A program made the translations under genes and the position numbers. A DNA stretch of 64,000 nucleotides from Sphingobacteriaceae bacterium (GTDB lineage Bacteria; Bacteroidota; Bacteroidia; B-17B0; Aurantibacillaceae). The DNA lies in assembly GCA_002319075.1 (NCBI GenBank), contig NVQB01000001.1, positions 3,782,001 to 3,846,000 of the forward strand. The letters are read 5' to 3'. Shown in pieces: positions 1 through 64,000 of the stretch (its first letter is position 1; each line of letters starts with the position of its first letter). The notes below the pieces were generated by a model, which was not told the origin of the DNA, searched no databases, and was given only the letters and a program-made list of their open reading frames with translations.

Positions 1-237
1 TCCGTTTTTAAAACTAAAATAACTCGCCACAGGCAGAAGCACGAGGCTACCCATAAAACTTGTAAAAAAATAAGGATTTAAAATGGCCCGGTTTATGGAT
101 TGAAAAGCCTGCAGGTATTCCTTATCCTGTAAGTTTCCCAAACCAGTAATAACAGAACAATCATAGCCATAAAATAATCCAGCCACTAGTCCGGTTAAAA
201 GGATGGCAAAAATTAGCAGAGTAGTTGAAAGAGTCAT
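1..237 (-). CDS. DUF1772-like membrane protein, C-terminus cut off
   Basis: The first 79 codons of a minus-strand gene that runs off the left edge of the window. The start is the ATG whose complement is at 235-237. The protein opens with a hydrophobic helix (residues 3-22), followed by a Y-G-Y-D segment, an A-F-Q-S-I-N-R motif near residues 43-49 and a second helix (about 56-75). This layout and the Q-x-x-N-R segment match DUF1772 (anthrone-oxygenase-like) integral membrane proteins of about 150-160 residues, so roughly half is present. It lies 66 bases downstream of the AraC-type regulator on the same strand and may be co-transcribed with it or be its target. The family call is by recall of the pattern; no substrate can be inferred. 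Confidence 0.7.
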   Translation of the reverse strand, partial: MTLSTTLLIFAILLTGLVAGLFYGYDCSVITGLGNLQDKEYLQAFQSINRAILNPYFFTSFMGSLVLLPVASYFSFKNG

Positions 238-303
238 AGTTTTTTTTATAACCCAAAATTAGAGACAGTCTTGTAAGTAAAATTGTACAAATCCGACAAA
301 AGA

Positions 304-1089
304 TTACTTTTCTTTCGGGGATTTAAATGCAGAGGGTTTTTTGCCGGTAAACTTTTTAAAGCTCCGTATAAAATGGGATTGATCTGCATAACCACCGTCA
401 AAAACAATCTCAGAAAGACTCGTAAAGGCCTTGTCTGAGAGTTGATTGAAAGACGATTGAAATTGTATGATGGTGGCAAACTGTTTGGGTGACAATCCAA
501 TGTATGCTAAAAAATGTCTTTGTAAGGTTCTTTCTGTAGTATGAAGATTATTACACAAAGACTTTATGGTAATTTTCCCCTGGCTGTTTAAAATAAGATT
601 TACGGCCAGTTGAATTTTCTGTTGTGTATGATCAAGGCTTTCTATTATCCGTGCAGAAAGGAATGCGGCGATCTGGTTTTTTTGTTCCTCGGAATCGGTT
701 GTCGCCGCTAATTTTTTTGCAATAGCATTTACTTGGCTACTCACCTGGCTCAAATCATAACACTCATCATTTAATTCTTTTGGATTTACTCCAAACAAAA
801 TTTTTACAGCGAACGGATATAATTGAAAAATAATAAGTTTGTAGGACCCTTCAATTTCTATTTCAATAGGATGAACCGTTTGACCGTAAATAAAAAAATC
901 ACTGAGCTTTTTATTTTTCGGAAAAAGACAGGCCCCCTTTTTCGTTTTTAAGAAAACAATTCCTGGGTAGCCATCTGCAAAGAAAGGCAGGAGTGTTTTT
1001 TTAGTTTGCAGAACCTGCTCTTCCAGCACAATAACATCCTTTACATAAAGGTCAAGATGGTGTGTTTTAATAAAACTTTGTATCCCCAT
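304..1089 (-). CDS. AraC-family transcriptional regulator
   Basis: A 261-residue DNA-binding regulator. The C-terminal hundred residues (about 158-258) form the two helix-turn-helix motifs of the AraC/XylS family: a first helix pair around I-K-S-L-C-N-N-L-H-T-T-E-R-T-L-Q-R-H-F and a second around L-S-E-I-V-F-D-G-G-Y-A-D-Q-S-H-F-I-R-S-F-K-K, followed by the typical G-K-K-P-S-A-F end. The N-terminal half has the beta-rich pattern of DUF6597-type sensor domains (P-F-F-A-D-G-Y-P-G-I near the start), so the ligand is unknown. The only neighbour in the same direction is the truncated DUF1772 membrane protein immediately downstream, a plausible target. Length is normal for the family. Confidence 0.88.
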   Translation of the reverse strand: MGIQSFIKTHHLDLYVKDVIVLEEQVLQTKKTLLPFFADGYPGIVFLKTKKGACLFPKNKKLSDFFIYGQTVHPIEIEIEGSYKLIIFQLYPFAVKILFGVNPKELNDECYDLSQVSSQVNAIAKKLAATTDSEEQKNQIAAFLSARIIESLDHTQQKIQLAVNLILNSQGKITIKSLCNNLHTTERTLQRHFLAYIGLSPKQFATIIQFQSSFNQLSDKAFTSLSEIVFDGGYADQSHFIRSFKKFTGKKPSAFKSPKEK

Positions 1090-1216
1090 AATTTAAAGGA
1101 AGTAATACTTCAAGGTAGAAAGTTAAAAGTAATTTGAAAAGAATCGTTGTCTGATGGAAATTATTTTATGCGCTTACAAAAGTTTTGCAGCATCTGAAAA
1201 TCTGTTAGAGATTTTT

Positions 1217-1774
1217 TTACACTAGTGAGGATGCATATTTTAAAGAAGATGTTTCCTTAGGTCTCTTATTGAAAGTCCTTCCAAGGTGGTCTTCAATTTT
1301 TTTAACGACCTCGTCCGTTTCCTGTGAAGAAGCATTTTTTCCAAACCTGAAAATTTTGTTCTCTGTTTCTAGCTCAATGCATGCGTTTTTCACAAGAATA
1401 ATCGGTTCTTTTTTTGGATTCTCGATAATTTTAGAATCTTTAATTTCTAAAAACCCTATAGTGTAAACATCACGCAATAAGAACTCATGCTTAACTTCAT
1501 TAAAAAAACTCTTATGCACAATGGTGATCTTGCTATAACTGACAATGATCTTTTCGGTAAAAAGAAATTTTTCGAAATACCGCTTTGAAACGAAAAGTGC
1601 GGCGAAAAAAAATGCGGAGATTAAAAGGCCAACAAGTAGAGTACTAGTAGAAAAAGTGATCGCAAGATACATGAGAGCGGAAACAGTACTAAAAAGGAGT
1701 AACAACTGAAGAATAAAACCAAATTTAAAAACAGGTTTTATCCTGGCTTGAAGTGTTATCGCGAGTGTGGCCAT
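1217..1774 (-). CDS. Membrane protein with two N-terminal helices and a PH-like C-terminal domain
   Basis: A 185-residue protein not assignable to a named family. Two closely spaced hydrophobic helices (about residues 16-38 and 42-62) are followed by a charged beta-rich region (about 72-165) with alternating strands, such as K-I-I-V-S-Y-S-K-I-T-I-V-H-K and I-E-L-E-T-E-N-K-I-F-R-F-G. That resembles bacterial PH-like (YdbT/YcxB-type) domains that follow a membrane hairpin. The C-terminus is basic. It stands alone between the AraC regulator and the next membrane protein, with about 130-160 bases on either side. Function unknown; the PH-like idea is structural inference only. Confidence 0.6.
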   Translation of the reverse strand: MATLAITLQARIKPVFKFGFILQLLLLFSTVSALMYLAITFSTSTLLVGLLISAFFFAALFVSKRYFEKFLFTEKIIVSYSKITIVHKSFFNEVKHEFLLRDVYTIGFLEIKDSKIIENPKKEPIILVKNACIELETENKIFRFGKNASSQETDEVVKKIEDHLGRTFNKRPKETSSLKYASSLV

Positions 1775-1933
1775 GCTTAGTAGGGGCTAACTATGGGTTT
1801 GGGTACTGTTTAAGAGGCTTGAAGGTAGAAAACGCTTTTAGTAAAAGCAAATACAAGTACAATTTATTTTCCTAAAAGGAATTAGTTTTAGAACTTAATT
1901 AAATTTTACAAATGAAACGTTAGTTTTAATAAA

Positions 1934-3064
1934 CTACCAAAACCATTTTTTAGCCAGGATATTTCTTTTTTTATAGTGCAGCTCAAGTGTGTCGTTATTT
2001 TGTATTCCTTTTATATGGAGGATTTCACGGTTTAACTTATAAGTGCCTTTTAAAACGGATAGACTATCAATGATGTCTTTTTCATCGCCGGCTCCACCTT
2101 TGTTGATGTAAATAGTTAGTGAATCGTTTTTGGGACTAAGTCCCACTATAAAGGCATCGGTTTTGTCGTTGAATCTTCTTAAAACATTCCACCTGCTTTG
2201 TTTCTCAATATAAAGATCTTTGTAATAAACACTGTCGTTTGAGGGCTTGTGAATGACACCATTTTTCCTCATTTTTTCAAGTGTGTAAACACCAACAAGA
2301 CCGGCATATTTGCGTTGGTATTCTGTTTTGAAAAAGTTTTGTTTTACATTGACTAAGAGAATTAAAACGGCTAAAACAATCACCGACCATTTTGATGTTT
2401 TAATTATCACCCTGGTGTTAGAACTTAACTGAATGCCTGGTGAAAAATTGAGTGACCTGAAAAATTGCAGGATACGTTCTTTCTGACTGTAAACCAGGTA
2501 AGCGTTGCACGCTAGCAAAACTGTAGCGGCAGGAAAAGTAACTCCTCCAATTTTAAAAAATAAATTGAGAATAAAAACCTGTGCAGTAACCGGAAGTAAT
2601 ATAAGCGAGGCCAGGTAATAGGTTCTTCTGTGAAGAAGTAATACGCCTGGTATAAATTCCATGATGCCTGCAAAAAGTTCTTGCCACTTGTTTTTTCCAA
2701 AATAATACCAGGCTAGTTCAAACTCAGAAACGTCAGTTAATCTGGAGTCCAAAGCAAATAACTGGTAATCAAAAAAAGTACCAAAGAGCTTGGGAATTCC
2801 GTAAAAGATCATAAAGAGTCCAAGGATATTTCTTTGTGTTCCAATATTTAGGTAGTCAATTTCTGATGTTTTATTTTTTTTCCGGAGACTTCTGACAACG
2901 AAAAAACAAAGACAGAATGTCCCGGTTAATATACTTGCGAAAGCAGACAATAGAACTAATTCGTCGTCGAAACCAGCTGAGGCAAAGGTGAGAAATGCCA
3001 GCAACAAAGTAATAGCAAAAAAGCTGATGACAGCTCCGAGGTTTTGTTCCTTTTTGTTTAACAT
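1934..3064 (-). CDS. DoxX-like multi-pass membrane protein
   Basis: About 376 residues from the ATG at 3064. The frame stays open for 32 more codons to an ATG at 3160, but the extra residues are not membrane-like, and the Met at 3064 starts just before the first hydrophobic helix, so the shorter form is preferred. Five to six helices follow, including a segment with Y-G-I-P-K-L-F-G and later E-L-F-A-G-I-M-E-F-I-P-G-V-L-L-L that recalls DoxX-like proteins (four helices with a conserved G-x-x-K near the first). After the last helix (about residue 235) there is a soluble C-terminal domain of about 130 residues with a predicted beta-rich pattern. This architecture is seen in unnamed Bacteroidota proteins. 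Role unknown. Confidence 0.6.
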   Translation of the reverse strand: MLNKKEQNLGAVISFFAITLLLAFLTFASAGFDDELVLLSAFASILTGTFCLCFFVVRSLRKKNKTSEIDYLNIGTQRNILGLFMIFYGIPKLFGTFFDYQLFALDSRLTDVSEFELAWYYFGKNKWQELFAGIMEFIPGVLLLHRRTYYLASLILLPVTAQVFILNLFFKIGGVTFPAATVLLACNAYLVYSQKERILQFFRSLNFSPGIQLSSNTRVIIKTSKWSVIVLAVLILLVNVKQNFFKTEYQRKYAGLVGVYTLEKMRKNGVIHKPSNDSVYYKDLYIEKQSRWNVLRRFNDKTDAFIVGLSPKNDSLTIYINKGGAGDEKDIIDSLSVLKGTYKLNREILHIKGIQNNDTLELHYKKRNILAKKWFW

Positions 3065-3240
3065 CGTTTTGGTGTTTAATGAATGATGAGAAAGGGACTT
3101 GCTTAATTTGTGTAAAGCCTGATCAAGATAGTATTTACCGACAGAAATACAAAATCGCATTGTGTTAAGGGATTTTTAAAACACATGCTAAAAATAAAAA
3201 GATCTCTGCACGTCAGACCAACATTAGCGCAAGTAGCAAT

Positions 3241-3336
3241 TTACCGGTAGATCTGTTTAAGGTTTTCTACAGCTATTTTAACTGCTTTATTTATTTCCCC
3301 CTTCACCAAAATAATTTCCCCCTTAAGATTTCCAGA
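3241..3336 (-). other. Open in-frame extension after the VOC lipoprotein stop codon
   Basis: Directly after the TGA stop of the VOC lipoprotein the same frame reads a further 31 sense codons and then TAA. The extension is rich in Lys, Glu, Ile and Val and contains two G-E-I segments (K-G-E-I-I-L-V and V-K-G-E-I-N-K-A-V), encoded by two direct copies of AAGGGGGAAAT. It may be chance, a decayed tail of a longer ancestral gene, or a readthrough product. It contains no ATG; a GTG could start a 21-residue peptide. Confidence 0.25.
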
Positions 3337-3939
3337 TCATTTAAGTTCTGAGAGTATTAATTTTTTTTGTTTAAATGTATTTGTCATTGCCTTTTCTCTC
3401 ACATTAGGATCACTGCTATTAATAAGGTTGAAATATTCTACTGGAACAACCTGCCACGATAAACCATATTTGTCTTTACACCACCCACAAGAACCTTCCT
3501 CTCCACCGTTTGCGGTCAAAGCATCCCAATAATAATCTACTTCTGCCTGGTCTTTACAATTAACAACAAACGAGATGGCTTCACTAAATTTGAACAATGG
3601 ACCTGCAGCCAAAATACTGAATTCTATACCGGCAATTTCTATATTCGCCGTTTCAAATGTCTGCCCTCCTGCCTCTGGGGGATTCTTAAATTGGTGATAG
3701 TCTTTCAGTTTGCCATCTTTGAAAATAGAAAGGTAATAATCTGTTACTGCTTTTGCATCTTTGTCTACCCAAAGACAAGGAGTTATTTTTTGCGGGATTA
3801 TATCAGTCTTTTTTTCTAAAGTTGGGTTGGAAACTGTATCCATGTTATTTTTTTGGTGGGAATTCTGCAGAGAATCTCCACAACCCATTAGAATCAATAC
3901 CACTAGCGCGGTCGAAAAATTAAGTTTACACTTTTTCAT
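3337..3939 (-). CDS. Lipoprotein with a PhnB-like VOC (glyoxalase-fold) domain
   Basis: 200 residues. The N-terminus is a lipoprotein signal: basic start, hydrophobic core and lipobox L-M-G-C with the modified Cys at about residue 20, then a 30-residue polar linker. From about residue 48 (K-I-T-P-C-L-W-V-D) to the end it matches the PhnB / 3-demethylubiquinone methyltransferase-like branch of the vicinal oxygen chelate fold: A-x-x-Y-Y-x-x-I-F near 65-73, the G-G-Q motif, S-F-V-V-N-C, and the G-x-C-G-W-C-K-D-K-Y-G-L-S-W-Q-V-V-P signature. Members are normally cytoplasmic, so export as a lipoprotein is odd. The frame continues open for 31 codons after its TGA stop. First gene of a row of small same-strand genes with palindromic spacers. 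Confidence 0.8.
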   Translation of the reverse strand: MKKCKLNFSTALVVLILMGCGDSLQNSHQKNNMDTVSNPTLEKKTDIIPQKITPCLWVDKDAKAVTDYYLSIFKDGKLKDYHQFKNPPEAGGQTFETANIEIAGIEFSILAAGPLFKFSEAISFVVNCKDQAEVDYYWDALTANGGEEGSCGWCKDKYGLSWQVVPVEYFNLINSSDPNVREKAMTNTFKQKKLILSELK

Positions 3940-4121
3940 GGCGTTATTTATTTAATGATTTGTAGTACCTAAGGGCGGCTGTGAAAAAATACATTTATCA
4001 CAATTTTGCACATAATGCTTTACGTAAAAATAGGAAAATAAATAAAATTGATAGGAGTTTACAAAGAAATTTCGTCAAGTGCATGATTGCGAAAAACTTC
4101 AAAATTTATGGGACAAAAAAT

Positions 4122-4724
4122 CTATCTTTTTGTTTTTTTATTTTTTCGAATCGAACTTTTCACAAACTTGCCCACCTGTTTTCCAGCAACTGCAAAAGTA
4201 TCACCAATACGAAGACCGCCGGTAGGATCGGCTACAACCCCTTCACCCCTCATATTCCGGAAGAATAGTTTTGCCAGTATTTTATTTGGTTCTGCAATCC
4301 TGATCAAATACACTTCACCACTAAGAAATGCACTGGGAGTTTCGTCATCTGTATCGAAACCAGCATGCAGCTTCGTTGGACGCACTATAAAGCAATAGTA
4401 TGTTGCTAAAGAATCCAGTTCGGTATATTTATAGAAGAGCGTTTTAAATCTTCTTTCAAACCAAAATGTTCTTTTTTCAGTCCAGTTCGCTTCCCATTTT
4501 GCACCGCCGCCTTTTTTGTTTTCCTCAAACCTTTGTTTCATCTTCGCTACAAATTCGTTTTCATTGCCGTAACCAGCAACTTTAAGACTATCAAAATCTA
4601 TTTTAACCGCGATGCTTGTCTGATCGCTAAGGCTATTGAAATCGCCGTATACAAGGCCAACGTTTTTTTGCGCATGACTGAGCGTACAGAGGAATGACAC
4701 TACAAGAACTAGAAATTTTTTCAT
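4122..4724 (-). CDS. Secreted protein of unknown function
   Basis: 200 residues with a clear type I signal peptide (M-K-K then a hydrophobic stretch ending S-H-A-Q, cleavage expected after about residue 18). The mature part is a mixed alpha/beta protein rich in charged residues, with several aromatic clusters (T-F-W-F-E-R-R-F, Y-Y-C-F-I-V-R-P) and a strongly basic C-terminus (R-K-N-K-K-T-K-R). No family was recognised. It lies in the row of small minus-strand genes between 3.3 and 6.8 kb; all neighbours have similar short lengths and separate spacers, so it is probably transcribed alone. Localisation to periplasm or outside is inferred from the signal peptide. Confidence 0.6.
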   Translation of the reverse strand: MKKFLVLVVSFLCTLSHAQKNVGLVYGDFNSLSDQTSIAVKIDFDSLKVAGYGNENEFVAKMKQRFEENKKGGGAKWEANWTEKRTFWFERRFKTLFYKYTELDSLATYYCFIVRPTKLHAGFDTDDETPSAFLSGEVYLIRIAEPNKILAKLFFRNMRGEGVVADPTGGLRIGDTFAVAGKQVGKFVKSSIRKNKKTKR

Positions 4725-4842
4725 TTTGTATTTGGGTAATATTAAGGATATGAAAATACTAAATCTTTGTTGGATGTATACCGTTTTTTTTAAATCGTTT
4801 ATTGCATTTTCTTTTTATGGGTTCCTGCTATGTTATGCAGTT

Positions 4843-5265
4843 TCATTTATGCCAGCATCTAAGCAAATAAGTTTTTTCTTTTATATGGGTAAGCTTTAAT
4901 TCTAAAAAATTTTTTTCTGGTTTGTATGTCATTTGGTATTTAAAGTTCATAAAGTAAGGAATAGTCGAACTTGTTGGAGTGAATGAATTACTAATAAGAG
5001 TCAATGTGTCTAGCGTAATCTGCCATCTGTAATTTTCTGTTCTGTTATTTGGAAATTTTAGAACTGCCGTATTATTATTGTTGAAATTTATTATCGGACA
5101 AGCATTACAAAGCAATCCATATCTGCTATTAATAGTCCATTCGCCAATTAAACCAGTTGTATGATTGTCGGAGGTTAGCGTTTTGTTTTCTGAGGTTTGA
5201 TTTTTTGAGCCGCAAGCCACTAAAATAAAAATTATCAGAAGTCCGTATAGTATTTTGCTCCACAT
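4843..5265 (-). CDS. Small lipoprotein, lipocalin-like character
   Basis: 140 residues with a lipoprotein signal (hydrophobic core then L-V-A-C-G, Cys at about residue 18) and a Ser/Thr/Asn-rich linker. The body begins G-L-I-G-E-W-T-I-N-S and alternates short strands (T-A-V-L-K-F, Y-R-W-Q-I-T-L-D-T-L-T-L-I), which is the pattern of small lipocalin-like or META-like lipoproteins common in Bacteroidota (G-x-W start, W-Q-I strand). Two Cys pairs (C-N-A-C and a C near the C-terminus) may form disulfides. The spacer toward the upstream gene holds a long-range inverted repeat (arms 5313-5320 and 5420-5427). The lipocalin idea is inference. Confidence 0.55.
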   Translation of the reverse strand: MWSKILYGLLIIFILVACGSKNQTSENKTLTSDNHTTGLIGEWTINSRYGLLCNACPIINFNNNNTAVLKFPNNRTENYRWQITLDTLTLISNSFTPTSSTIPYFMNFKYQMTYKPEKNFLELKLTHIKEKTYLLRCWHK

Positions 5266-5312
5266 TTTATTGACTATCGAAATGTTTTGTTTAAAAGAAG
5301 GCCTCCAGCACT

Positions 5313-5427
5313 TGCCGCTAAAGGCAGACTGTAAAAAAGTATGTTTGTTCCCAATTTGTCGTTATCTTATTTGATATAAAAATAGAAAATTAAGCGAAGT
5401 CTCCGTTTTGGTTTGACTATAGCGGCA
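5313..5427. repeat. Long-range inverted repeat in spacer (attC-like layout)
   Basis: Arms TGCCGCTA at 5313-5320 and TAGCGGCA at 5420-5427 are perfectly complementary, and the match extends to 10 of 11 when the next bases are included. They span about 115 bases and sit just after the stop of one small gene and before the start of the next. The span and position fit an integron attC site, but the core GTTRRRY triplets typical of attC are not visible. Confidence 0.4.
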
Positions 5428-5434
5428 GTAGTAT

Positions 5435-5899
5435 TTATTTGTCAGTGGTACAATCATTCTTATACCAAAAACTTACCGGACAGATCTCATTGCAATGTCG
5501 TACAATGTTAATATACTTTAGTCTGCCTTTACTGTCAAAACTGAAGTCAATGTTACGGTAGCAATCTTTTGGTCCGAAAGTTATTCTAGAACTGTAAATT
5601 GTCGTCTCTTCAATTCGTCTGTAAATTTGAACTAGGTCCTTTTCGCTCTTAATGTTGGCCGTTTTCGAAATACTGTCCATAAGAATCCATGTATCACCTC
5701 CTACAGAAAAATAGAGTGAATCGGGCTTTAAATTTTTTGGTAAATCAAGTTTTTGACTACAAGTCTTTAACCAGTAATATGTTTCTTCGGTCGCAGTTTT
5801 CCTCACTTCAATTGGTGGAGGATCATATCTGTCAAATGCGTTAAGTTGAGCGAAAGTGGATTCACTTAACACAAAAAAAAGTAAAGTCAGTCGAATCAT
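5435..5899 (-). CDS. Small secreted protein of unknown function
   Basis: 154 residues with a short signal peptide (hydrophobic from residue 3, ending S-T-F-A-Q). The mature protein contains a Tyr-rich start (Y-D-P-P-P-I-E-V) and four Cys residues, two of them late (C-N-E-I-C), which suggests disulfide bonding and an extracytoplasmic location. The segment L-Y-F-S-V-G-G-D-T-W-I-L-M-D-S-I-S resembles strands of small beta-sandwich proteins, but no family could be named. It is one of the short same-strand genes that each have their own palindrome-bearing spacer; the 186-base stretch upstream separates it from the antitoxin gene. Confidence 0.55.
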   Translation of the reverse strand: MIRLTLLFFVLSESTFAQLNAFDRYDPPPIEVRKTATEETYYWLKTCSQKLDLPKNLKPDSLYFSVGGDTWILMDSISKTANIKSEKDLVQIYRRIEETTIYSSRITFGPKDCYRNIDFSFDSKGRLKYINIVRHCNEICPVSFWYKNDCTTDK

Positions 5900-6066
5900 A
5901 ATGTTACTGCTAACTTATGGCCTTGTGCTAATTTTTTACTGTCACAAGTTCGGGTGTCGGCCGTAAAGCTAAAATAATACAACAAACCGAAATACGCAAT
6001 GGCAAAAAATATAAAAACGCGAAGCGGCAAAACTATGATCGCCTTTGCGCAACCGAATGTCTGTCC

Positions 6067-6091
6067 GCATAAGGCCTATTTGCTGTTATGC
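6067..6091. repeat. Inverted repeat overlapping the antitoxin stop codon
   Basis: GCATAA at 6067-6072 and TTATGC at 6086-6091 form a perfect six-base stem around a 13-base loop; the right arm contains the TAA stop of the HigA-like gene. It could act as a weak terminator or be part of a recombination-site-like spacer like the one at 5313-5427. No U-tract follows it in the minus direction. Confidence 0.35.
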
Positions 6092-6385
6092 AGCGTTGTG
6101 AACGTATTGCTTTATTGAGTTTAGGTCCTTTTGTTTATGTGTCTTTTCGTCTTCAATGTCAAAGTCGTCTTGGAGTCCAAGCCAGAATTTGGCAGAATTG
6201 CCAAAAAATTTTGAAAGTCTTAAAGCCGTGTCCGCAGTGATTCGCCTGTTACCTTTGACAATTTCTGAAATGCGGGTCTGTGGAATTGAGATTTCTTTTG
6301 AAAGTCTATAAGCGGTAATCTCAAGTGGAATCAAAAATTCTTCTAATAAGATTTCACCAGGGTGAATGTTTTTCAATTTCTTCAT
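6086..6385 (-). CDS. higA: HigA-family antitoxin (XRE helix-turn-helix)
   Basis: 99 residues. It opens M-K-K-L-K-N-I-H-P-G-E-I-L-L-E-E-F-L, the standard start of HigA/VapI-type addiction antidotes, followed by the five-helix lambda-repressor fold; the recognition helix region is I-P-Q-T-R-I-S-E-I-V-K-G-N-R-R-I-T and the family end G-N-S-A-K-F-W-L-G-L-Q-D-D-F-D-I-E is present. Such antitoxins bind and neutralise the HigB ribonuclease and repress their own operon. The toxin gene lies directly upstream with an 11-base gap, the usual higBA order. A palindrome immediately upstream of the toxin start is the likely binding site. Confidence 0.92.
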   Translation of the reverse strand: MKKLKNIHPGEILLEEFLIPLEITAYRLSKEISIPQTRISEIVKGNRRITADTALRLSKFFGNSAKFWLGLQDDFDIEDEKTHKQKDLNSIKQYVHNAA

Positions 6386-6396
6386 TGTCTAGGGTT

Positions 6397-6678
6397 TTAA
6401 TGATAGTCTATTAGTTCAACGTTAAATGCATTGCCGTTTGTCCATTGAAAAATCAAGCGCCATTGATCGTTTACCCGAATCGAATAAAAGTCCTTGCGAT
6501 TGCCTTTGAGTTTTTCAAGTCTGTTCGAAGGTGGAATCATTAGATCCTTTATGTCGATAGAGTTATTGAGCATTCTTAACTTTCTTCGGATAGTTTCTTG
6601 AATGTCTTTCGAAAAACCTTTCACCCATTCACCGTCCCAGATTTTTTGGGTTGTCTTGTCGCCAAATGAAACAATCAT
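6397..6678 (-). CDS. higB: HigB-family mRNA interferase toxin
   Basis: 93 residues, normal for the RelE/HigB fold. It has the typical N-terminus (I-V-S-F-G-D-K-T-T-Q-K-I-W-D-G), a long helix with R-R-K-L-R-M-L-N, the P-P-S-N-R-L-E-K-L-K-G-N-R-K-D-F-Y-S-I-R-V-N-D-Q-W-R-L-I-F motif that carries the catalytic basic residues, and the end V-E-L-I-D-Y-H. Members cleave mRNA at the ribosome when the antitoxin is lost. Expression should come from the promoter at 6703-6733, and a palindrome lies 12 bases before the start codon. Nothing suggests inactivation. Confidence 0.92.
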   Translation of the reverse strand: MIVSFGDKTTQKIWDGEWVKGFSKDIQETIRRKLRMLNNSIDIKDLMIPPSNRLEKLKGNRKDFYSIRVNDQWRLIFQWTNGNAFNVELIDYH

Positions 6679-6689
6679 ACTACGTTTTT

Positions 6690-6702
6690 ACGTTACTAAC
6701 GT
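6690..6702. promoter_or_regulatory. Probable HigA operator palindrome
   Basis: ACGTTA-C-TAACGT, a perfect six-base inverted repeat with a one-base centre, placed between the minus-strand -7 box and the higB start codon, where an autorepressor would block transcription start. Assignment to HigA rests on position and on the known autoregulation of the family. Confidence 0.6.
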
Positions 6703-6733
6703 CAAAGGTAAGTATTTGTCGAGATGTTTGCAA
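6703..6733 (-). promoter_or_regulatory. Bacteroidota-type promoter for higBA
   Basis: Reading the minus strand: TTG (6733-6731), a 20-base spacer, then TACCTTTG (6710-6703), a perfect match to the Bacteroidota -7 consensus TAnnTTTG. Transcription should start about ten bases further, inside or next to the palindrome at 6690-6702, giving a short leader before the higB ATG at 6678. Confidence 0.7.
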
Positions 6734-6845
6734 ATTTAATTTTTGTGAGAAATTTGGGCCGGTTGTCCGTCTACACAATGCCGCATAACTACCAGCTTAC
6801 CACCACAAAGCCATTTGCTATCCTTGGTAATTAATTAAAAGAGCG

Positions 6846-7985
6846 TTATTTCAAAATCAGTTTACCAGTGCCTGTTTCTTTAGCAGCGGAAGTGATTTTA
6901 TAAACATAAATACCGCGTTCTTTTGTTGAAAGATCAAGTGTGTAGGACTCTTCAGAAATTACTTTAGCTAAGATTTGTTTTCCGGTAATGTCAAAAATTT
7001 CCAGCATATTGCCTTTTTGTAAAGCGCTAAAAGTAAAAACATCGTGACTCGGATTTGGAAAAACAGAAACTTTCGGATCTGCATTTGCTTGTTGTATTCC
7101 TACAGCATCTGTAGCGGTGTAAAATTTCCAGGTGTTCGACCAGTCGCTGGTATGTCCGCCATTATTGACTTTCACGCGCCAGAATACTTTCTGTGTCATG
7201 TGCAGTAAACTCGGATTTAAATAATAGGAATTGTTTCCGGTCTCAATAGTTTTAAGTAGAGTCACAAAGTTAGTATCTTCTGAAACCTGCAAAGTATATA
7301 TGATGCCATCTGATTTCGCCGCCCATTTTAATAATAGCTGGGCATTAAAAGGAATATTCACGGCATTGTTTGCAGGGGTGTTCAAAGTAGGTTTAGTTGG
7401 AACCGTATCGTTAGATCCAATGGCAGTGATAAACATTTCGTGCTTCACATTGGGACGATCGTTTGCATTTCTTGGTGCGCTTACAATCGTATCTGCAATA
7501 TTTATTCCGGAAATTACACGTCCATAAGCAGAATAGTTTCCGTTAAGCGAAGCATAAGGCGCAACGCAAATGAAAAACTGGGAATTCGCTGAATTGGTGT
7601 CCGTATCGCGGGCTGCGGAAAGAGTTCCACGAACATGCTTAGCGGCTGTAAATTCGGCATTTACATTCGGCTGGTTAGGCTGACCTTGTCCCCAGGTGTT
7701 TACGTTCCCATGACGAGAGTTGGGGTCCCCACCCTGAATCATAAATCCCGGAATTACACGGTGAAAGGCGGTTGTATCAAAAAAATGTACACTTACTAAA
7801 CTGTCAAAATTACGGGTGTGATGGTAGGCTATGTTGGGAAACAATTCAACCTTAATTGATCCGATGAAAACACCTCCACGCTTCACGTCAATTTTATACA
7901 TGGGTTTGCCGGTATAGGTTACCTGAGCCTCCAGGGAAGTTAAACCTGCAATAATACCTATAAGGAAAAAAGTAATTTTTTTCAT
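6846..7985 (-). CDS. Secreted cyclophilin-type peptidyl-prolyl isomerase with T9SS sorting domain
   Basis: 379 residues in four parts. A signal peptide (1-20, ends L-E-A-Q) is followed by a cyclophilin domain (about 25-190) with F-D-S-L-V, F-H-R-V-I-P-G-F-M-I-Q-G-G-D-P, G-T-L-S-A-A-R, N-S-A-N-S-Q-F-F-I-C and Y-A-x-Y-G-R-V-I-S-G, so the active-site Arg and Gln/Phe residues are in place. Then comes a fibronectin-III-like domain (about 200-290, with L-K-W and F-W-R-V-K) and a type A T9SS sorting domain (about 305-379) starting V-S-V-F-P-N-P-S and ending with G-K-L-I-L-K. It should catalyse prolyl isomerisation outside the cell or on its surface. No operon partner. Confidence 0.9.
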   Translation of the reverse strand: MKKITFFLIGIIAGLTSLEAQVTYTGKPMYKIDVKRGGVFIGSIKVELFPNIAYHHTRNFDSLVSVHFFDTTAFHRVIPGFMIQGGDPNSRHGNVNTWGQGQPNQPNVNAEFTAAKHVRGTLSAARDTDTNSANSQFFICVAPYASLNGNYSAYGRVISGINIADTIVSAPRNANDRPNVKHEMFITAIGSNDTVPTKPTLNTPANNAVNIPFNAQLLLKWAAKSDGIIYTLQVSEDTNFVTLLKTIETGNNSYYLNPSLLHMTQKVFWRVKVNNGGHTSDWSNTWKFYTATDAVGIQQANADPKVSVFPNPSHDVFTFSALQKGNMLEIFDITGKQILAKVISEESYTLDLSTKERGIYVYKITSAAKETGTGKLILK

Positions 7986-8093
7986 GAGCTTTAAAATTTT
8001 TTACTTAAACGAATATAATGATTTAATAGGGTATATATGCATTGGACAAGCTGTCTACTGGCATAAAGTTTTCTTACATTTATTAAAAACGCT

Positions 8094-8312
8094 ATGAGTT
8101 CTGCATTTGTAAAAGAGGGGGATGATATGTGGTTACACGATATTGCTCCCACAATCGATGCCCTGGTAAATTACCTCACACGTGAAAATGGAGGTTTACG
8201 CATCACTGAAAAAGATAGTTTTTTTGATAAAGAAAAGCAATCACAAATTCATAAGATGAGCGACGGCTTTTCTTATACTATTAAAGAGAATAAATGGGTT
8301 GGAGTTGACTAA
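8094..8312 (+). CDS. Small conserved acidic protein of unknown function
   Basis: 72 residues. Sequence features are M-S-S-A-F-V-K-E-G-D-D-M-W-L-H-D-I at the start, then a helix (P-T-I-D-A-L-V-N-Y-L-T-R-E-N-G-G) and a basic middle, ending with I-K-E-N-K-W-V-G-V-D. I recall similar short proteins of unknown role in Bacteroidota, so it is probably real. A possible -7 box TACATTTA lies at 8076-8083, leaving only about ten bases before the ATG. The stop codon at 8310-8312 overlaps the beginning of repeat array 1 (the first unit starts at 8311), so the array sits flush against the gene. Confidence 0.6.
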   Translation: MSSAFVKEGDDMWLHDIAPTIDALVNYLTRENGGLRITEKDSFFDKEKQSQIHKMSDGFSYTIKENKWVGVD

Positions 8313-9040
8313 TCTCGACTACGCTCGATTTGACAAGCCCACTACTTTCGGATTATGATCGCCGTTCAATCTCGCTGCGCTCGATTTGACATGTTCACTA
8401 TTTTCGGATTATGATCGACGCTCAATCTCGCGACTACGCTCGATTTGACAAGCCCACTATTTTCGGATTATGATCGAAGTTCAATCTCGCTACCTCGCTC
8501 GATTTGACAAGCTCACTATTTTCAGATTATGATCGCCTTTCAATCTGGCTGCGCTCGATTTGACATGTTCACTAGGTTCGGATTATGATCGCCGTTCAAT
8601 CTCGCTACTACGCTCGATTTGACAAGCCCACTACTTTCGGATTATGATCGCCGTTCAATCTCGCTGCGCTCGATTTGACATGTTCACTATTTTCGGATTA
8701 TGATCGACGCTCAATCTCGCGACTACGCTCGATTTGACAAGCCCACTATTTTCGGATTATGATCGAAGTTCAATCTCGCTACCTCGCTCGATTTGACAAG
8801 CTCACTATTTTCAGATTATGATCGACGTTCCATCTCGCTGCGCTCGATTTGACATGTTCACTATTTTCGGATTATGATCGCCTTTCAATCTGGCTGCGCT
8901 CGATTTGACAAGCCCACTATTTTCGGAAGTGGCCCGAAGTTTAATCTCGCTGCTACGCTCGATTTGACATGTTTACTATTTTCGGAAGTGGCCCGAAGTT
9001 CAATCTCGCTGCTACGCTCGGTTTGACAATTTCACGATCT
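8311..9040. repeat. Repeat array 1: about 13 units of 56-59 bp with a five-unit higher-order period
   Basis: Units start at about 8311, 8368, 8424, 8483, 8542, 8598, 8657, 8713, 8772, 8831, 8887, 8943 and 9002. Each has the core CTACGCTCGATTTGACA or a close variant. Units 1-5 and 6-10 correspond one to one, so a block of about 288 bases has been tandemly duplicated. In units 1-10 the unit contains TTGACA, 18 bases, then TATGAT; units 11 and 12 lose TATGAT and carry a GTGGCCCGAAG variant instead. The core is the reverse complement of the module in array 2. There is no gene in this stretch. Confidence 0.95.
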
Positions 9041-9046
9041 CCGGCC

Positions 9047-9550
9047 TTATGTCAGATCGAGCGTAGTCGAGATCGTCCAGGCTTCCTTAGTCCCGATATC
9101 TGATTTACCATTCATTTTTAAATAAGTAAAGAGTTGATAGCGGTATGCAGCCAGCCACTTAATAGGAGCATTAATTATTGCAGTACCAAGAACCATTTTT
9201 TCTTTGGATGGCAACTCCACTTCCTTTTTAAACAGATCTTCTTCTGAGATCATATTCATATACATCACAATGTCTTCCATTTGTTTATCTAGAAAGTCTT
9301 TGAAGTTTTCGCGCGTCAGTGTTTTGCGATGTTCACGGATTTTCACCCACTCTTCCGGCGTTAAATCATTTTTCACAAACCAACGCATCATGGTGGCGCC
9401 AATACCCGACAAGTATTGCATCAATTCTAAAGTACTGCGCATTTTTTCTGCAGGACGAAAACTCAGATCACGTTCCTCAATGAGCGGAGCCATTTGTTTC
9501 AATAAAAAAATCTCTCTTTGAAGATTTTGCAAAAGTTGTTGTTTATACAT
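9047..9550 (-). CDS. DinB-like protein with a repeat-derived C-terminus
   Basis: 167 residues, mostly helical, with the four-helix-bundle pattern of DinB-like proteins: N-terminal K-Q-Q-L-L-Q-N-L-Q-R-E-I-F-L-L, then L-S-F-R-P-A-E-K-M-R-S-T-L-E-L-M-Q-Y-L-S, and a late W-L-A-A-Y-R-Y-Q-L-F-T-Y-L-K helix. The canonical metal-binding histidines are not obvious (Y-L-S where H is common). The last ten codons (T-I-S-T-T-L-D-L-T and stop) are encoded by the array module GATCGAGCGTAGTCGAGA at 9056-9073, so repeat sequence supplies the present tail and stop. Function unknown. It stands alone between array 1 and the divergent zinc-ribbon gene. Confidence 0.75.
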   Translation of the reverse strand: MYKQQLLQNLQREIFLLKQMAPLIEERDLSFRPAEKMRSTLELMQYLSGIGATMMRWFVKNDLTPEEWVKIREHRKTLTRENFKDFLDKQMEDIVMYMNMISEEDLFKKEVELPSKEKMVLGTAIINAPIKWLAAYRYQLFTYLKMNGKSDIGTKEAWTISTTLDLT

Positions 9551-9635
9551 GGAAAATATATTTTACCGGAAAATTACATATTAAAGCAGACTTTTTTACA
9601 GTCTCTAAGTAACCTTCTTATATTTTGAATTTAAT

Positions 9636-9643
9636 TATATTTG
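9636..9643 (+). promoter_or_regulatory. -7 promoter box for the zinc-ribbon gene
   Basis: TATATTTG, a perfect match to TAnnTTTG, 15 bases before the ATG at 9659. No TTG is found 19-20 bases upstream, so the -33 element is poor or absent. Confidence 0.4.
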
Positions 9644-9658
9644 ACTACTTGAGAATCT

Positions 9659-10291
9659 ATGAATCCTAACTTGAAGCCAGAAGAACGCGACCTTACCAAG
9701 CTTGTGACCTATTTTAAAAAGCGAGCTGAGATACTTATTATCGAAAACCGTTTGGATGATGAATACAAACAAATGCTGGAAGTTTGTGATAAGCTCACCG
9801 AACAGTTGGATATGCATGCAAAGAACCGGGAAGAAGTGCGCTCGGAACGTGAACTTTTAAAAGGCATGATAAAAGACAATGCACAGTGTCCGAAATGTTT
9901 TAGCAATGCAAATTTGAAAGTGATTGGCACGGAAGCAAATGAAAAAGGCTGGAAAAGCAATAAATACAAGTGTCGCCGTTGTAACATTACTTTTGTGTGG
10001 AATGCACCGAACAATCCCTGGGACATGATTCCTTATGTGGAAAATTTTATTTCGCAAATGGAATTAAAATTAAAAGTTGCCCGGAACTCAGAAGAATCTG
10101 CTGATACAGAACTGGAAAGCACTTCGGCGGCTCTTGAACAAATGAAGGTAAATCTCGAAAAACTAAAACCTGTAGTAGAAGCTTCTGATCTTTCCTTAAA
10201 AGAATTGGAAGAGCGCGAAATTCATATGGCGGAGATGGTTCATAAATTCCGGAAGCATTTGATGATCGAGAAAATAAGGATGGAGAACTGA
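9659..10291 (+). CDS. Coiled-coil protein with a zinc-ribbon
   Basis: 210 residues. Two long amphipathic helices rich in Glu, Lys and Leu (about 15-75 and 130-205) flank a central zinc-ribbon: C-P-K-C at about residues 79-82 and C-R-R-C at about 105-108, followed by N-I-T-F-V-W-N-A-P-N-N-P-W-D. The ribbon resembles those that bind nucleic acid or act as small protein interaction modules, but no named family was recognised. It is probably cytoplasmic, with no signal peptide or membrane helix. A -7 box lies just upstream. The gene is convergent with the glycosyltransferase operon, and the space between them is filled by an inverted repeat. Confidence 0.65.
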   Translation: MNPNLKPEERDLTKLVTYFKKRAEILIIENRLDDEYKQMLEVCDKLTEQLDMHAKNREEVRSERELLKGMIKDNAQCPKCFSNANLKVIGTEANEKGWKSNKYKCRRCNITFVWNAPNNPWDMIPYVENFISQMELKLKVARNSEESADTELESTSAALEQMKVNLEKLKPVVEASDLSLKELEEREIHMAEMVHKFRKHLMIEKIRMEN

Positions 10292-10305
10292 GCTGCTATT
10301 AGAGG

Positions 10306-10437
10306 CAAGACGCTGATTCCGCAGATAACGCAGATTTTAAAGTCATTCGTTCCAGATAAAAAATGCGTAGGATACGAAATTTATCTGCGTTAATTTTAGG
10401 CGCACAGATCGGCGTTATCTGTGCAATCTGCGTAAGT
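10306..10437. repeat. Intergenic inverted repeat of the CGCAGAT type
   Basis: AACGCAGAT at 10327-10335 pairs with ATCTGCGTT at 10383-10391, and further CGCAGAT/ATCTGCG copies flank these (about 10316-10323 and 10410-10433). It lies between two convergent genes and could form a large cruciform acting as a terminator. I recall such phrases as widely dispersed intergenic repeats in Bacteroidota. A looser variant (two ATCTGTG copies) occurs at 60354-60381. Confidence 0.55.
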
Positions 10438-11952
10438 TTATTTAGGTAAGCGGTAGATCAGTGCCGTCTCATTATCATTTCCCCTGGGGTTAAGCCAGTG
10501 TAGCGTTTTATCAATCAAACTCGGTTCAATTGTAGCCTCGTATTCTAATTTTGGAAAACGTTTTTTTAAAGAGTCAACTCTACTTTCCATATGTTCGGCT
10601 TTCCAGAATACCACGTAAGTAGGCTTATTGCTGTCGGGCTGAGCATTATAATATTTCAAAGCGCTGTCAGCCGGATTTAATTTTGTGATGCCAAAAACGG
10701 AAGGCCACTTTCCATAATAGTATAAGGGCGGAATTAAAAAGTCATCTTCTTTAGTACCGTCTTCTATCATAAAATTAATTGAGCCGCCTTTGTCGTAAAG
10801 ATAAGACATGGCTTCTACGCGGTGGCGTTTACTGTACGAAACCGTTAGCACGCAAAGTAAAATGGAATTTAAAACGATCACAAAAATTTTACTTCCACGA
10901 AGTAATTTTTGATTAATTCGCGCATAGTATTTTTCGTAAAGCATAAACATACCTACTGTACCTGAAATAATAATTAAAGGTAAAATAGTCATGATGAAAC
11001 GTTCTTGTTTATTTGGAAAGTAGGTGTGGAAAGCCAGGTAGATCAAGGTTGGCCAAAAGATCAGCGGCATTTTTTTCCAGCTTACAAAATAACCTGCGAA
11101 TAAAACAATACTTAAGGGTGGAACAAGCAGACCGAAGATCAGGTCAAAATACATGTGCCAGTTGTCAGTGCCATAAGTGCTGGCATTATTGATATTGTAT
11201 TCTACATAGGATGAAAATTCAGCAAAGGGCCTTTTCCAGATGATAAAATCTATTAATCCCTGTGTTAACAGTACCACTGAGAAAAAAGACAGAATTAAGA
11301 GTACACTATTTTTAAAAGACGTTTTATAAATCAAGAGCGCAAGTCCCACTCCTGCAGTAATAAAAAGCGTTTGAAACCTTATGGAGAAAGCCACTCCCAG
11401 CCAAAACCCGGCAGCTAAAAAATGTTTGTAAGTAAGATCTTGCTTCTTTAAAATATAGATGGCAATTAAAAAAGGGGGAACAGAAACAAATTCTACAAGA
11501 TTGCGCACACTGGTAAACGGAATGAACCAGTAAAATGTAATAAAGACACCCACATACCAGGCAACTTTTTTAGTTGCGTATTGCTCTGTGATTTTATAAG
11601 CATATTTGATAATCAGTAGCGACCATACTGCATGCAGGAAGCGCACGATGTACATTTTTGACTGTGGGTCGCTGATATGCAAGAACGCACAGATCTTAAA
11701 AATGTAATAGTGAAGTCCGATGTAAAAAAAAGAGTGGCCCTGAGGTTGAACATCCGGATTTTCGTCTGAAGGAATCCAGTTATTGCCAAAACCATCCGCC
11801 CAGTTTTGTGCAGGTTCAATAATCAGAAAATGATCATCATGCCATCCGAATCCTTTGCTAAAGATCACTGAAAACATGCGGATGATAAAACCAATGATCA
11901 ATAATTGATTTAAAGGTGTGTAGTGATTTTTAAACCATTGAATCTGTTTCAT
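10438..11952 (-). CDS. GT22-like (ALG9/PIG-B type) membrane glycosyltransferase
   Basis: 504 residues with about nine to ten hydrophobic helices. After the first helix comes the luminal/periplasmic loop G-W-H-D-D-H-F-L-I-I-E-P-A with the acidic pair expected at the catalytic site of GT-C enzymes. Later helices carry S-I-R-F-Q-T (R-x-Q/T pattern of GT22) and Y-F-P-N-K-Q-E-R-F-I-M, matching the H-K-E-E-R-F-L motif of lipid-dependent mannosyltransferases. It should transfer a sugar from a lipid carrier on the outer face of the inner membrane. It is third in the tgt / LptF-G operon (12 bases after the permease), which suggests a role in envelope glycans or lipids. Confidence 0.8.
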   Translation of the reverse strand: MKQIQWFKNHYTPLNQLLIIGFIIRMFSVIFSKGFGWHDDHFLIIEPAQNWADGFGNNWIPSDENPDVQPQGHSFFYIGLHYYIFKICAFLHISDPQSKMYIVRFLHAVWSLLIIKYAYKITEQYATKKVAWYVGVFITFYWFIPFTSVRNLVEFVSVPPFLIAIYILKKQDLTYKHFLAAGFWLGVAFSIRFQTLFITAGVGLALLIYKTSFKNSVLLILSFFSVVLLTQGLIDFIIWKRPFAEFSSYVEYNINNASTYGTDNWHMYFDLIFGLLVPPLSIVLFAGYFVSWKKMPLIFWPTLIYLAFHTYFPNKQERFIMTILPLIIISGTVGMFMLYEKYYARINQKLLRGSKIFVIVLNSILLCVLTVSYSKRHRVEAMSYLYDKGGSINFMIEDGTKEDDFLIPPLYYYGKWPSVFGITKLNPADSALKYYNAQPDSNKPTYVVFWKAEHMESRVDSLKKRFPKLEYEATIEPSLIDKTLHWLNPRGNDNETALIYRLPK

Positions 11953-11964
11953 AGTAAAAGAAAA

Positions 11965-13086
11965 TTATTTTTGAGCCACCCTGTAAAAGTAAAGTGCGAC
12001 GCAGGAAAAAACAATGTTGGGAACCCAGACCGCTAAAAGAGGAGGGGCACTGGTAGTGGTAGCAATGGTCATAAATATATACATCAGCATGATGTATATA
12101 CAACTGAGAAAGAGTCCAAGTGCAATTTGCGATCCAACACCACCCCGTACTTTTCTTGAAGACACGCATACGCCAATGATGGTAAGAATAAAAGTGGCAA
12201 AGGGAAACGAAGAGCGTTTATAAAGTTCTACTTCATACAGCACAATGCGACTCGAGCCTTTGGCTTTTTCCCGCTCAATGTAGTCTCTGAGTTCAAAATA
12301 GGGTTTGGTTTCAATTTTGCTTTCATCGCGCCACATATCAATGGGTGAAAATTCGAGTTTGATTTTTTTGGCAGGCGAAAATTTATGAACCTGCGAGTAA
12401 ATGGGTTTTTGATTCTTCAAGGTATCGAGGTGATCCTGCATTTTAATGGTTCTCTCGCGAACATTCGTAAAAATCCACTCACTTGAAAGCGTGTCCCAAA
12501 TCATATTGTCTGCGCTCAGAAAATATTTTTGTTTATTGTCCACCACCTCTTCAAGACTGACTTTGTAACCGGTGTTAACGTGGTTGTCGTAGCTTTGAAT
12601 GTAAAGAATGGTGTTCGGTCCGATTTTCCGGTGAATGTTTTGTTCTTCGTTTACATAATTGTTGTTGATCCATTTATCTTCGAAACCTATTTTTATTTTA
12701 AAGGCCTTGGGAAGAAAAAAATGATTAAGAATGAGCGATCCAAAAGAAATAATAAAGGCTCCAATCAAATAGGGACGCAGCACTCTGTTAAAACTGGCTC
12801 CACTGCTTAAAATAGCAATGAACTCGGTTTGCTGAGCCATTTTGGAAGTAAAGAAAATAACCGATATAAAAATGAAAAGCGGGCTGAAGAAATTTCCGTA
12901 ATAAGGAATGAACATCAGGTAATAATCTAAGATGATTTCTTTTAACGGAATATCCTTGGTGGTAAAAGTGGGCAATTTGTCTTTAATGTCGAATACAATA
13001 AAGATCATCAAAATGAGGGTAATAGAAAAGAAGAAAGTCGTGAGGAACTTTTTTAAAATATATCTATCTAATATTTTTAAAAACAT
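11965..13086 (-). CDS. LptF/LptG-family permease (lipopolysaccharide export)
   Basis: 373 residues from the ATG at 13086. A longer frame exists (to 13128) but would run 43 bases into tgt, whereas the ATG at 13086 overlaps the tgt stop by a single base (TAATG), the layout of translational coupling. Architecture is typical: three N-terminal helices (about 10-30, 55-75, 95-115), a periplasmic beta-jellyroll of about 150 residues, and three C-terminal helices near 285-370. The start I-L-D-R-Y-I-L-K-K-F-L matches LptF/LptG. These permeases pair with LptB ATPase to lift lipopolysaccharide out of the inner membrane. Only one of the two paralogues is here; which one cannot be decided. Confidence 0.9.
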   Translation of the reverse strand: MFLKILDRYILKKFLTTFFFSITLILMIFIVFDIKDKLPTFTTKDIPLKEIILDYYLMFIPYYGNFFSPLFIFISVIFFTSKMAQQTEFIAILSSGASFNRVLRPYLIGAFIISFGSLILNHFFLPKAFKIKIGFEDKWINNNYVNEEQNIHRKIGPNTILYIQSYDNHVNTGYKVSLEEVVDNKQKYFLSADNMIWDTLSSEWIFTNVRERTIKMQDHLDTLKNQKPIYSQVHKFSPAKKIKLEFSPIDMWRDESKIETKPYFELRDYIEREKAKGSSRIVLYEVELYKRSSFPFATFILTIIGVCVSSRKVRGGVGSQIALGLFLSCIYIMLMYIFMTIATTTSAPPLLAVWVPNIVFSCVALYFYRVAQK

Positions 13087-14216
13087 TACAAACGTTGGGC
13101 TACTTGTTTTACCATTTTTGTTTTCCACTCTGAAAAAGTACCATCAATAATACGTTTGCGGGCTTCCTTTACCAGCCAGAGATAAAAAGCAAGATTGTGA
13201 ACGCTTGCAATTTGCGCGGCTAGTAATTCATTACAAACCAATAAATGTCTGAGATAAGCTTTCGAATATTCTTTATCTACAAAGCTGGTTCCATGTTCAT
13301 CGAGCGGAGAAAAATCGTTTTTCCATTTCTCGTTGCGAATATTAATAATACCCTGCGAAGTAAAAAGTAACCCGTGACGGGCATTTCTTGTGGGCATTAC
13401 GCAATCAAACATATCAATTCCTAAAGCAATACTTTCGAGAATATTTACGGGTGTTCCCACACCCATTAAATAGCGGGGTTTGTCTTTCGGAAGAATATCA
13501 GTCACTACTTCCGTCATTGCATACATATCTTCTGCAGGCTCTCCCACACTTAAGCCTCCAATCGCATTTCCAAAAGCATTTTTGGAAGCAATGTATTCGG
13601 CAGACTCAATGCGAAGATCTTTATAAACACTTCCCTGCACGATTGGGAACAGGGCTTGAGTATAATTATATTTTGGTTCTGTTTCGTTAAAGCGTGATAT
13701 GCAGCGGTCTAACCAACGATGTGTAAGGGCAAGTGAATCTTTAGCGTATTTAAAATCACAAGGGTAGGGCGTACATTCATCAAAAGCCATAATAATATCC
13801 GCGCCGATTATGCGCTGAATATCCATCACACTTTCTGGTGAAAAAAAATGTTTACTACCGTCAATGTGACTTTTGAAAGTGGCACCTTCTTCTTTGAGTT
13901 TGCGTTGTGCAGCGAGTGAAAAAATCTGGTAACCACCGCTATCCGTTAAAATCGGACCGTCCCAACCATTAAACTTGTGCAGTCCACCAGCTTGTCCAAT
14001 CACATCCAAACCCGGACGCAGGTACAGATGGTAAGTATTTCCTAAAATGATCTGTGCTTCAATATCCTGCTTCAGTTCGCGTTGATGAACAGCTTTCACT
14101 GTTCCTGCAGTTCCAACGGGCATAAAAATAGGCGTTTCAATAGCGCCGTGATCGGTTTCCAAAAGCCCGGCGCGGGCTTTGGTGTCTTTGTCGTTATGTA
14201 AGAGCGAAAATTTCAA
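13086..14216 (-). CDS. tgt: tRNA-guanine transglycosylase (queuine tRNA-ribosyltransferase)
   Basis: 376 residues, the family's usual length. It exchanges the wobble guanine of GUN anticodons for preQ1 in queuosine biosynthesis. Recognisable motifs: F-M-P-V-G-T-A-G-T-V-K-A, L-G-N-T-Y-H-L-Y-L-R-P-G, L-T-D-S-G-G-Y-Q-I-F-S (active-site Asp), M-A-F-D-E-C-T-P-Y-P, I-V-Q-G-S, G-G-L-S-V-G-E, Y-L-M-G-V-G-T-P and F-D-C-V-M-P-T-R-N-A-R-H-G (catalytic Asp). The usual C-terminal zinc-binding Cys set is reduced here to a single visible C-N-E-L-L, as in some Bacteroidota copies. First gene of the operon with the LptF/G permease and the GT22-like enzyme. Confidence 0.96.
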   Translation of the reverse strand: MKFSLLHNDKDTKARAGLLETDHGAIETPIFMPVGTAGTVKAVHQRELKQDIEAQIILGNTYHLYLRPGLDVIGQAGGLHKFNGWDGPILTDSGGYQIFSLAAQRKLKEEGATFKSHIDGSKHFFSPESVMDIQRIIGADIIMAFDECTPYPCDFKYAKDSLALTHRWLDRCISRFNETEPKYNYTQALFPIVQGSVYKDLRIESAEYIASKNAFGNAIGGLSVGEPAEDMYAMTEVVTDILPKDKPRYLMGVGTPVNILESIALGIDMFDCVMPTRNARHGLLFTSQGIINIRNEKWKNDFSPLDEHGTSFVDKEYSKAYLRHLLVCNELLAAQIASVHNLAFYLWLVKEARKRIIDGTFSEWKTKMVKQVAQRL

Positions 14217-14269
14217 AATCCTGTAAAGATAAAAATTTAGTGTTTGCAGCTAAGGGTTTATGCTGCTAA

Positions 14270-14935
14270 TCAGGGAAATAATGTTTTAAATAATCCTAAA
14301 ACTTCGTGCATGTTTTTCAAGGTATAATCCGCCACAGCAAATCCTTTCAGGTGGTTGTGTTCATCATCCGGAACTGCAATCACTTTCATTTGTGCGGCTT
14401 TGGCTGCAATAACACCATTTAGCGAATCTTCAATAACCAAACATTGCTGTGGATTTACAATTAATTCACCGGCACAGTCCAGGAACACCTGAGGATGCGG
14501 TTTGCCATAAGGCATGTGCTCTGCAGAAATTGTCGAATGAAAGGTATTGCCAAGGTCTAACTTTTTTAAAACAGTTTTCATTAAGAGCTTTGAAGACGAT
14601 GTTGCTAAGCCGACCTTTAGTTTTTTTTCTTCGCAGAAGGCCAGTAAGGCAGGAATTCCGGGAATAAAATTTCCAGCCTGGTCTATAAGCTCTAAAAGTC
14701 GCGAAATGATACGCTTTTCTATCTCATCTGCCACCAAATGTTCCTTTTTAAAATGCGATAACCAACTTTCGATCACTTCGCCAATCCTTAATCCCATGGT
14801 CTTACGGCAATCATCTTCAGTAAGTTCCATTCCAAATTCCTTAAATCCGGCAATCATGGCTCTCCTCCAGAGGTATTCGCTTTCAATTAAAACGCCATCC
14901 ATATCGAAAATCACGGCTTTTATCAGTCCCTGCAT
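14270..14935 (-). CDS. HAD-superfamily hydrolase, HxpB/beta-phosphoglucomutase-like
   Basis: 221 residues. The four HAD motifs are clear: F-D-M-D-G-V-L-I-E-S (nucleophile and acid Asp residues at about 10 and 12), A-T-S-S-S (motif II Ser), K-P-H-P-Q-V-F (motif III Lys) and V-I-E-D-S-L-N-G (motif IV). The cap starts E-Y-L-W-R-R-A-M, as in sugar-phosphate phosphatases related to 2-deoxyglucose-6-phosphatase (HxpB/YniC). It most likely dephosphorylates a small sugar phosphate. The start codon is only 22 bases from the divergent GT2 start, inside a 9-base inverted repeat; a perfect minus-strand -7 box (TATCTTTG at 14968-14961) lies within the first codons of the GT2 gene. Confidence 0.88.
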   Translation of the reverse strand: MQGLIKAVIFDMDGVLIESEYLWRRAMIAGFKEFGMELTEDDCRKTMGLRIGEVIESWLSHFKKEHLVADEIEKRIISRLLELIDQAGNFIPGIPALLAFCEEKKLKVGLATSSSKLLMKTVLKKLDLGNTFHSTISAEHMPYGKPHPQVFLDCAGELIVNPQQCLVIEDSLNGVIAAKAAQMKVIAVPDDEHNHLKGFAVADYTLKNMHEVLGLFKTLFP

Positions 14936-14962
14936 TGTTAATTATTTTGTTTAAACAATGCA
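14931..14962. promoter_or_regulatory. Inverted repeat joining two divergent start codons, with a -7 box beside it
   Basis: TGCATTGTT and AACAATGCA form perfect 9-base arms around the 22-base gap between the HAD and GT2 genes; each arm contains one start codon. The minus-strand -7 box TATCTTTG (14968-14961) adjoins the right arm. Part of the symmetry simply follows from both proteins starting Met-Gln. Confidence 0.4.
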
Positions 14963-16151
14963 AAGATATTCTATTTTGTGGCTTGGGCTTATGGTAACTT
15001 TACCAAGTATGTTTTTTCCTGACTTTAATGCTGCCGGACTTCCTGAAATACTGAGTGTCCTGGCTTTTCTTGGTTTTATAACACTTGTAATAAATTACTG
15101 TATTGCTTACTTGCCCCTTTCTTTGTTTAAAAATGTGCGTTTAACCACTGAAACGAATACGCCTCCTATTTCCATTATTATCTGCGCCAAAAATGAAGAT
15201 GAAAATCTAACGGAATTTCTTCCCAAGATTTTAACGCAGGAATATCCCGATTTTGAAGTAATAGTGGTAAACGACTGTAGCTACGACAATACCGAAAACG
15301 TGATAGATGAGTTTGCAAAGATCTTCCCTAATCTTCGCAAAGCCAATATTAAAGAAGATGCTTATTACAAGCATGGAAAAAAATTCGCCATGCTGGTAGG
15401 AATTAAGGCAGCGAAACATAACGCCCTTTTATTTACAGATGCCGATTGTTATCCCTCGTCCAACAATTGGCTAGCGGAAATGGCCTCCGGATTTTCCGGA
15501 GAACGTGAAATCGTTTTAGGCTATGGCGCTTACGAAAAACACAAAGGCTTTTTAAATAAGTTAATTCGTTTCGATACTTTTATTATCGGGGTGAATTATC
15601 TTTCTTCTGCAATTAAAAACAAGCCTTATATGGGAGTGGGACGAAACCTGGCTTACACAAAAGAGTTGTTTTTTAAAGAAAAAGGCTTTTCTAAACATTA
15701 TCATATCAATTCAGGCGACGACGATCTTTTTGTTAATAATGCCGGCAACTCTGTGAATACAAATGTGTGTATAGAGAAAGATGCTATTACCTATTCACGC
15801 CCTAAGAAAACTTTTAAGCAATGGAATTTTCAAAAAACAAGACACCTTACAACGGCGCCGCTCTATTCCTCTGCTTCTAAATCTAAAATAGCTTTTAACT
15901 ATTTTTCACAATACTTCTTTTATTTCAGTTTAATCCCTTTAAGTTTTTCGCTTCAAACAGTTTTGCTTATTCCAATCCTGCTTCTGTTAAAGGTTTTAGT
16001 ACAGGTGATAATGTTGAACAAAGCGTGCAAAAAGTTAAATGAAAAAGACCTGTTAGCAGGAAGTGCGCTTTATGAGTTGATTCTTTTATTTATTTATCCT
16101 ATCTTTCATATTAGCAAAATCTTTTATAAACCAAACAAGTGGACGAACTAG
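14958..16151 (+). CDS. Membrane-anchored family 2 glycosyltransferase
   Basis: 397 residues. An N-terminal hydrophobic region (about 1-55, two helices) precedes a GT2 catalytic domain: P-P-I-S-I-I-I-C-A-K-N-E-D-E-N-L at about 70-85, V-V-N-D-C-S-Y-D-N-T near 110, the metal-binding F-T-D-A-D-C (D-x-D) near 160, and G-D-D-D-L-F followed by the Q-W-N-F-Q-K-T-R-H acceptor-side motif (Q-x-x-R-W type). The C-terminus has two to three helices. It resembles membrane glycosyltransferases that extend polysaccharides or make glycolipids. The ECF sigma gene overlaps its end by 13 bases, so the three genes to rsmG probably form one operon. Confidence 0.88.
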   Translation: MQRYSILWLGLMVTLPSMFFPDFNAAGLPEILSVLAFLGFITLVINYCIAYLPLSLFKNVRLTTETNTPPISIIICAKNEDENLTEFLPKILTQEYPDFEVIVVNDCSYDNTENVIDEFAKIFPNLRKANIKEDAYYKHGKKFAMLVGIKAAKHNALLFTDADCYPSSNNWLAEMASGFSGEREIVLGYGAYEKHKGFLNKLIRFDTFIIGVNYLSSAIKNKPYMGVGRNLAYTKELFFKEKGFSKHYHINSGDDDLFVNNAGNSVNTNVCIEKDAITYSRPKKTFKQWNFQKTRHLTTAPLYSSASKSKIAFNYFSQYFFYFSLIPLSFSLQTVLLIPILLLLKVLVQVIMLNKACKKLNEKDLLAGSALYELILLFIYPIFHISKIFYKPNKWTN

Positions 16152-16762
16152 AAGATAACGAGCAAAAACTAACCACCAAGGCGGTCTATGATTATAGACT
16201 TGTTAAGCTTGCTATCGAAAAGGATGATCAGAAAGCTTACGCAGAGCTACTGAACCGCTACAAGGAAAGCGTTTTCTTCACCATGATGAAGATGTGCAAT
16301 AACAAAGATGATGCTGAAGATCTTACAATCGAAGCCTTTGGCCGCGCTTTTAAAAAACTGGATCAATATAGTCCCGATTTTGCCTTTAGTACCTGGTTAT
16401 TTAAAATTGCCAGTAACAACGCCATCGATTTTTTACGCAAGAAAAAACAGACTTTCGCATTGTCTTTAGATAATAAGACAGAAGGAACGGAAGGATTGGA
16501 TTACACATCGAGCATCAAATCTCATTCGCTTGATCCTGAAGAAACGTTTATTAAAAAGCAAAAAATAGAAAATATTCGCGTGCTGGTAGATAATTTAAAG
16601 CCGAAATACAAAGAGATGATCGAACTCTTTTATTTCCAGGAATTGAGTCACGAAGAAATCGCTAACAAATTGCATTTGCCTTTGGGAACCATTAAGGCCC
16701 AGCTTTTCAGAGCAAGAGATCTACTCTACAACGCATTTCAACACACAGAAGGAAAAAAATAA
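16139..16762 (+). CDS. ECF-type RNA polymerase sigma factor
   Basis: 207 residues from a GTG start at 16139, which overlaps the end of the GT2 gene by 13 bases. Region 2 (about 25-95): Y-A-E-L-L-N-R-Y-K-E-S-V-F-F-T, then D-A-E-D-L-T-I-E-A-F-G-R-A-F-K and F-S-T-W-L-F-K-I-A-S-N-N-A-I-D. Region 4 (about 145-200): L-K-P-K-Y-K-E-M-I-E-L-F-Y-F-Q-E-L-S-H-E-E-I-A-N-K-L-H-L-P-L-G-T-I-K-A-Q-L-F-R-A-R. No anti-sigma gene is next to it; the rsmG start follows its stop with no gap. This gene order with rsmG suggests a conserved, possibly housekeeping ECF factor rather than a stress regulon switch. Confidence 0.92.
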   Translation: MDELEDNEQKLTTKAVYDYRLVKLAIEKDDQKAYAELLNRYKESVFFTMMKMCNNKDDAEDLTIEAFGRAFKKLDQYSPDFAFSTWLFKIASNNAIDFLRKKKQTFALSLDNKTEGTEGLDYTSSIKSHSLDPEETFIKKQKIENIRVLVDNLKPKYKEMIELFYFQELSHEEIANKLHLPLGTIKAQLFRARDLLYNAFQHTEGKK

Positions 16763-17386
16763 GTGATAGACATTATTCATAAGTACTTTCCAGCACTTCC
16801 AGCAGAACAAGTTTCACATTTTGAAAAACTATTTGATCTTTATAGTTTGTGGAACGGGCAGATCAATGTGATCTCACGTAAGGATATTGATCTTTTATAC
16901 GAACGCCATATTTTACATTCTTTAGGCATTGCGAAAGTGATGCAGTTTAAACCTGGTACACAGGTGATGGATGTGGGAACTGGTGGTGGTTTCCCGGGTA
17001 TTCCTTTAGCGATACTTTTTCCGGAAACACAATTTACTTTGGTAGACAGTATAGGTAAAAAAATAAAAGTAGTAACGGAGGTTGCTGCGGCTTTGGGTTT
17101 AAAAAATGTAAAAGCGTATCACAAACGTGCAGAAGAACTGGATCAAAAGTTTCATTTCGTGGTAAGCCGCGCTGTTACAGAGTTTCCGGTGTTTCATAGC
17201 TGGGTTAAAAATAAATTTCTCAAAGAAAATTTTAACGATCTTCCAAATGGCATTCTTTACTTAAAGGGAGGAGATTTAAAAGAAGAGTTCGGTCGCTTTT
17301 TTAACCAGGCCAGATTTTATGACTTAAAAGATTTTTTTTCGGAAGAATTTTTCGAGACCAAGAAGGTTGTTTATTTTAAGATGTAA
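16763..17386 (+). CDS. rsmG: 16S rRNA (guanine527-N7)-methyltransferase
   Basis: 207 residues. The start is GTG at 16763, the base after the previous stop codon, so translation is likely coupled. Family marks are L-W-N-G-Q-I-N-V-I-S-R-K-D, the E-R-H-I-L-H-S-L motif, the SAM-binding loop V-M-D-V-G-T-G-G-G-F-P-G-I-P-L-A, the acidic end of strand 2 (L-V-D-S-I-G-K-K) and V-S-R-A-V-T. It methylates G527 in the 530 loop of 16S rRNA; loss gives low-level streptomycin resistance in other bacteria. Length is normal. Confidence 0.95.
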   Translation: MIDIIHKYFPALPAEQVSHFEKLFDLYSLWNGQINVISRKDIDLLYERHILHSLGIAKVMQFKPGTQVMDVGTGGGFPGIPLAILFPETQFTLVDSIGKKIKVVTEVAAALGLKNVKAYHKRAEELDQKFHFVVSRAVTEFPVFHSWVKNKFLKENFNDLPNGILYLKGGDLKEEFGRFFNQARFYDLKDFFSEEFFETKKVVYFKM

Positions 17387-17460
17387 GCATCTGTCATTAT
17401 TAACTTATATTTTCGGTAAATAGTTTTATTTTAGATAATTTTCTCCAGCTTTAATAACCC

Positions 17461-18390
17461 ATGTTAAAGAAAATTTTTCTCTTCCTGCTTTTAATTTTAT
17501 TTTGCGATTTGAGTTATTCTCAAAAACTAAATCGCTTTAATAAACACGGTCAGCGCACCGGTAAATGGATAACCTACAATGATTCTGCGAAAACATCCAA
17601 ATCCATTGAGGGACGCTATAGGAACGGAAATCCAAAAGGCACATTTTATTTTTATACGCTGGATGGTACCCTGGAGCGAAAAGAAGTTTCGCGTTTTAAA
17701 ATACTGAAAACCACCTTTTATTATCCGGATAAAAAAATTCAGTTTAAAGGTCAGGCACGTATAGATAATGAAACAGATAAAGTTCATTATTACTTTTTTG
17801 GGAAGTGGAAGTATTACGATACCACAGGGCAGGTTTTGAAATATGTCTACTATGAAAAAGGAAGGCAGGTTAAAACCGAGTACACTGATAAAAATAATAA
17901 AACCAACGATTCGCTTACTGGAGTATTGGTCTTGCTTGATACTGTCTTCCAGGCACGTAATGAAGGTTTGCTGGACAGTATTTCAAGAGCGGGATTTAAT
18001 ATTCAGAAAAGAGAGCGCCTGCAATTTGAGCTCTACATGACCGATACTGCAAGCTATCGTATATTGGATTTCATTTTATCGAAGTACGGTTATCCGTCTA
18101 AAGATAAGGTTCACGAACAATCGGTTGTGCCATTCTATATTTTAAGTTTTGCTCCAACAGGTATTCGTGAAAAATACCTCCCGCTTTTAATAAAGGCTGC
18201 AGATAAGGGTGACATTGAATGGAAGTCGCTTGCTTTTTATATTGATAAGATAAAAGTTGCAAAAGGAGAAAAACAGGTTTACGGCACGCAATATTATCGC
18301 AACCTCAAAGGAAAGTCGCTGGAGCATAGTTATTATCCTGTGGAAGATCCGGAGAAGCTGCAGGAGCGAAGGGCCTCGGTGGGGCTATAG
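17461..18390 (+). CDS. Secreted MORN-like protein with a DUF6624-like C-terminus
   Basis: 309 residues. A signal peptide (about 1-20, ends S-Y-S-Q) is followed by MORN-like / YwqK-type repeats: G-Q-R-T-G-K-W-I-T-Y, G-N-P-K-G-T-F-Y-F-Y, F-F-G-K-W-K-Y-Y-D-T-T-G. From about residue 160 the sequence has the DUF6624 pattern, notably L-P-L-L-I-K-A-A-D-K-G-D-I-E-W-K-S-L-A-F-Y-I-D-K-I and the G-x-x-Q-V-Y-G-T-Q-Y motif. The combination suggests an exported protein of the cell envelope; activity is unknown for both parts. Repeat array 2 begins a few bases after the stop codon. Confidence 0.75.
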   Translation: MLKKIFLFLLLILFCDLSYSQKLNRFNKHGQRTGKWITYNDSAKTSKSIEGRYRNGNPKGTFYFYTLDGTLERKEVSRFKILKTTFYYPDKKIQFKGQARIDNETDKVHYYFFGKWKYYDTTGQVLKYVYYEKGRQVKTEYTDKNNKTNDSLTGVLVLLDTVFQARNEGLLDSISRAGFNIQKRERLQFELYMTDTASYRILDFILSKYGYPSKDKVHEQSVVPFYILSFAPTGIREKYLPLLIKAADKGDIEWKSLAFYIDKIKVAKGEKQVYGTQYYRNLKGKSLEHSYYPVEDPEKLQERRASVGL

Positions 18391-18752
18391 GAGCTCGGCT
18401 ATACGCATTCTGGCCTTAACATCCACCTGGCATTGTCACTTCGAGCGTAGTCGAGAAGATTGCACACTCAAGAAGATCTCCCTTCGAGCGTAGTCGAGAA
18501 GATTACCCTGTCGAGAAGGTTGTCCCTTCGAGCGTAGTCGAGAAGATTGCACAATCAAGAAGGATGTCACTTCGAGCGTAGTCGAGAAGATTGCACAGTC
18601 AAGAGGATGTCCCTTCGAGCGTAGTCGAGAAGATTACCCTGTCGAGAAGATTGTCCCTTCGAGCGTAGTCGAGAAGATTGCACAGTCAAGAAGGTTGTCA
18701 CTTCGAGCGTAGTCGAGAAGATTGCGTAGTCGAGAAGATGCAGCATAGCCCC
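18381..18752. repeat. Repeat array 2: seven units of 43-44 bp bounded by short inverted repeats
   Basis: Units with the core CTTCGAGCGTAGTCGAGAAG start at 18439, 18482, 18526, 18570, 18613, 18657 and 18701, and a partial copy is at about 18724-18739. Units alternate between two linker types (ATTGCACA.TCAAGAAG and ATTACCCTGTCGAGAAG), giving a three-unit (131 bp) periodicity between 18482 and 18613. The left edge at 18397-18426 is the inverted half of an array 3 unit, broken at its hairpin loop. GGGGCTAT (18381-18388, inside the last codons of the preceding gene) and ATAGCCCC (18745-18752) bracket the array. No gene lies in the stretch. Confidence 0.95.
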
Positions 18753-18760
18753 CTGTAAAA

Positions 18761-21232
18761 TCAAGGAGCAACCGGTTGACTGGGCGTCAACATCTCCGGC
18801 CGTATCATCGGCAGGACTTTTTTCACCTCCGTGTAATTCGGATTAATCTGCAAAGCCTTATCCCAATTACGTTTAGCAAGATCATATTTACCCTGGTTAA
18901 AATAGATACCCCCCAAATTAAAATACGCTTCTGCATTCCGGGGTTCTACTAAAGTCAGAAAATTAAACGCTATGGCTGCCGAATCTAAACGTCCTCTGTG
19001 ATAACTGCTGTTTCCTCGATTCGTTAGATCCTGCGCAAACGCCTGGAAGTAACCGCGCAGGTAGGGATTATTAGGATACAAACGTTCTGCATTTTTCCAG
19101 TAAAAGAGTGCTTCAAAGTCTTTGTGCAATTTAAAATAGAGTAGTCCAAGATTAAGGTACCCATTCACATAGCGCGGATGCAGTTCTATCGCATGTTTCA
19201 AAACTTCAGCCCCATGATTTAAAACGGCTTCATTCTTCGTTTTGTACTTCCCTGATTTCACCTCTTCATCAATATTTTTCAGGGTGCCGTTAAAATCGTT
19301 AAACGTGGTATCGTAGCCCGGTTTTTTATATCCAATAATATCTCTTGTGTTCGAAAGATCAACGTATCGCGCGCCGGCATTGCCAAGGCAAAGCACTGAA
19401 TTCGGCATGGTCTTTACATCTTTTAAAAATAAGGTGACATCGTTTTTCCAATCAAAATTCCTTTCCCAGGTTTTACAGCCAAATAAAAAACCCACAACTG
19501 ACACGAAGAAACTTAATGCCAGTCTACGCGTGCTTAATTTAAGAACCGACAATTTATCCAGTCCTTTCAAAATTAGGTAAGCTGCAGCGATACAAAAACC
19601 TATGGACGAATGAAAAATCAAACGTTCGCCCATGGTCGCGCCAATATCCATAAGAACGTTGCCAATGAGCAGGGCAAATAAAATGTACGTCATCAGTGCA
19701 AAACCAAGTATGTGTTTTTTTAAAGTGTAATATATTGCGAGTATGACCATACCAATATGTATAACAAGAGAAAGAATGAAATCCCAACTCGTAAAATGTC
19801 TGTAGGCAATGGAATCAAAAGAATAATCAGACGACAAAGGATGCGGAAATGTCTGTAAAATCAAGTACTTCATTAGAACATAAACTTTTGTGCAAAATCT
19901 TTCTTCACCGGTTGCCAGCAAATAAGGGTTGTTGAGGATTTCGGTATCCGGCACACCTGGTTTTAATTTTACAGCCATCCAACGCATCCCAATATAAATA
20001 AGCACGACGAAAAATAACCAGCTCATCAATTTTAGAAAATTATTCTTTTTGCTTACTCCCATAAAAAAAACAACAACGCCAATAAAAAGAAAAGGAAATA
20101 ACCAAAAGGAACGTACAGGTTTGGCACCGGGCATAGCATGAACATCAAAATCTCTTTTAATGTATGTCATAATAAGGGCACAAAGCACGAAGGCAAATGT
20201 GACATACAGCGCAGGTTTAAATTGTTCTGTTTTTTTAAAGGTTCTAAAGTCAAAATCATTTTGTGTGAAAAAATAAACAGACAATGGAATAATAAATAAA
20301 AGCATAACCGCGTATTCCTTTGATAGCAATGCAAGCAAGAGCATGAGGCTGCACCAGAAAATGTGAATGGTTTTTTTTGTTTCTAAATACCGGAAAGTAT
20401 AAAAGAAAGTCAATGCAATAAATATCAAAGAAAAGAGTTCGTCACGGCTTTTTACATTGGCAATTGCCTCTGAATGTATCGGATGCATCGTAAATAACAA
20501 TGCAGCTAAAAAAGCAAGGTCAGGTTGGCTTCGGAAAAAATAACGCGAAAAAACCAGGTACAAAAACATACAGCCTAAGGCAAAACACCAGATGTTATTA
20601 AAGTGACGTACGCCTGCACCATAGAGTTGACAATCGATTTCATTAAAAATTCCGTCTTTGTTAATGTCTTCTTCTGGTTCGTCTTTAAAGTTTTTATTTT
20701 TATCCCAGCAGTTATAACATTCATTAGGTTGTGCCGAGCCGTCGAAGTTCAGATCTACAAAATCATTGTACTCGTAATTGGTTTCTGGCCGGCCGCAAGG
20801 GGTTGTGAAGTTAACCTGTCCTGCATCCAGCATACCGTTCTTATTCGAGTCTTCGCGTTTTAAATACAGTCCGGTTCTGTACGGACCAATGAATTCCTGT
20901 TCAATGGCAAAGCTCACGGCTGACAATGGTCTGTACCGTCCGCCCGCCAGTTGATCTGTAGCACACATACGCCTGTAAAAACTTTCGTATGCGTCTTTCA
21001 TCAAAATGTCTTTTATGCCTCTTACACCTTTAACTACATGATCGTTTTGATGAATGATAATGCCATCATCGAGGGCGTATTCGCCGTTAATAGACGTAAT
21101 GTAAAAAGTAAACGCTACTATGCCAATCAGCCATAAAGCGCTTCGCTGCGTAAGGAAAGAGACATACTGAAAGGGTAGATCGGCGGATGAAACAACGGGA
21201 GCTTTTAAAAAAGGTTTTTTAGGAGCAGACAT
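18761..21232 (-). CDS. TMTC/DUF1736-like TPR membrane protein with EF-hand-like loops
   Basis: 823 residues. Ten or more helices occupy about 33-620, followed by TPR repeats (about 640-815: E-L-H-P-R-Y-V-N-G-Y-L-N-L-G, V-E-P-R-N-A-E-A-Y-F-N-L-G, I-N-P-N-Y). The first extracytoplasmic loop has the acidic pair Y-A-L-D-D of GT-C O-mannosyltransferases and G-R-Y-R-P-L-S, both as in TMTC proteins. Unusually, residues 128-200 of this loop contain four D-x-N/D-x-D/N-G type calcium-binding loops (128-139, 160-171, 177-188, 189-200). It probably glycosylates exported proteins or lipids. The start is 60-odd bases downstream of nothing else on the strand, so it is monocistronic. Confidence 0.85.
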   Translation of the reverse strand: MSAPKKPFLKAPVVSSADLPFQYVSFLTQRSALWLIGIVAFTFYITSINGEYALDDGIIIHQNDHVVKGVRGIKDILMKDAYESFYRRMCATDQLAGGRYRPLSAVSFAIEQEFIGPYRTGLYLKREDSNKNGMLDAGQVNFTTPCGRPETNYEYNDFVDLNFDGSAQPNECYNCWDKNKNFKDEPEEDINKDGIFNEIDCQLYGAGVRHFNNIWCFALGCMFLYLVFSRYFFRSQPDLAFLAALLFTMHPIHSEAIANVKSRDELFSLIFIALTFFYTFRYLETKKTIHIFWCSLMLLLALLSKEYAVMLLFIIPLSVYFFTQNDFDFRTFKKTEQFKPALYVTFAFVLCALIMTYIKRDFDVHAMPGAKPVRSFWLFPFLFIGVVVFFMGVSKKNNFLKLMSWLFFVVLIYIGMRWMAVKLKPGVPDTEILNNPYLLATGEERFCTKVYVLMKYLILQTFPHPLSSDYSFDSIAYRHFTSWDFILSLVIHIGMVILAIYYTLKKHILGFALMTYILFALLIGNVLMDIGATMGERLIFHSSIGFCIAAAYLILKGLDKLSVLKLSTRRLALSFFVSVVGFLFGCKTWERNFDWKNDVTLFLKDVKTMPNSVLCLGNAGARYVDLSNTRDIIGYKKPGYDTTFNDFNGTLKNIDEEVKSGKYKTKNEAVLNHGAEVLKHAIELHPRYVNGYLNLGLLYFKLHKDFEALFYWKNAERLYPNNPYLRGYFQAFAQDLTNRGNSSYHRGRLDSAAIAFNFLTLVEPRNAEAYFNLGGIYFNQGKYDLAKRNWDKALQINPNYTEVKKVLPMIRPEMLTPSQPVAP

Positions 21233-21444
21233 GTTTGTGGTTTGTTAGTGAGTTTAAGCTTGCATTAAGACAATAGAAATTCGCTTCTCCGAAAAGAAAA
21301 ATTTTAAACCTGGAAAAGAATTTAGTGATCAGTTCTTAAGGAGAGCGGGTATCGGAATGTGTTTTTGTCATTTTTCTGGGCAAAGTACGTTTAGCACGTT
21401 CAGGGTGATGGACGCAAAAGTTATTTTTATGAAATGAAACGTAG

Positions 21445-21825
21445 TTAGTTGCGAATTACCAGTGTGGGAATACTGGTAAGCATTGTAGAACTATTTACAG
21501 ATATCGTAGTGTTTTTAATAGATAGCGACTCATCATAGGAAATAAAATTTCCTGCACTGTTTGAAGTGTAATTAGGTTCATTCAAATAGAAAATTCCGGC
21601 TGAGATCAATAGTAACGATAGACCCACGTGGTAAAATTTAAAATCCAGTTTAAAGAATAGTAAAAATCTTTCTAAAAAAGAAGTGTTTGCCGTTTCTACT
21701 TTTTTTCTTGCAAGTACTCTTTCACGCGCTGCAAAAATTAAAGCAGGGTTTGGACTTTCTATCTCTGATGCTTCCACTGATAGTATCTCTCCGAGAAAAT
21801 TATCAAGTTCTTTCTTTCTGTCCAT
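21445..21825 (-). CDS. Small single-helix protein, probable anti-sigma partner
   Basis: 126 residues. An acidic cytoplasmic N-terminus (about 1-65, with E-L-D-N-F-L-G-E-I-L and A-A-R-E-R-V-L-A-R-K-K) is followed by one hydrophobic helix (about 75-93) and a short polar tail. It starts three bases after the ECF sigma stop codon, so it is surely co-transcribed. Size, topology and position fit an anti-sigma factor that binds the sigma factor in the cytoplasm, but no recognised zinc or ASD motif is present, so this is inference from context. Confidence 0.65.
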   Translation of the reverse strand: MDRKKELDNFLGEILSVEASEIESPNPALIFAARERVLARKKVETANTSFLERFLLFFKLDFKFYHVGLSLLLISAGIFYLNEPNYTSNSAGNFISYDESLSIKNTTISVNSSTMLTSIPTLVIRN

Positions 21826-21828
21826 GTT

Positions 21829-22428
21829 TTAATGTATTACGGGATTAAATATCTGCAATCTGTCTTCCAGGATTTTTAAAGTATAATGCAGTCTCGATTT
21901 TACGCTGCCTTCCGGGCAATTCTGTATGAAAGCGATTTCTGCAATTGTTTTTTCTTCCTGGTATTTTAAAATAAATGCTTCTTTTTTTTCTGGTGGCAAT
22001 TCCTCTAGTGTTTCCTCTAACATTTTTCTAAATTCAACGGCATCGAGTTTGTTCGCTAGTTTTAAAAAACTACTTTCGTTTACCTTTGTATCCAGATAAA
22101 ATATCTCGTCCTGACTCTGCAAAACCACTTGTTTATGACGGTAATAATTTTTACAAGTGTTAGAGGCCACTGAAAAAATCCAGGTCTTAAATGAACGGCT
22201 TCGGTCAAACTTTTCAGGATGCTCCGCTATTTTTAAGAACAAATCCTGCAAAGCATCTTCTGCAAGATCTTTATCAAAATTCAACATGCGTGTGAAATAA
22301 ATCATCAGGCGCCTGCTGTATCTTTCGTAAAGCTCATCAAAGGCCATAACTTCTCCATTGCTCAGATGAAACATTAATTCTTCGTCGGGGTATATGGCGA
22401 ATTTGTTTTTTCTTTCAGGCATGGGCAA
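21829..22428 (-). CDS. ECF-type RNA polymerase sigma factor
   Basis: 199 residues. Region 2 (about 20-90): F-D-E-L-Y-E-R-Y-S-R-R-L-M-I-Y-F, then D-L-A-E-D-A-L-Q-D-L-F-L-K-I and F-K-T-W-I-F-S-V-A-S-N-T-C-K-N-Y-Y-R. Region 4 (about 135-190): L-P-P-E-K-K-E-A-F-I-L-K-Y-Q-E-E-K-T-I-A-E-I-A-F-I-Q-N-C-P-E-G-S-V-K-S-R-L. Followed after three bases by a small one-helix protein that may be its anti-sigma factor. The upstream region toward array 3 has only a weak -7-like sequence. Target genes are unknown. Confidence 0.92.
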   Translation of the reverse strand: MPMPERKNKFAIYPDEELMFHLSNGEVMAFDELYERYSRRLMIYFTRMLNFDKDLAEDALQDLFLKIAEHPEKFDRSRSFKTWIFSVASNTCKNYYRHKQVVLQSQDEIFYLDTKVNESSFLKLANKLDAVEFRKMLEETLEELPPEKKEAFILKYQEEKTIAEIAFIQNCPEGSVKSRLHYTLKILEDRLQIFNPVIH

Positions 22429-22514
22429 TGCTCGTTCTTAAATAGCTGTACACCAAGATCGAAACAAAGTTCATTGGTTATTTGAAGCAAGTGTGAAGAA
22501 ATGTGAAAAGAGAT

Positions 22515-23062
22515 GTCAATCGAGCAGGATTAACATCCAGTGGATGTTAAGGCCAGCTTGTGTGTAGTCGTGTCAATCGAGCAGGATTAACATCCAGTGG
22601 ATGTTAAGGCCGACTTGTTTGTAGTCGTGTCAATCGAGCAGGATTAACATCCAGTGGATGTTAAGGCCAGCTTGTGTTTAGTCGTGTCACTTCGAGCAGG
22701 ATTAACATCCAGTGGATGTTAAGGCCAGCTTGTGCGTAGTCGTGTCACTTCGAGCAGGATTAACATCCAGTGGATGTTAAGGCCAGCTTGTGCGTAGCCG
22801 GTGTCACTTCGAGCAGGATTAACATCCAGTGGATGTTAAGGCCAGCTTGTGCGTAGCCGGTGTCACTTCGAGCAGGATTAACATCCAGTGGATGTTAAGG
22901 CCAGCTTGTGCGTAGCCGGTGTCACTTCGAGCAGGATTAACATCCAGTGGATGTTAAGGCCAGCTTGTGCGTAGCCGGTGTCACTTCGAGCAGGATTAAC
23001 ATCCACTGGATGTTAAGGCCAGCTTGTGTTTAGTCGTGTCACTTCGAGCGTAGTCGAGAAGT
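22515..23062. repeat. Repeat array 3: nine units of 57-59 bp, each with a 9-bp hairpin
   Basis: Units start at 22515, 22572, 22629, 22686, 22744, 22803, 22862, 22921 and 22980. Each contains TTAACATCC-AGT-GGATGTTAA, a perfect 9-base stem with a three-base loop, preceded by CGAGCAGGA and followed by GGCCAGCTTGTG. The first three units start GTCAATCGAG and the later ones GTCACTTCGAG; length variants differ by an extra G (GCCGGTG versus GTCGTG). In the last unit the loop reads ACT, the reverse complement of the others. The array ends in an array 2 module (23042-23061) just before the terminator of the APC transporter. There is no coding sequence here. Confidence 0.95.
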
Positions 23063-23087
23063 AAAAAAAGGGCCCAACGAGGGCCCT
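23063..23087 (-). terminator. Rho-independent terminator of the APC transporter
   Basis: On the minus strand AGGGCCC, loop TCGTT, GGGCCCT, then seven T. Located about 108 bases after the stop codon of the transporter and immediately outside array 3. Confidence 0.85.
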
Positions 23088-23194
23088 AAAAGGATTTTTC
23101 TTGCGGGATTTCTCCCAGGACGGGTTGTTTGTACGCAACCATAAAAAATCCTTCCACAGTTCATATTGAAAAAACCGTGCCAGATCTTTTGAAA

Positions 23195-24415
23195 CTATTC
23201 TATAAAATGTGAAAGGTTTGTGACCGCATATCCTATGAGTACTAATAACATCAAAACAGCAACGCCGCTTATCACAGGCACATTTTTGATGTTTAGTGGA
23301 ATGCGGAATGGTCGCTCCTCTTTGCTCTTCGTAAAACGTCCGCAAATAACAGTGATATTAATGGTTAAGAAGGTTGCGAAAACAAAAAAATTAGCGATAA
23401 GGGCAACACTTTTAATGTCGCCAATAAAGATAAATCCTCCTGAACAGCAGGCGCAAAGCAATAGGGCTGGAATAGGGGTTTGTCTCTTTTCAGATATTTT
23501 AGACAATACGTTTCTACTTGAACTTTCTTTTGCCATTTGATAAACAATACGCGAGGCGCCAAGCATATTTGACAATAATGAATTACTGGTTGAAAATAAT
23601 GCAACTACAGCGAGCCCGATGGCGCCTGGGCGACCGAATTTTTTTTCTGCAATGTCTGCCAGTGGACTGTCTGACTTTTCGAGTTCTTCAAAAGAAATGG
23701 CACTTACTGAACTTAATGCTATTATGATATATAATAAGATAACAATTGTTGCTGAAGAAAAAAGTGCTTTTGGAATGGTGGTGGCAGGATTTTTAGTTTC
23801 CTCCGCCAGTTTTACGGTGTCTTCAAAACCTGTAAAGGCAAAGAATCCCAGTGCAGCTGCAGATAAAATACCATTTACACCTCCGGGTGGAAGTTTAAAA
23901 AATTCCAGGTCTTCACTTAAATTAATTGCACAATAGATCACAAAGATGAGTCCGCAAGCTTCGATGATCGTAAAAATGATATTAAACAAGGACGACTGTT
24001 TAATTCCGATAGTGTTTACCAGCAGTATAAAGGCGGTAATTAAAAGCGCGGCAATAAGTTTATTAAAATCGATAAGTTCGGCCAAATAGCCTGAAAATCC
24101 GATAGCGATGGTGGCTGCTCCCACTATGCCGCCCAGTGCGACCACACACCCAATAACATACGCAAATTTTTTCCCCAGAATTTCTTTTACATAAAAAAAT
24201 TCTCCTCCTGCTTTTGGATACATAGCACTTAATTCTGCGTAGGCAAAAATAGTGAGTAAGGCAGTGAGTGATGCAATAGCGAAGGAAAGCCAAAGCATAT
24301 TGCCCCCCAGTCCGGCTGCTTTTCCAATTACGGTATAAATACCTGCACCAATTATAACGCCGGATGCAAAGAAAATAACTTCTCCAAGTCTTAAAGTTCG
24401 TTTTAATTCTGCCAT
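23195..24415 (-). CDS. APC-family amino acid transporter
   Basis: 406 residues from the ATG at 24415 (M-A-E-L-K-R-T-L-R-L-G-E-V); the frame is open for 26 more codons upstream but these are not like the family. About eleven to twelve membrane helices. The first is broken by G-V-I-I-G-A-G-I-Y, the substrate-binding G-x-G motif of amino acid-polyamine-organocation transporters. The F-A-F-T-G-F-E-D motif lies in helix 6. A sodium- or proton-coupled amino acid permease of the inner membrane is the best call; the substrate is unknown. Terminated by the hairpin at 23063-23087. Confidence 0.88.
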   Translation of the reverse strand: MAELKRTLRLGEVIFFASGVIIGAGIYTVIGKAAGLGGNMLWLSFAIASLTALLTIFAYAELSAMYPKAGGEFFYVKEILGKKFAYVIGCVVALGGIVGAATIAIGFSGYLAELIDFNKLIAALLITAFILLVNTIGIKQSSLFNIIFTIIEACGLIFVIYCAINLSEDLEFFKLPPGGVNGILSAAALGFFAFTGFEDTVKLAEETKNPATTIPKALFSSATIVILLYIIIALSSVSAISFEELEKSDSPLADIAEKKFGRPGAIGLAVVALFSTSNSLLSNMLGASRIVYQMAKESSSRNVLSKISEKRQTPIPALLLCACCSGGFIFIGDIKSVALIANFFVFATFLTINITVICGRFTKSKEERPFRIPLNIKNVPVISGVAVLMLLVLIGYAVTNLSHFIE

Positions 24416-24573
24416 TTTTCCATTAAGTATATCAAAAATGGTTCGCAACATTCTTCCACGATTTCGCAAACAAAAGCGGGAATATATTTCCACTTTCGGG
24501 GGGATGTCCCCACTTTGAGATCACTTATTAATAAATTAACTATGGTATTGGTTTTGATTTTATTTATGAAACT

Positions 24574-25677
24574 ATGATTTCAAAAGTATCTTTAAAACAA
24601 GTAAACAATTTTCTGCTTTGCGGAATTTTAATTTGCGTGATATTATATTTCGCACAAAAGGTCCTGATTCCTATAGCCTTTGCGGCTTTTTTCGCCATGT
24701 TATTTACGGGCATGTCTAATAAGATGGAAAAGCATGGAGTGAAAAGGATTTGGACGGTACTTATTTCTTTGCTGATTATCGTCGTCGTTACTTTTGGAAT
24801 TGGATTCCTTGTGTACATGCAATCTAAAAAACTCGCCGATGAATTTCCAGCCATCGAAAAAAAATCACAGGAGTTTATGAAACAGGCCCAGGACTATATC
24901 AGCGAGAAATTGAATATACCCGAAGCAAAACAAGATGAGTTAATCGATAAACAGGTAAAATCTGCAGGCTCCTCCGCTCAGGAGGTTATTAAATCTATTT
25001 TCGCGGGAGCCGCCGGTATTCTTGGCTCATCTGTTATAGTACTTATTTTCACCTTTTTATTTTTGCTTCAGCGCGAAAAATATGAGTCTTTTTTTATCCA
25101 GCTCTGCACAGACACAGAACCCGACGAAGCCAAAAAAGTAATTCATAAAATCAGTAAGGTCTCGCAGAGCTATCTTACTGGCAGAGCGCTTTCCATTTTG
25201 ATTTTTACAGCTTTATTTACTAGTGGATTTTTAATTGTCGGTTTAAAAAATGCATTTCTTTTGGCTTTTATAGCAGCCTTGTTAACGATTGTGCCTTATG
25301 TAGGATCTATCGTGGGGGGACTTTTTCCTTTTGCTGTTGCATTAGTAACTGAAGATTCAAGCCAGGTCGCTATTGGCTCATTGGTTGTGGTGCTTATCAT
25401 TCAAGGCATAGACAATTATTTTATCGAACCGTATATCATTGGAGGAGAAGTTAGCATAAGTGGATTTTTTACAATTTTAATTTTGCTCATCGGCGGCATA
25501 CTTTGGGGCGTGGCTGGTATGGTGCTCTTTTTACCTATGTTGGGTGTCGCTAAAATTATCTTTGATGAAGTGCCGGCGTTGAAACCGTATGGCTATTTGA
25601 TCGGAGATCAAAAGGAAGAAAAACAATCGACCCGCATGTGGGATAAAATTAAAAAGTTATTTGGTAAAAAAGACTAG
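24574..25677 (+). CDS. AI-2E (PerM/TqsA) family transporter
   Basis: 367 residues with the family's layout: two closely spaced helices at the start (about 10-30 and 33-50), a third (60-80), a long soluble segment of about 80 residues (K-K-L-A-D-E-F-P-A-I-E-K-K), then a cluster of helices from 145. The conserved signatures are G-L-K-N-A-F-L-L-A-F-I-A-A-L-L-T-I-V-P-Y-V-G-S-I-V-G-G, the I-Q-G-I-D-N-Y-F-I-E-P-Y-I-I-G motif and G-G-I-L-W-G-V-A-G-M. Members export autoinducer-2 or exchange ions for protons. It is divergent from the APC transporter and has no operon partner. Confidence 0.9.
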   Translation: MISKVSLKQVNNFLLCGILICVILYFAQKVLIPIAFAAFFAMLFTGMSNKMEKHGVKRIWTVLISLLIIVVVTFGIGFLVYMQSKKLADEFPAIEKKSQEFMKQAQDYISEKLNIPEAKQDELIDKQVKSAGSSAQEVIKSIFAGAAGILGSSVIVLIFTFLFLLQREKYESFFIQLCTDTEPDEAKKVIHKISKVSQSYLTGRALSILIFTALFTSGFLIVGLKNAFLLAFIAALLTIVPYVGSIVGGLFPFAVALVTEDSSQVAIGSLVVVLIIQGIDNYFIEPYIIGGEVSISGFFTILILLIGGILWGVAGMVLFLPMLGVAKIIFDEVPALKPYGYLIGDQKEEKQSTRMWDKIKKLFGKKD

Positions 25678-25949
25678 GAGATTGTGGTATCGGTTAATGC
25701 CTTATTAAGGAACAAAGAATGCCGCAACTCCATTCTGCTGCACTTTGTGAAGGGGCTTGAAGGAGGAATGAATGAGAGGTCACAGCATTTTTTTTAACAG
25801 AGAATCTTTACCATTAACGTAATTTATCTATTTTCTGATAATTAAGCATGCTACTGGGTGCAGGGCTTCGGGTCAATGCCGCTTTACGTTTCCGCAATTC
25901 TAAGTATATTCTAATTGGTTTTTTCAGGGATAGTCTGTATTATTAACCT

Positions 25950-26918
25950 ATGAGTCCCTTATTCGAAAATATTGGTGAAAAAGCAGTCAAGCGTCTCGAT
26001 AAAAGGTCGGAGCGCGCCAGAACTGCCAGAGAGAAGGCTAAGGCTTTTATTATTTTAAAACGTCTTTTTAAACGGGAAGTAATAAATGGGTGTTTAATGT
26101 TGCTTGGCGTATTCTCAGCGGCTTTCGGATTAAAGAGTTTTTTACTTTCTAACGATTTTATCGACGGGGGTATCACCGGTATCTCTCTGCTTATATCGGC
26201 TGTTACTGGTATAAATCTGTCTATTCTTATCGTTTTATTAAATATTCCTTTTATAATATTAGGCTATACACAGATCGGTAAAAACTTTGTAATCAAGACT
26301 ACCTGTGGCATCCTGGGCCTTGCCATCGTTTTAGCACTGGTCGATTTTCCCATTTTAACCACCGATAAATTACTGGTTTCTGTCTTCGGAGGCTTTTTCC
26401 TGGGAGCTGGAATCGGCCTAACCATGAGGGGCGGGGGAGTGATCGACGGTACCGAGGTAATGGCCATCTCATTTAGCAAGCGTACTGGGCTTACTATCGG
26501 CGACATCATTATGATTGTGAACATTATTATATTTTCATTTGCGGCCTGGTTACTGTCTTTTGAAACGGCATTATATTCAATTTTAGCGTATCTTAGCGCC
26601 TCAAAAACCGTAGATTTTATAATTGAGGGGATTGAGGAATATACCGGTGTTACTATTATTTCGGCGAAGAATGAGGAGCTAAGGCTTATGATTACTGAAG
26701 ATCTTGGTCGCGGAGTAACGGTTTACAAGGGGTCCAGAGGCTTTGGGAAAACGGGTGATAAGAAAGGGGAGATAGATATTTTGTATACAGTTATCACACG
26801 TTTGGAGGTAGCGAAGTTGAATACGGAAATTGAAAAGATTGACCCTGCTGCCTTTGTGATCATGAACAGCATAAAGGACACCAAGGGCGGAATGATTAAA
26901 AAAAGAGTACTACATTAA
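25950..26918 (+). CDS. YitT-family membrane protein (DUF161 + DUF2179)
   Basis: 322 residues. After a basic cytoplasmic start (residues 1-45, rich in Arg/Lys, longer than usual) there are five to six helices: L-L-G-V-F-S-A-A-F-G-L-K-S-F-L-L-S-N-D-F-I-D-G-G-I-T-G and F-I-I-L-G-Y, as in YitT/YqfU. A cytoplasmic DUF2179 domain (about 235-315) ends the protein, with V-T-I-I-S-A-K-N-E-E-L and the G-R-G-V-T-V-Y-K-G-S-R-G-F sequence. Physiological role of the family is not settled. The gene lies 21 bases upstream of the MMPL/RND gene, so the two are probably co-transcribed. Confidence 0.88.
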   Translation: MSPLFENIGEKAVKRLDKRSERARTAREKAKAFIILKRLFKREVINGCLMLLGVFSAAFGLKSFLLSNDFIDGGITGISLLISAVTGINLSILIVLLNIPFIILGYTQIGKNFVIKTTCGILGLAIVLALVDFPILTTDKLLVSVFGGFFLGAGIGLTMRGGGVIDGTEVMAISFSKRTGLTIGDIIMIVNIIIFSFAAWLLSFETALYSILAYLSASKTVDFIIEGIEEYTGVTIISAKNEELRLMITEDLGRGVTVYKGSRGFGKTGDKKGEIDILYTVITRLEVAKLNTEIEKIDPAAFVIMNSIKDTKGGMIKKRVLH

Positions 26919-26939
26919 AAAGATATAAGCGAACCAATT

Positions 26940-29324
26940 ATGTGGAAGATTTTTTCAGCAGTTTTATTAAGGAATAAATTAATTTTTACCATTGTTGTTT
27001 TACTGGCTACAGTATTTATGGGCTACCAGGCTTCGCGTATGGAGCTTTCTTACGAATTCGCAAAAATTTTACCGGACAACGATAGTACGTTTATTGGTTA
27101 TCAGAATTTTAAAAAACAGTTTGGTGAAGATGGCAACGTCATGGTTATGGGCTTTGCAGATAAAAATCTTTTCCAATACGAAAAATTCCGCGACTGGCAC
27201 GAACTCAGTAAAGCGGTAAAAAATATTCAGGGTATTAAAGAGGTGATGTCGCTGCCAACTATTTTTAAATTGGTAAAGAACGACAGTCTCGAAAAATTCC
27301 AGATGATTCCGCTTGTTCAGAATCCTATTACTTCTCAAAAAGAAGTAGACAGTTTAAAAGCAGAAATCCTCAACATGCCTTTCTACGAAGGGTTTGTATA
27401 CAACAAAGAAACAGGCGCTACTTTGTTGATGATCACTTTCAAGAAAAAAGATCTAGATTCTAAACGTCGTCTCACCATTGTGGAGGAGATCAAAAATTTA
27501 GGGGATGCCTTTGCCAGCAAACACAACCTTGAAATGCATTATTCAGGAATGCCTTACATCCGTTCGCAGCTGATGACCAAGGTTTCGCATGAAATGACTT
27601 TATTTCTCGTGTTGGCTGTATTAGTAACAGCATTTATTTTATGGATGTTTTTCCGTTCTGTAACAACGGTGATCTTTTCCTTAATTGTGGTGGTTATCGG
27701 AGTTGTATGGTCCATCGGAATCATGGAGCTTTTCGGTTACAAGATCACTGTACTTTCAGGGTTGATTGCCCCCCTTATTATGGTAATCGGACTTCCCAAT
27801 TGTATCTTCCTCATCAATAAATACCATGCAGAATTTTTAGCTCATGGTAATAAGATGAAAGCCCTTCAACGCAGTATAGAAACTATTGGCGTTACTTTAT
27901 TCTTGGCCAACATTACTACGGCTATTGGATTTGGTGTTTTGTATTTCACCAAAAGTTCTATGCTTGTTGAGTTTGGCGTAGTGGCCGCAATAAGTGTTAT
28001 GACTACTTACGTTATCACGCTCATTTTGATTCCAATTATTTTAAATGTGCTTCCAACACCTAAGGCAAAGCATACCAAACACCAGGAAGGAAAACGCATC
28101 AATAAAGTATTAGATCTGGTTGATCAACTTGTGCAAAAGCGCAGACCGGCTATTTACATTGTAACCACCATCATCACTTTGATTTCCTTCTGGGGCATGA
28201 CCTTTATTGATATGAATGGCTATGTGGTGGATGACCTTCCTGAAAAAGATCCTGTTTACACCGACCTGCATTTCTTCGAGACAAATTTTAAGGGAGTGCT
28301 TCCTTTTGAAATTGCTATCGATACAAAAAAACCAAACGGACTTTTTGCCGACAATGCAAAAGCGCTTTATAAAATTCAACGCATGCAAAAGGTTTTTGCC
28401 GGCTACGATAGTGTGTTTAGTAAACCTTTCTCTATAGTTGAGGGAATTAAATTTGCCTACCAGGGTTACCGTGGCGGTGATGCAAAATATTACAAGTTGC
28501 CTCCGGTTTCGGATTTAAAAGAATTGAAAAGTTTTACCGGTGGCTTGTCAGGTGCGAATAGCAGACTGCAAAACTTTATCGATACCTCAAAACAAATAAC
28601 ACGTGTTTCTTACCAGGCAAAGGATATTGGGTCTAAACGTATGGACGCTTTGATGTTAGAGTTACGTCCAAAAATAGATTCGATTTTTCCTCCGGCAGAT
28701 TACAAGGTAACTACAACCGGTCACAGTTTAGTATTCTTAAAAAGTAACGACTATCTTTTAGATAATTTAATTGAGAGTTTGGTAATTGAAATTATTTTAA
28801 TTGCTATAGTAGGAATCGCCCTGTTCCGTTCGGTGCGTATTATTTTATTATCAAAGTTGCCTTGTTTAATTCCCTTAGTTATTACGGCAGCGGTAATGGG
28901 TTTCCTTGATATTCGTTTCAAACCTTCTACGATTTTGATTTTCAGTATTGCCTTTGGGATCTCCTCCGACGGTACCGTCTATTTTCTCTCCAAGTACAGG
29001 CAGGAATTAAAGAAGGTAGGGCAGGATGCTTCACAAGCCATCTCTGCGGCTATTAAAGAAACCGGTTTGAGCATGGTTTACACCTCTATTATTTTATTCT
29101 GCGGGTTCGCTATCTTCACAGCATCCAGCTTTGGCGGAACAGCGGCCATGGGGATTTTAGTGTCATTAACGCTGTTAATGTCCATGTTTACTAACCTCAT
29201 ACTTTTACCGGCTATTTTACTTTCCATTCACCGTAAATCGCTCAATAAAGAAATTACCGAAGAGCCCCTCATCGATATGGAAGAAAGTATCGAAGAACGC
29301 GGGAAAGATCTTTCGGATATTTAA
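26940..29324 (+). CDS. RND superfamily (MMPL-type) exporter
   Basis: 794 residues. Twelve helices in the two-fold pattern of RND proteins: helix 1 (about 12-30), a periplasmic loop of about 190 residues, helices 2-6 (about 220-370), helix 7 (about 402-420), a second large loop, and helices 8-12 (about 615-765). The sterol-sensing-like region has G-L-I-A-P-L-I-M-V-I-G-L-P-N and the second half has I-A-F-G-I-S-S-D-G-T-V-Y. Closest in character to bacterial MMPL proteins and hopanoid/lipid exporters. Substrate unknown; a lipid or envelope component is inferred from the class. Confidence 0.88.
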   Translation: MWKIFSAVLLRNKLIFTIVVLLATVFMGYQASRMELSYEFAKILPDNDSTFIGYQNFKKQFGEDGNVMVMGFADKNLFQYEKFRDWHELSKAVKNIQGIKEVMSLPTIFKLVKNDSLEKFQMIPLVQNPITSQKEVDSLKAEILNMPFYEGFVYNKETGATLLMITFKKKDLDSKRRLTIVEEIKNLGDAFASKHNLEMHYSGMPYIRSQLMTKVSHEMTLFLVLAVLVTAFILWMFFRSVTTVIFSLIVVVIGVVWSIGIMELFGYKITVLSGLIAPLIMVIGLPNCIFLINKYHAEFLAHGNKMKALQRSIETIGVTLFLANITTAIGFGVLYFTKSSMLVEFGVVAAISVMTTYVITLILIPIILNVLPTPKAKHTKHQEGKRINKVLDLVDQLVQKRRPAIYIVTTIITLISFWGMTFIDMNGYVVDDLPEKDPVYTDLHFFETNFKGVLPFEIAIDTKKPNGLFADNAKALYKIQRMQKVFAGYDSVFSKPFSIVEGIKFAYQGYRGGDAKYYKLPPVSDLKELKSFTGGLSGANSRLQNFIDTSKQITRVSYQAKDIGSKRMDALMLELRPKIDSIFPPADYKVTTTGHSLVFLKSNDYLLDNLIESLVIEIILIAIVGIALFRSVRIILLSKLPCLIPLVITAAVMGFLDIRFKPSTILIFSIAFGISSDGTVYFLSKYRQELKKVGQDASQAISAAIKETGLSMVYTSIILFCGFAIFTASSFGGTAAMGILVSLTLLMSMFTNLILLPAILLSIHRKSLNKEITEEPLIDMEESIEERGKDLSDI

Positions 29325-29448
29325 TTACTTCGGGTTGAGAGTTTTATTACTTCCGGTTCCAGGTAAAGCGTTGCGCTAGCACAAGGATATTTTCTTGCGT
29401 AAGGTTCTAAGGTTGACAGGTACAAAAAAGATTTATGCGCTTATTTGA

Positions 29449-29901
29449 GAAATAAAACTAATATTTGCGCGGCAAATTTTTATTCCTGATATAATCTTAC
29501 CTACTGGCTATATATTCAATTCTTTAAAAAAACAGATACATTTTACCGCGTCCATAAAAAGAAAAGTACTGAGTGGTTTTATTTTATGTGTTTATCTGTC
29601 TTTCATCGTTATTTTTCTTCAACCCTTTGATACAAGGCAATTCGAAGCGAAAAACAAGACACTCCTTCTTTCCGGTTATGGCATCTTTACTTTTGTTGTC
29701 TTTGTAATTCACAATAGTGTTGAAAATATCTGGTATTTCAGAGTTCGTAAAATCTGGACCGTAGCTTACGAAATTATTTCTACGCTGATCTTTTGTTTTT
29801 TTTCAGGAACGGTTCTGTATATCTACAATAGATTTATTGTAAATAATCTGGACCTTACTTTAGTTACCTATTGGCGTTTTTTAAGCATCACGGTCTGCTA
29901 T
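29449..29901 (+). other. In-frame coding region upstream of the LytTR start, no visible start codon
   Basis: The frame of the LytTR gene is open from just after TGA at 29446-29448 and contains no ATG, GTG or TTG before 29902. The reading looks like protein: S-L-K-K-Q-I-H-F-T-A-S-I-K-R-K-V-L-S-G-F-I-L-C-V-Y-L is followed by L-Q-P-F-D-T-R-Q-F-E-A-K-N-K and further hydrophobic segments. Four helices of a LytTR-type membrane regulator are expected here, and the Q-P-F motif at the end of helix 1 fits. So the true protein probably starts near 29460-29560 at a rare codon (ATT, ATA or CTG), or a base error broke the start. Confidence 0.6.
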
Positions 29902-30312
29902 ATGATCCCTGTTTTTGTTCCCCTGATGCTTTTTTTAAGACAGAAGTTTGGTGAACGGATTATTCCGGCCCCGGAGAATTCGATTATACTCACCGGAGAA
30001 AACAAGAATGAGATCCTGCAATTGGATAGAAGAGAATTACTATTTGTGAGAGCTGTAGAAAATTATGTGGAAATCTGTTTTACGGATAAAAACAAAAAGG
30101 TCATTTCCAAAACATTCCGGCAAACGCTCTCAAATGTTTGCGAACAAGTTCCGTTTTTAGAAAAATGCCACCGCTCTTATCTGGTCAATATAGGTACCAT
30201 AAGTGAAATAGAGGGTAATTCACAGGGCGCAAAGATCTTTTTTGGCGTTGGTGAAAAAGAAATTCCCCTCTCTAAAACCTATTATAAACAGATAAAGAAT
30301 AAAGTCTCTTAG
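29902..30312 (+). CDS. LytTR-domain DNA-binding regulator (membrane-anchored)
   Basis: The conservative ORF encodes 136 residues. The first 15 are the end of a membrane helix (P-V-F-V-P-L-M-L-F-L-R). After a linker, the LytTR domain (about 35-130) has L-D-R-R-E-L-L-F-V-R-A-V-E-N-Y-V-E-I-C-F, the helix R-Q-T-L-S-N-V-C-E-Q-V-P-F-L-E-K-C-H-R-S-Y-L-V-N and I-P-L-S-K-T-Y-Y-K-Q-I. The R-S-Y-L-V-N and K-C-H motif are standard. The reading frame is clearly open upstream with a four-helix membrane domain (29449-29901), so the gene is likely longer. It is 121 bases upstream of an S41 peptidase. Confidence 0.85.
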   Translation: MIPVFVPLMLFLRQKFGERIIPAPENSIILTGENKNEILQLDRRELLFVRAVENYVEICFTDKNKKVISKTFRQTLSNVCEQVPFLEKCHRSYLVNIGTISEIEGNSQGAKIFFGVGEKEIPLSKTYYKQIKNKVS

Positions 30313-30380
30313 TTTTTGATAAAAAGTTTGACCGAAACCTATCTACTCGTCAAAAAAGCTATGCGTTTCATCACATTAAG

Positions 30381-30411
30381 TTGAATCTCAGTGTATTTCG
30401 CATTTACTTTG
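30381..30411 (+). promoter_or_regulatory. Probable promoter of the S41 peptidase gene
   Basis: TTG at 30381-30383, 20 bases, then TTACTTTG at 30404-30411 (7 of 8 to TAnnTTTG). The ATG at 30434 follows 22 bases later. Any LytTR binding repeat would be upstream; none is certain. Confidence 0.5.
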
Positions 30412-30433
30412 AAAGCTTAAAAATTCACTAATT

Positions 30434-31810
30434 ATGCGCAGAACCAAAAAAATGAAGTTCGTTATTTTGAATTTCCTCCTGATTTTCCTTTTCAATGCTA
30501 TTTTTGCCCAAAACAATCCGGGTCATTTTAAAAGCGATATAGATTTTGGTAATGGAACCGTCATTTCTACCTTTTTGGATGTAGCGATTGCCCGGGATAA
30601 GTTTACCATTACCTCTCCAAAAAATGCAGATGTACGCATAGTGGGTGGTGTTAAGGCAAAATTAGGAAGACTTTTGGGTAAATTGCCTAAAAAAGGGATC
30701 ATCGTAACCATTAAAGGAACTGAGAAAACAGACAGTTTATGGGGGAATGCAAACATTCCAATGTTCGGTAAATTACAGTTTAAAGGAATTGTAAAGAATG
30801 ACCAACTCACTGGCGAACTCTTGAACAAGGACGGAAAATCGGTAGGAACAGTAAAGGGAGTGAATTCTAAAGAGGACAAGATCGCCTATAAAGAACTTTA
30901 TCCTAAAATAATTAAAACAATACAAGATAATATTTATTCAAAGGAAGTAGTGCAAACTAAAGAATGGAAAAAATTCGAAAAAAAACTTGAAAAACTTTGT
31001 AGTAGCGCCCACGATGATATAGAGTTATATTTCGGTTTTAGCATGCTTACTCCGAAGCTTCCATTCACTCACTTATATTTATTAATTGTGCAAGACACCA
31101 CTAATAGCGAAGGGCCTGCAAACACAGAAAAGTCTGTTTTTTTCGAAGAAAAAAACAACACTACCGCCTATCTGAAAATTAAAAATTTCAGTAGTTCGGA
31201 GAAAGAATTAGCAGAAATCTTACCTAAGATAGTGGCCAACCCGGCTTACAAAAATTTGATTATTGATTTACGTAACAATGGCGGCGGCGGTGTAGGTCCT
31301 GCTTTCGCGCTTGCAAAATACATCGTAACCGAAGATCTGGAAGTAGGTTATTTTCCAACGAACAAACTAAGTTATTCGGGTTATCAGCCCGAATTATTTA
31401 AAGCACTACCTGAAACGCAGCCCAAAAGTACTGATGAGCTCGGGAATGAATTAAGAGCTTCGCCAGGCGTCAAACTTATATTTAAAAAACCCAGTAATCC
31501 TGTATTCGCAGGTAAGATCTATGTGTTAACCAATGGTTATACCGGAAGTACTTGCGAGCCTATGGTGTATGCTTTGAAAAACACTAAAAAGGCAACCATT
31601 ATTGGTGAAAAAACTTATGGCGGCATGCTGGCTGCCTCGCCTTTTGTTGCCTCAGGAAAATACATGCTCATGGTGCCCATTGCAGATTTTTACACTTATG
31701 ATGGCGTTCGTTTAGACAAAGTGGGCGTAGAGCCGGATATTAAGGTCACGTCAGACGAAGCGCTGAATAAAGCCATGGAACTAATTGAGGGAGTTAGGGA
31801 TAACAAATAA
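30434..31810 (+). CDS. Secreted S41-family peptidase
   Basis: 458 residues with a signal peptide (basic start, core ending F-A-Q at about 25). The N-terminal 140 residues are a beta-rich domain (I-D-F-G-N-G-T-V-I-S-T-F). The S41 core spans about 225-455: Y-L-K-I-K-N-F, the L-I-I-D-L-R-N-N-G-G-G-G motif, and the nucleophile region N-G-Y-T-G-S-T-C-E-P (Ser 372 by count). The Lys of the C-terminal-processing type (G-K-G) is not evident; instead G-E-K-T-Y-G-G follows, as in the S41B/IRBP-like branch. No PDZ domain was recognised. Its position next to a LytTR regulator may be regulatory; this is inference. Confidence 0.85.
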   Translation: MRRTKKMKFVILNFLLIFLFNAIFAQNNPGHFKSDIDFGNGTVISTFLDVAIARDKFTITSPKNADVRIVGGVKAKLGRLLGKLPKKGIIVTIKGTEKTDSLWGNANIPMFGKLQFKGIVKNDQLTGELLNKDGKSVGTVKGVNSKEDKIAYKELYPKIIKTIQDNIYSKEVVQTKEWKKFEKKLEKLCSSAHDDIELYFGFSMLTPKLPFTHLYLLIVQDTTNSEGPANTEKSVFFEEKNNTTAYLKIKNFSSSEKELAEILPKIVANPAYKNLIIDLRNNGGGGVGPAFALAKYIVTEDLEVGYFPTNKLSYSGYQPELFKALPETQPKSTDELGNELRASPGVKLIFKKPSNPVFAGKIYVLTNGYTGSTCEPMVYALKNTKKATIIGEKTYGGMLAASPFVASGKYMLMVPIADFYTYDGVRLDKVGVEPDIKVTSDEALNKAMELIEGVRDNK

Positions 31811-32095
31811 ACTATGGTCACCATACGGTAACCTGGTAAATGGCTTTAAGCTATCGAAAGACAATTACAGCTAAGAAAATACAGATTGAATATCAATGAT
31901 CAGTTGGTACTTCTATAGAAAAGCAATTAGTGCCTACCACGAATCAAGAAGTGTGAATTGGGCCCTGTAATTTATATTTGAAAAAAATAAATTGTATGTC
32001 AAATAAGTGAGGCTATACAGGCTACAACTAATTTTACGTTTCTTCAGAACTTATGTCCATATTTTCTTCTATTTTTATAGAGCAAAATAACCCGA

Positions 32096-32572
32096 ATGAA
32101 TACATCCAAAAACATTGCAAAACATTTAAGAGAAATTCATTTCGGAGGTAACTGGACTTGTGTAAACATGAAGGATACTTTGTCTGGACTTACCTGGCAA
32201 GAGGTCACCACACAGGTTTATGGATTCAATACCATAGCAACCCTCACCCATCATGTAAATTATTATGTGGACGCTGTAATAAAAGTGTTTGAGGGAGAAG
32301 CTTTAAATGCAAAAGATGAATTGAGTTTTAATCACCCACCTATAGCTTCGCAGCAAGATTGGGAGAAGATGTTGGATAAAGTATTTACGGAGGCTGAAAA
32401 ATTTGCAGTCCTGATCGAAGAATTACCGGATGAAAAATTATGGGAAGACTTCACAGATAAAAAGTACGGGATTTATTACCGCAACCTGCATGGTATCATA
32501 GAGCATATGCATTATCATTTAGGACAGATTGTGATTCTGAAAAAAATAATCCTACAGCAAGAGGCAAAATAA
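32096..32572 (+). CDS. DinB-family protein (DUF1572-like)
   Basis: 158 residues, four-helix-bundle pattern: I-A-K-H-L-R-E-I-H-F-G-G-N-W-T at the start, then T-I-A-T-L-T-H-H-V-N-Y-Y-V-D-A with a metal-type H-H, and I-I-E-H-M-H-Y-H-L-G-Q-I at the end, which supplies the H-x-x-H of the DinB site. Unlike the gene at 9047, the metal ligands look intact. The archaemetzincin-like gene follows 31 bases later on the same strand and may be co-transcribed. DinB-like proteins are often thiol-transferases using bacillithiol or mycothiol; the substrate here is unknown. Confidence 0.85.
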   Translation: MNTSKNIAKHLREIHFGGNWTCVNMKDTLSGLTWQEVTTQVYGFNTIATLTHHVNYYVDAVIKVFEGEALNAKDELSFNHPPIASQQDWEKMLDKVFTEAEKFAVLIEELPDEKLWEDFTDKKYGIYYRNLHGIIEHMHYHLGQIVILKKIILQQEAK

Positions 32573-32603
32573 AACATATTTAACTTAAAAATCTTGTCAA
32601 ACT

Positions 32604-33230
32604 ATGAGATGCCTACCGGGCTTAAAAAATTCTTTAGTTCTTCTAGCTGTGATTTTCATGTCCTGCTGCGGGGGCGACTCAACTAAAGGTTTTGAATCCA
32701 CCGAAAAAGTGATTATAATTAATGTTCAGCCTTTGGGAGATTTTTCAGCAAAGCAAACAAGTTTTATAGTGAACGAATTAAAGAAAGTTTATTCAAAAGT
32801 CATTCTAAATAAACCAATAAATTTCCCTAAGTCTGCTTATTATGAGCCACGCAAAAGGTATCGCGCCGATTCCCTTATAAAATTTCTTCGGGGCATTACT
32901 GAACAAGATCACGTAACTATAGCGCTCACAGATAAAGATATCAGCACAACAAAAGGCAAAGTACAGGATTTTGGGATAATGGGATTGGGTTACCAGCCCG
33001 GGCGATCCTGCGTGGTTTCTACGTTTAGGTTAGCAAAACAAAATTTAAACACTCAATTCTTTAAGGTAGCGGTACATGAACTTGGCCATACGCAGGGATT
33101 ACCCCATTGTTCAGTGAAAACTTGTTATATGCGTGATGCTGAGGGGAAAAATCATCTGGAAGAGGAAACGTGTTTTTGTGAAACCTGTGGAAAACATTTG
33201 TCAGATCGCGGATGGAAGTTAGACATGTAG
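32604..33230 (+). CDS. Archaemetzincin-like zinc peptidase, predicted lipoprotein
   Basis: 208 residues. The N-terminus has a lipobox-like F-M-S-C-C-G-G-D (Cys at about 20-21), so it is predicted to be anchored to the envelope. The catalytic region carries V-H-E-L-G-H-T-Q-G-L-P-H-C (HExxHxxGxxHC) followed by C-Y-M-R-D and F-C-E-T-C: the metzincin three-histidine site and the extra four-Cys zinc site that define archaemetzincins. Short length (about 200) is normal. Archaemetzincins are usually cytoplasmic, so the lipoprotein signal deserves note. Physiological substrate unknown. Confidence 0.88.
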   Translation: MRCLPGLKNSLVLLAVIFMSCCGGDSTKGFESTEKVIIINVQPLGDFSAKQTSFIVNELKKVYSKVILNKPINFPKSAYYEPRKRYRADSLIKFLRGITEQDHVTIALTDKDISTTKGKVQDFGIMGLGYQPGRSCVVSTFRLAKQNLNTQFFKVAVHELGHTQGLPHCSVKTCYMRDAEGKNHLEEETCFCETCGKHLSDRGWKLDM

Positions 33231-33267
33231 AAATTCATGTTCTTGGAAATACGATAGATTACAGTGA

Positions 33268-33454
33268 AAAATCGATAGAGTAAAAATGAAAATCAATTCA
33301 CAATCACAGAGGGTTTAAGAACTGCGGGAGAATATTATTCCAATGAAAAATTAAAAGCGAGCGTGTTCATCAAAAAGAAGCGATGATCTTAAAAACAGGA
33401 AAAACAATCTGGATCAAAAATAAAGATTGGAAAATGTATCCAAAGCAAAATTAG
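33268..33454 (+). pseudogene. Frameshifted remnant of a small protein gene
   Basis: After a stop at 33265-33267 one frame reads about 36 codons that look like protein (I-T-E-G-L-R-T-A-G-E-Y-Y-S-N-E-K) and another frame continues from the A-run near 33347 (H-Q-K-E-A-M-I-L-K-T-G-K-T-I-W-I-K-N-K-D-W-K) to TAG at 33452-33454. Joining them needs one frameshift in the poly-A tract. No ATG begins it. It may be a decayed gene; the alternative is chance. Confidence 0.3.
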
Positions 33455-33504
33455 TTGGTTTTAGAAATTGCTGCATAAACTGTAAATTCACACAAATTTG
33501 ATGT

Positions 33505-35457
33505 ATGAAAAAAAAGCTTGTGTGCTTGCTCTGTTTTCTTCTTGCCGCCAAACTTTCTCCCGCTCAGGTAATTGATAGTCTGCTTAAAGTTCTTCCTGCA
33601 TCAAAAGATACGCAACGTGTTAAACTTCTTTACAGCCTTTGTTTTGAGTATGCCTACAGTGAGCCCGAAAAAGGAAAGCGCTATGGAGCTGAGGCGCTGG
33701 AACTTTCAGAAAAATTGAATTATACCCTAGGCAAAGCAAAAACTTTAAACCGGATCGGAATTATTTACGACGTAACGGGGAAGTACGATAGCGCTATTTA
33801 TTGTTACACGCAAGCTGGAAATTACTACGTAAAAGCTAAGAATATTAAGGGCAAAGGTTCTTCCTTAAATAATATTGGATTGATCTATGGCACTTTGGGT
33901 AATTATCCCAAAGCCATTTCAACGTACTTTGAGGCCTTAAAAATTTTTGAAGACGTTAAAGACGAAGGTTATGTGGCCAGTGCTTTAAACAATATTGCAA
34001 ACGCTTATGCTGACATTAGTAAATACGATCTTGCATTCAGATACTATTCCCAGGCAGCAGTCATAAATAAAAAGATCAACGATCAGCAGGCTCTGGCGTC
34101 TAATTACACAAATATTGCTTCGTCTCTGAGAGAATGCCACAAGCCAGATTCCGCCCTTTATTACGCAAATAAAAGTCTGGAAATTCAAACAGTTTTGAAT
34201 AACCAATACGGTTTGGGAATACTTTACACGTTGCTTGGCAATATTTATGCTGATCTTGGACTGCAGGAGAAAACACTTCCCTTTCTCTTAAAATCTCTAA
34301 AAATACGGAATGAATTAAATGACGAGGCCGGAAAAGCATCTGTACTCTATGTGCTTTCTGTGGTTTACAAAGGCTTGAAAAATCCCGTGCTTGCAGAAAA
34401 ATACGCGTTAGAAGCCCATGAACTGGCGTTAAAAAATAAGAGTTACCGCATGTTAAGAAAAACAGCTCTGTTTCTATTTAATTTTTACAAAGAAACAGGC
34501 GAATTTAAAAAGGCTTCTGAATTTGTGGATGTGGCAATTATGGCAAAGGATTCTGCTTTAAATGAAGAGGGTCAAAAGTCAATTACAAATCTGGAGATAA
34601 AGTATGAAACGGAAAAAAGGGAACTTGAGTTTGAGAAAAAAAGTCTTGCCTTAGAAAATGCGACCCTGGAGATTAAACAGAAAAGAAGTACGATTGTTCT
34701 GCTGATAAGTGCATGCCTTTTGATTTTATTATTTGGCTTTGGTATCTACTCCTATATCCGTAATCGCAACCGTCGTAGTTTGGATGCGCAGATGTTATCG
34801 CAGCAGGAGCTGCGCAATAAAGCAATTATCGACGCGGAAGAGAAAGAGCGCGTGCGCATTGCCCGTGAATTGCACGATGGTATTGGCCAGCAGTTAAGTG
34901 CTGCAAAAATGAATTTATCTGCTTTCGAATTTTCTGTAGCTGACCAGGATAAAGCAAAATTCAAAGATCTTATCGCTTTGGTAGATGATGCCGTAAAAGA
35001 AGTACGGACTATTTCTCACAACATGATCCCTAATGCCTTACTCCGTTCAGGCCTCGCCAGTGCTATAAGAGATTTTGTAAATAAATTAAGCGGTACAAAT
35101 GCATTAAAGATTGATCTTCACATTGTGGGTATCAGCGAACGCCTTGATACTACACTCGAAGCGGTATTATACCGGGTTATCCAGGAATGTATGAGTAATA
35201 TTGTGAAACATTCGCAGGCAACACAGGTCAATATTCAGCTGATCAGGCACGAAGATCACTTAAATCTTGTTATAGAAGATAACGGTAAAGGCTTTGACGC
35301 AAAAAATGTAGAAAATTTAGATGGCATCGGTTTAAAAAATATAATCTCGCGGGTTCATTATTTAAATGGAACGGTTGATTTCGACTCCCTTCCCGGTAAA
35401 GGAACAACGATAATAGTAGACGTGCCAATTACGAAAGAACAACCTAATTTAAAATAA
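33505..35457 (+). CDS. TPR sensor histidine kinase (HisKA_3)
   Basis: 650 residues. A signal peptide (1-20), then about seven TPR repeats (about 40-330: G-K-A-K-T-L-N-R-I-G-I-I-Y, G-K-G-S-S-L-N-N-I-G-L-I-Y) that sit outside the inner membrane, a coiled coil (about 355-395), one membrane helix (about 396-418), and a cytoplasmic NarL-type kinase: E-R-V-R-I-A-R-E-L-H-D-G-I-G-Q-Q-L with His 457 as phosphoacceptor, and a HATPase domain with V-I-Q-E-C-M-S-N-I-V-K-H-S, D-N-G-K-G-F and G-I-G-L-K-N-I. No LuxR response regulator is adjacent, so it is an orphan here. The esterase gene follows after five bases. Confidence 0.93.
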   Translation: MKKKLVCLLCFLLAAKLSPAQVIDSLLKVLPASKDTQRVKLLYSLCFEYAYSEPEKGKRYGAEALELSEKLNYTLGKAKTLNRIGIIYDVTGKYDSAIYCYTQAGNYYVKAKNIKGKGSSLNNIGLIYGTLGNYPKAISTYFEALKIFEDVKDEGYVASALNNIANAYADISKYDLAFRYYSQAAVINKKINDQQALASNYTNIASSLRECHKPDSALYYANKSLEIQTVLNNQYGLGILYTLLGNIYADLGLQEKTLPFLLKSLKIRNELNDEAGKASVLYVLSVVYKGLKNPVLAEKYALEAHELALKNKSYRMLRKTALFLFNFYKETGEFKKASEFVDVAIMAKDSALNEEGQKSITNLEIKYETEKRELEFEKKSLALENATLEIKQKRSTIVLLISACLLILLFGFGIYSYIRNRNRRSLDAQMLSQQELRNKAIIDAEEKERVRIARELHDGIGQQLSAAKMNLSAFEFSVADQDKAKFKDLIALVDDAVKEVRTISHNMIPNALLRSGLASAIRDFVNKLSGTNALKIDLHIVGISERLDTTLEAVLYRVIQECMSNIVKHSQATQVNIQLIRHEDHLNLVIEDNGKGFDAKNVENLDGIGLKNIISRVHYLNGTVDFDSLPGKGTTIIVDVPITKEQPNLK

Positions 35458-35462
35458 ATAAC

Positions 35463-36335
35463 ATGAGAATCGTTCAACTGATAGTGATCTTCAATTTTTT
35501 TATAGCTATTGCCAGTGCACAAAAATTCCCTCAAAAAGAACAAGTCAGTGAAAAGCCTTTTGTTCTCGGAACCACTGAAGAAATTCAATCCGTTCAGCTC
35601 AATGAAAAGCGCGTACTTAATATTTATCTTCCAGAAGGGTATGACAAGAATGATACTGCTCACTACCCCGTTATTTATCTATTAGATGGCTCAGCTGACG
35701 AAGATTTTATCCACGTTGTCGGACTTGTACAGTTCAACACTTTCCCATGGGTCAATCGTCTTCCTAAGTGTATTGTAGTAGGAATTGCTTCCGTCGACCG
35801 CAGACGTGATTTTACTTTTCCTTCAAAGGTGGAGGAGGATAAAAAACGCAATCCAACCATGGGGCACTCTGATAAATTTAAAGCTTTTATAGAAAAAGAA
35901 TTACAACCTTTTATTGAAAAGAAATACAAAACAACTGCTTCCAAAACACTCATAGGTCAGTCACTGGGCGGACTCCTCGCTACAGACATACTATTCGAGA
36001 ACCCTAAACTCTTTAACAACTACATTATTATCAGTCCAAGTATTTGGTGGGACAATGCTTCGATCTTAGAACGATCTCCCGAAATTTTAAAAGAAAGTTT
36101 TTCTTCTATCACAGGAATTTACATTGCAGTGGGTAAGGAAGGGCTTACACCAACTGTGATTCCACATGTTATGGAGGTCGATGCAAATTTACTCGTCGAA
36201 AAATTACAATCAGCTAAGAATAAAACTATTTCTGTCAGCTTTGATTATTTGCCCGAAGAAAATCACGCAACTATCATGCATCAGGCTCTTTTGAACGCTT
36301 TTAAAATTTTAAGCCTTCAAAAAAAAGAAAACTAG
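35463..36335 (+). CDS. Secreted alpha/beta hydrolase (esterase D/IroE-like)
   Basis: 290 residues with a signal peptide (about 1-20, ends A-S-A-Q). Esterase D-type fold: L-N-I-Y-L-P-E-G-Y, Y-P-V-I-Y-L-L-D-G-S, the nucleophile elbow I-G-Q-S-L-G-G (Ser at about residue 166) and a late E-N-H-A-T (His). It hydrolyses esters of an unknown acyl or siderophore-like substrate in the periplasm. Only five bases separate it from the histidine kinase stop, so it is co-transcribed with it. Confidence 0.85.
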   Translation: MRIVQLIVIFNFFIAIASAQKFPQKEQVSEKPFVLGTTEEIQSVQLNEKRVLNIYLPEGYDKNDTAHYPVIYLLDGSADEDFIHVVGLVQFNTFPWVNRLPKCIVVGIASVDRRRDFTFPSKVEEDKKRNPTMGHSDKFKAFIEKELQPFIEKKYKTTASKTLIGQSLGGLLATDILFENPKLFNNYIIISPSIWWDNASILERSPEILKESFSSITGIYIAVGKEGLTPTVIPHVMEVDANLLVEKLQSAKNKTISVSFDYLPEENHATIMHQALLNAFKILSLQKKEN

Positions 36336-36427
36336 GTGGAGCACCAATTTAGGCCTTAAAAAATCGGGAGGGACTAATTTTTTGGAAACAAAAATAATCC
36401 TATTTTAGATCACCAGAATTCAGATCC

Positions 36428-36805
36428 ATGAAAACATTTAAAAACGTTGATGACTATATTTTGAGTTTTCCGAAAGAGACACAATTACTTTTAGAACAGA
36501 TACGCGCTACTATTCAAAAAGCCGCTCCCAGGGCTGAAGAGTATATTGGTTATGCAATGCCGGCTTATAAATTACATGGCGCACTGGTTTATTTTGGCGG
36601 TTACAAAAACCATATCGGATTTTATCCAAGTGGGTCAGGCATTGAAGCTTTTAAAGACAGTTTTGGCGCCTATAAATTTTCTAAAGGAGCCGTGCAATTT
36701 CCCCTGGATAAAAAAATCCCCCTTGCACTAATTACTAAAATTGTGAAGTACAGAGCCAAGGAAAATACAGAAAAAGAGAAGCTTAAGGCTGCTAAGAAAA
36801 AATAA
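36428..36805 (+). CDS. DUF1801-family protein
   Basis: 125 residues. Typical marks are D-D-Y-I-L-S-F-P at the start, I-R-A-T-I-Q-K-A-A-P-R-A-E-E-Y-I-G-Y-A-M-P-A-Y-K, then G-G-Y-K-N-H-I-G-F-Y-P and F-K-D-S-F-G-A-Y-K-F-S-K-G-A-V-Q-F-P-L. The C-terminus is strongly basic (K-L-K-A-A-K-K-K). DUF1801 proteins are small cytoplasmic proteins of unsettled role. A second, diverged DUF1801-type gene is at 40519. Confidence 0.88.
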   Translation: MKTFKNVDDYILSFPKETQLLLEQIRATIQKAAPRAEEYIGYAMPAYKLHGALVYFGGYKNHIGFYPSGSGIEAFKDSFGAYKFSKGAVQFPLDKKIPLALITKIVKYRAKENTEKEKLKAAKKK

Positions 36806-36881
36806 TTTATTTTTTTGTCCAATTTGTTTTACCCGGTTCGTCATGCTTGTATAAAAACAATCATAAACAAAACGAAAAACA

Positions 36882-37430
36882 ATGGAAACATTTTTAACTC
36901 CCATCGAAAGACCAGATAGCCTGCTTATGAAGCTGGTTTATTTCTTCACAAAAAAACAATTCGGTAAAGTACTCACTCCCTTAAAGGTACATTCTGTGCG
37001 GCTTCCTTCAGCATTTGGCATGTTTTACGGCAAAATTTCAAAGCTGGATAAGAAATTGATTTTGCCTTCTGATACCGCCTTAATGCTTAGAGTGCAGGTA
37101 GCAAGGATCAATATTTGTCTTTTTTGCATAGACATCGCGCGCTCCACAACGGCAAAGGGATCTAAATTGGAAAGGAAATTAGATGCCCTTAACAGTTACG
37201 GAACTAATCCCTTATTTACAGACGCTGACAGGGCTGCACTGGAATATGTTTCGGAATTGACTAAAGAAAAAAAGGTTAGCGAAGCAACTTTTAAAAAATT
37301 GTCGGCAAACTTTTCAGAACGAGAGATCTGTGAAATAGTTTACATTGTAGCCTCCGAACATGTTTACAATATGACGAACATAGGTTTGAACATTCATTCG
37401 GATATGCTTTGCGACATTGCTAAACGATAA
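36882..37430 (+). CDS. Carboxymuconolactone decarboxylase / AhpD-like protein
   Basis: 182 residues, mostly helical. The AhpD-type redox motif is present as I-C-L-F-C-I-D-I-A-R (CxxC near residue 81), followed by A-L-E-Y-V-S-E-L-T and a late E-H-V-Y-N-M-T-N-I. Proteins of this branch act as thiol-based antioxidant enzymes or related decarboxylases. It stands alone and ends just before the strong hairpin at 37463-37489. Confidence 0.85.
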   Translation: METFLTPIERPDSLLMKLVYFFTKKQFGKVLTPLKVHSVRLPSAFGMFYGKISKLDKKLILPSDTALMLRVQVARINICLFCIDIARSTTAKGSKLERKLDALNSYGTNPLFTDADRAALEYVSELTKEKKVSEATFKKLSANFSEREICEIVYIVASEHVYNMTNIGLNIHSDMLCDIAKR

Positions 37431-37462
37431 TTTATCAATAAATTGAAACTAAGTAAATGGCA

Positions 37463-37489
37463 TTCGGCCGGATTTCAAATCCGGCCGAA
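37463..37489. terminator. Strong hairpin between convergent genes
   Basis: TTCGGCCGGATTT at 37463-37475 pairs perfectly with AAATCCGGCCGAA at 37477-37489, effectively a 12-base stem with a three-base loop. It lies between the AhpD-like gene (plus) and the T9SS-tailed gene (minus) and could end both transcripts, though no long U-tract follows. Confidence 0.7.
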
Positions 37490-37492
37490 AGG

Positions 37493-38497
37493 CTACTTCG
37501 CAACCACTAACTTTTTTAAATATTTTTTCTCATCATTTAAAATAGTGATGAAATAAATTCCATTTCTAAAGTCTTTCAGGTCAACAGGAATGATGTACTT
37601 ACCCTCATATTGCTGTTTGATGTTAACCACATTTTTTACCAAAGCCCCCTTGTCGTCATAAATACTTACTTCTATATCGCTGCGTTTTAGAACATCATAG
37701 CGTATACTGAATTCTTCGGTTGCTGGATTCGGATAAAGAATTACTTCCGGATCAGAACTAATAAGTAGGTGATCCGTCAGATCATGAAACGTTTTGTTTT
37801 GTTCAGATTCTTTGGATTCCGAAGTATCTGTAACCGGATCTTCCATTACTGCAACAAGGCCGGTTGTAGAAAAAGTCGGATCAAAAATAAGAGTCTGTAG
37901 TTCAACGGTCTCTGACGAATCCTTGAGCTTTTCTTCTGAAATCAGCATAGTGTCTCCCATCAGCATTTCTGTTTCAGGTTCTTTTGTAATAACGGTGTCG
38001 GGCTCTACGTATCTTATTCCGCCCATGATCATAGGTTCTGTCATGATCAAACTATCTGGAGGTAATGGCAAAGTCTCTTCTTTTACAGGAGTACGGGCAA
38101 TTTTTCCTTTCATGTAAACAACAGTCTCCGTGTCTTCCAGTTGAACATTCTTAATTTTCTGCCCTTTAAGATCGGTAAAACTAAAAAGCATGGTTCCGAA
38201 AATCATAAGCAAAACAAAAGCAAATCGTTTAGTGCTGCTCATATTTTCAGGCAAATTATGGAGGTCAAGACGAATGTTCAGTGGACGGTTAACCTGCGTG
38301 GTTTTAAAATGTCCGCATACTTTTTCATTCTTTCGCTCCAGCAGTATCGCATGGATCTCAAGGTCGGTTTTGTTAGAAAAGTCAATTACAGACTTGCTGC
38401 AGGAACTGCAAAACTTGCCTTTAGCTTCTGGTAGCATGGCATTCCAGTCTTCGTGACAAGGTTCGGCTATCTGGATACGGTAATTCGCGTTATTCAT
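37493..38497 (-). CDS. Membrane-anchored protein with N-terminal Cys domain and T9SS-type C-terminus
   Basis: 334 residues with three parts. The N-terminus (about 1-88) is a small cytoplasmic-type domain with P-C-H-E-D-W-N-A-M and F-C-S-S-C-S-K-S-V-I-D-F, ending in C-G-H-F; four Cys and two His could bind metal. A single helix at about 89-108 (F-A-F-V-L-L-M-I-F-G-T-M-L-F-S-F) is followed by a Glu/Asp/Thr/Val-rich region and a domain at about 255-334 (I-L-Y-P-N-P-A-T-E-E-F-S-I) that matches T9SS type A sorting. There is no cleavable N-terminal signal. Such a topology would leave the sorting domain in the periplasm. Role unknown. Confidence 0.75.
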   Translation of the reverse strand: MNNANYRIQIAEPCHEDWNAMLPEAKGKFCSSCSKSVIDFSNKTDLEIHAILLERKNEKVCGHFKTTQVNRPLNIRLDLHNLPENMSSTKRFAFVLLMIFGTMLFSFTDLKGQKIKNVQLEDTETVVYMKGKIARTPVKEETLPLPPDSLIMTEPMIMGGIRYVEPDTVITKEPETEMLMGDTMLISEEKLKDSSETVELQTLIFDPTFSTTGLVAVMEDPVTDTSESKESEQNKTFHDLTDHLLISSDPEVILYPNPATEEFSIRYDVLKRSDIEVSIYDDKGALVKNVVNIKQQYEGKYIIPVDLKDFRNGIYFITILNDEKKYLKKLVVAK

Positions 38498-38702
38498 AAT
38501 GCTTGTTTTATAATAAGATGCATAAAGTTTAAGTATTCCATAAATTAGTTTTGGAGGGCGATGATTTGTTTTATAACCGATGGGCTTTCAGAACGATACG
38601 TTAAAATTATGGCCGGCTGTAACTTTTTGTACGGGCAAAACGTCTTAGGTTTTTGATAGCCTTTTCTTATATTTATATAACGAAGTATTTAAACTTTACA
38701 CA

Positions 38703-39440
38703 ATGAAATCTGAACGTTTTAGCGTGGTTTGTCTTATTCTGTTATCCTTTTTGTTTTTTGGAAGTCAGAAATATTACGCCCAAATTGTTATCCCAATTAA
38801 AACCGACCTTCAAAATGAAGACAGAACCTGGTATGTGAATGATATTTTGGATAGCATTATGAATAAGCGCCAATTTAACGCTGGCGGAATTATTTATGTA
38901 ACCGAGTCTTCAGTGGTTATAGATACAGTAGTTACGGGGCAGGTACGACGTGTGGAAAATGATTCGGTGATACTTGGAAAATTTCTTAAAAAGAATCAGA
39001 AAAAAATCAGTTCAAAAGAGTTCTGGGGCGTTATAACGCTTTCCGGATATTGTCAAAGGTTCTACGGAGCCAGCCTTTTCGAGGTATGGGAAAGTCCTTC
39101 GCCCTATATATACAAACTAGAAGGGGATTTTAAAACTGCGTTTTATTTTAGTGAAAATTTGCTGAGTCCGCTTTACTCGCTTGACAGGAGCACTATTCAA
39201 AATGCTGCATTAGATACCAGTGCTAAAAGAATACTTAACCAGGCGATGGATGATCGTGTGAAAAACTACCAATACCAACTGAGTGATCAAAAAAGAGCTG
39301 TCGTGGCAGATATCTCAATCAATCTGGCGCTTGTCATTTTGCAGGTAATGTTATCCGGTGGTGGATCGTCACACACGCATTCTTCTTCTTCTTCTTCTTC
39401 AAATCATCAGGCTCCCAGAAGTACCGGACCGAGACGTTAA
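38703..39440 (+). CDS. Secreted protein of unknown function with a Ser/His-rich tail
   Basis: 245 residues. Signal peptide (about 1-27, ends Y-Y-A-Q). The middle is beta-rich with no recognised family (G-G-I-I-Y-V-T-E-S-S-V-V-I-D-T-V-V-T-G-Q-V, then S-G-Y-C-Q-R-F-Y-G-A). From about 195 a hydrophobic stretch (I-N-L-A-L-V-I-L-Q-V-M-L) is followed by a low-complexity Gly/Ser/His tail encoded by TCTTCT repeats (39379-39401). The stop codon overlaps the stop of the convergent channel gene by three bases (TTAA). Confidence 0.6.
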   Translation: MKSERFSVVCLILLSFLFFGSQKYYAQIVIPIKTDLQNEDRTWYVNDILDSIMNKRQFNAGGIIYVTESSVVIDTVVTGQVRRVENDSVILGKFLKKNQKKISSKEFWGVITLSGYCQRFYGASLFEVWESPSPYIYKLEGDFKTAFYFSENLLSPLYSLDRSTIQNAALDTSAKRILNQAMDDRVKNYQYQLSDQKRAVVADISINLALVILQVMLSGGGSSHTHSSSSSSSNHQAPRSTGPRR

Positions 39441-40399
39441 TCTTTATTCGCCTGTACAGCGTCCCAAATGTAAAAAAGGTTCAGCGCTATGTAGAGTATG
39501 CCAAGGATAATCCGCATACGTTTATCGAAACGGTTGGATTTTTCAACATCTCCGTTTTTTACGGTGTTTAAAGCATATACAGAAGAAGCGATGATGGCAA
39601 AAATAAAAATCAGTGTCAGTCCGTGAAGCATATCTACCAATGTAAACGAACTCGATTCAGGTAAAGAAGAATCAATTACGTATTTATTTCCCACCACGGC
39701 GAACAGTGAGCCAACGCTTAATCCAAAACGTGCATCAATATTGTCAGCATGAATGTAAAAGCATATAAAAGCAATAAAGAAGGCAACGTACATACCTAAA
39801 AACATTTTCCAGAAAAGCCCCATAGCCTCACGTTGCAGGCCAATACTCACGCGATAAGAGCTGTATTCGGAATGTGGCGTTTTAATTTCCTCATCTCCAA
39901 ATGCAGTTTCATAATATTTTATTTTCGAACTCACCTTAAAAGAATCAATTGTCCAGCCATTCAGAGTGAAGCGTGGATCGAAATGTTTGCCTAAAGTATC
40001 TGGCTTAAATATAAGTGAGTGCGAGTCAAATTGTGAATTTTCAATCGAGAGGCGTAACTTCTGACGATCAAAAGGAAAGCGGTCAATTTTCCAGGAGTCT
40101 TTCATAACACATTGTACTTTCATTAAAATATAAATGCGTTCGCCGCTGGTATCTAAAGTAGAAAAAGATTTGGAGACCGTTTTTGCTAATGGCACCTCAA
40201 GATTTTGAAGAAAATCGAATTCTTTGTTTTTGTATTTCAACCAAAGCCAGAAATTAACGGTGTATTCTTTTTGTTTAAAATCTATGTCGTGTATGCTTGT
40301 AATGTAAATACCGGTGTAAACGGTGTCAGGTAAAGTGTCCTGGGCATTGATCTGACTAAACGACAGTATAAGTGCCAGGGAAAGGAAAAACTTTTTCAT
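39437..40399 (-). CDS. Pentameric ligand-gated ion channel homologue (Cys-loop family, prokaryotic type)
   Basis: 320 residues. A signal peptide (1-19), an extracellular beta domain (about 20-190) with the core W-K-I-D-R-F-P-F-D-R-Q-K-L (the F-P-F-D motif of the Cys-loop; the two Cys are absent as in GLIC/ELIC) and W-x-W-L-K-Y-K-N, then three helices, the second being A-R-F-G-L-S-V-G-S-L-F-A-V-V-G-N-K-Y-V-I, and a fourth at the C-terminus (I-I-L-G-I-L-Y-I-A-L-N-L-F-Y-I-W). The lengths match prokaryotic members. Ligand unknown. Convergent with the secreted protein at 38703; the two stop codons share TTAA. Confidence 0.85.
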   Translation of the reverse strand: MKKFFLSLALILSFSQINAQDTLPDTVYTGIYITSIHDIDFKQKEYTVNFWLWLKYKNKEFDFLQNLEVPLAKTVSKSFSTLDTSGERIYILMKVQCVMKDSWKIDRFPFDRQKLRLSIENSQFDSHSLIFKPDTLGKHFDPRFTLNGWTIDSFKVSSKIKYYETAFGDEEIKTPHSEYSSYRVSIGLQREAMGLFWKMFLGMYVAFFIAFICFYIHADNIDARFGLSVGSLFAVVGNKYVIDSSLPESSSFTLVDMLHGLTLIFIFAIIASSVYALNTVKNGDVEKSNRFDKRMRIILGILYIALNLFYIWDAVQANKD

Positions 40400-40518
40400 A
40401 TTTCTGTAATCCTAAATATAGCTAAATATAAATTGCCGCGAATCTCATGCCATTTACAAAGTGTTTAAAGGGCGGAAGAATTTTGTTAGTTTAGTAAAAA
40501 ACTATCAAACATAAGATC

Positions 40519-40905
40519 ATGGCCAAAAATTCCTCTTCTCCCAAATTAAGCGATGCTGAGCAGGTAGCGCATTGGATGCAAACAAGCACTTATCCGTTGA
40601 AGGAGGAGATTGAAATACTTCGCGAAGTTATAAAGAAGGCGGATAAAAAAATCTCCGAACGCATCAAATGGAATGCGCCAAGTTATTATTATAAAGAGGA
40701 TATAGTAACTTTTGGTCCCGATCGAAAGGGCCGGATTCTACTGGTCTTTCACCACCCTTTCGTGGTTAAAATCAAATCTGATTTGCTGGAAGGCGATTAC
40801 AAAGACCGTCGTCTGGTATATTTTAATGACGCTAAAGAAGTGAAGGCCGCAAAAAAAGAGCTTACCCGCATAGTCAGGGAGATTGTTGAAGAGATTGATA
40901 AATAA
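40519..40905 (+). CDS. DUF1801-like protein
   Basis: 128 residues. It shows the N-terminal helix pattern of DUF1801 (A-E-Q-V-A-H-W-M-Q, L-K-E-E-I-E-I-L-R-E-V-I-K-K-A-D-K-K-I-S-E-R-I-K-W-N-A-P-S-Y-Y-Y) and the later F-G-P-D-R-K-G-R-I-L-L-V-F-H-H-P. It is diverged from the gene at 36428. Probably cytoplasmic, with a monocistronic setting and no clear promoter. Confidence 0.8.
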   Translation: MAKNSSSPKLSDAEQVAHWMQTSTYPLKEEIEILREVIKKADKKISERIKWNAPSYYYKEDIVTFGPDRKGRILLVFHHPFVVKIKSDLLEGDYKDRRLVYFNDAKEVKAAKKELTRIVREIVEEIDK

Positions 40906-40960
40906 ATTTCCAATTAACAATTATTCTAAATCGCCAAGTCACAAGGGGCAACATGGGTTT

Positions 40961-40968
40961 TATATTTG
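40961..40968 (+). promoter_or_regulatory. -7 promoter box for the SanA-like gene
   Basis: TATATTTG, a perfect TAnnTTTG match, 22 bases before the ATG at 40991. No TTG at the expected -33 position. Confidence 0.4.
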
Positions 40969-40990
40969 TACAGAAATTTAATCCAAAAAC

Positions 40991-41635
40991 ATGCGCACAA
41001 TAAAGTTGCTTCTTTATTTCATTTTCATCTCTCTTATCATTTCCTTACTGGCACTTTATTGTTGCAACCGCTTTATCGATAAAGCAGCAGAAGGGAAGTT
41101 TTTTACGGATGTTGAAAAAGTGCCGTATCATAAAGTTGGATTATTACTAGGTACCTCAAAATTTTTAGGCAACGGCGTAGAGAATCCTTATTTCAACTAC
41201 CGCATAAATGCCGCAGTAGAACTTTACAAAGCAAAGAAAATTTCTTATATTTTAGTCAGTGGTGACAATAGCCGCAAAGAATACGACGAACCTAACATGA
41301 TGAAAACTGATCTGATAAATGCCGGTGTCGATTCTACCAGAATTTTTCTGGATTATGCGGGCTTCCGCACTTTCGATTCCATGGTGCGCTTAAAAGAAGT
41401 TTTTGGCCAAAATTCTGTCACCATAATTTCACAACAATTTCACAACGAAAGGGCACTGTATATTGCCCGGCGTGAGGGCATAGAAGCCGTAGCTTTTAAC
41501 GCAAAAGACGTTGGCAAACGCATGGGATTCAGAACGCAGTTACGTGAAAAGTTTGCGCGTGTTAAAGTTTTTGTGGATTACCTGTTTGGGAATGAACCGA
41601 AGTTTCTCGGACCCAAAGTACTTATTCCAGCCTGA
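40991..41635 (+). CDS. SanA/ElyC-like DUF218 membrane protein
   Basis: 214 residues. One N-terminal helix (about 5-28) anchors the protein, then a DUF218 domain: G-L-L-L-G-T-S-K, Y-I-L-V-S-G-D-N, Y-D-E-P-N-M-M-K, D-Y-A-G-F-R-T-F-D-S-M-V-R-L-K-E-V-F and I-I-S-Q-Q-F-H-N-E-R-A. The set of motifs fits the SanA/YdcF group, linked to envelope barrier function and vancomycin sensitivity at high temperature. Its start is supported by the -7 box at 40961. Confidence 0.88.
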   Translation: MRTIKLLLYFIFISLIISLLALYCCNRFIDKAAEGKFFTDVEKVPYHKVGLLLGTSKFLGNGVENPYFNYRINAAVELYKAKKISYILVSGDNSRKEYDEPNMMKTDLINAGVDSTRIFLDYAGFRTFDSMVRLKEVFGQNSVTIISQQFHNERALYIARREGIEAVAFNAKDVGKRMGFRTQLREKFARVKVFVDYLFGNEPKFLGPKVLIPA

Positions 41636-41698
41636 ACAACATTTTACAATAAGTTGAGGTTATTTTACGTAGTTTTAAACTTCAGATAAAATCACTCA

Positions 41699-42343
41699 AT
41701 GAGTAAAGATCTGATAAACTACTATCGCGACCGCGCACTGGAATACGAAAGAATTTATGATAAACCAGAAAGACAGGAAGACCTCCGGTCTGCTGCAAAC
41801 TTGCTCAAAGAAATTTTCCAAAATAAAGAAGTGCTGGAGATAGCATGCGGCACTGGATTCTGGACTCAGTTTATCGCCGAAACTGCAAGATCTATTTTAG
41901 CAACCGACATAAACGATTCTGTTATTCACATCGCAAAACAGAAAGAAATAAAAAATCCTGCACTAAATTTTCAGGTGGCGGATCTGTACTCCTTCCATGC
42001 AGATAGACAATTTGAAAGTCTTTTTGGAGGATTTATATACAGTCATATTTTAAAACAGGATCTTGATCATTTTTTTAAAACTCTGAATGGTTTCGTTAAG
42101 AAGAATGGGCTGGTTGTGTTGATGGATAACTCTTACGTAGAGGGAAGCAATCAACCGGTTACAGAAACCGATGAACAGGGAAATACTTACCAAACACGGA
42201 GTCTGGATGATGGAAGTGTACATAAAGTTTTGAAAAATTTTGCGACTGAAAATTATTTAACGCAGAAATTAAAAAATGTAGCAACAGATTTAAAGTTTAT
42301 TCAACTTAAGTACTTCTGGATTCTCTCGTATAAACCTGTTTAG
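41699..42343 (+). CDS. Class I SAM-dependent methyltransferase
   Basis: 214 residues. The SAM-binding motif I is V-L-E-I-A-C-G-T-G-F-W-T (about 46-57), followed by motif II A-T-D-I-N-D-S-V-I-H-I-A and motif III V-V-L-M-D-N-S-Y. The end is rich in aromatic residues. Substrate unknown; it could act on a small metabolite or quinone-like molecule. Isolated between the SanA-like gene and the T9SS propeller gene. Confidence 0.85.
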   Translation: MSKDLINYYRDRALEYERIYDKPERQEDLRSAANLLKEIFQNKEVLEIACGTGFWTQFIAETARSILATDINDSVIHIAKQKEIKNPALNFQVADLYSFHADRQFESLFGGFIYSHILKQDLDHFFKTLNGFVKKNGLVVLMDNSYVEGSNQPVTETDEQGNTYQTRSLDDGSVHKVLKNFATENYLTQKLKNVATDLKFIQLKYFWILSYKPV

Positions 42344-42423
42344 TTTCACAAAGGGCTATTCGGGAGTGGAGTAACTCTTTAGGGGGAGGGGCTATACCAG
42401 AATACATATAAGTTGTTAACTAC

Positions 42424-42453
42424 TTGCTTTTTGCTTTCAGTTTAGTACATTTA
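42424..42453 (+). promoter_or_regulatory. Promoter of the T9SS beta-propeller gene
   Basis: TTG at 42424-42426, a 19-base spacer, TACATTTA at 42446-42453 (7 of 8 to TAnnTTTG). The ATG at 42500 follows, giving an expected leader of about 35-40 bases. Confidence 0.55.
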
Positions 42454-42499
42454 AACATTCAATAACCCAATCGCTTTAAGCGATCCAAAATCAAAATTC

Positions 42500-44263
42500 A
42501 TGAAAAACTTTAGCCTTCAAAAATTTGGAATAGGCCTTTGTCTTATTCTGCTGTCTTCAGGTATGCAAGTACGTGCGCAAACTCCGTCATGGGCATGGGC
42601 ACGAACGGGTGGCTCATCAGGTATGGATTATGCCGGGGGGTTGGATTATAATTCTTCCACCATAGCTACAGATGCAAATGGTAACAGTTATATGACTGGA
42701 CTTTTTAACGGCACGGCCAGCTTTGGAACAGTAAGTGTTACCAGTCCTTCACATCCCGAAGTGTTTGTTGCAAAATACGATCTAAATGGCATTTGTTTAT
42801 GGGTTCGTCATTTTGGCGGAAATGATCCCGACGTGTACGGTAATGAGGGAAAGTCTATAGCGGTGGATGCTTCAGGCAATTGTTATGTTACAGGAACTTT
42901 TCACGGATCTGTAAATAATGTGGTTTCCGTTGGAAGCTTTTCCCTTAGTGGAACTGGAAAACGCGAAATCTTTACAGTAAAATATGATGCCAATGGTAAC
43001 GAGCAATGGGCAAATCAACCATCGAATTCTGGCACTATGAATAACTACGCAAAAAGCATTACCGTGGATGGCAGCGGCAATTCATACATTACAGGTTACC
43101 TGGGCGGCGGACCAAATGTGTTTGGTACTACCGCGGCACTAAGCGGACCCGGCGCATACATTATTATGTACAACTCTTCCGGAGTCGCGCAATGGTCAAC
43201 AAAATTAGGCAATGGAAACGCAGATGCACTTTGCGTTGCAAATGATGTAAATGGAAACGCTTATGTTTCAGGTTATCTTCAGAATACTGAGACCTTCGCA
43301 GCCAGTTCACCAATAACATTAACAAGCACGGGCATGAGAGATGTTTTTCTTGCGAAAATAGGATCTACAGGAATCTTGGCCTGGGTAAAACAATTCGGTG
43401 TTGGAACAAGCACCGCTCCATCAACACCTGCGGCTTACGGAAAGGGGATCAGCGTTGACGGGCTCGGAAATATTTTTTTAACGGGAGATTACCAGAAGAA
43501 ACTCATAGTTGGCTCTACAACTTTACTGGGTTCTGGACCTTCAAGCACAGATGCATTTATTGCCAAATTCGATCTGAATGGAAATCCCCTTTGGGCTTAC
43601 AGCACATCCAACGCTAATGGAACGGGAGTAAACGCAAGAGGCACAGGTGTAAAAGCAAACAATGCAGGCGATTGTTTCTTTACAGGATATTATTATCCTT
43701 CATCTGGACCGCAACAAAATACGCCATCTTTTTGCGGTCTAATATTTCCTTCGTCTGGTAATCAAATAACCTATGTTATAAAAATAAATGCTGGTGGAAG
43801 TACTGCCTGGGGTCAGTTTTCTTCAGGGGTGGGCAGCAGTTCAATCCCCGCCGGTATAAGTATTGATCAGGCCGACAATGTTTACATTGCAGGAAATAAT
43901 CAGGGAACTCAGGTTATGGGCTCTACAACCATTACTAGTAATGGCGGTTACGATGTTTTAATTGCCAAAATTGGAAATGCAACCCTGACTACCGGTATTA
44001 AAAATGATCACTCAGATAACCAAAGCGTGCTCATTTATCCTAATCCGTTTAATGTTTATACAACCATTGATATTAAAGGTTACGACGCAAAGAAAGGAAT
44101 GAACTTTAAAGTTTATAATTTGCTTGGCGAAGTGGTAAGATCTTATTCAGACATTTCTTCGTCCTTCAGATTTGAAAAAGGCGATATCTCAACAGGCATT
44201 TATTCTTATGTGCTATCTGAAAATAATACACCTGTGAAATCAGGAAAAATTGTTGTTCAATAA
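42500..44263 (+). CDS. Secreted SBBP beta-propeller protein with T9SS sorting domain
   Basis: 587 residues. Signal peptide (about 1-26), then a series of propeller blades (about 30-500) with recurrent V-D-G-S-G-N-S-Y-I-T-G, S-V-D-G-L-G-N-I-F-L-T-G and A-N-D-V-N-G-N-A-Y-V-S-G motifs, each followed by G-T-x-x-x-x-G and A-K-I/Y-D: the SBBP repeat. The end (about 508-587) is a type A T9SS sorting domain: V-L-I-Y-P-N-P-F-N-V, ending I-V-V-Q. It should be exported and anchored on or released from the cell surface. A terminator lies at 44284. Confidence 0.88.
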   Translation: MKNFSLQKFGIGLCLILLSSGMQVRAQTPSWAWARTGGSSGMDYAGGLDYNSSTIATDANGNSYMTGLFNGTASFGTVSVTSPSHPEVFVAKYDLNGICLWVRHFGGNDPDVYGNEGKSIAVDASGNCYVTGTFHGSVNNVVSVGSFSLSGTGKREIFTVKYDANGNEQWANQPSNSGTMNNYAKSITVDGSGNSYITGYLGGGPNVFGTTAALSGPGAYIIMYNSSGVAQWSTKLGNGNADALCVANDVNGNAYVSGYLQNTETFAASSPITLTSTGMRDVFLAKIGSTGILAWVKQFGVGTSTAPSTPAAYGKGISVDGLGNIFLTGDYQKKLIVGSTTLLGSGPSSTDAFIAKFDLNGNPLWAYSTSNANGTGVNARGTGVKANNAGDCFFTGYYYPSSGPQQNTPSFCGLIFPSSGNQITYVIKINAGGSTAWGQFSSGVGSSSIPAGISIDQADNVYIAGNNQGTQVMGSTTITSNGGYDVLIAKIGNATLTTGIKNDHSDNQSVLIYPNPFNVYTTIDIKGYDAKKGMNFKVYNLLGEVVRSYSDISSSFRFEKGDISTGIYSYVLSENNTPVKSGKIVVQ

Positions 44264-44283
44264 AAGAAACAGATTCTATGAAG

Positions 44284-44312
44284 AGGTTCCGGTTTAAATC
44301 GGGACCTTTTTT
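44284..44312 (+). terminator. Rho-independent terminator
   Basis: AGGTTCCG at 44284-44291 pairs with CGGGACCT at 44300-44307 (one G-T), then T-run. It follows the propeller gene by about 20 bases. Confidence 0.75.
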
Positions 44313-44366
44313 GTTTTCAATAATTCACACTTCCTTAATTAAATCTGAGAATTATTATCTTTAAGC

Positions 44367-44927
44367 ATGAAGAGCGAAAAAGAAAAAATGATAGAGGGCG
44401 ATTTGTACTCTCCGGTATCAAAGGAGTTATTTGAGGAGAGAACTCAAGCTAAAAAATTGCTTCACCGTTTAAACGTTACAGAATATTTAATGAACAAAGC
44501 CTCGGCTTTAATCTTAAAGGAATTGTTACCAAATGCCTTTAAAAACATTTACATTGAGCCTCCTTTTCATTGCGATTATGGCTACAATATTTATTGTGGC
44601 AGCCGGGTGTACTTTAATGTAAATTGCGTGGTGCTCGACAGTGCCAGGGTTACTATAGGTTCCAACGTTATGTTTGGCCCGGGAGCCCATATTTACACAG
44701 CTGCGCATCCTTTAGATGTGGCAACCCGCAGGGTTAAAGAATTTGCGGAGCCGGTTACCATTGGTGATGACTGTTGGATAGGCGGCGGAGCTATCATATG
44801 TCCGGGTGTCAACATTGGAAGTGGCTCTGTTATTGGTGCAGGGGCTGTTGTAACAAAGGATATCCCCGAAAATTGCCTGGCGGTGGGTAACCCTGCAAAG
44901 GTTATTAGAAAACTGAATCAAAAGTAA
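44367..44927 (+). CDS. Sugar O-acetyltransferase (maltose/NodL type, left-handed beta-helix)
   Basis: 186 residues. It begins M-K-S-E-K-E-K-M-I-E-G-D-L-Y-S-P, as in maltose and galactoside acetyltransferases, then has the hexapeptide repeat core (about 70-180): F-N-V-N-C-V-V-L-D, I-G-S-N-V-M-F-G-P-G-A-H-I-Y-T-A-A-H-P-L-D (catalytic His), I-G-D-D-C-W-I-G-G-G-A-I-I and V-G-N-P-A-K-V-I-R. It transfers acetyl groups from acetyl-CoA to sugars. A -7-like TATCTTTA lies just before the ATG. Monocistronic. Confidence 0.92.
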   Translation: MKSEKEKMIEGDLYSPVSKELFEERTQAKKLLHRLNVTEYLMNKASALILKELLPNAFKNIYIEPPFHCDYGYNIYCGSRVYFNVNCVVLDSARVTIGSNVMFGPGAHIYTAAHPLDVATRRVKEFAEPVTIGDDCWIGGGAIICPGVNIGSGSVIGAGAVVTKDIPENCLAVGNPAKVIRKLNQK

Positions 44928-44986
44928 AAATCACACTGCCTGAGATTTTGGGTAGAAGTCGGCTTTTAGATATTCTTTTTTTTTGG

Positions 44987-44994
44987 TATATTTG
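44987..44994 (+). promoter_or_regulatory. Promoter -7 box for the cold-shock gene
   Basis: TATATTTG, a perfect TAnnTTTG. At the -33 position (44965-44967) the sequence is TTT. A leader of about 55-60 bases separates the start point from the ATG at 45060, as is common for cold-shock genes. Confidence 0.5.
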
Positions 44995-45059
44995 TTTACC
45001 TGCTCGTAGTTTCAAAGTGAAACGTGAAAAAACAGGCGTAACAAAATTTTTTTAAAAAG

Positions 45060-45509
45060 ATGAGTAAATCACAAGAAACCTATAGCAAAAAAGAAAAAGA
45101 AAAAAAGAAAGAGCTGAAACGCAAGGAGAAGAACGAGAAAAAAGAAGAGCGAAAAGCAAGTGGAAAGAAAAGCTTTGAAGACATGATTATGTATGTGGAT
45201 GAATTCGGTCAGTTTTCATCAACTCCACCAGATCCAAGCAAAAGAAGAGAACTGAATCTTGATGATATTCAATTAGGAGCGCGCATTGAAGTTGCCCCTG
45301 AACCCGCCGATATTTTAAGAAAAGGAAAAATAACTTTCTATAACACTGAAAAAGGTTATGGTTTTATTAAAGATGAAAAATCTCAGGAAAGTATTTTCTT
45401 TCACGTGAACGGTCTGTTAGGTCCGGTAAAAGAAAATGATAAAGTGAACTTTGAAACCGAAATGGGTCAAAAAGGAATGGTAGCTGTTAAAGTGACCGTT
45501 ATTGCTTAA
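45060..45509 (+). CDS. Cold-shock domain protein with a long charged N-terminal extension
   Basis: 149 residues. The last 60 or so (about 88-149) form a cold-shock domain: G-K-I-T-F-Y-N-T-E-K-G-Y-G-F-I-K-D (RNP1-type) and S-I-F-F-H-V-N (RNP2-type). The first 50 residues are almost only Lys, Glu and Arg, and a linker (V-D-E-F-G-Q-F-S-S-T-P-P-D-P) follows. Standard cold-shock proteins are about 70 residues, so this doubles the size. It binds single-stranded RNA or DNA. A terminator lies at 45554. Confidence 0.9.
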   Translation: MSKSQETYSKKEKEKKKELKRKEKNEKKEERKASGKKSFEDMIMYVDEFGQFSSTPPDPSKRRELNLDDIQLGARIEVAPEPADILRKGKITFYNTEKGYGFIKDEKSQESIFFHVNGLLGPVKENDKVNFETEMGQKGMVAVKVTVIA

Positions 45510-45553
45510 TTAAAATTTCATTTTTAAGCTTCGCACTAAATTAATATAATTTA

Positions 45554-45587
45554 AACGACAGATATTCTTATCTGTCGTTTTTTTTTG
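45554..45587 (+). terminator. Rho-independent terminator of the cold-shock gene
   Basis: AACGACAGATA at 45554-45564 pairs perfectly with TATCTGTCGTT at 45569-45579, loop of four bases, then a run of T. Confidence 0.9.
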
Positions 45588-45657
45588 CTCGGTTCTCAAA
45601 TCTACCAGGCAAATTCAATGGGTATTTAAATATCTCAGTGTCTTAAAATTATCCGCT

Positions 45658-45687
45658 TTGCTTTCCCTGCTAAATTTTTTACCTTTA
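45658..45687 (+). promoter_or_regulatory. Promoter of the SRPBCC/GNAT/OsmC run
   Basis: TTG at 45658-45660, a 19-base spacer, TACCTTTA at 45680-45687 (7 of 8). An alternative start codon of the SRPBCC gene (TTG at 45658) is this -33 element, so translation must begin later, at the ATG at 45712. Confidence 0.6.
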
Positions 45688-45711
45688 ATCTACACTCTAA
45701 AAAAAATCCAC

Positions 45712-46206
45712 ATGAAAAATTTTGACTGGACTGCTTTTTCACTCAAAATATTGGTGAAGGCACAACTGAACACTGTTTACGATGCATGGACTAAAACAAC
45801 GGAAATTGAAAAATGGTTTGTAAAAAAAGCTAATTTTTTAGACAAGGAGCGAAAAGCAATTTCGAAAGAAGCAAACATTGAAGCCAGCCATTTGTACGAA
45901 TGGACTTGGTATTTGTACGACATCACAGAACGGGGACGAATTCTTTTGGCTAATGGTAAAGATCATTTGCAATTTACCTTCGCAGGCGATTGTATAGTAG
46001 ATGTAAAGCTTACTCAAAAAGAAGACTACGTGCTGGTAGAACTTATACAAAAAGATATTCCCTCAGATGAAGAATCAAAAAAAGAAATTCGCATTGGTTG
46101 TCACACAGGTTGGTCGTTTTACCTGGTAAATCTAAAATCTGTTTGTGAAGGCGGCCTGGATCTGAGAAATAAAAATCAACTTTATAAACCTATGGTCAAC
46201 AATTAA
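45712..46206 (+). CDS. SRPBCC (AHSA1-like) domain protein
   Basis: 164 residues from the ATG at 45712; an upstream TTG in frame is instead a -33 promoter box. Pattern of the Bet v1-like fold: V-Y-D-A-W-T-K-T-T-E-I-E-K-W-F (AHSA1-type), then strands and a C-terminal helix (T-G-W-S-F-Y-L-V-N-L-K-S-V). These bind hydrophobic ligands or chaperone-related partners. It heads a run with the acetyltransferase (4 bases later) and OsmC-like gene (1 base later). Confidence 0.88.
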   Translation: MKNFDWTAFSLKILVKAQLNTVYDAWTKTTEIEKWFVKKANFLDKERKAISKEANIEASHLYEWTWYLYDITERGRILLANGKDHLQFTFAGDCIVDVKLTQKEDYVLVELIQKDIPSDEESKKEIRIGCHTGWSFYLVNLKSVCEGGLDLRNKNQLYKPMVNN

Positions 46207-46210
46207 CTTT

Positions 46211-46708
46211 ATGGAGTTTACTTTACGTCCGTGGACGATGAACGATTTACAAAGCCTTGTGAAGTATGCTAACAATCATAAGATTGCAGAGAATATGACA
46301 AACCAGTTTCCCCATCCCTATAAGGAAGAGAATGGAAAGGCATTCATCGAATTTGCCACAAAAGATTCTCCCATTCATATTTTTGCCATTGAGGTAAATG
46401 GTGAAGCGGTTGGAGGCGTGGGCATTCACCCACAAAGTGATATCCATATTAAAAATGCAGAGCTGGGATACTGGCTGGCGGAACCCTTCTGGGGCAAAGG
46501 AATAGTATCAAAAATAATCCCACAAATTGTTGACTTCGCTTTTAAGACTTACGATATTACCCGTGTTTTTGCGCGCCCTTATGGAAGAAACAGAGGGTCG
46601 CAAAAAGTTCTTGAAAAGAATGGTTTTAAACTGGAAGCCAGATTAGAAAAGACCATTTTTAAAAATGGTGAATACGAAGATGAATTAATTTACGCAATTA
46701 GAAAATAA
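46211..46708 (+). CDS. GNAT-family N-acetyltransferase
   Basis: 165 residues. Acetyl-CoA-binding features: L-R-P-W-T-M-N-D at the start, E-L-G-Y-W-L-A-E-P-F-W-G-K-G-I-V-S-K (motif A), V-F-A-R-P-Y-G-R-N-R-G-S-Q-K-V-L-E-K-N-G-F (RimJ/RimL-like). Target unknown (an alpha-amino group of a protein or a small molecule). It begins 4 bases after the SRPBCC stop and ends 1 base before the OsmC-like start. Confidence 0.9.
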   Translation: MEFTLRPWTMNDLQSLVKYANNHKIAENMTNQFPHPYKEENGKAFIEFATKDSPIHIFAIEVNGEAVGGVGIHPQSDIHIKNAELGYWLAEPFWGKGIVSKIIPQIVDFAFKTYDITRVFARPYGRNRGSQKVLEKNGFKLEARLEKTIFKNGEYEDELIYAIRK

Positions 46709-46709
46709 G

Positions 46710-47186
46710 ATGGACAAGGAGCATCACTATACATTAACAGTTGCATGGACTGGCAACAAAGGTCAGGGAACCAGCGCTTACACGGCTTACGATAGAAGCC
46801 ATAGCATTAAAGCGCAAGCCAAAGTAAACATTGAAGTATCCTCTGATCCTTCTTTTCGCGGAGACAAAACAAAATACAATCCCGAAGAATTATTTCTATC
46901 CTCTTTATCGAGCTGTCACATGTTGTGGTATTTGCATCTGTGCTCTGAGGCAGGGGTTGTGGTAACAGACTATGTGGATCATCCTGAAGGAACAATGATC
47001 GAAACAAAAGATGGCGGAGGTTATTTTAATGCGGTCACTTTACATCCTGAGGTAACTGTAGCAAACCAAAGCATGGTTAAAAAAGCTGCAGACCTTCATC
47101 ATGACGCGAATAAAAAATGCTTCATAGCTAACTCCTGCAATTTTCTGATAGAGCACGAAGTAAAAATTAAAGTGCAGAGGCCTTAA
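46710..47186 (+). CDS. OsmC/Ohr-family protein
   Basis: 158 residues. The OsmC fold is marked by the P-E-E-L-F-L-S-S-L-S-S-C-H-M-L-W-Y-L-H segment with one reactive Cys (about residue 71) and a second Cys in the later C-F-I-A-N-S-C-N-F helix. The family reduces organic hydroperoxides. The last four bases overlap the convergent PdeM gene, both stops sharing TTAA. Confidence 0.9.
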   Translation: MDKEHHYTLTVAWTGNKGQGTSAYTAYDRSHSIKAQAKVNIEVSSDPSFRGDKTKYNPEELFLSSLSSCHMLWYLHLCSEAGVVVTDYVDHPEGTMIETKDGGGYFNAVTLHPEVTVANQSMVKKAADLHHDANKKCFIANSCNFLIEHEVKIKVQRP

Positions 47187-47818
47187 AGTTTTTTGACTTG
47201 ATTTTCCATCACGAGATAGTATTCTGAATCGTCCTCCCTATCTAAAAGTTGCAAACCCGTAAGATGTCCGAAAGCTGGCAAAATAAGGTGAGTAGAGCTT
47301 TTATAAAAGCAGGGTAATTTTACAGATTGACGGGCTTTACCATAAAGCTGAATCCCGGGATGAATATGTCCGCAAATATTTAACTTTTTAGATTCCTTAA
47401 GAGGATGGTGCGTAAAAATAAAATCTAATTCTTCAATTTGTCTTACTTTTAAAAGGTTGGGTATGTCATATACATCTTCTCGCATGATATCATGATTTCC
47501 CTCCACCAGGACAAATTGAACCTGTGGATAGTCCAATAATATAGATTTAAACCAAAGCCATTCACTATTATAAGCACTGTGAAATAAATCGCCCAATATC
47601 AATACAGTTTCAGGTTTCCAGGTATTCAGTAAGTAATGTATGGTATCAATGTCTTTTAAATGACTTTGCGGTGGCATTGGGATTCCCTGTTTACGAAAAT
47701 GCGTGGCTTTTCCCAAATGAATGTCTCCAAAAACAAGTTGCTTGTAACGCGGCCTGAAAATAGCCCGTTGTGGTAAAAGAAAAAAAGGTTCCTGTTTTAA
47801 AAAGATTTCCAAGTACAT
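47183..47818 (-). CDS. pdeM: Ligase-associated DNA damage response endonuclease (PdeM)
   Basis: 211 residues, calcineurin-like metallophosphoesterase. Metal motifs in order: F-G-D-I-H-L-G-K (D-x-H), I-L-G-D-L-F-H-S (G-D-x-x), V-E-G-N-H-D (G-N-H-D) and I-C-G-H-I-H-P-G (G-H-x-H). It is the last gene of the repair operon; its start overlaps the stop of the helicase by one base. In this family the enzyme works with the ligase and helicase on damaged DNA. Confidence 0.92.
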   Translation of the reverse strand: MYLEIFLKQEPFFLLPQRAIFRPRYKQLVFGDIHLGKATHFRKQGIPMPPQSHLKDIDTIHYLLNTWKPETVLILGDLFHSAYNSEWLWFKSILLDYPQVQFVLVEGNHDIMREDVYDIPNLLKVRQIEELDFIFTHHPLKESKKLNICGHIHPGIQLYGKARQSVKLPCFYKSSTHLILPAFGHLTGLQLLDREDDSEYYLVMENQVKKL

Positions 47819-50277
47819 TATTCCTGCGTGACTTTCAAGATTTTGTCGATGCGGGATTGTATGTCTTCATTACTGAAGCGCTCCCGCAAAGTATCTACTA
47901 AAATAGGAAAAGAAAACGGAGTAGGGCGCTCAGGGTGCGAAACAATTATTTTTTGTGTACTTATCCGGTCGAAAGCTTCCTGCATGCGGGTGATGTCCAG
48001 CTGAAAATCAAGCACTTCATCAAAAGACTGACGTAATAATAAATTGTCTTTTTCGTAATCTTCAAAAACTTTAAAAAATAATTGCGAGGATGCTTGTAAA
48101 TGGCGGATTTTTTTCTGATGTCCCGGAAAGCCTGTAAATATTAGTCCTGCGATGGTTGCAATGTCTCTGAATTTTCGCTTCGCCATTTCCGTGGCGTTCA
48201 TGCTTTTAAAAGCATCGTCATGTAGGTGTTCAGGAGAAAAAAGTTCATTGTCGAGCACCGCTTCAAGATTAACTTCTTTATCACTCAGTAATTCAAATCC
48301 ATAATCATTCATTCCGATCGAAAAAGTGAAAGGTTCCAAAAGTGCGATGCGATGCGCCAGTATGGCGCCCATACCTTCATGCACAAAGCGCCCCTCGAAA
48401 GGATAAACAACGAGATGATATCCATCTTTTGTTTTAAATTGCTCAATAAGCAATTCGTCTTTTCCTGGCAGGTGCGAAATTTTTGCCTGAAGGTCGAGTA
48501 GGGGACCTAATTTTTTTAATTCTTCGTAAGTACTTTTATGGTGTTTGTATTCATCCAGTTGCATGCGAATACTTTGCGAAAGCTTTGAAGATAATGGCAG
48601 ACGACCACCTAACCAGGAAGGAACAATCCCATTTCCTTTTTTGCTGATCTTCACACGCGCTTCCATGTCTTTGATCATAACGAGTTCTAAATTTCTTCCG
48701 CCGAACCAAAATACATCGCCGTTTTTTAATTTCGAAAGAAAAGCTTCTTCTACCACGCCTAGTTTTTTGCCTGCCATAAATTTTACATGCAGCATACTAT
48801 CGCTAACAATCGTACCTATGCTTAAACGGTGGCGCATCGCAATTGCTTTACTTACGACTTTATACAGGCCGTTCTCTATCACCACTTTGTAAAATTCATC
48901 GTAAGCTTTTAAAGAGCTACCGCCTGCGGTAATAAAATGCAGACACCAGCTAAATTCTTCAGGACTCACACTTTGAAAGCAATGCGTGCCTTTAATTTCG
49001 TGATAAAGTTGTTCCGGATAAAAACCATCGGAAACAGCGAGGGTAATCATGTATTGAATCAATACATCAAAAGAACGAACATAAGGAATGCGGTTCTCGA
49101 CTAAGTTGGATTCAATAGCGTAACGCAAAGCACTTCCTTCAATAATTTCTAAAGAGTTGGTTGGGACAAAATATATTTTACTTGTAGCGCCAGGATGATG
49201 TCCGCTCCGTCCGGCCCTTTGCATAAAGCGAGCCACGCCTTTGGGAGAGCCTACCTGTATTACCGTGTCTACCGCGTGAAAGTCCACACCAAGGTCGAGA
49301 CTCGATGTACAGACAACGGCTTTAAGATTTCCTTTGTGTAAATTATCTTCTACCCACTTGCGGATATTTTCGCTTAATGAACCGTGATGTAAAGCAATTT
49401 GCCCGGCTAAATGCGGCGCGGCATCCAATAATTTTTGGTACCAGATTTCTGCTTGTGATCTTACATTTACAAAAATAAGTGTGCTGTTACTTTTTTCGAT
49501 AATGGGCACGATCTTCGGCAGGAGCTTAATGCCAAGGTGTCCCACCCAGGAGTATTTTTCAATGACATCCGGATAAACAGTTTCTATTTTTATTTTTTTA
49601 AGGATATCTGTTTTTATATCTACGGAGTTCAATGTGTTAGGTCCTAACAAAATTTCCTTTGCTTCCTGCAAATTTCCAATAGTTGCAGAGATGGCCCATA
49701 TTTTTAGATTCGGATTCAAAACACGTAAGCGCGAAAGGGCCAGCTGAACCTGCACGCCTCTCTTGCTTCCAAGCAGTTCATGCCACTCGTCGACAATCAC
49801 AAATTCAAGGCCTTTAAAAAATTCGGGATAGCCTTTCGACGCTAATAACAGTTGAATGCTCTCAGGGGTAGTAATTAAAGCTTGTGGAGATTTTTTGCGT
49901 TGCCTCGCTCTCTCTGCCGTGGTAGTGTCTCCACTGCGAAGGGCAACTTTATAATCCAGGTTCATATCAACAGAAACCTGCTGTGTAGCAAGTAATATCT
50001 CTTTTGATAAAGCCCGTAAAGGGGTAATCCACAGGCAATGTAGGCCTGTATCTTTTTTGTTTAAGGCTATGGTTCTTCCTGTTTTCCTACTGACTTTTGA
50101 TTTGTGTAAAGCATAATAGTGATGCAAGATACCGAACCAGATAGCGAAGGTTTTTCCACTCCCTGTAGGGGAATTCAAAAGTCCGCTTTTTCCCTCTTCA
50201 ATAGCTTTCCAGGTTTCTTTCTGAAATTTAAAAGGTTTCCAATTTTTGTATTTGAACCATTCGTTTCCTATGCTCAT
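47818..50277 (-). CDS. Ligase-associated DEXH-box DNA helicase (Lhr type)
   Basis: 819 residues. Superfamily 2 motifs: Q-like F-K-F-Q-K-E-T-W, Walker A S-P-T-G-S-G-K-T (about 36-43), I-T-P-L-R-A-L-S-K, T-T-P-E-S-I-Q-L, V-D-E-W-H-E-L (DExH), S-A-T-I-G, then helicase C with V-C-T-S-S-L-D-L-G-V-D-F and Q-R-A-G-R-S-G-H. The C-terminal winged-helix and Lhr-specific region follow. It unwinds DNA or RNA-DNA hybrids during repair. Starts three bases after the ligase stop. Confidence 0.94.
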   Translation of the reverse strand: MSIGNEWFKYKNWKPFKFQKETWKAIEEGKSGLLNSPTGSGKTFAIWFGILHHYYALHKSKVSRKTGRTIALNKKDTGLHCLWITPLRALSKEILLATQQVSVDMNLDYKVALRSGDTTTAERARQRKKSPQALITTPESIQLLLASKGYPEFFKGLEFVIVDEWHELLGSKRGVQVQLALSRLRVLNPNLKIWAISATIGNLQEAKEILLGPNTLNSVDIKTDILKKIKIETVYPDVIEKYSWVGHLGIKLLPKIVPIIEKSNSTLIFVNVRSQAEIWYQKLLDAAPHLAGQIALHHGSLSENIRKWVEDNLHKGNLKAVVCTSSLDLGVDFHAVDTVIQVGSPKGVARFMQRAGRSGHHPGATSKIYFVPTNSLEIIEGSALRYAIESNLVENRIPYVRSFDVLIQYMITLAVSDGFYPEQLYHEIKGTHCFQSVSPEEFSWCLHFITAGGSSLKAYDEFYKVVIENGLYKVVSKAIAMRHRLSIGTIVSDSMLHVKFMAGKKLGVVEEAFLSKLKNGDVFWFGGRNLELVMIKDMEARVKISKKGNGIVPSWLGGRLPLSSKLSQSIRMQLDEYKHHKSTYEELKKLGPLLDLQAKISHLPGKDELLIEQFKTKDGYHLVVYPFEGRFVHEGMGAILAHRIALLEPFTFSIGMNDYGFELLSDKEVNLEAVLDNELFSPEHLHDDAFKSMNATEMAKRKFRDIATIAGLIFTGFPGHQKKIRHLQASSQLFFKVFEDYEKDNLLLRQSFDEVLDFQLDITRMQEAFDRISTQKIIVSHPERPTPFSFPILVDTLRERFSNEDIQSRIDKILKVTQE

Positions 50278-50280
50278 ATA

Positions 50281-51864
50281 TTAAACAGAATTTAATAATT
50301 GCAGAAGATCATCTTTGGTATTGATTTCTTCTTTCTTTTTATCTTTTCTCCAGCGTAAAATTCTTGGGAAGCGCAAAGCTATACCACTCTTGTGACGAGG
50401 TGAAGAATTAATGCCTTCAAATGCGATTTCAAAAACCAATTCTGCTTTTACACTTCTTACCGGACCGAATTTTTCGATGGTGTGTCTTTTCACCCAATTA
50501 TCTACTTCTAATATTTCCTTGTCAGTTAAACCGCTGTATGCTTTTGCAAAGGGCACAAGTTCGCCTTTATCCCAAACTGCAAAAGTATAATCTGTAAATA
50601 AATTTGCCCTTCTTCCATGCCCCGATTGCGCATAAATTAAAACGGCATCCACTGTATAAGGATCTACTTTCCATTTCCACCATTTACCTCGTCTTCTTCC
50701 GGTTTCGTAAATACTGTCTTTATGTTTCAGCATGAGTCCTTCGCAGCCTGATAGTTTAGACTCATTTCTTAAAGTGTCGAGATTATTCCAGTCATCGCAG
50801 TCTAGTAACGGTGATAGTTTCAGGAGCTGAGACGTGTGAGTGCTTAATAGCTCTTCCAACAATGCCCTCCTTTCTTTTAAAGGTTTCATGCGGATATCTT
50901 CGCCTTTGTATTCTATCAGATCATAACACATTAAACAAAGGGGAACATCCTGCAAGGTTTTTTTTGAGACATTTTTTCTTCCGATGCGTTTTTGCATCTC
51001 ATTAAAGGAAAGAATTTTGCCATCTTTAAAAGGCAATACTTCACCGTCAAGAACTGTACCGTTAGGCAAAATATTTTTCAAAGACTCAAATTCAATAAAT
51101 TTTTCGGTCATCAGTTCTTCGCCGCGACTCCAGATATGAAGTTCATCATTGCGAACAATGAGCTGTCCGCGAATTCCATCATACTTGCGTTCTATTTGCC
51201 AATCATGTATGTTACCCAGCTCTTCTGGCTTCATATCTAATTGGTAGGCAAGGTAAAAAGGATAAGGTTTTGAATGATCTGATGATCCATCGTCCAGTAA
51301 AAGTTGGTTAACATCTGTGTTCTGGGGAAGCCATGTTCCCATTAACTTATGCGCAACAATTTTATCGTCGATAGAAAAAACTTTCGCCAGTGCCTTAAAA
51401 ACTAATTGCTGAGAGACACCCACCCTAAAACTTCCGGTGATGAGTTTATTGAAAACAAAAAGTTCGTCTTTGGAAAACGTTTGCCAGAACGACAACAACC
51501 AGTTTTTTTTCTCTTCATCGGTCTTATTCGCTAACAGCAGGATGTCTGACATCAGAGAGTTTAAGGAGATCGTGGATTGGTAGGCTGTTGTTGGAATAAG
51601 AAGACTAATGGTTTCTGCAAGGTCACCCACTACATTGTAGGAATCTTCAAATAACCAAAAAGGGATCTCTGCTAATTCTGTGGCCCATACTTTTAGATCT
51701 GTTGTTTTTATCGGGCGTTTAGGTCTTCTGCCTGTTAACAATGCTATAGCCCAAATAGCATCTTTCGGATCTGCAAGCGAAAAATAATTTGCCATTGCAG
51801 ATATTTTAGCATTGGTTTTTGTAGTTTGATCGAGTTCGCTATAAAGATCGGTGAAGCCTTTCAT
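50281..51864 (-). CDS. ATP-dependent DNA ligase
   Basis: 527 residues. An N-terminal helical DNA-binding domain (about 1-205), then the nucleotidyltransferase core with the adenylated lysine in E-R-K-Y-D-G-I-R (K227), the R-G-E-E motif, L-D-G-E-V-L-P-F, G-C-E-G-L-M-L-K-H-K and W-W-K-W-K-V. The last domain is an OB-fold (about 400-510). It closes nicks during repair. Overlaps the exonuclease stop by 4 bases (ATGA). The gene belongs to the ligase-associated repair cluster that is common in Bacteroidota. Confidence 0.95.
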   Translation of the reverse strand: MKGFTDLYSELDQTTKTNAKISAMANYFSLADPKDAIWAIALLTGRRPKRPIKTTDLKVWATELAEIPFWLFEDSYNVVGDLAETISLLIPTTAYQSTISLNSLMSDILLLANKTDEEKKNWLLSFWQTFSKDELFVFNKLITGSFRVGVSQQLVFKALAKVFSIDDKIVAHKLMGTWLPQNTDVNQLLLDDGSSDHSKPYPFYLAYQLDMKPEELGNIHDWQIERKYDGIRGQLIVRNDELHIWSRGEELMTEKFIEFESLKNILPNGTVLDGEVLPFKDGKILSFNEMQKRIGRKNVSKKTLQDVPLCLMCYDLIEYKGEDIRMKPLKERRALLEELLSTHTSQLLKLSPLLDCDDWNNLDTLRNESKLSGCEGLMLKHKDSIYETGRRRGKWWKWKVDPYTVDAVLIYAQSGHGRRANLFTDYTFAVWDKGELVPFAKAYSGLTDKEILEVDNWVKRHTIEKFGPVRSVKAELVFEIAFEGINSSPRHKSGIALRFPRILRWRKDKKKEEINTKDDLLQLLNSV

Positions 51865-52883
51865 GCAGCGTCCTCGCTTTCTTCTTTAATGGATTCTATG
51901 GAACTGTTTTCAATGCTTTCTCCTTCAAATTGAGTCTCAAGTTCAACTGCATTTAATTTATACTGTTCTCTCAACCATTTTGCATAAATAGACCGGTACC
52001 CGTGAGTCACGTATATGTTTTCTGCACCTGTTGCAAGCACAGCTTCATTCAAACCTTGCCAATCGCAATGATCACTCATTACAAAGCCCATATCTGCATT
52101 GCGTCTTCTGCGCGCGCCGCGCAATTGCATCCATCCACTGCACATGGCAAGTTTGTAAGGTTCAAATCTTCTTAACCAGGGTGATCCCATCGCAGATGCT
52201 GTAGCTACTATAACACCGGGATTCAAATCTTCTTTTTGAAAGTCTTGCGTAAATTTTTGATACCGCGAATTATCAAAACCTAATGCTTCATTGGTATTGT
52301 AAACTGTAGAATGCAGAAGTATTGGACGGTCAGTAATCAAACCGTTTAAAATTCTCTGGGCTTTTCCTAAAGCGTAGCCAATGATAATAGAGTTTAAACC
52401 TTGCGCCGTATTTTCAGCCACCCAGGTATTCATTTGCGCGTTCACAATTTCTGCTTCTGGAAAATTATAAATGGGTAACCCAAATGTCGACTCTGTTATA
52501 AAGTGTTGACATTTTACGGGTTCAAAAGGAATGGTATATCCATCTTGCTTTACCTTGTAATCTCCTGAAACAACCCAGATCTCACCTTTGTATTCAAGTC
52601 TTACCTGCGCAGAACCAATAATATGCCCCGCGGGAAAAAGACTAATGTTTACGCCGTTAATAGTCACGCTCTCATAATAGCTCAGTGTCTCTAACGAAAT
52701 AGTACCAAGCCTGTAACGCAGTATAAATTCAGAATCTTTATGAGCCAGATAATGCTTGCTTCCACTCCTCGCATGATCTGAATGGGCATGCGTAATAATA
52801 GCCTTATCTACAGGCCTCCAGGGATCTATGTAAAGATCTGCTTGTGGGCAGTAAATTCCTTTATTTGTAAACTGTAAGAGCAT
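51861..52883 (-). CDS. Ligase-associated DNA damage response exonuclease
   Basis: 340 residues of the metallo-beta-lactamase/SNM1-like fold. Metal ligands are in T-H-A-H-S-D-H-A-R-S-G (HxHxDH, about 32-37), with G-H-I-I-G-S-A-Q-V and V-S-G-D-Y (about 110-114), and later M-S-D-H-C-D-W. It is a predicted 5' exonuclease of the repair operon. First gene of the operon; 236 bases upstream is a divergent intergenic region with the DJ-1-like gene. Confidence 0.93.
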   Translation of the reverse strand: MLLQFTNKGIYCPQADLYIDPWRPVDKAIITHAHSDHARSGSKHYLAHKDSEFILRYRLGTISLETLSYYESVTINGVNISLFPAGHIIGSAQVRLEYKGEIWVVSGDYKVKQDGYTIPFEPVKCQHFITESTFGLPIYNFPEAEIVNAQMNTWVAENTAQGLNSIIIGYALGKAQRILNGLITDRPILLHSTVYNTNEALGFDNSRYQKFTQDFQKEDLNPGVIVATASAMGSPWLRRFEPYKLAMCSGWMQLRGARRRRNADMGFVMSDHCDWQGLNEAVLATGAENIYVTHGYRSIYAKWLREQYKLNAVELETQFEGESIENSSIESIKEESEDAA

Positions 52884-53119
52884 TTTAATAAAAACAAGTG
52901 GTTTTATATAAAGTTTAAATCCTGGTGTAAATTAACTGTATTTATCGTGCTATAACAATGCCAATTAATTACTGCTGGGTAGGCTTAAACTGCTATTAAA
53001 ATTTTGTGTAAAATTTTACCCTTTTCGAGAGACTACTCTTTTATTACCTGTGTAATATGGCGGTTTTAGCAGTCTTTCAGGTGGTATGATTTTTTCTCAA
53101 ACAAATTAAAATTCAAAAA

Positions 53120-53671
53120 ATGGAAAAGATTTTATCACAAAAAAAAGTTGCAATTGTAGTTACAAACGGCTTTGAACAGTCGGAATTCGAAGAGCCCTTA
53201 AACGCTTTGAAAGAGGCTGGTGCGAAAGTTGACATTATATCTCTTAAAAAAGAAAAAGTAAAAGCCTGGAAGGATAAGAACTGGGGTGACGAATTTGCGG
53301 TAGACCTTGGTATTGAAGAAGCCGATAGTCAGAATTATGATGCGCTTGTTTTACCTGGGGGTGTAATGAATCCTGATGTTCTTCGCACAAACGAAGATGT
53401 AATAGCATTTGTAAAAGATTTTATAGAAGATGAAAAGCCTGTAGCAGCTATCTGTCATGGTCCATGGACATTAATTGAAACAGGGCTTTTAAAGGGAAGG
53501 AAAATGACTTCTTATAAATCCATAAAAACTGATTTGATAAATGCAGGTGTGAACTGGGTAGATGAAGAAGTAGTGGTTGATGATGGATTGGTTACAAGCC
53601 GCAGTCCAAAGGATCTTCCTGCCTTCTGCGCTAAAATGATCGAAGAGATTGCCGAAGGTGTACACCACTAA
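53120..53671 (+). CDS. DJ-1/PfpI-family protein (YhbO-like)
   Basis: 183 residues. The nucleophile elbow is A-I-C-H-G-P-W-T-L-I-E (Cys about residue 113), with the conserved acid in E-F-E-E-P and G-G-V-M-N-P-D. Members act as protein or small-molecule deglycases/glyoxalases and general stress proteins. A strong terminator follows at 53694-53736, so it is monocistronic. Confidence 0.92.
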   Translation: MEKILSQKKVAIVVTNGFEQSEFEEPLNALKEAGAKVDIISLKKEKVKAWKDKNWGDEFAVDLGIEEADSQNYDALVLPGGVMNPDVLRTNEDVIAFVKDFIEDEKPVAAICHGPWTLIETGLLKGRKMTSYKSIKTDLINAGVNWVDEEVVVDDGLVTSRSPKDLPAFCAKMIEEIAEGVHH

Positions 53672-53693
53672 TGATTTTATAAATAATTTTTTA

Positions 53694-53736
53694 GAAAAAG
53701 ATTCTTTTCAAGTAAGAATCTTTTTCGTTTTTACCC
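53694..53736 (+). terminator. Rho-independent terminator of the DJ-1-like gene
   Basis: GAAAAAGATTCTT at 53694-53706 pairs with AAGAATCTTTTTC at 53714-53726, followed by T-rich sequence to about 53736. Confidence 0.85.
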
Positions 53737-53802
53737 GTTTCTCTCTTTTCTTAACTTGTTGTCTGCTAAATTTCTAATTACTATTTTGCGGAAACGAAAC
53801 TT

Positions 53803-54321
53803 ATGAAAATTTTTCTGAAAACGGAACGCTTAATTTTGAGAGAATTACTTGAGGAAGATGAAGCCGGCATGTTCGAGCTGGATTCTGATCCTGAAGTGCA
53901 TAAATATCTTGGTAATCAGCCGCTACAGAAACCTGAGCACAGCCGGGAAATAATTCGTTTTATCCGTAAACAATATGAGGATAACGGTATTGGTCGTTGG
54001 GCAATGATCAATAAAGAAACTAATGAATTTATGGGATGGACCGGGTTAAAATTAATGAGGGACCTTACAAATTACCATATTAATTATCATGATTTAGGCT
54101 ATAGATTGATAAAACGGTTTTGGGGTAAAGGATATGCAACGGAGTCGGCTAAAGCTTGTATCTCTTATGGATTTAACGAGTTAAAACTAAACGAAATTTA
54201 TGCTATGGCTGATGTAAATAACAAAGGTTCAAGAAACGTTTTAGAAAAATCAGGATTAACCTACGTTGGAGATTTCGATTTCCAGGGAGATCCGCACCAG
54301 TGGTTCAAAATCTCTTTATAA
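53803..54321 (+). CDS. GNAT-family N-acetyltransferase (RimJ-type)
   Basis: 172 residues. The start L-K-T-E-R-L-I-L-R-E-L and W-G-K-G-Y-A-T-E-S-A-K motif A, then V-N-N-K-G-S-R-N-V-L-E-K-S-G-L, show the GNAT fold. Target unknown. Alone on its strand. Confidence 0.9.
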   Translation: MKIFLKTERLILRELLEEDEAGMFELDSDPEVHKYLGNQPLQKPEHSREIIRFIRKQYEDNGIGRWAMINKETNEFMGWTGLKLMRDLTNYHINYHDLGYRLIKRFWGKGYATESAKACISYGFNELKLNEIYAMADVNNKGSRNVLEKSGLTYVGDFDFQGDPHQWFKISL

Positions 54322-54428
54322 TAGGTAGAAACGTAATACTCACTATTAGGGAGACTCTCTTACGGTTCTGGTGTTATTTACACTTTTTAAAATCCGACTA
54401 CTCTCTTGTTTACTTGCGTAAGTGGTAT

Positions 54429-54455
54429 AAAAAAAGAGCGAAACTTAATTCGCTC
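54429..54455 (-). terminator. Rho-independent terminator of the DHS-like gene
   Basis: On the minus strand GAGCGAA, loop TTAAGT, TTCGCTC, then seven T from the A-run at 54429-54435. It lies about 54 bases after the DHS-like stop. Confidence 0.8.
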
Positions 54456-54508
54456 TCTCATTTAAAAATACTACAAACTATAAACTATTGTCTCTAAACG
54501 GATAACAA

Positions 54509-55501
54509 TTACCAGCCTAAGATCCAAGCAAAAATTAACGGAGCAACGATAGTAGCATCACTCTCTACAATAAATTTTGGAGTAGTGATATCCAGTTTTC
54601 CCCAAGTGATTTTTTCATTCGGTACAGCACCCGAATAAGATCCATAAGAAGTCGTTGAATCGGAAATCTGGCAGAAGTAGCTCCAAAAAGGAATGTCTGT
54701 CATTTCCATATCCTGATAGAGCATCGGTACTACACAAATAGGGAAATCACCAGCAATACCACCACCGATCTGAAAAAAGCCTACACCTTTTCCACCACTG
54801 TTTTTTGGATACCAGTCTGCTAACCAGGCCATGTATTCAATACCACTTTTCATAGTACTCGCTTTGATCTCGCCCTTGATAACATACGATGCAAAAATAT
54901 TACCCATGGTACTATCTTCCCAGCCCGGAACTACGATTGGTAAATTTTTCTCAGCCGCTGCAAGCATCCAGCTGTCTTTAGGATCAATTTCGTAATACTG
55001 TTTCAATTCACCACTGTTTAAAATCTTGTACATAAACTCATGCGGAAAATAACGTTCTCCCGCCGTGTCTGCATCTTTCCAGATTTTATAAATATGTTTT
55101 TGTAAACGACGGAATGCTTCTTCTTCAGGAATACAGGTATCGGTTACACGGTTGTAATGATTTTCTAAAAGATCCCATTCGTCCTGTGGAGAAAGATCGC
55201 GATAATGCGGCACACGTTTATAATGACTGTGTGCAACAAGATTCATAATATCTTCTTCAAGATTAGCACCTGTGCAGGAAATAATATCAATTTTTCCCTG
55301 GCGAATCATCTCTGCCAAAGATTTTCCGAGTTCTGCAGTACTCATAGCGCCTGCAAGAGTAACCATCATTTTACCACCCTCGGTTAAATGTGTTTCATAT
55401 CCTTTTGCTGCATCTACAAGGGCTGCTGCGTTAAAGTGTTTATAATGGTGAGCCACGAAATTTGAAATCGGTCCTTTTTTTGCTAATGCTGAATCTGACA
55501 T
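54509..55501 (-). CDS. Deoxyhypusine synthase-like protein
   Basis: 330 residues of the deoxyhypusine/homospermidine synthase family. NAD-type and substrate motifs visible are V-T-L-A-G-A-M-S-T-A-E-L-G, I-S-C-T-G-A-N-L-E-E-D, V-P-G-W-E-D-S-T-M-G-N, and F-Q-I-G-G-G-I-A-G-D. In eukaryotic enzymes the last motif is G-G-G-x-x-K-H and the Lys forms the spermidine-enzyme imine; here that position is Gly 251. Bacteria lack eIF5A, so the protein is probably a polyamine enzyme (homospermidine-synthase-like) or a DHS-like protein of other function. A palindrome and -7 box lie upstream. Confidence 0.88.
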   Translation of the reverse strand: MSDSALAKKGPISNFVAHHYKHFNAAALVDAAKGYETHLTEGGKMMVTLAGAMSTAELGKSLAEMIRQGKIDIISCTGANLEEDIMNLVAHSHYKRVPHYRDLSPQDEWDLLENHYNRVTDTCIPEEEAFRRLQKHIYKIWKDADTAGERYFPHEFMYKILNSGELKQYYEIDPKDSWMLAAAEKNLPIVVPGWEDSTMGNIFASYVIKGEIKASTMKSGIEYMAWLADWYPKNSGGKGVGFFQIGGGIAGDFPICVVPMLYQDMEMTDIPFWSYFCQISDSTTSYGSYSGAVPNEKITWGKLDITTPKFIVESDATIVAPLIFAWILGW

Positions 55502-55517
55502 GTTTAATTTTTTGCTG

Positions 55518-55561
55518 CAAAGATAAAATTTTTTAATTACTGTATTGATTACCCGGTAATC
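55518..55561 (-). promoter_or_regulatory. -7 promoter box and palindrome upstream of the DHS-like gene
   Basis: The minus-strand TATCTTTG (plus CAAAGATA at 55518-55525) is a perfect -7 box. 22 bases further upstream GATTACC-C-GGTAATC (55547-55561) is a perfect palindrome over the -33 position. No TTG is at the -33 position, which may indicate regulated use. Confidence 0.5.
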
Positions 55562-55608
55562 AGGGTTTGCTGGAAGGGCTGAAATTGAAAAAACAGGAAC
55601 CTGTAATG

Positions 55609-56337
55609 TTAAATTTTTTCCAAAGATTGGCGGTATTCACGTTTCTTAAAGTAATATTTTGTGTGACGGATCACGTGTCGCGCGTCAATCCAAAGACCGA
55701 AGGAGTAGTAAAATCCTTTAAAATGAAGGTCAATATTTTTTTGCTGAATAACATGACGGTAGCCTCCTATGCAGCTTACCCCGGCCCATTTAACAGGTTT
55801 AAAAATAAACTGAAGACCCGCGCTGGCGGGTATAATATTGCCGCTGGACTTTTTTAAATAATTATCAAGATTATCGGTGGTCCGTGTGGAATAGAGACCA
55901 TAGCCTATTTCAACCGGCGCATTCACCTGAAGGTAACGTTTGTTAACGAGTACGTATTGATACGAGGTTATAAAATAGTTAAGAATTAAATACTCTCTTC
56001 TTGTAATGTTATTTTCATCGGTTAACTCAATGGATTTTTGGGTCAGCCGGTTTAAGGTGTAATAACCTGCGCAAAGAATATGTTTTTCTACCAGGGTAAT
56101 GCCTGCCATAAATCCGGCTAAGTTTACAGGTTCTTTACTTATGAAAGAATAGCGGTTCTCTACACGCAGGTACGGTTTCGAATACTTTGGCCGGAAAATA
56201 AAGGCGGAATCTTTTCGCAATTCTGCTGTTAAAGAATCTATTTTTTGCTGCCTCGTACCAGGAGCTATCGGGCTTTTCTGAGCAAAAGTTAATTCCGCTA
56301 TAGAAACGACTAATAGTAAAGCAAGCAACACTCTCAT
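55609..56337 (-). CDS. Secreted protein of unknown function (possible outer-membrane beta-barrel)
   Basis: 242 residues with a signal peptide (1-19, ends T-F-A-Q). The body alternates strands typical of a small outer-membrane barrel (Y-V-L-V-N-K-R-Y-L-Q-V-N-A-P-V-E-I-G-Y-G-L-Y, I-N-P-x-G-L-Q-F-I-F-K-P). No family name is certain. It starts 65 bases after the phosphatase stop and might be co-transcribed with it. Confidence 0.6.
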   Translation of the reverse strand: MRVLLALLLVVSIAELTFAQKSPIAPGTRQQKIDSLTAELRKDSAFIFRPKYSKPYLRVENRYSFISKEPVNLAGFMAGITLVEKHILCAGYYTLNRLTQKSIELTDENNITRREYLILNYFITSYQYVLVNKRYLQVNAPVEIGYGLYSTRTTDNLDNYLKKSSGNIIPASAGLQFIFKPVKWAGVSCIGGYRHVIQQKNIDLHFKGFYYSFGLWIDARHVIRHTKYYFKKREYRQSLEKI

Positions 56338-56402
56338 TCTTCTTTTATCAAATTTTAGTTTGTGGGTAAGGCTAATGTAAGCATATAATTTTATTCAGGT
56401 AT

Positions 56403-56855
56403 TTAAAGTCCTGCCAAACGCTCACAAGTGTGATACACAAGTTTAAATACGTTTTCAAAATCTTCTTCCGCGCCGTAATAGGGATCAGGAACTTCAAGAA
56501 GCTCAGAAATTTTATTTCCTTCTAAAAATAAACAGACTTTGGCTTTGTGATTTTCATTTTTTGCAAGACTCACCACGTTTTTAAAATTATTTTTATCCAT
56601 TACAAAGATCTGGTCAAAGTTGTCGAAGTCTGAAACATTGAATTGCCGTGCGCGCAGAGCGGTGAGGTCTACGCCGTTTTTTTTTGCATTTGCAATGGTT
56701 CTTCTGTCGGGAGCTTCGCCTGTATGGTAGTTTGCAGTACCTGCTGAATCTACTTCCAACTGCAAATTATGTTTGTCTTTTAAATGAAGCATAATGCCTT
56801 CCGCCAAAGGCGAACGGCATATATTTCCAAGGCAAACGAATAATAGTTTTTTCAT
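56403..56855 (-). CDS. Low-molecular-weight protein tyrosine phosphatase
   Basis: 150 residues from the ATG at 56855 (a GTG two codons earlier is less likely). Catalytic loop C-L-G-N-I-C-R-S-P (C-x5-R-S) at about 7-15 and the acidic partner in D-P-Y at about 123-125, with standard length. Could dephosphorylate a tyrosine kinase of polysaccharide biosynthesis; no kinase gene is here. Confidence 0.94.
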   Translation of the reverse strand: MKKLLFVCLGNICRSPLAEGIMLHLKDKHNLQLEVDSAGTANYHTGEAPDRRTIANAKKNGVDLTALRARQFNVSDFDNFDQIFVMDKNNFKNVVSLAKNENHKAKVCLFLEGNKISELLEVPDPYYGAEEDFENVFKLVYHTCERLAGL

Positions 56856-56877
56856 GCGCACAAATTTAAAAAAATAA

Positions 56878-56914
56878 AAAAAACGGATTTGGGTTAAGCC
56901 AAAATCCGTTTTTT
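56878..56914 (-). terminator. Rho-independent terminator of the DegP-type gene
   Basis: AAACGGATTT at 56881-56890 pairs with AAATCCGTTT at 56902-56911, followed on the minus strand by T from the A-run at 56876-56883. Symmetric and possibly bidirectional. Confidence 0.8.
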
Positions 56915-56928
56915 ATGCATGCAATTTC

Positions 56929-58380
56929 TTATAAGCCGAAACTGTAAGAGGCCCTCATGCCATTGGTGTAAAATCCTTCAATAAGTACCGGTCCCGATTT
57001 TTCAAGACGTTTTTTAACTTGTGAAGAAGATTCCATTTTTTGTTTATCTATATGCGTGATAATAAATCCTGCTTGAATACCTGTTTGAGCAAGTCTTCCC
57101 GAATTTAATTTCTGAATTCTTACACCATTCTCAATCTTCATATCGGTCAGCTCATCACCGTCTATATCCTCTAATTCAGCTCCAAGTATACTTGCCGTAG
57201 ACTTAACCATCTCACTTTTTTTCACGAGGTTGGTGGTGTTATCCAACGTTTTTAAAACAACCGGAATAACGATATTCTTGTTATTACGACTGATAGCTAC
57301 ATTGATTTTATCACCCGGACGGTATCTGCTTATTTGTTCTTGTAATTCACTTACAGAATTTATAGAAACATCCTGAATGCTTTTAATGACGTCACCTTCA
57401 AGTACACCGGCATCTTCGGCGCTTCCTCCAAGGGTTAAACCATTTACATATACTCCGGTTAATTGTTTCAGATTTTTTTCTGCTGCAAATTTCGCGTCAA
57501 TATCTTGAATGCTAACTCCAATATAAGCGCGTTGAACCGTACCAAATTCTACCATATCACTCACCACTTTTTTAACGATGTTAACAGGCACCGCAAAGGA
57601 ATAACCCTGGTAAGAGCCGTTGTTAGAAGCAATTGCAGTATTGATACCAATCAGTTCTCCTTCTGTATTTACCAAAGCACCACCACTATTGCCTGGATTT
57701 ACAGCTGCATCCGTTTGTATAAATGATTCAATGGGGCGTTTATTTCCGTTTAAAATATTGTTACGCCCTTTAGCGCTCACAATACCGGCAGTTACTGTGC
57801 TATTAAGGTTAAATGGATTTCCTACAGCCAGCACCCATTCTCCTACTTTAACCACATCGCTATTTCCATAGTTTAAGAAGGGAAGGTTTTTCTCTTTAAT
57901 TTTTAGCAAAGCTACATCCGTACTGGCATCGGCCCCTATTACTTCCGCCTCGTAGGTGCGACGGTCGTTTAATATAACTTCGATCTTGTCAGAACCGGCG
58001 ATCACGTGGTTGTTAGTAACAATGTACCCGTCCTGGCTGATAATAACCCCACTTCCGCTTCCTTGCTGAATATAGCTTTGTTGTTTTTTAGGCTGACCAA
58101 AAAATAATTCAGCGAAAGGATCATACGAAAGATTATTAACCTGCTCGCTGATTGTTTTTATATGCACAACAGAGTTTACAGACTTCTCAGCAGCCATTGT
58201 AAAGTCGCTCATGCCGCCCGAAGCACTGCTCGAATAATTTGTTAGTTTGTATACATTTGATTGCTCAGGATTTGTAACCTGACTTGTAGAATGTTCATTT
58301 TCGAATAGAAAGTGTGAACCGGTTAAAGCAACGAAGCCGCCGAAGCATGCTACAAAAATGGATGAAACTATTTTTTTCAT
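56929..58380 (-). CDS. degP: DegP/HtrA-type periplasmic serine protease
   Basis: 483 residues. A signal peptide or anchor (about 1-24), then the trypsin-like domain with H-V-I (His in N-N-H-V-I at about 133), D-V-A-L-L-K-I (Asp) and the nucleophile G-N-S-G-G-A-L (Ser about 240). One PDZ domain follows (about 280-375), and a second, weaker PDZ-like region ends the protein. It degrades misfolded periplasmic proteins. A terminator lies after it; the divergent gene upstream is the unknown dapF partner. Confidence 0.93.
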   Translation of the reverse strand: MKKIVSSIFVACFGGFVALTGSHFLFENEHSTSQVTNPEQSNVYKLTNYSSSASGGMSDFTMAAEKSVNSVVHIKTISEQVNNLSYDPFAELFFGQPKKQQSYIQQGSGSGVIISQDGYIVTNNHVIAGSDKIEVILNDRRTYEAEVIGADASTDVALLKIKEKNLPFLNYGNSDVVKVGEWVLAVGNPFNLNSTVTAGIVSAKGRNNILNGNKRPIESFIQTDAAVNPGNSGGALVNTEGELIGINTAIASNNGSYQGYSFAVPVNIVKKVVSDMVEFGTVQRAYIGVSIQDIDAKFAAEKNLKQLTGVYVNGLTLGGSAEDAGVLEGDVIKSIQDVSINSVSELQEQISRYRPGDKINVAISRNNKNIVIPVVLKTLDNTTNLVKKSEMVKSTASILGAELEDIDGDELTDMKIENGVRIQKLNSGRLAQTGIQAGFIITHIDKQKMESSSQVKKRLEKSGPVLIEGFYTNGMRASYSFGL

Positions 58381-58713
58381 AGGTTGTTATTTTTGTTTTT
58401 TAAATGCCACATGATATACCCACCTTAACTATATGCGTTTTGCGCTGCAGCAAAATGGCTATCTCATATCTATTTAGTGTTGGTTTTTTTTGTTTCCGAT
58501 ACTCTAAGCTAACTGTTCTAATCGCGACTTAGAAACTGACCTTTTATATCTTTTTAATTTTAATGTTACCTGTATAACACAAATGTAATGCGGATATTAT
58601 TTTGGCAGTTTGTTTTTAACAATCCTTAACCGGCAAGGGTTTCCGGCTGTTAAAAATTCAAAACTTTCGCTTCCCAACCCATCGCTATTTTGATTAAATT
58701 TACAGTAAAATTA
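58381..58713. other. Divergent intergenic region, 333 bases, no gene seen
   Basis: Separates the divergent DegP-type and 58714 genes. It is AT-rich with an imperfect palindrome at 58628-58655 (AACCGGC ... CCGGCTGTT). No perfect promoter match was found; both promoters should be here. Confidence 0.4.
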
Positions 58714-59349
58714 ATGAGATTGAAAAGAAAAATACCCACCTTTATTTTTGGAGTATCAATAGGTTTGATAATTGGCGCTGCTTTTTTTGTGTTCAAATTA
58801 AACGAGGTATTTGACAGGTTAAAATCCTCTGGCCCCGGCCAGGTGACAGTAATCGAACAGTCAGTTAAAAATGAGAACGACAAGCAAGAAAAAGATAATA
58901 AAAAAAGTAAGGAACGTTTTAAAATTGATGTTTCTAAAAGTAAAAAAGTAGATTATAGCGAAGTGGATAGTTTGATTAGCAATGACGAAACCATTAATAT
59001 TGCGACGGATGAATTATTGTCAGTTAAAAATGTTAAAGTCATTATCATCGGTGACAATATTTCAGGAAAGGACTCCCTGGCCTCCAAACTCGCTCATGTA
59101 AAGGATAATTATTCGGATCTCTATTTTATCGAATTCTGGAAAACACCTTTAAATACCAAAGGGTATCGCTTCTCAAAAAATAAAATAATGCTTTATGGGT
59201 TTATGGACTTTAACAATGTGTTACTCTATAAACTGGATAATTCATACTACATAAAATCTTCTGACCAGGTTTACAAACTATTTTATGGGGGCGATTTTAA
59301 ACGTCTTGAGAGAGTTGTAGACACTGATCTTCTTGCAAAAATCAATTAA
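58714..59349 (+). CDS. Single-helix membrane protein of unknown function, dapF partner
   Basis: 211 residues from the ATG at 58714; an earlier TTG in frame (58690) seems unlikely. One helix at about 9-31 is followed by a Lys/Asp/Ser-rich segment (about 50-90) and a mixed domain with V-I-I-I-G-D-N-I-S-G-K-D-S-L and Y-F-I-E-F-W-K-T-P-L. No family recognised. Its stop overlaps the dapF start (TAATG). Confidence 0.6.
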   Translation: MRLKRKIPTFIFGVSIGLIIGAAFFVFKLNEVFDRLKSSGPGQVTVIEQSVKNENDKQEKDNKKSKERFKIDVSKSKKVDYSEVDSLISNDETINIATDELLSVKNVKVIIIGDNISGKDSLASKLAHVKDNYSDLYFIEFWKTPLNTKGYRFSKNKIMLYGFMDFNNVLLYKLDNSYYIKSSDQVYKLFYGGDFKRLERVVDTDLLAKIN

Positions 59350-60134
59350 TGGAACTCAGTTTTTATAAATACCAGGGAACCGGTAATGACTTTATCATGG
59401 TCGATAACCGGAGTAATAATATTTCTCTTAGCCACGAACAGGTTGCTTCTTTATGTCACCGTCGTTTTGGAATTGGAGCCGATGGTCTGATCTTATTGGA
59501 ATCTGAACCAGGTTTTGATTTTCGTATGGTATATTACAACAGCGATGGAAACCGCAGCAGTATGTGTGGCAATGGCGGAAGATGCCTGGTTGCTTTTGCA
59601 AAGGATTTAGGACTAATTTCTGAAAATGCAAAGTTTTCTGCAACCGACGGACCGCACGAAGCAACTATCGATGCCTCAGGCATGGTTTCTTTAAAAATGC
59701 AGGATGTTAAAACTATGGAACTGGGTGAGGATTATTTTTATCTCGACACGGGTTCGCCTCATTATGTAAAGTTTGTGCTGGACGTTGAAAATTTTGACGT
59801 AGTTAACGAAGGAAAAAAAATTCGTTACAATGAGCGCTTTAAAGAAGAAGGTACAAACGTGAACTTTATCGAAAAACAAGAAGATGAATTATTTGTTCGC
59901 ACTTACGAAAGAGGAGTAGAAGATGAAACTTATTCTTGTGGAACAGGTGTTACAGCAGCGGCTCTTGTAGCGGCCGTTAATGGCATCTCTAATGGTAAAA
60001 ATAATTGTCTCATTAAAACCAAAGGTGGAACACTGGAAGTAACTTTCGAAAAAGTGCTCGAACAAAATTTCTATAACATCTGGCTCAAAGGTCCTGCTGT
60101 AAAAGTTTTCAGCGGTTCGATTCATATCGGTTGA
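59349..60134 (+). CDS. dapF: Diaminopimelate epimerase
   Basis: 261 residues. It interconverts LL- and meso-diaminopimelate in lysine and peptidoglycan synthesis. Both active-site Cys are visible: M-C-G-N-G-G-R-C (about residue 73) and S-C-G-T-G-V-T-A (about 197). Start F-Y-K-Y-Q-G-T-G-N-D-F is typical. Translation coupled to the preceding gene (TAATG). Confidence 0.96.
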   Translation: MELSFYKYQGTGNDFIMVDNRSNNISLSHEQVASLCHRRFGIGADGLILLESEPGFDFRMVYYNSDGNRSSMCGNGGRCLVAFAKDLGLISENAKFSATDGPHEATIDASGMVSLKMQDVKTMELGEDYFYLDTGSPHYVKFVLDVENFDVVNEGKKIRYNERFKEEGTNVNFIEKQEDELFVRTYERGVEDETYSCGTGVTAAALVAAVNGISNGKNNCLIKTKGGTLEVTFEKVLEQNFYNIWLKGPAVKVFSGSIHIG

Positions 60135-60353
60135 TTGCAGTTTTACCAGGCATTCAGATCCCTTTCCCGCCTGAACCTATGCCAGGACATTTTTTGAACT
60201 GCTCTTTAGGGTGAGTGACAAAGTTATTCTTGCCACAGGCAAAAAAATAAGCGGCAAAATAAAAACCTGCGTCCTGTTTTTTTATAGAAAGTAGGTTGTG
60301 GTAAAGAAATTGAAAATCAAACATATTTTATTTATAGCTGTCACTTTGAGAAA

Positions 60354-60381
60354 AATCTGTGAAATCGGTGGAATCTGTGGC
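60354..60381. repeat. Intergenic CTGTG-type repeat
   Basis: Two ATCTGTG copies around a GAAATCGGTGGA phrase. This resembles the AT-CTGTGAAATC intergenic repeats I recall from Bacteroidota; it shares the general style of 10306-10437 but is much less ordered. Confidence 0.3.
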
Positions 60382-60417
60382 AAAAGCATCCGGGAATTAT
60401 TTTAACTTTATCCAATC

Positions 60418-60963
60418 ATGTTCTTAAAAGGAAACAACATCTCTCTTAGAGCCTTAGAGCCCTCCGATGCAGACCTGCTTTACCGCTGGGAAAATAACCA
60501 GGCGCTCTGGCCGGTGAGTTACACGCAGGTACCCTTTAGCAAATTTATCTTAGATGAATTTACCAATGCCGCATACTCGGATATTTATACGAACAAACAG
60601 CTACGCCTGATGGTGGCAAAAACAACTCCGAAGGCTGATGGATCTGCCGAAACTATCGGTATTGCAGATCTTTTTGAGTTCGATCCGCAACATCACCGTA
60701 CGGGTTTAGGAATTTATATAGAGGAGTCTTTTCGCAAGTCTGGTTGTGCATTAGAATCTATCGAGCTTTTGAAAGCATACTGTTTTAAAACTTTGCTTTT
60801 AAAACAAATTTTCGTTCACGTTTCCGCCTCCAATACTGCCAGCATAGGCCTGTTTGAAAAAGCGGGTTTCGAAAAGAGCGGATTGAAAAAGTGCTGGATC
60901 AAAACGGGATTGAATACGTTTGAGGATGTTTGGTTCATGCAAATCATTAACAACGGTGACTAG
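60418..60963 (+). CDS. GNAT-family N-acetyltransferase
   Basis: 181 residues, RimJ/RimL style: L-R-A-L-E-P-S-D-A-D-L-L-Y-R-W, then G-L-G-I-Y-I-E-E-S-F-R-K-S-G-C-A (motif A) and V-S-A-S-N-T-A-S-I-G-L-F-E-K-A-G-F. The stop overlaps the cytochrome start by eight bases. Target unknown. Confidence 0.9.
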   Translation: MFLKGNNISLRALEPSDADLLYRWENNQALWPVSYTQVPFSKFILDEFTNAAYSDIYTNKQLRLMVAKTTPKADGSAETIGIADLFEFDPQHHRTGLGIYIEESFRKSGCALESIELLKAYCFKTLLLKQIFVHVSASNTASIGLFEKAGFEKSGLKKCWIKTGLNTFEDVWFMQIINNGD

Positions 60964-62962
60964 GATTTTTACACTGAAATATTTTCTGTACTATTTTACC
61001 TTGCTTCTTGTCATGATTAGCTGCGGTCCGGACGCCGCAATAAATCAAACGAAAGAAAAAAAGGATTCTTTACTTTATTTAAACCATTCCGATTCTGCTA
61101 AGTATGTGGGAATGATGACTTGCCGGCAATGTCACCAGCCTATCTATAACACCTTTATAGAAACCGGAATGGGAAAATCTTTTGATATAGCCACCACAAA
61201 AAAATCTTCCGGCGATTTTTCATCTGCTTCAATCTATGATAAAATTGCTGATCTGCATTACAAGGCTTATTGGGATCACGATAGTTTATTCATCAAAGAA
61301 TTTCGACTTGCTGAAAAAGATACAACGCATGTAAGAACAGAGCAGGTGAATTATATAATCGGGTCGGGACAGCATACAAATTCTCACATGCAATCTGTGA
61401 ACGGCTATATCAATCAAATGCCGATGACCTATTACACGCAAAAAAAACACTGGGATCTTCCACCTGGTTTTGAAAATGGTGTGAATACTCGTTTCTCAAG
61501 AAAAATAGGCCTTGAATGTATGTCTTGTCATAATGGTTATCCGGAATTTGTTTTAGGTTCTGAAAATAAATTTAAAAGCGTTCCTAACGGCATTGATTGC
61601 GAGCGTTGCCATGGCCCCGGCAGTATCCACGTGGCAGAAAGAAGCACGGGCAGCAAAATAGATACTTCCAAATACATTGATTATTCTATCGTAAATCCTG
61701 CTAAACTTTCTATTGATGCGCAGTTCGATATATGTCAGCGTTGCCATTTGCAGGGAAATGCAGTTTTAAAAGAAGATAAATCTTTTTATGATTTTAAACC
61801 CGGACAGAAATTGAGCGATTTTATTTCGGTCTTTCTTCCAAAATATAAAAATGCGGATGAAGACTTTATCATGGCTTCACACGCCGATCGTTTGAAACAA
61901 AGCGCCTGCTTTATTAAATCCTACGAAAAAGCCGGAAAACAAAATAGTTTAAAACCTTATCAGGGAGCCATGACGTGTGTTACCTGTCATAATCCCCATG
62001 TAAGCGTTCGCAATACCAATAAAAATAGTTTTAACGATGCCTGCATGAAATGTCATGCTCCCGCTTCGAGCTTGGTCGAGAAGGCTCACCGCCAACTGCC
62101 TGCTGCCAACCTGAAAAACTGTGTCTCCTGCCATATGCCATCCTCAGGGTCTACCGACATTCCACACGTTTCTGTTCACGATCATTATATTCGGAAACCC
62201 ATTACAAAAAAAGAAAAAGAGAAGATCAAAACTTTTATAGGACTTTATTCTGTAAACGAAAAAAATCCGGATGCTTTAACACGAACAAAAGCTTACATCG
62301 ATCAGTACAGCAAGTTTGATCAGAATCCCGTGTATCTCGATTCAGCTCTAAGTATTTTAAAAACGGTGAAAGATGCGAAGAAAAGTCTTGCTCTGCAGAT
62401 TCAGATTTATTTTATAAAACAAAATTTCCCGCAGATCTTAAATCTTATAAATACCTATGGAGAAAAAAAGTGCGATTCTTTTTTTGTTACAAAATCTTTC
62501 GAAAATAAGGATGCCTGGACTGCTTACCATATCGGTGAAGCCTTTTCGAATACAGGAAATACTCCTTCGGCTGTTAAATGGTTTACAAAGGCCGTTGCCT
62601 TAGCACCCTACAATTTGGATTTTAGAAATAAATTAGGTTCGAACTTGGCCGCTTCTAACAATATGAACGGCGCTACAGAACAATTTGAATTTATCATGCA
62701 GGAAAATCCAAAGTTTGTATCCGCCTACTCAAATTTGGGTTATATAAAATTAACTCAGGGCTTTCCTGCAGAGGCTTTCCGCTTGTATACACTTGGTAAA
62801 AAATTAGACCCGGATAATGAAGCACTTTTATTAAATTTGGCGGGGTATTATATGTTTATGAAAGATAAAGTTTCTGCTAAAAAACAATTAGAAATACTCC
62901 TTAAAAAAAATCCTAAAAATCAGAGAGCCGCCATGGCCTTACAGCAACTGAACAGATTATGA
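60956..62962 (+). CDS. Seven-haem TPR cytochrome c lipoprotein
   Basis: 668 residues from the GTG at 60956, which keeps a lipoprotein signal (L-L-V-M-I-S-C, Cys about 23) and overlaps the acetyltransferase stop by eight bases; the ATG at 60920 would put 12 more residues into that gene. Seven CxxCH motifs between about 56 and 393: C-R-Q-C-H, C-M-S-C-H, C-E-R-C-H, C-Q-R-C-H, C-V-T-C-H, C-M-K-C-H, C-V-S-C-H. The last 170 residues are TPR repeats (G-N-T-P-S-A-V-K-W-F-T-K-A-V-A-L-A-P-Y). It probably carries electrons at the outer membrane or periplasm. An array module encodes S-S-L-V-E-K (371-376) between the sixth and seventh haems. Confidence 0.92.
   Translation: MTRIFTLKYFLYYFTLLLVMISCGPDAAINQTKEKKDSLLYLNHSDSAKYVGMMTCRQCHQPIYNTFIETGMGKSFDIATTKKSSGDFSSASIYDKIADLHYKAYWDHDSLFIKEFRLAEKDTTHVRTEQVNYIIGSGQHTNSHMQSVNGYINQMPMTYYTQKKHWDLPPGFENGVNTRFSRKIGLECMSCHNGYPEFVLGSENKFKSVPNGIDCERCHGPGSIHVAERSTGSKIDTSKYIDYSIVNPAKLSIDAQFDICQRCHLQGNAVLKEDKSFYDFKPGQKLSDFISVFLPKYKNADEDFIMASHADRLKQSACFIKSYEKAGKQNSLKPYQGAMTCVTCHNPHVSVRNTNKNSFNDACMKCHAPASSLVEKAHRQLPAANLKNCVSCHMPSSGSTDIPHVSVHDHYIRKPITKKEKEKIKTFIGLYSVNEKNPDALTRTKAYIDQYSKFDQNPVYLDSALSILKTVKDAKKSLALQIQIYFIKQNFPQILNLINTYGEKKCDSFFVTKSFENKDAWTAYHIGEAFSNTGNTPSAVKWFTKAVALAPYNLDFRNKLGSNLAASNNMNGATEQFEFIMQENPKFVSAYSNLGYIKLTQGFPAEAFRLYTLGKKLDPDNEALLLNLAGYYMFMKDKVSAKKQLEILLKKNPKNQRAAMALQQLNRL
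62064..62083 (+). repeat. Array 2-type module inside the cytochrome coding sequence
   Basis: CTTCGAGCTTGGTCGAGAAG, 18 of 20 identical to the core of array 2. It lies in frame and adds about seven residues (A-S-S-L-V-E-K) to the haem protein. Confidence 0.65.
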
Positions 62963-64000
62963 GTAAGAAAAAGAAAAGCGGTTTTTTAGTTATCCTGGTT
63001 ATTCTTGCTATTCTTGTTACTGCAGGAATGTACTTTTACCAGAAATTCTTTAAAGGCATTAATTTAAAGGATAAAAATTACACCTACATCTACATCGAAA
63101 GGGACGACTCTTTTGAAGATGTAGTGAACGACATAAATTCTGAGAACATTATTGAGAATGTAAAATCCTTCGAATGGTTAGCCAAAGAAATGGATCTTGA
63201 AAATAGTATTCATCCGGGAAAATACCGTATTAACAATGGGATGAACATGCGCCAGATCATTAACATGATCAAATATAATAAGCAGGAAAAAGTAAAGCTT
63301 ACCTACAATTCGCAGATTCATGACCTTGAAGAATTTGTTGAATATACTGATGAAAAACTGGAGCTCTCGGGTTCAGAACTGGAAGATGTGTTAAGTGACG
63401 AAAAAAAACTACACGAATGGTTTAAACTAGATCCTGATAATAGTTTCGGACTTCTTGTACCAGGTGTGTACGAGGTTAGCTGGGCCATCACAACCGAAGA
63501 ACTCTTTGATATTTTGAGAGAACGTTATTCAAAAGTATGGAACAGCAACCGAGTAACTCAGGCAAAAAAACTGGGCTTCAGGGTAGCTGAAATTATTACC
63601 ATCGCTTCTATTGTGCAGAGTGAAAGTGCTATTGAAAGCGAACAGGAGAAAATTGCCGGTGTATACATTAACCGTCTCAAAAAAGATATGCGCCTGGAAG
63701 CTGATCCAACTTTAAAGTTTGCAAATAAAAATTTTGGTGCGCGAAGAGTTTATAATGTCGATAAAGAAATTAATTCGCCCTACAATACCTATCGTTACAA
63801 GGGACTGCCACCGGGGCCCATCTGTCTCGTTTCGCAACAAGCAATTGATGCGACCTTAAATTACAGCAAGCACAATTTTATTTTCTTTTGCGCGAAACCA
63901 GAATTGAATGGACTTTCAGACTTTTCAGCCACCTACGAGCAACATCGTAAATATGCCTCTGCCTATCAAAAAGCCATGAATAAAAAGGGGCTGGGGCGCT
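62959..64000 (+). CDS. mltG: Endolytic transglycosylase MltG, cut by the window end
   Basis: The ATG at 62959 overlaps the cytochrome stop (ATGA). About 347 residues are in the window and no stop is reached. One N-terminal helix (about 9-28) anchors the protein, a LysM-like region follows, and the YceG catalytic part has I-T-I-A-S-I-V-Q-S-E-S-A (catalytic Glu about 218), Y-I-N-R-L-K-K-D-M-R-L-E-A-D-P-T and S-P-Y-N-T-Y-R-Y-K-G-L-P-P-G-P-I. It cleaves glycan strands near the growing end and controls chain length. Family length is 340-350, so only the last few residues are missing. Confidence 0.94.
   Translation, partial: MSKKKKSGFLVILVILAILVTAGMYFYQKFFKGINLKDKNYTYIYIERDDSFEDVVNDINSENIIENVKSFEWLAKEMDLENSIHPGKYRINNGMNMRQIINMIKYNKQEKVKLTYNSQIHDLEEFVEYTDEKLELSGSELEDVLSDEKKLHEWFKLDPDNSFGLLVPGVYEVSWAITTEELFDILRERYSKVWNSNRVTQAKKLGFRVAEIITIASIVQSESAIESEQEKIAGVYINRLKKDMRLEADPTLKFANKNFGARRVYNVDKEINSPYNTYRYKGLPPGPICLVSQQAIDATLNYSKHNFIFFCAKPELNGLSDFSATYEQHRKYASAYQKAMNKKGLGR

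Follow-up and report, generated by a model that had tools for sequence, protein, structure and literature searches.

TMTC1–4 are O-mannosyltransferases of the GT-C/PMT clan that combine a GT-C membrane domain with C-terminal TPRs, and the motifs described for them include a DD pair in the first loop (motif M1), a YRP sequence (in motif M2, SHKSYRP) and a KE pair in a later loop (in motif M4, KE(T/Q)xxT), besides DW in the loop EL4 (motif M5) (PMC7801869). In TMTC models the dome of the donor pocket is built from motifs of the first loop, which also contact mannose; TMTC1 and TMTC2 were also associated with calcium homeostasis (PMC7801869), from which nothing is drawn here for the module described below. 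For the O-glycosylation of Bacteroidota, the consulted parts of a 2025 review describe the core-glycan transferase, and the enzyme adding the first sugar (mannose) to proteins, as undiscovered, and suggest seeking homologues of eukaryotic O-mannosylation (PMC12871550).

The window, that is, the whole 64 kb stretch of DNA analysed, encodes an 823-residue protein (Table 1), a GT-C enzyme that has TMTC-like architecture without qualifying as a TMTC in Pfam. In Pfam, PMT_2 scored slightly under its cut-off (24.0 against 26.1 bits), and TPR_2 confirmed the C-terminal TPRs (55.6 bits against 27). The AlphaFold2 model of the enzyme, computed from 46 sequences (the window protein and 45 of the 64 frames read), had a mean pLDDT of 85.6 and a pTM of 0.84, with a helix at residues 29–49 and the next membrane helix starting at residue 206. 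Its comparison by VIA-align 2 identified the GT-C transmembrane fold: the best 21 rows comprise OST/STT3 from yeast, human and dog, together with PMTs, PglB and AglB, with Z-scores of 15.8–20.2 over 322–384 aligned residues, and a further AglB row (3wak) stands at Z 13.9. All GT-C matches came from VIA-align 2; with Foldseek, TPR proteins fill the best 50 rows for the full model, and the best 60 rows of a sequence search of the PDB, run with the full alignment, contain TPR matches. The TMTC-like architecture claimed by the initial annotation was thus recovered in each of its parts (GT-C fold, DD and TPRs), the TMTC-type label being qualified by the score of DUF1736 (PF08409, TMTC), which at 14.7 bits is under the Pfam cut-off of 27.

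As expected of a GT-C enzyme, acidic residues (D55-D56) open the first extracytoplasmic loop. The YRP sequence is present, but it is preceded by GGR (GGRYRP) in place of the SHKS of the TMTCs, and K305-E306 represents the KE pair, with a tyrosine at the T/Q position of motif M4. Further differences from TMTC1–4 are the calcium-type insert and an activity that is putative, mannose and protein being only the presumed sugar and acceptor. By GT-C topology the first loop faces the periplasm, and this side is presumed for the present enzyme as well.

Table 1. Features of the enzyme, its insert and the preceding genes, in window coordinates.
Feature	Position	Strand	Basis
823-aa GT-C glycosyltransferase with C-terminal TPRs (TMTC-like)	18761..21232	-	ORF, Pfam, AlphaFold2, VIA-align
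C-terminal TPR array, about residues 724–819	18776..19063	-	Pfam TPR; TPR structures aligned
D55-D56, catalytic-type DD, start of first extracytoplasmic loop	21065..21070	-	Invariant in 46-row alignment
C90, proposed disulfide partner of C146	20963..20965	-	Co-occurrence with C146
Inserted module, residues 117–208, between YRP-motif helix and TM2	20609..20884	-	Absent in paralogue L003, present in orthologues
Loop 1, residues 128–139, DSNKNGMLDAGQ	20816..20851	-	D128, N130, N132, D136 kept in 41 four-loop rows
C146, proposed disulfide partner of C90	20795..20797	-	Co-occurrence with C90
Loop 2, residues 160–171, DLNFDGSAQPNE	20720..20755	-	D160, N162, D/N164, E171 kept in 41 four-loop rows
C172, right after loop 2, no evident partner	20717..20719	-	In all 41 four-loop rows (picked by its presence), 0/26 others
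Core unit C175-C201, 27 residues: CW + loop 3 (12) + loop 4 (12) + C	20630..20710	-	Module model A7, positions 1–27, E 8.4e-12
Loop 3, residues 177–188, DKNKNFKDEPEE	20669..20704	-	D177, N/D179, N/D181, E188 kept in 66/67 rows (exception L085)
Loop 4, residues 189–200, DINKDGIFNEID	20633..20668	-	D189, N191, D193, G194, N197, D200 invariant in 46 rows
126-aa ORF with a single hydrophobic stretch (by eye); resembles an anti-sigma factor only in its position	21445..21825	-	Conserved neighbour
Sigma factor, ECF type, upstream of enzyme gene	21829..22428	-	Sigma70_r2, Sigma70_r4_2

The insert lies between the YRP motif and TM2 and so in the same first extracytoplasmic loop as the DD pair, in agreement with its original placement. 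Residues 128–200 of the enzyme map exactly to window positions 20851–20633 of the minus strand, and the four EF-hand-like segments reported there, DSNKNGMLD, DLNFDG, DKNKNF and DINKDG, are all found as written; the observation of four D-x-N-x-(D/N) loops is confirmed. The loops of EF-hands and dockerins follow this same pattern. In the window protein, position 12 of loop 1 is not acidic; loop 3 runs straight into loop 4, each being 12 residues long. AlphaFold models hold no ions; in the model of the full enzyme, pLDDT blocks of 77–91 extend across residues 121–200. Both this model and that of the module alone predict the insert as mostly coil, with a hairpin at residues 140–152, three-residue turns and a five-residue helix (199–203) after loop 4, residues 153–198 being assigned only a bridge and three-residue turns. 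The consulted parts of the TMTC motif description (PMC7801869) contain no counterpart of such a calcium-type insert.

Conservation among orthologues had been named beforehand as a check that could overturn the reading of these loops, and it came out in their favour. The module was found in 75 of 77 named loci, one of them (L085) with a part only, namely loop 4 as the sole intact loop; the remaining two (L086, L110) end before the module. Because the search used two patterns, one of them within the module itself, the 39 loci without this inner pattern were counted apart: 37 of them reach the region, and all 37 carry the module (L085 only in part). Within the genus, the four loops are kept in 28/28 readable loci (29 fetched; L026 gave no frame). 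The genome of the window holds a second enzyme copy (L002), 73% identical and with the same insert, as well as shorter relatives without it (L003, L006). At E 0.001, the enzyme matched in 55 of the 60 genomes searched (its own included, 36 of the same genus), in some of them only to insert-less relatives. Three loci (L099, L103, L111) keep the loops and lack the bracketing cysteines.

The module occurs in two forms, since sister lineages carry loops 3 and 4 only, mostly with both cysteines. On a tree of 48 enzymes, computed with the insert left out, two changes are required to explain the presence of the module, and monophyly of the 33 module carriers was not rejected (p-AU 0.668); the tree is a quick one with long branches flagged, and L149, L151, L162 and L168 are not in it. 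The 15 four-loop rows, by the same test, do not form one clade (p-AU 9e-121), and the outer loop pair was therefore gained or lost more than once. It may have arisen by duplication of the core and later divergence, given that E-C closes loop 2 much as D-C closes loop 4. At the same site, relatives from other families (20 further stretches, one without a frame) have no insert, with seven residues between the cut points, short inserts of 16 or 27 residues, or 45–57 residues without such loops, so that the site appears permissive.

Whether loops of this kind might arise by chance was assessed at several levels. A six-frame scan of the window for D-x-[DN]-x-[DN]-G in open frames of more than 100 codons gave three occurrences, each in the insert. 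Composition-preserving shuffles of the 92-residue insert, a weak test, reached four D-x-[DN]-x-[DN] patterns in 381 of 200000 trials and never reproduced the tandem 12+12 core. Conservation provides the strong test. Among the 41 four-loop sequences, 25 (the window protein included) are less than 85% identical over the module, and in all 25 each of the 16 putative ligand positions (1, 3, 5 and 12 of each loop, with 9 instead of 12 in loop 1) is D, N or E; mean identity is 0.97 at these positions, compared with 0.66 at the 57 other non-cysteine positions of the module (Mann-Whitney p 1.7e-7). Given these ligands and the presence of the module in 75/77 named loci (one partial), a chance origin of the pattern is unlikely.

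The cysteines behave as pairs. Of 67 distinct sequences, 34 have both C90 and C146 and 33 have neither: the four-loop rows have both in 34/41 and neither in 7/41, and both are absent in all 26 rows without C172. C175 and C201 are both cysteine in 64 of the 67 and jointly replaced, by S/A or S/T, in three. The 67-row alignment leaves out 14 loci (L109, L026 and 12 unread), five skipped loci and identical copies, and the number of independent cysteine events is small because the rows share ancestry. Joint keeping and joint loss are the pattern expected of disulfides, which C90-C146 and C175-C201 presumably form.

Comparison with known calcium-binding families gave likenesses to several of them and membership in none. 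With EF-hands the module shares 12-residue loops with acids or amides at positions 1, 3, 5 and 12 and, in the model, the short helix after loop 4, but it has no helix-loop-helix pair, its tandem loops touch, and the window insert gave no Pfam EF-hand row, the best relative (L051) scoring 16.4 bits against a cut-off of 25.4. The proposal of EF-hand-like calcium loops is thus to be retained in part: calcium-type loops are the best reading, and the EF-hand helix-loop-helix is rejected, the insert being mostly coil in both models with loops 3 and 4 touching. Loop 4 fits the dockerin pattern D-x-N-x-D-G-x-x-N-x-x-D, with matches below threshold in Pfam and in PDB sequences; unlike dockerin type I (PF00404), the module is bracketed by cysteines and its two loops adjoin without a helix between them, and both the window insert (14.2 bits) and a collagen-like protein with the unit (L135; 20.1 bits) score under the cut-off of 22.9. 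In thrombospondin type 3 repeats, acidic calcium loops follow one another, carry disulfides and have little secondary structure. A likeness to them may lie in these features; five inserts gave no Pfam TSP3 row at E 10, and the bracketing cysteines do change together.

Searches of the PDB point in the same direction at E-values up to 10, none of the sequence matches being significant (best E 0.043). With the insert, nine chains were retrieved, seven short cellulosomal ones (three named dockerin) and two of FrpC, and with the 27-residue unit another nine, five cellulosomal, three of a secreted metalloprotease and SdrD; all of these chains presumably bind calcium. The module model alone gave 215 Foldseek matches at E up to 10 and none at 0.001; the best 50 of the 215 start at E 1.7 and include many ricin-type chains, taken here as chance, and no dockerin. 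With VIA-align 2, 0 of 525 chains reached Z ≥2 for the module, an absence of fold match that does not show a new fold. Neither Pfam nor NCBIfam has a model that reaches its cut-off on the module or the 27-residue unit. The accessible text of open-licence literature on TMTCs, on GT-C enzymes and calcium, on Bacteroidetes O-glycosylation, on TSP3-like loops and on collagen-like proteins with dockerin holds no description of the module, and no open-licence paper with the sequence letters of the unit was found. Taken as a reading of sequence, the module probably binds calcium, this ion being the one suggested by the loop pattern.

The unit extends beyond the enzyme. A profile of two-loop enzyme rows only (A5) matched in 110 of 395 genomes of the class Bacteroidia at E 0.001. 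Among the matches listed, the YRP stretch and the module occur together only in two families (f1, 14 genomes; f6, six genomes), the others having either the YRP stretch, with or without a different insert, or the module in other proteins. Nine non-enzyme proteins with the unit were read (L134–L137, L139–L143): seven have Gly-X-X runs beside it (by eye), one is a DUF6340 lipoprotein (Pfam E 6e-58) and one (L140) another surface-type protein. Two of them were compared with the Pfam collagen model, which L135 matches above the cut-off and the L142 stretch does not. In the collagen-like surface proteins the same 27-residue unit, recognizable as CWDxNGNG, stands beside the Gly-X-X runs, often in several copies, as opposed to its place in a loop of the enzyme with an outer pair in some lineages. 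The module thus appears, by profile comparison, to be common to the enzyme and otherwise unrelated surface proteins. A model of the 27-residue unit with surface proteins included (A7; a related model, A6, was built from 51 of 57 module stretches) found it at E 1e-5 in 47 of the 395 Bacteroidia genomes, 27 of them outside the enzyme-bearing f1 and f6. Of 395 genomes drawn from the whole phylum, 17 matched A7 at E 0.001, all but that of the window partially, within positions 3–22.

Upstream, the order sigma factor, small ORF and enzyme gene is kept in many relatives, homologues of the 126-residue ORF, for which Pfam has no family at E 0.01, sitting between the other two genes. Of the 77 named loci (63 of which have at least 2 kb of upstream sequence), 16 have a same-strand sigma homologue upstream, as do 10 of 44 additional loci whose flanks are shorter, several of these being the same genes as among the 77. 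The sigma homologue accompanies two-loop and four-loop forms alike. Promoter-like and terminator-like sites are fewer than in shuffled sequence.

The reading favoured here, and considered likely, is that of a constitutive calcium/disulfide clip that shapes the first loop beside the active site and perhaps positions the acceptor protein. The module would consist of the 27-residue unit (C-W, two back-to-back 12-residue loops and C) and the outer loop pair; calcium on Asp, Asn and Glu ligands, together with the disulfides C175-C201 and C90-C146, would fold the coil-rich insert into a rigid arm near the active site, and C90-C146 would tie it to the remainder of the first loop. A rigid insert would hold the loop in a fixed shape and could assist in placing the acceptor protein, with calcium acting as a constitutive structural ion, not as a switch. 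A role at the active site is plausible because first-loop motifs contact mannose in models of TMTCs (PMC7801869). The initial annotation had suggested that calcium could either stabilise the loop or regulate the enzyme; the structural role is favoured because the cysteines are paired and the ligands invariant, and regulation by calcium found no support.

Both regulation and docking are less likely than such a structural clip. Low-affinity loops might sense external calcium and gate the access of acceptors, with a sigma-factor operon tying expression to the state of the envelope, as the location of the module in the same loop as DD and the sigma factor and small ORF preceding the gene in many relatives would allow. 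Such a switch is improbable, however, since there is no helix-loop-helix to move, the pairing of the cysteines and the invariance of the ligands speak for permanently occupied sites, and the stand-alone paralogue lineage (L002, L010–L022) has the module with no sigma homologue in about 1.4 kb upstream. About equally doubtful is a docking device like dockerin-cohesin that recruits acceptors or partners. Although surface proteins with the unit are also picked up by the enzyme-only model A5, and loop 4 fits the dockerin pattern, dockerin scores stay under the cut-off and no dockerin helices are predicted; moreover, in the genome of the window the unit occurs only in the two paralogous enzymes, the next matches standing at E 0.42 and 1.05, so that homotypic docking there is rejected for want of a partner. 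It is very improbable that the insert is a mere D/N-rich hydrophilic stretch, drifting at a tolerant site without metal binding: the same site does hold unrelated, shorter or no inserts in relatives from other families, but conserved core spacing, invariant ligands and co-varying cysteines are not what drift gives.

By its fold, the enzyme family is a homologue of eukaryotic O-mannosylation enzymes and fits in kind the suggestion of the review (PMC12871550). With a nine-row model without the module, relatives were found at E 1e-15 in at least 41 of 296 genomes of the phylum, a lower bound as at most five candidates were scored per genome, and this patchiness weakens the case for a phylum-wide protein mannosyltransferase. 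What is probably new, judged from the comparisons above, is a TMTC-like GT-C enzyme with a conserved, cysteine-bracketed module that is predicted to bind calcium and also occurs in surface proteins; if true, the calcium-type module would give O-mannosyltransferase-like enzymes a metal-dependent part that the consulted description of the TMTCs does not contain (PMC7801869). A broader scenario, put forward tentatively and rather unlikely, would have the unit as a mobile calcium/disulfide micro-domain of Bacteroidia, grafted into the DD loop to yield a calcium-dependent, sigma-linked glycosyltransferase in which the module sets acceptor choice and which, in this lineage, could add the first sugar (mannose) on proteins. 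Naming this small unit, which has no Pfam or NCBIfam match at cut-off, would annotate many proteins; it is also carried by one viral contig, in a lipoprotein-like ORF.

The site of the module (residues 117–208) in the first extracytoplasmic loop of the enzyme is an insertion hot spot, and relatives from other families (L138, L151–L154, L159, L160, L162 and L167) carry longer inserts at the matching position of that loop. These inserts comprise 45–57 residues where measured and are devoid of calcium-type loops. Judged by eye, they have a helical look. Furthermore, the relatives L022, L025 and L027–L036 are longer by 76–100 residues and, since the matches of the query to them are interrupted near residues 330–400, the alignments suggest a second variable insert between later membrane helices.

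The 27-residue unit at the core of the module, C175–C201, recurs in the form CWDxNGNGxxDPxEDxNxDGxWNxLDC in surface proteins and one DUF6340 lipoprotein (L134–L137 and L139–L143). Judged by eye, Gly-X-X runs adjoin the unit in seven of these nine proteins, and some contain several copies. No Pfam or NCBIfam model matched the unit at its cut-off. Cys172 is perhaps the remnant of a duplicated unit whose first cysteine was lost.

Features associated with the unit and the enzyme gene
Feature	Location	Strand	Remark
Lipoprotein-like ORF with the 27-residue unit	L188:2617-3240		231 kb viral contig
ECF-type sigma factor gene and small ORF	window 21445-22428	minus	Upstream of the enzyme gene
C172	window 20717-20719	minus	Conserved in the four-loop form; no evident partner

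In the stand-alone paralogue lineage (L002 and L010–L022), no homologue of the ECF-type sigma factor was seen in the approximately 1.4 kb upstream. The order sigma factor gene, small ORF and enzyme gene is conserved in the enzyme lineage (L008, L009, L023, L024, L037, L059, L081 and others).
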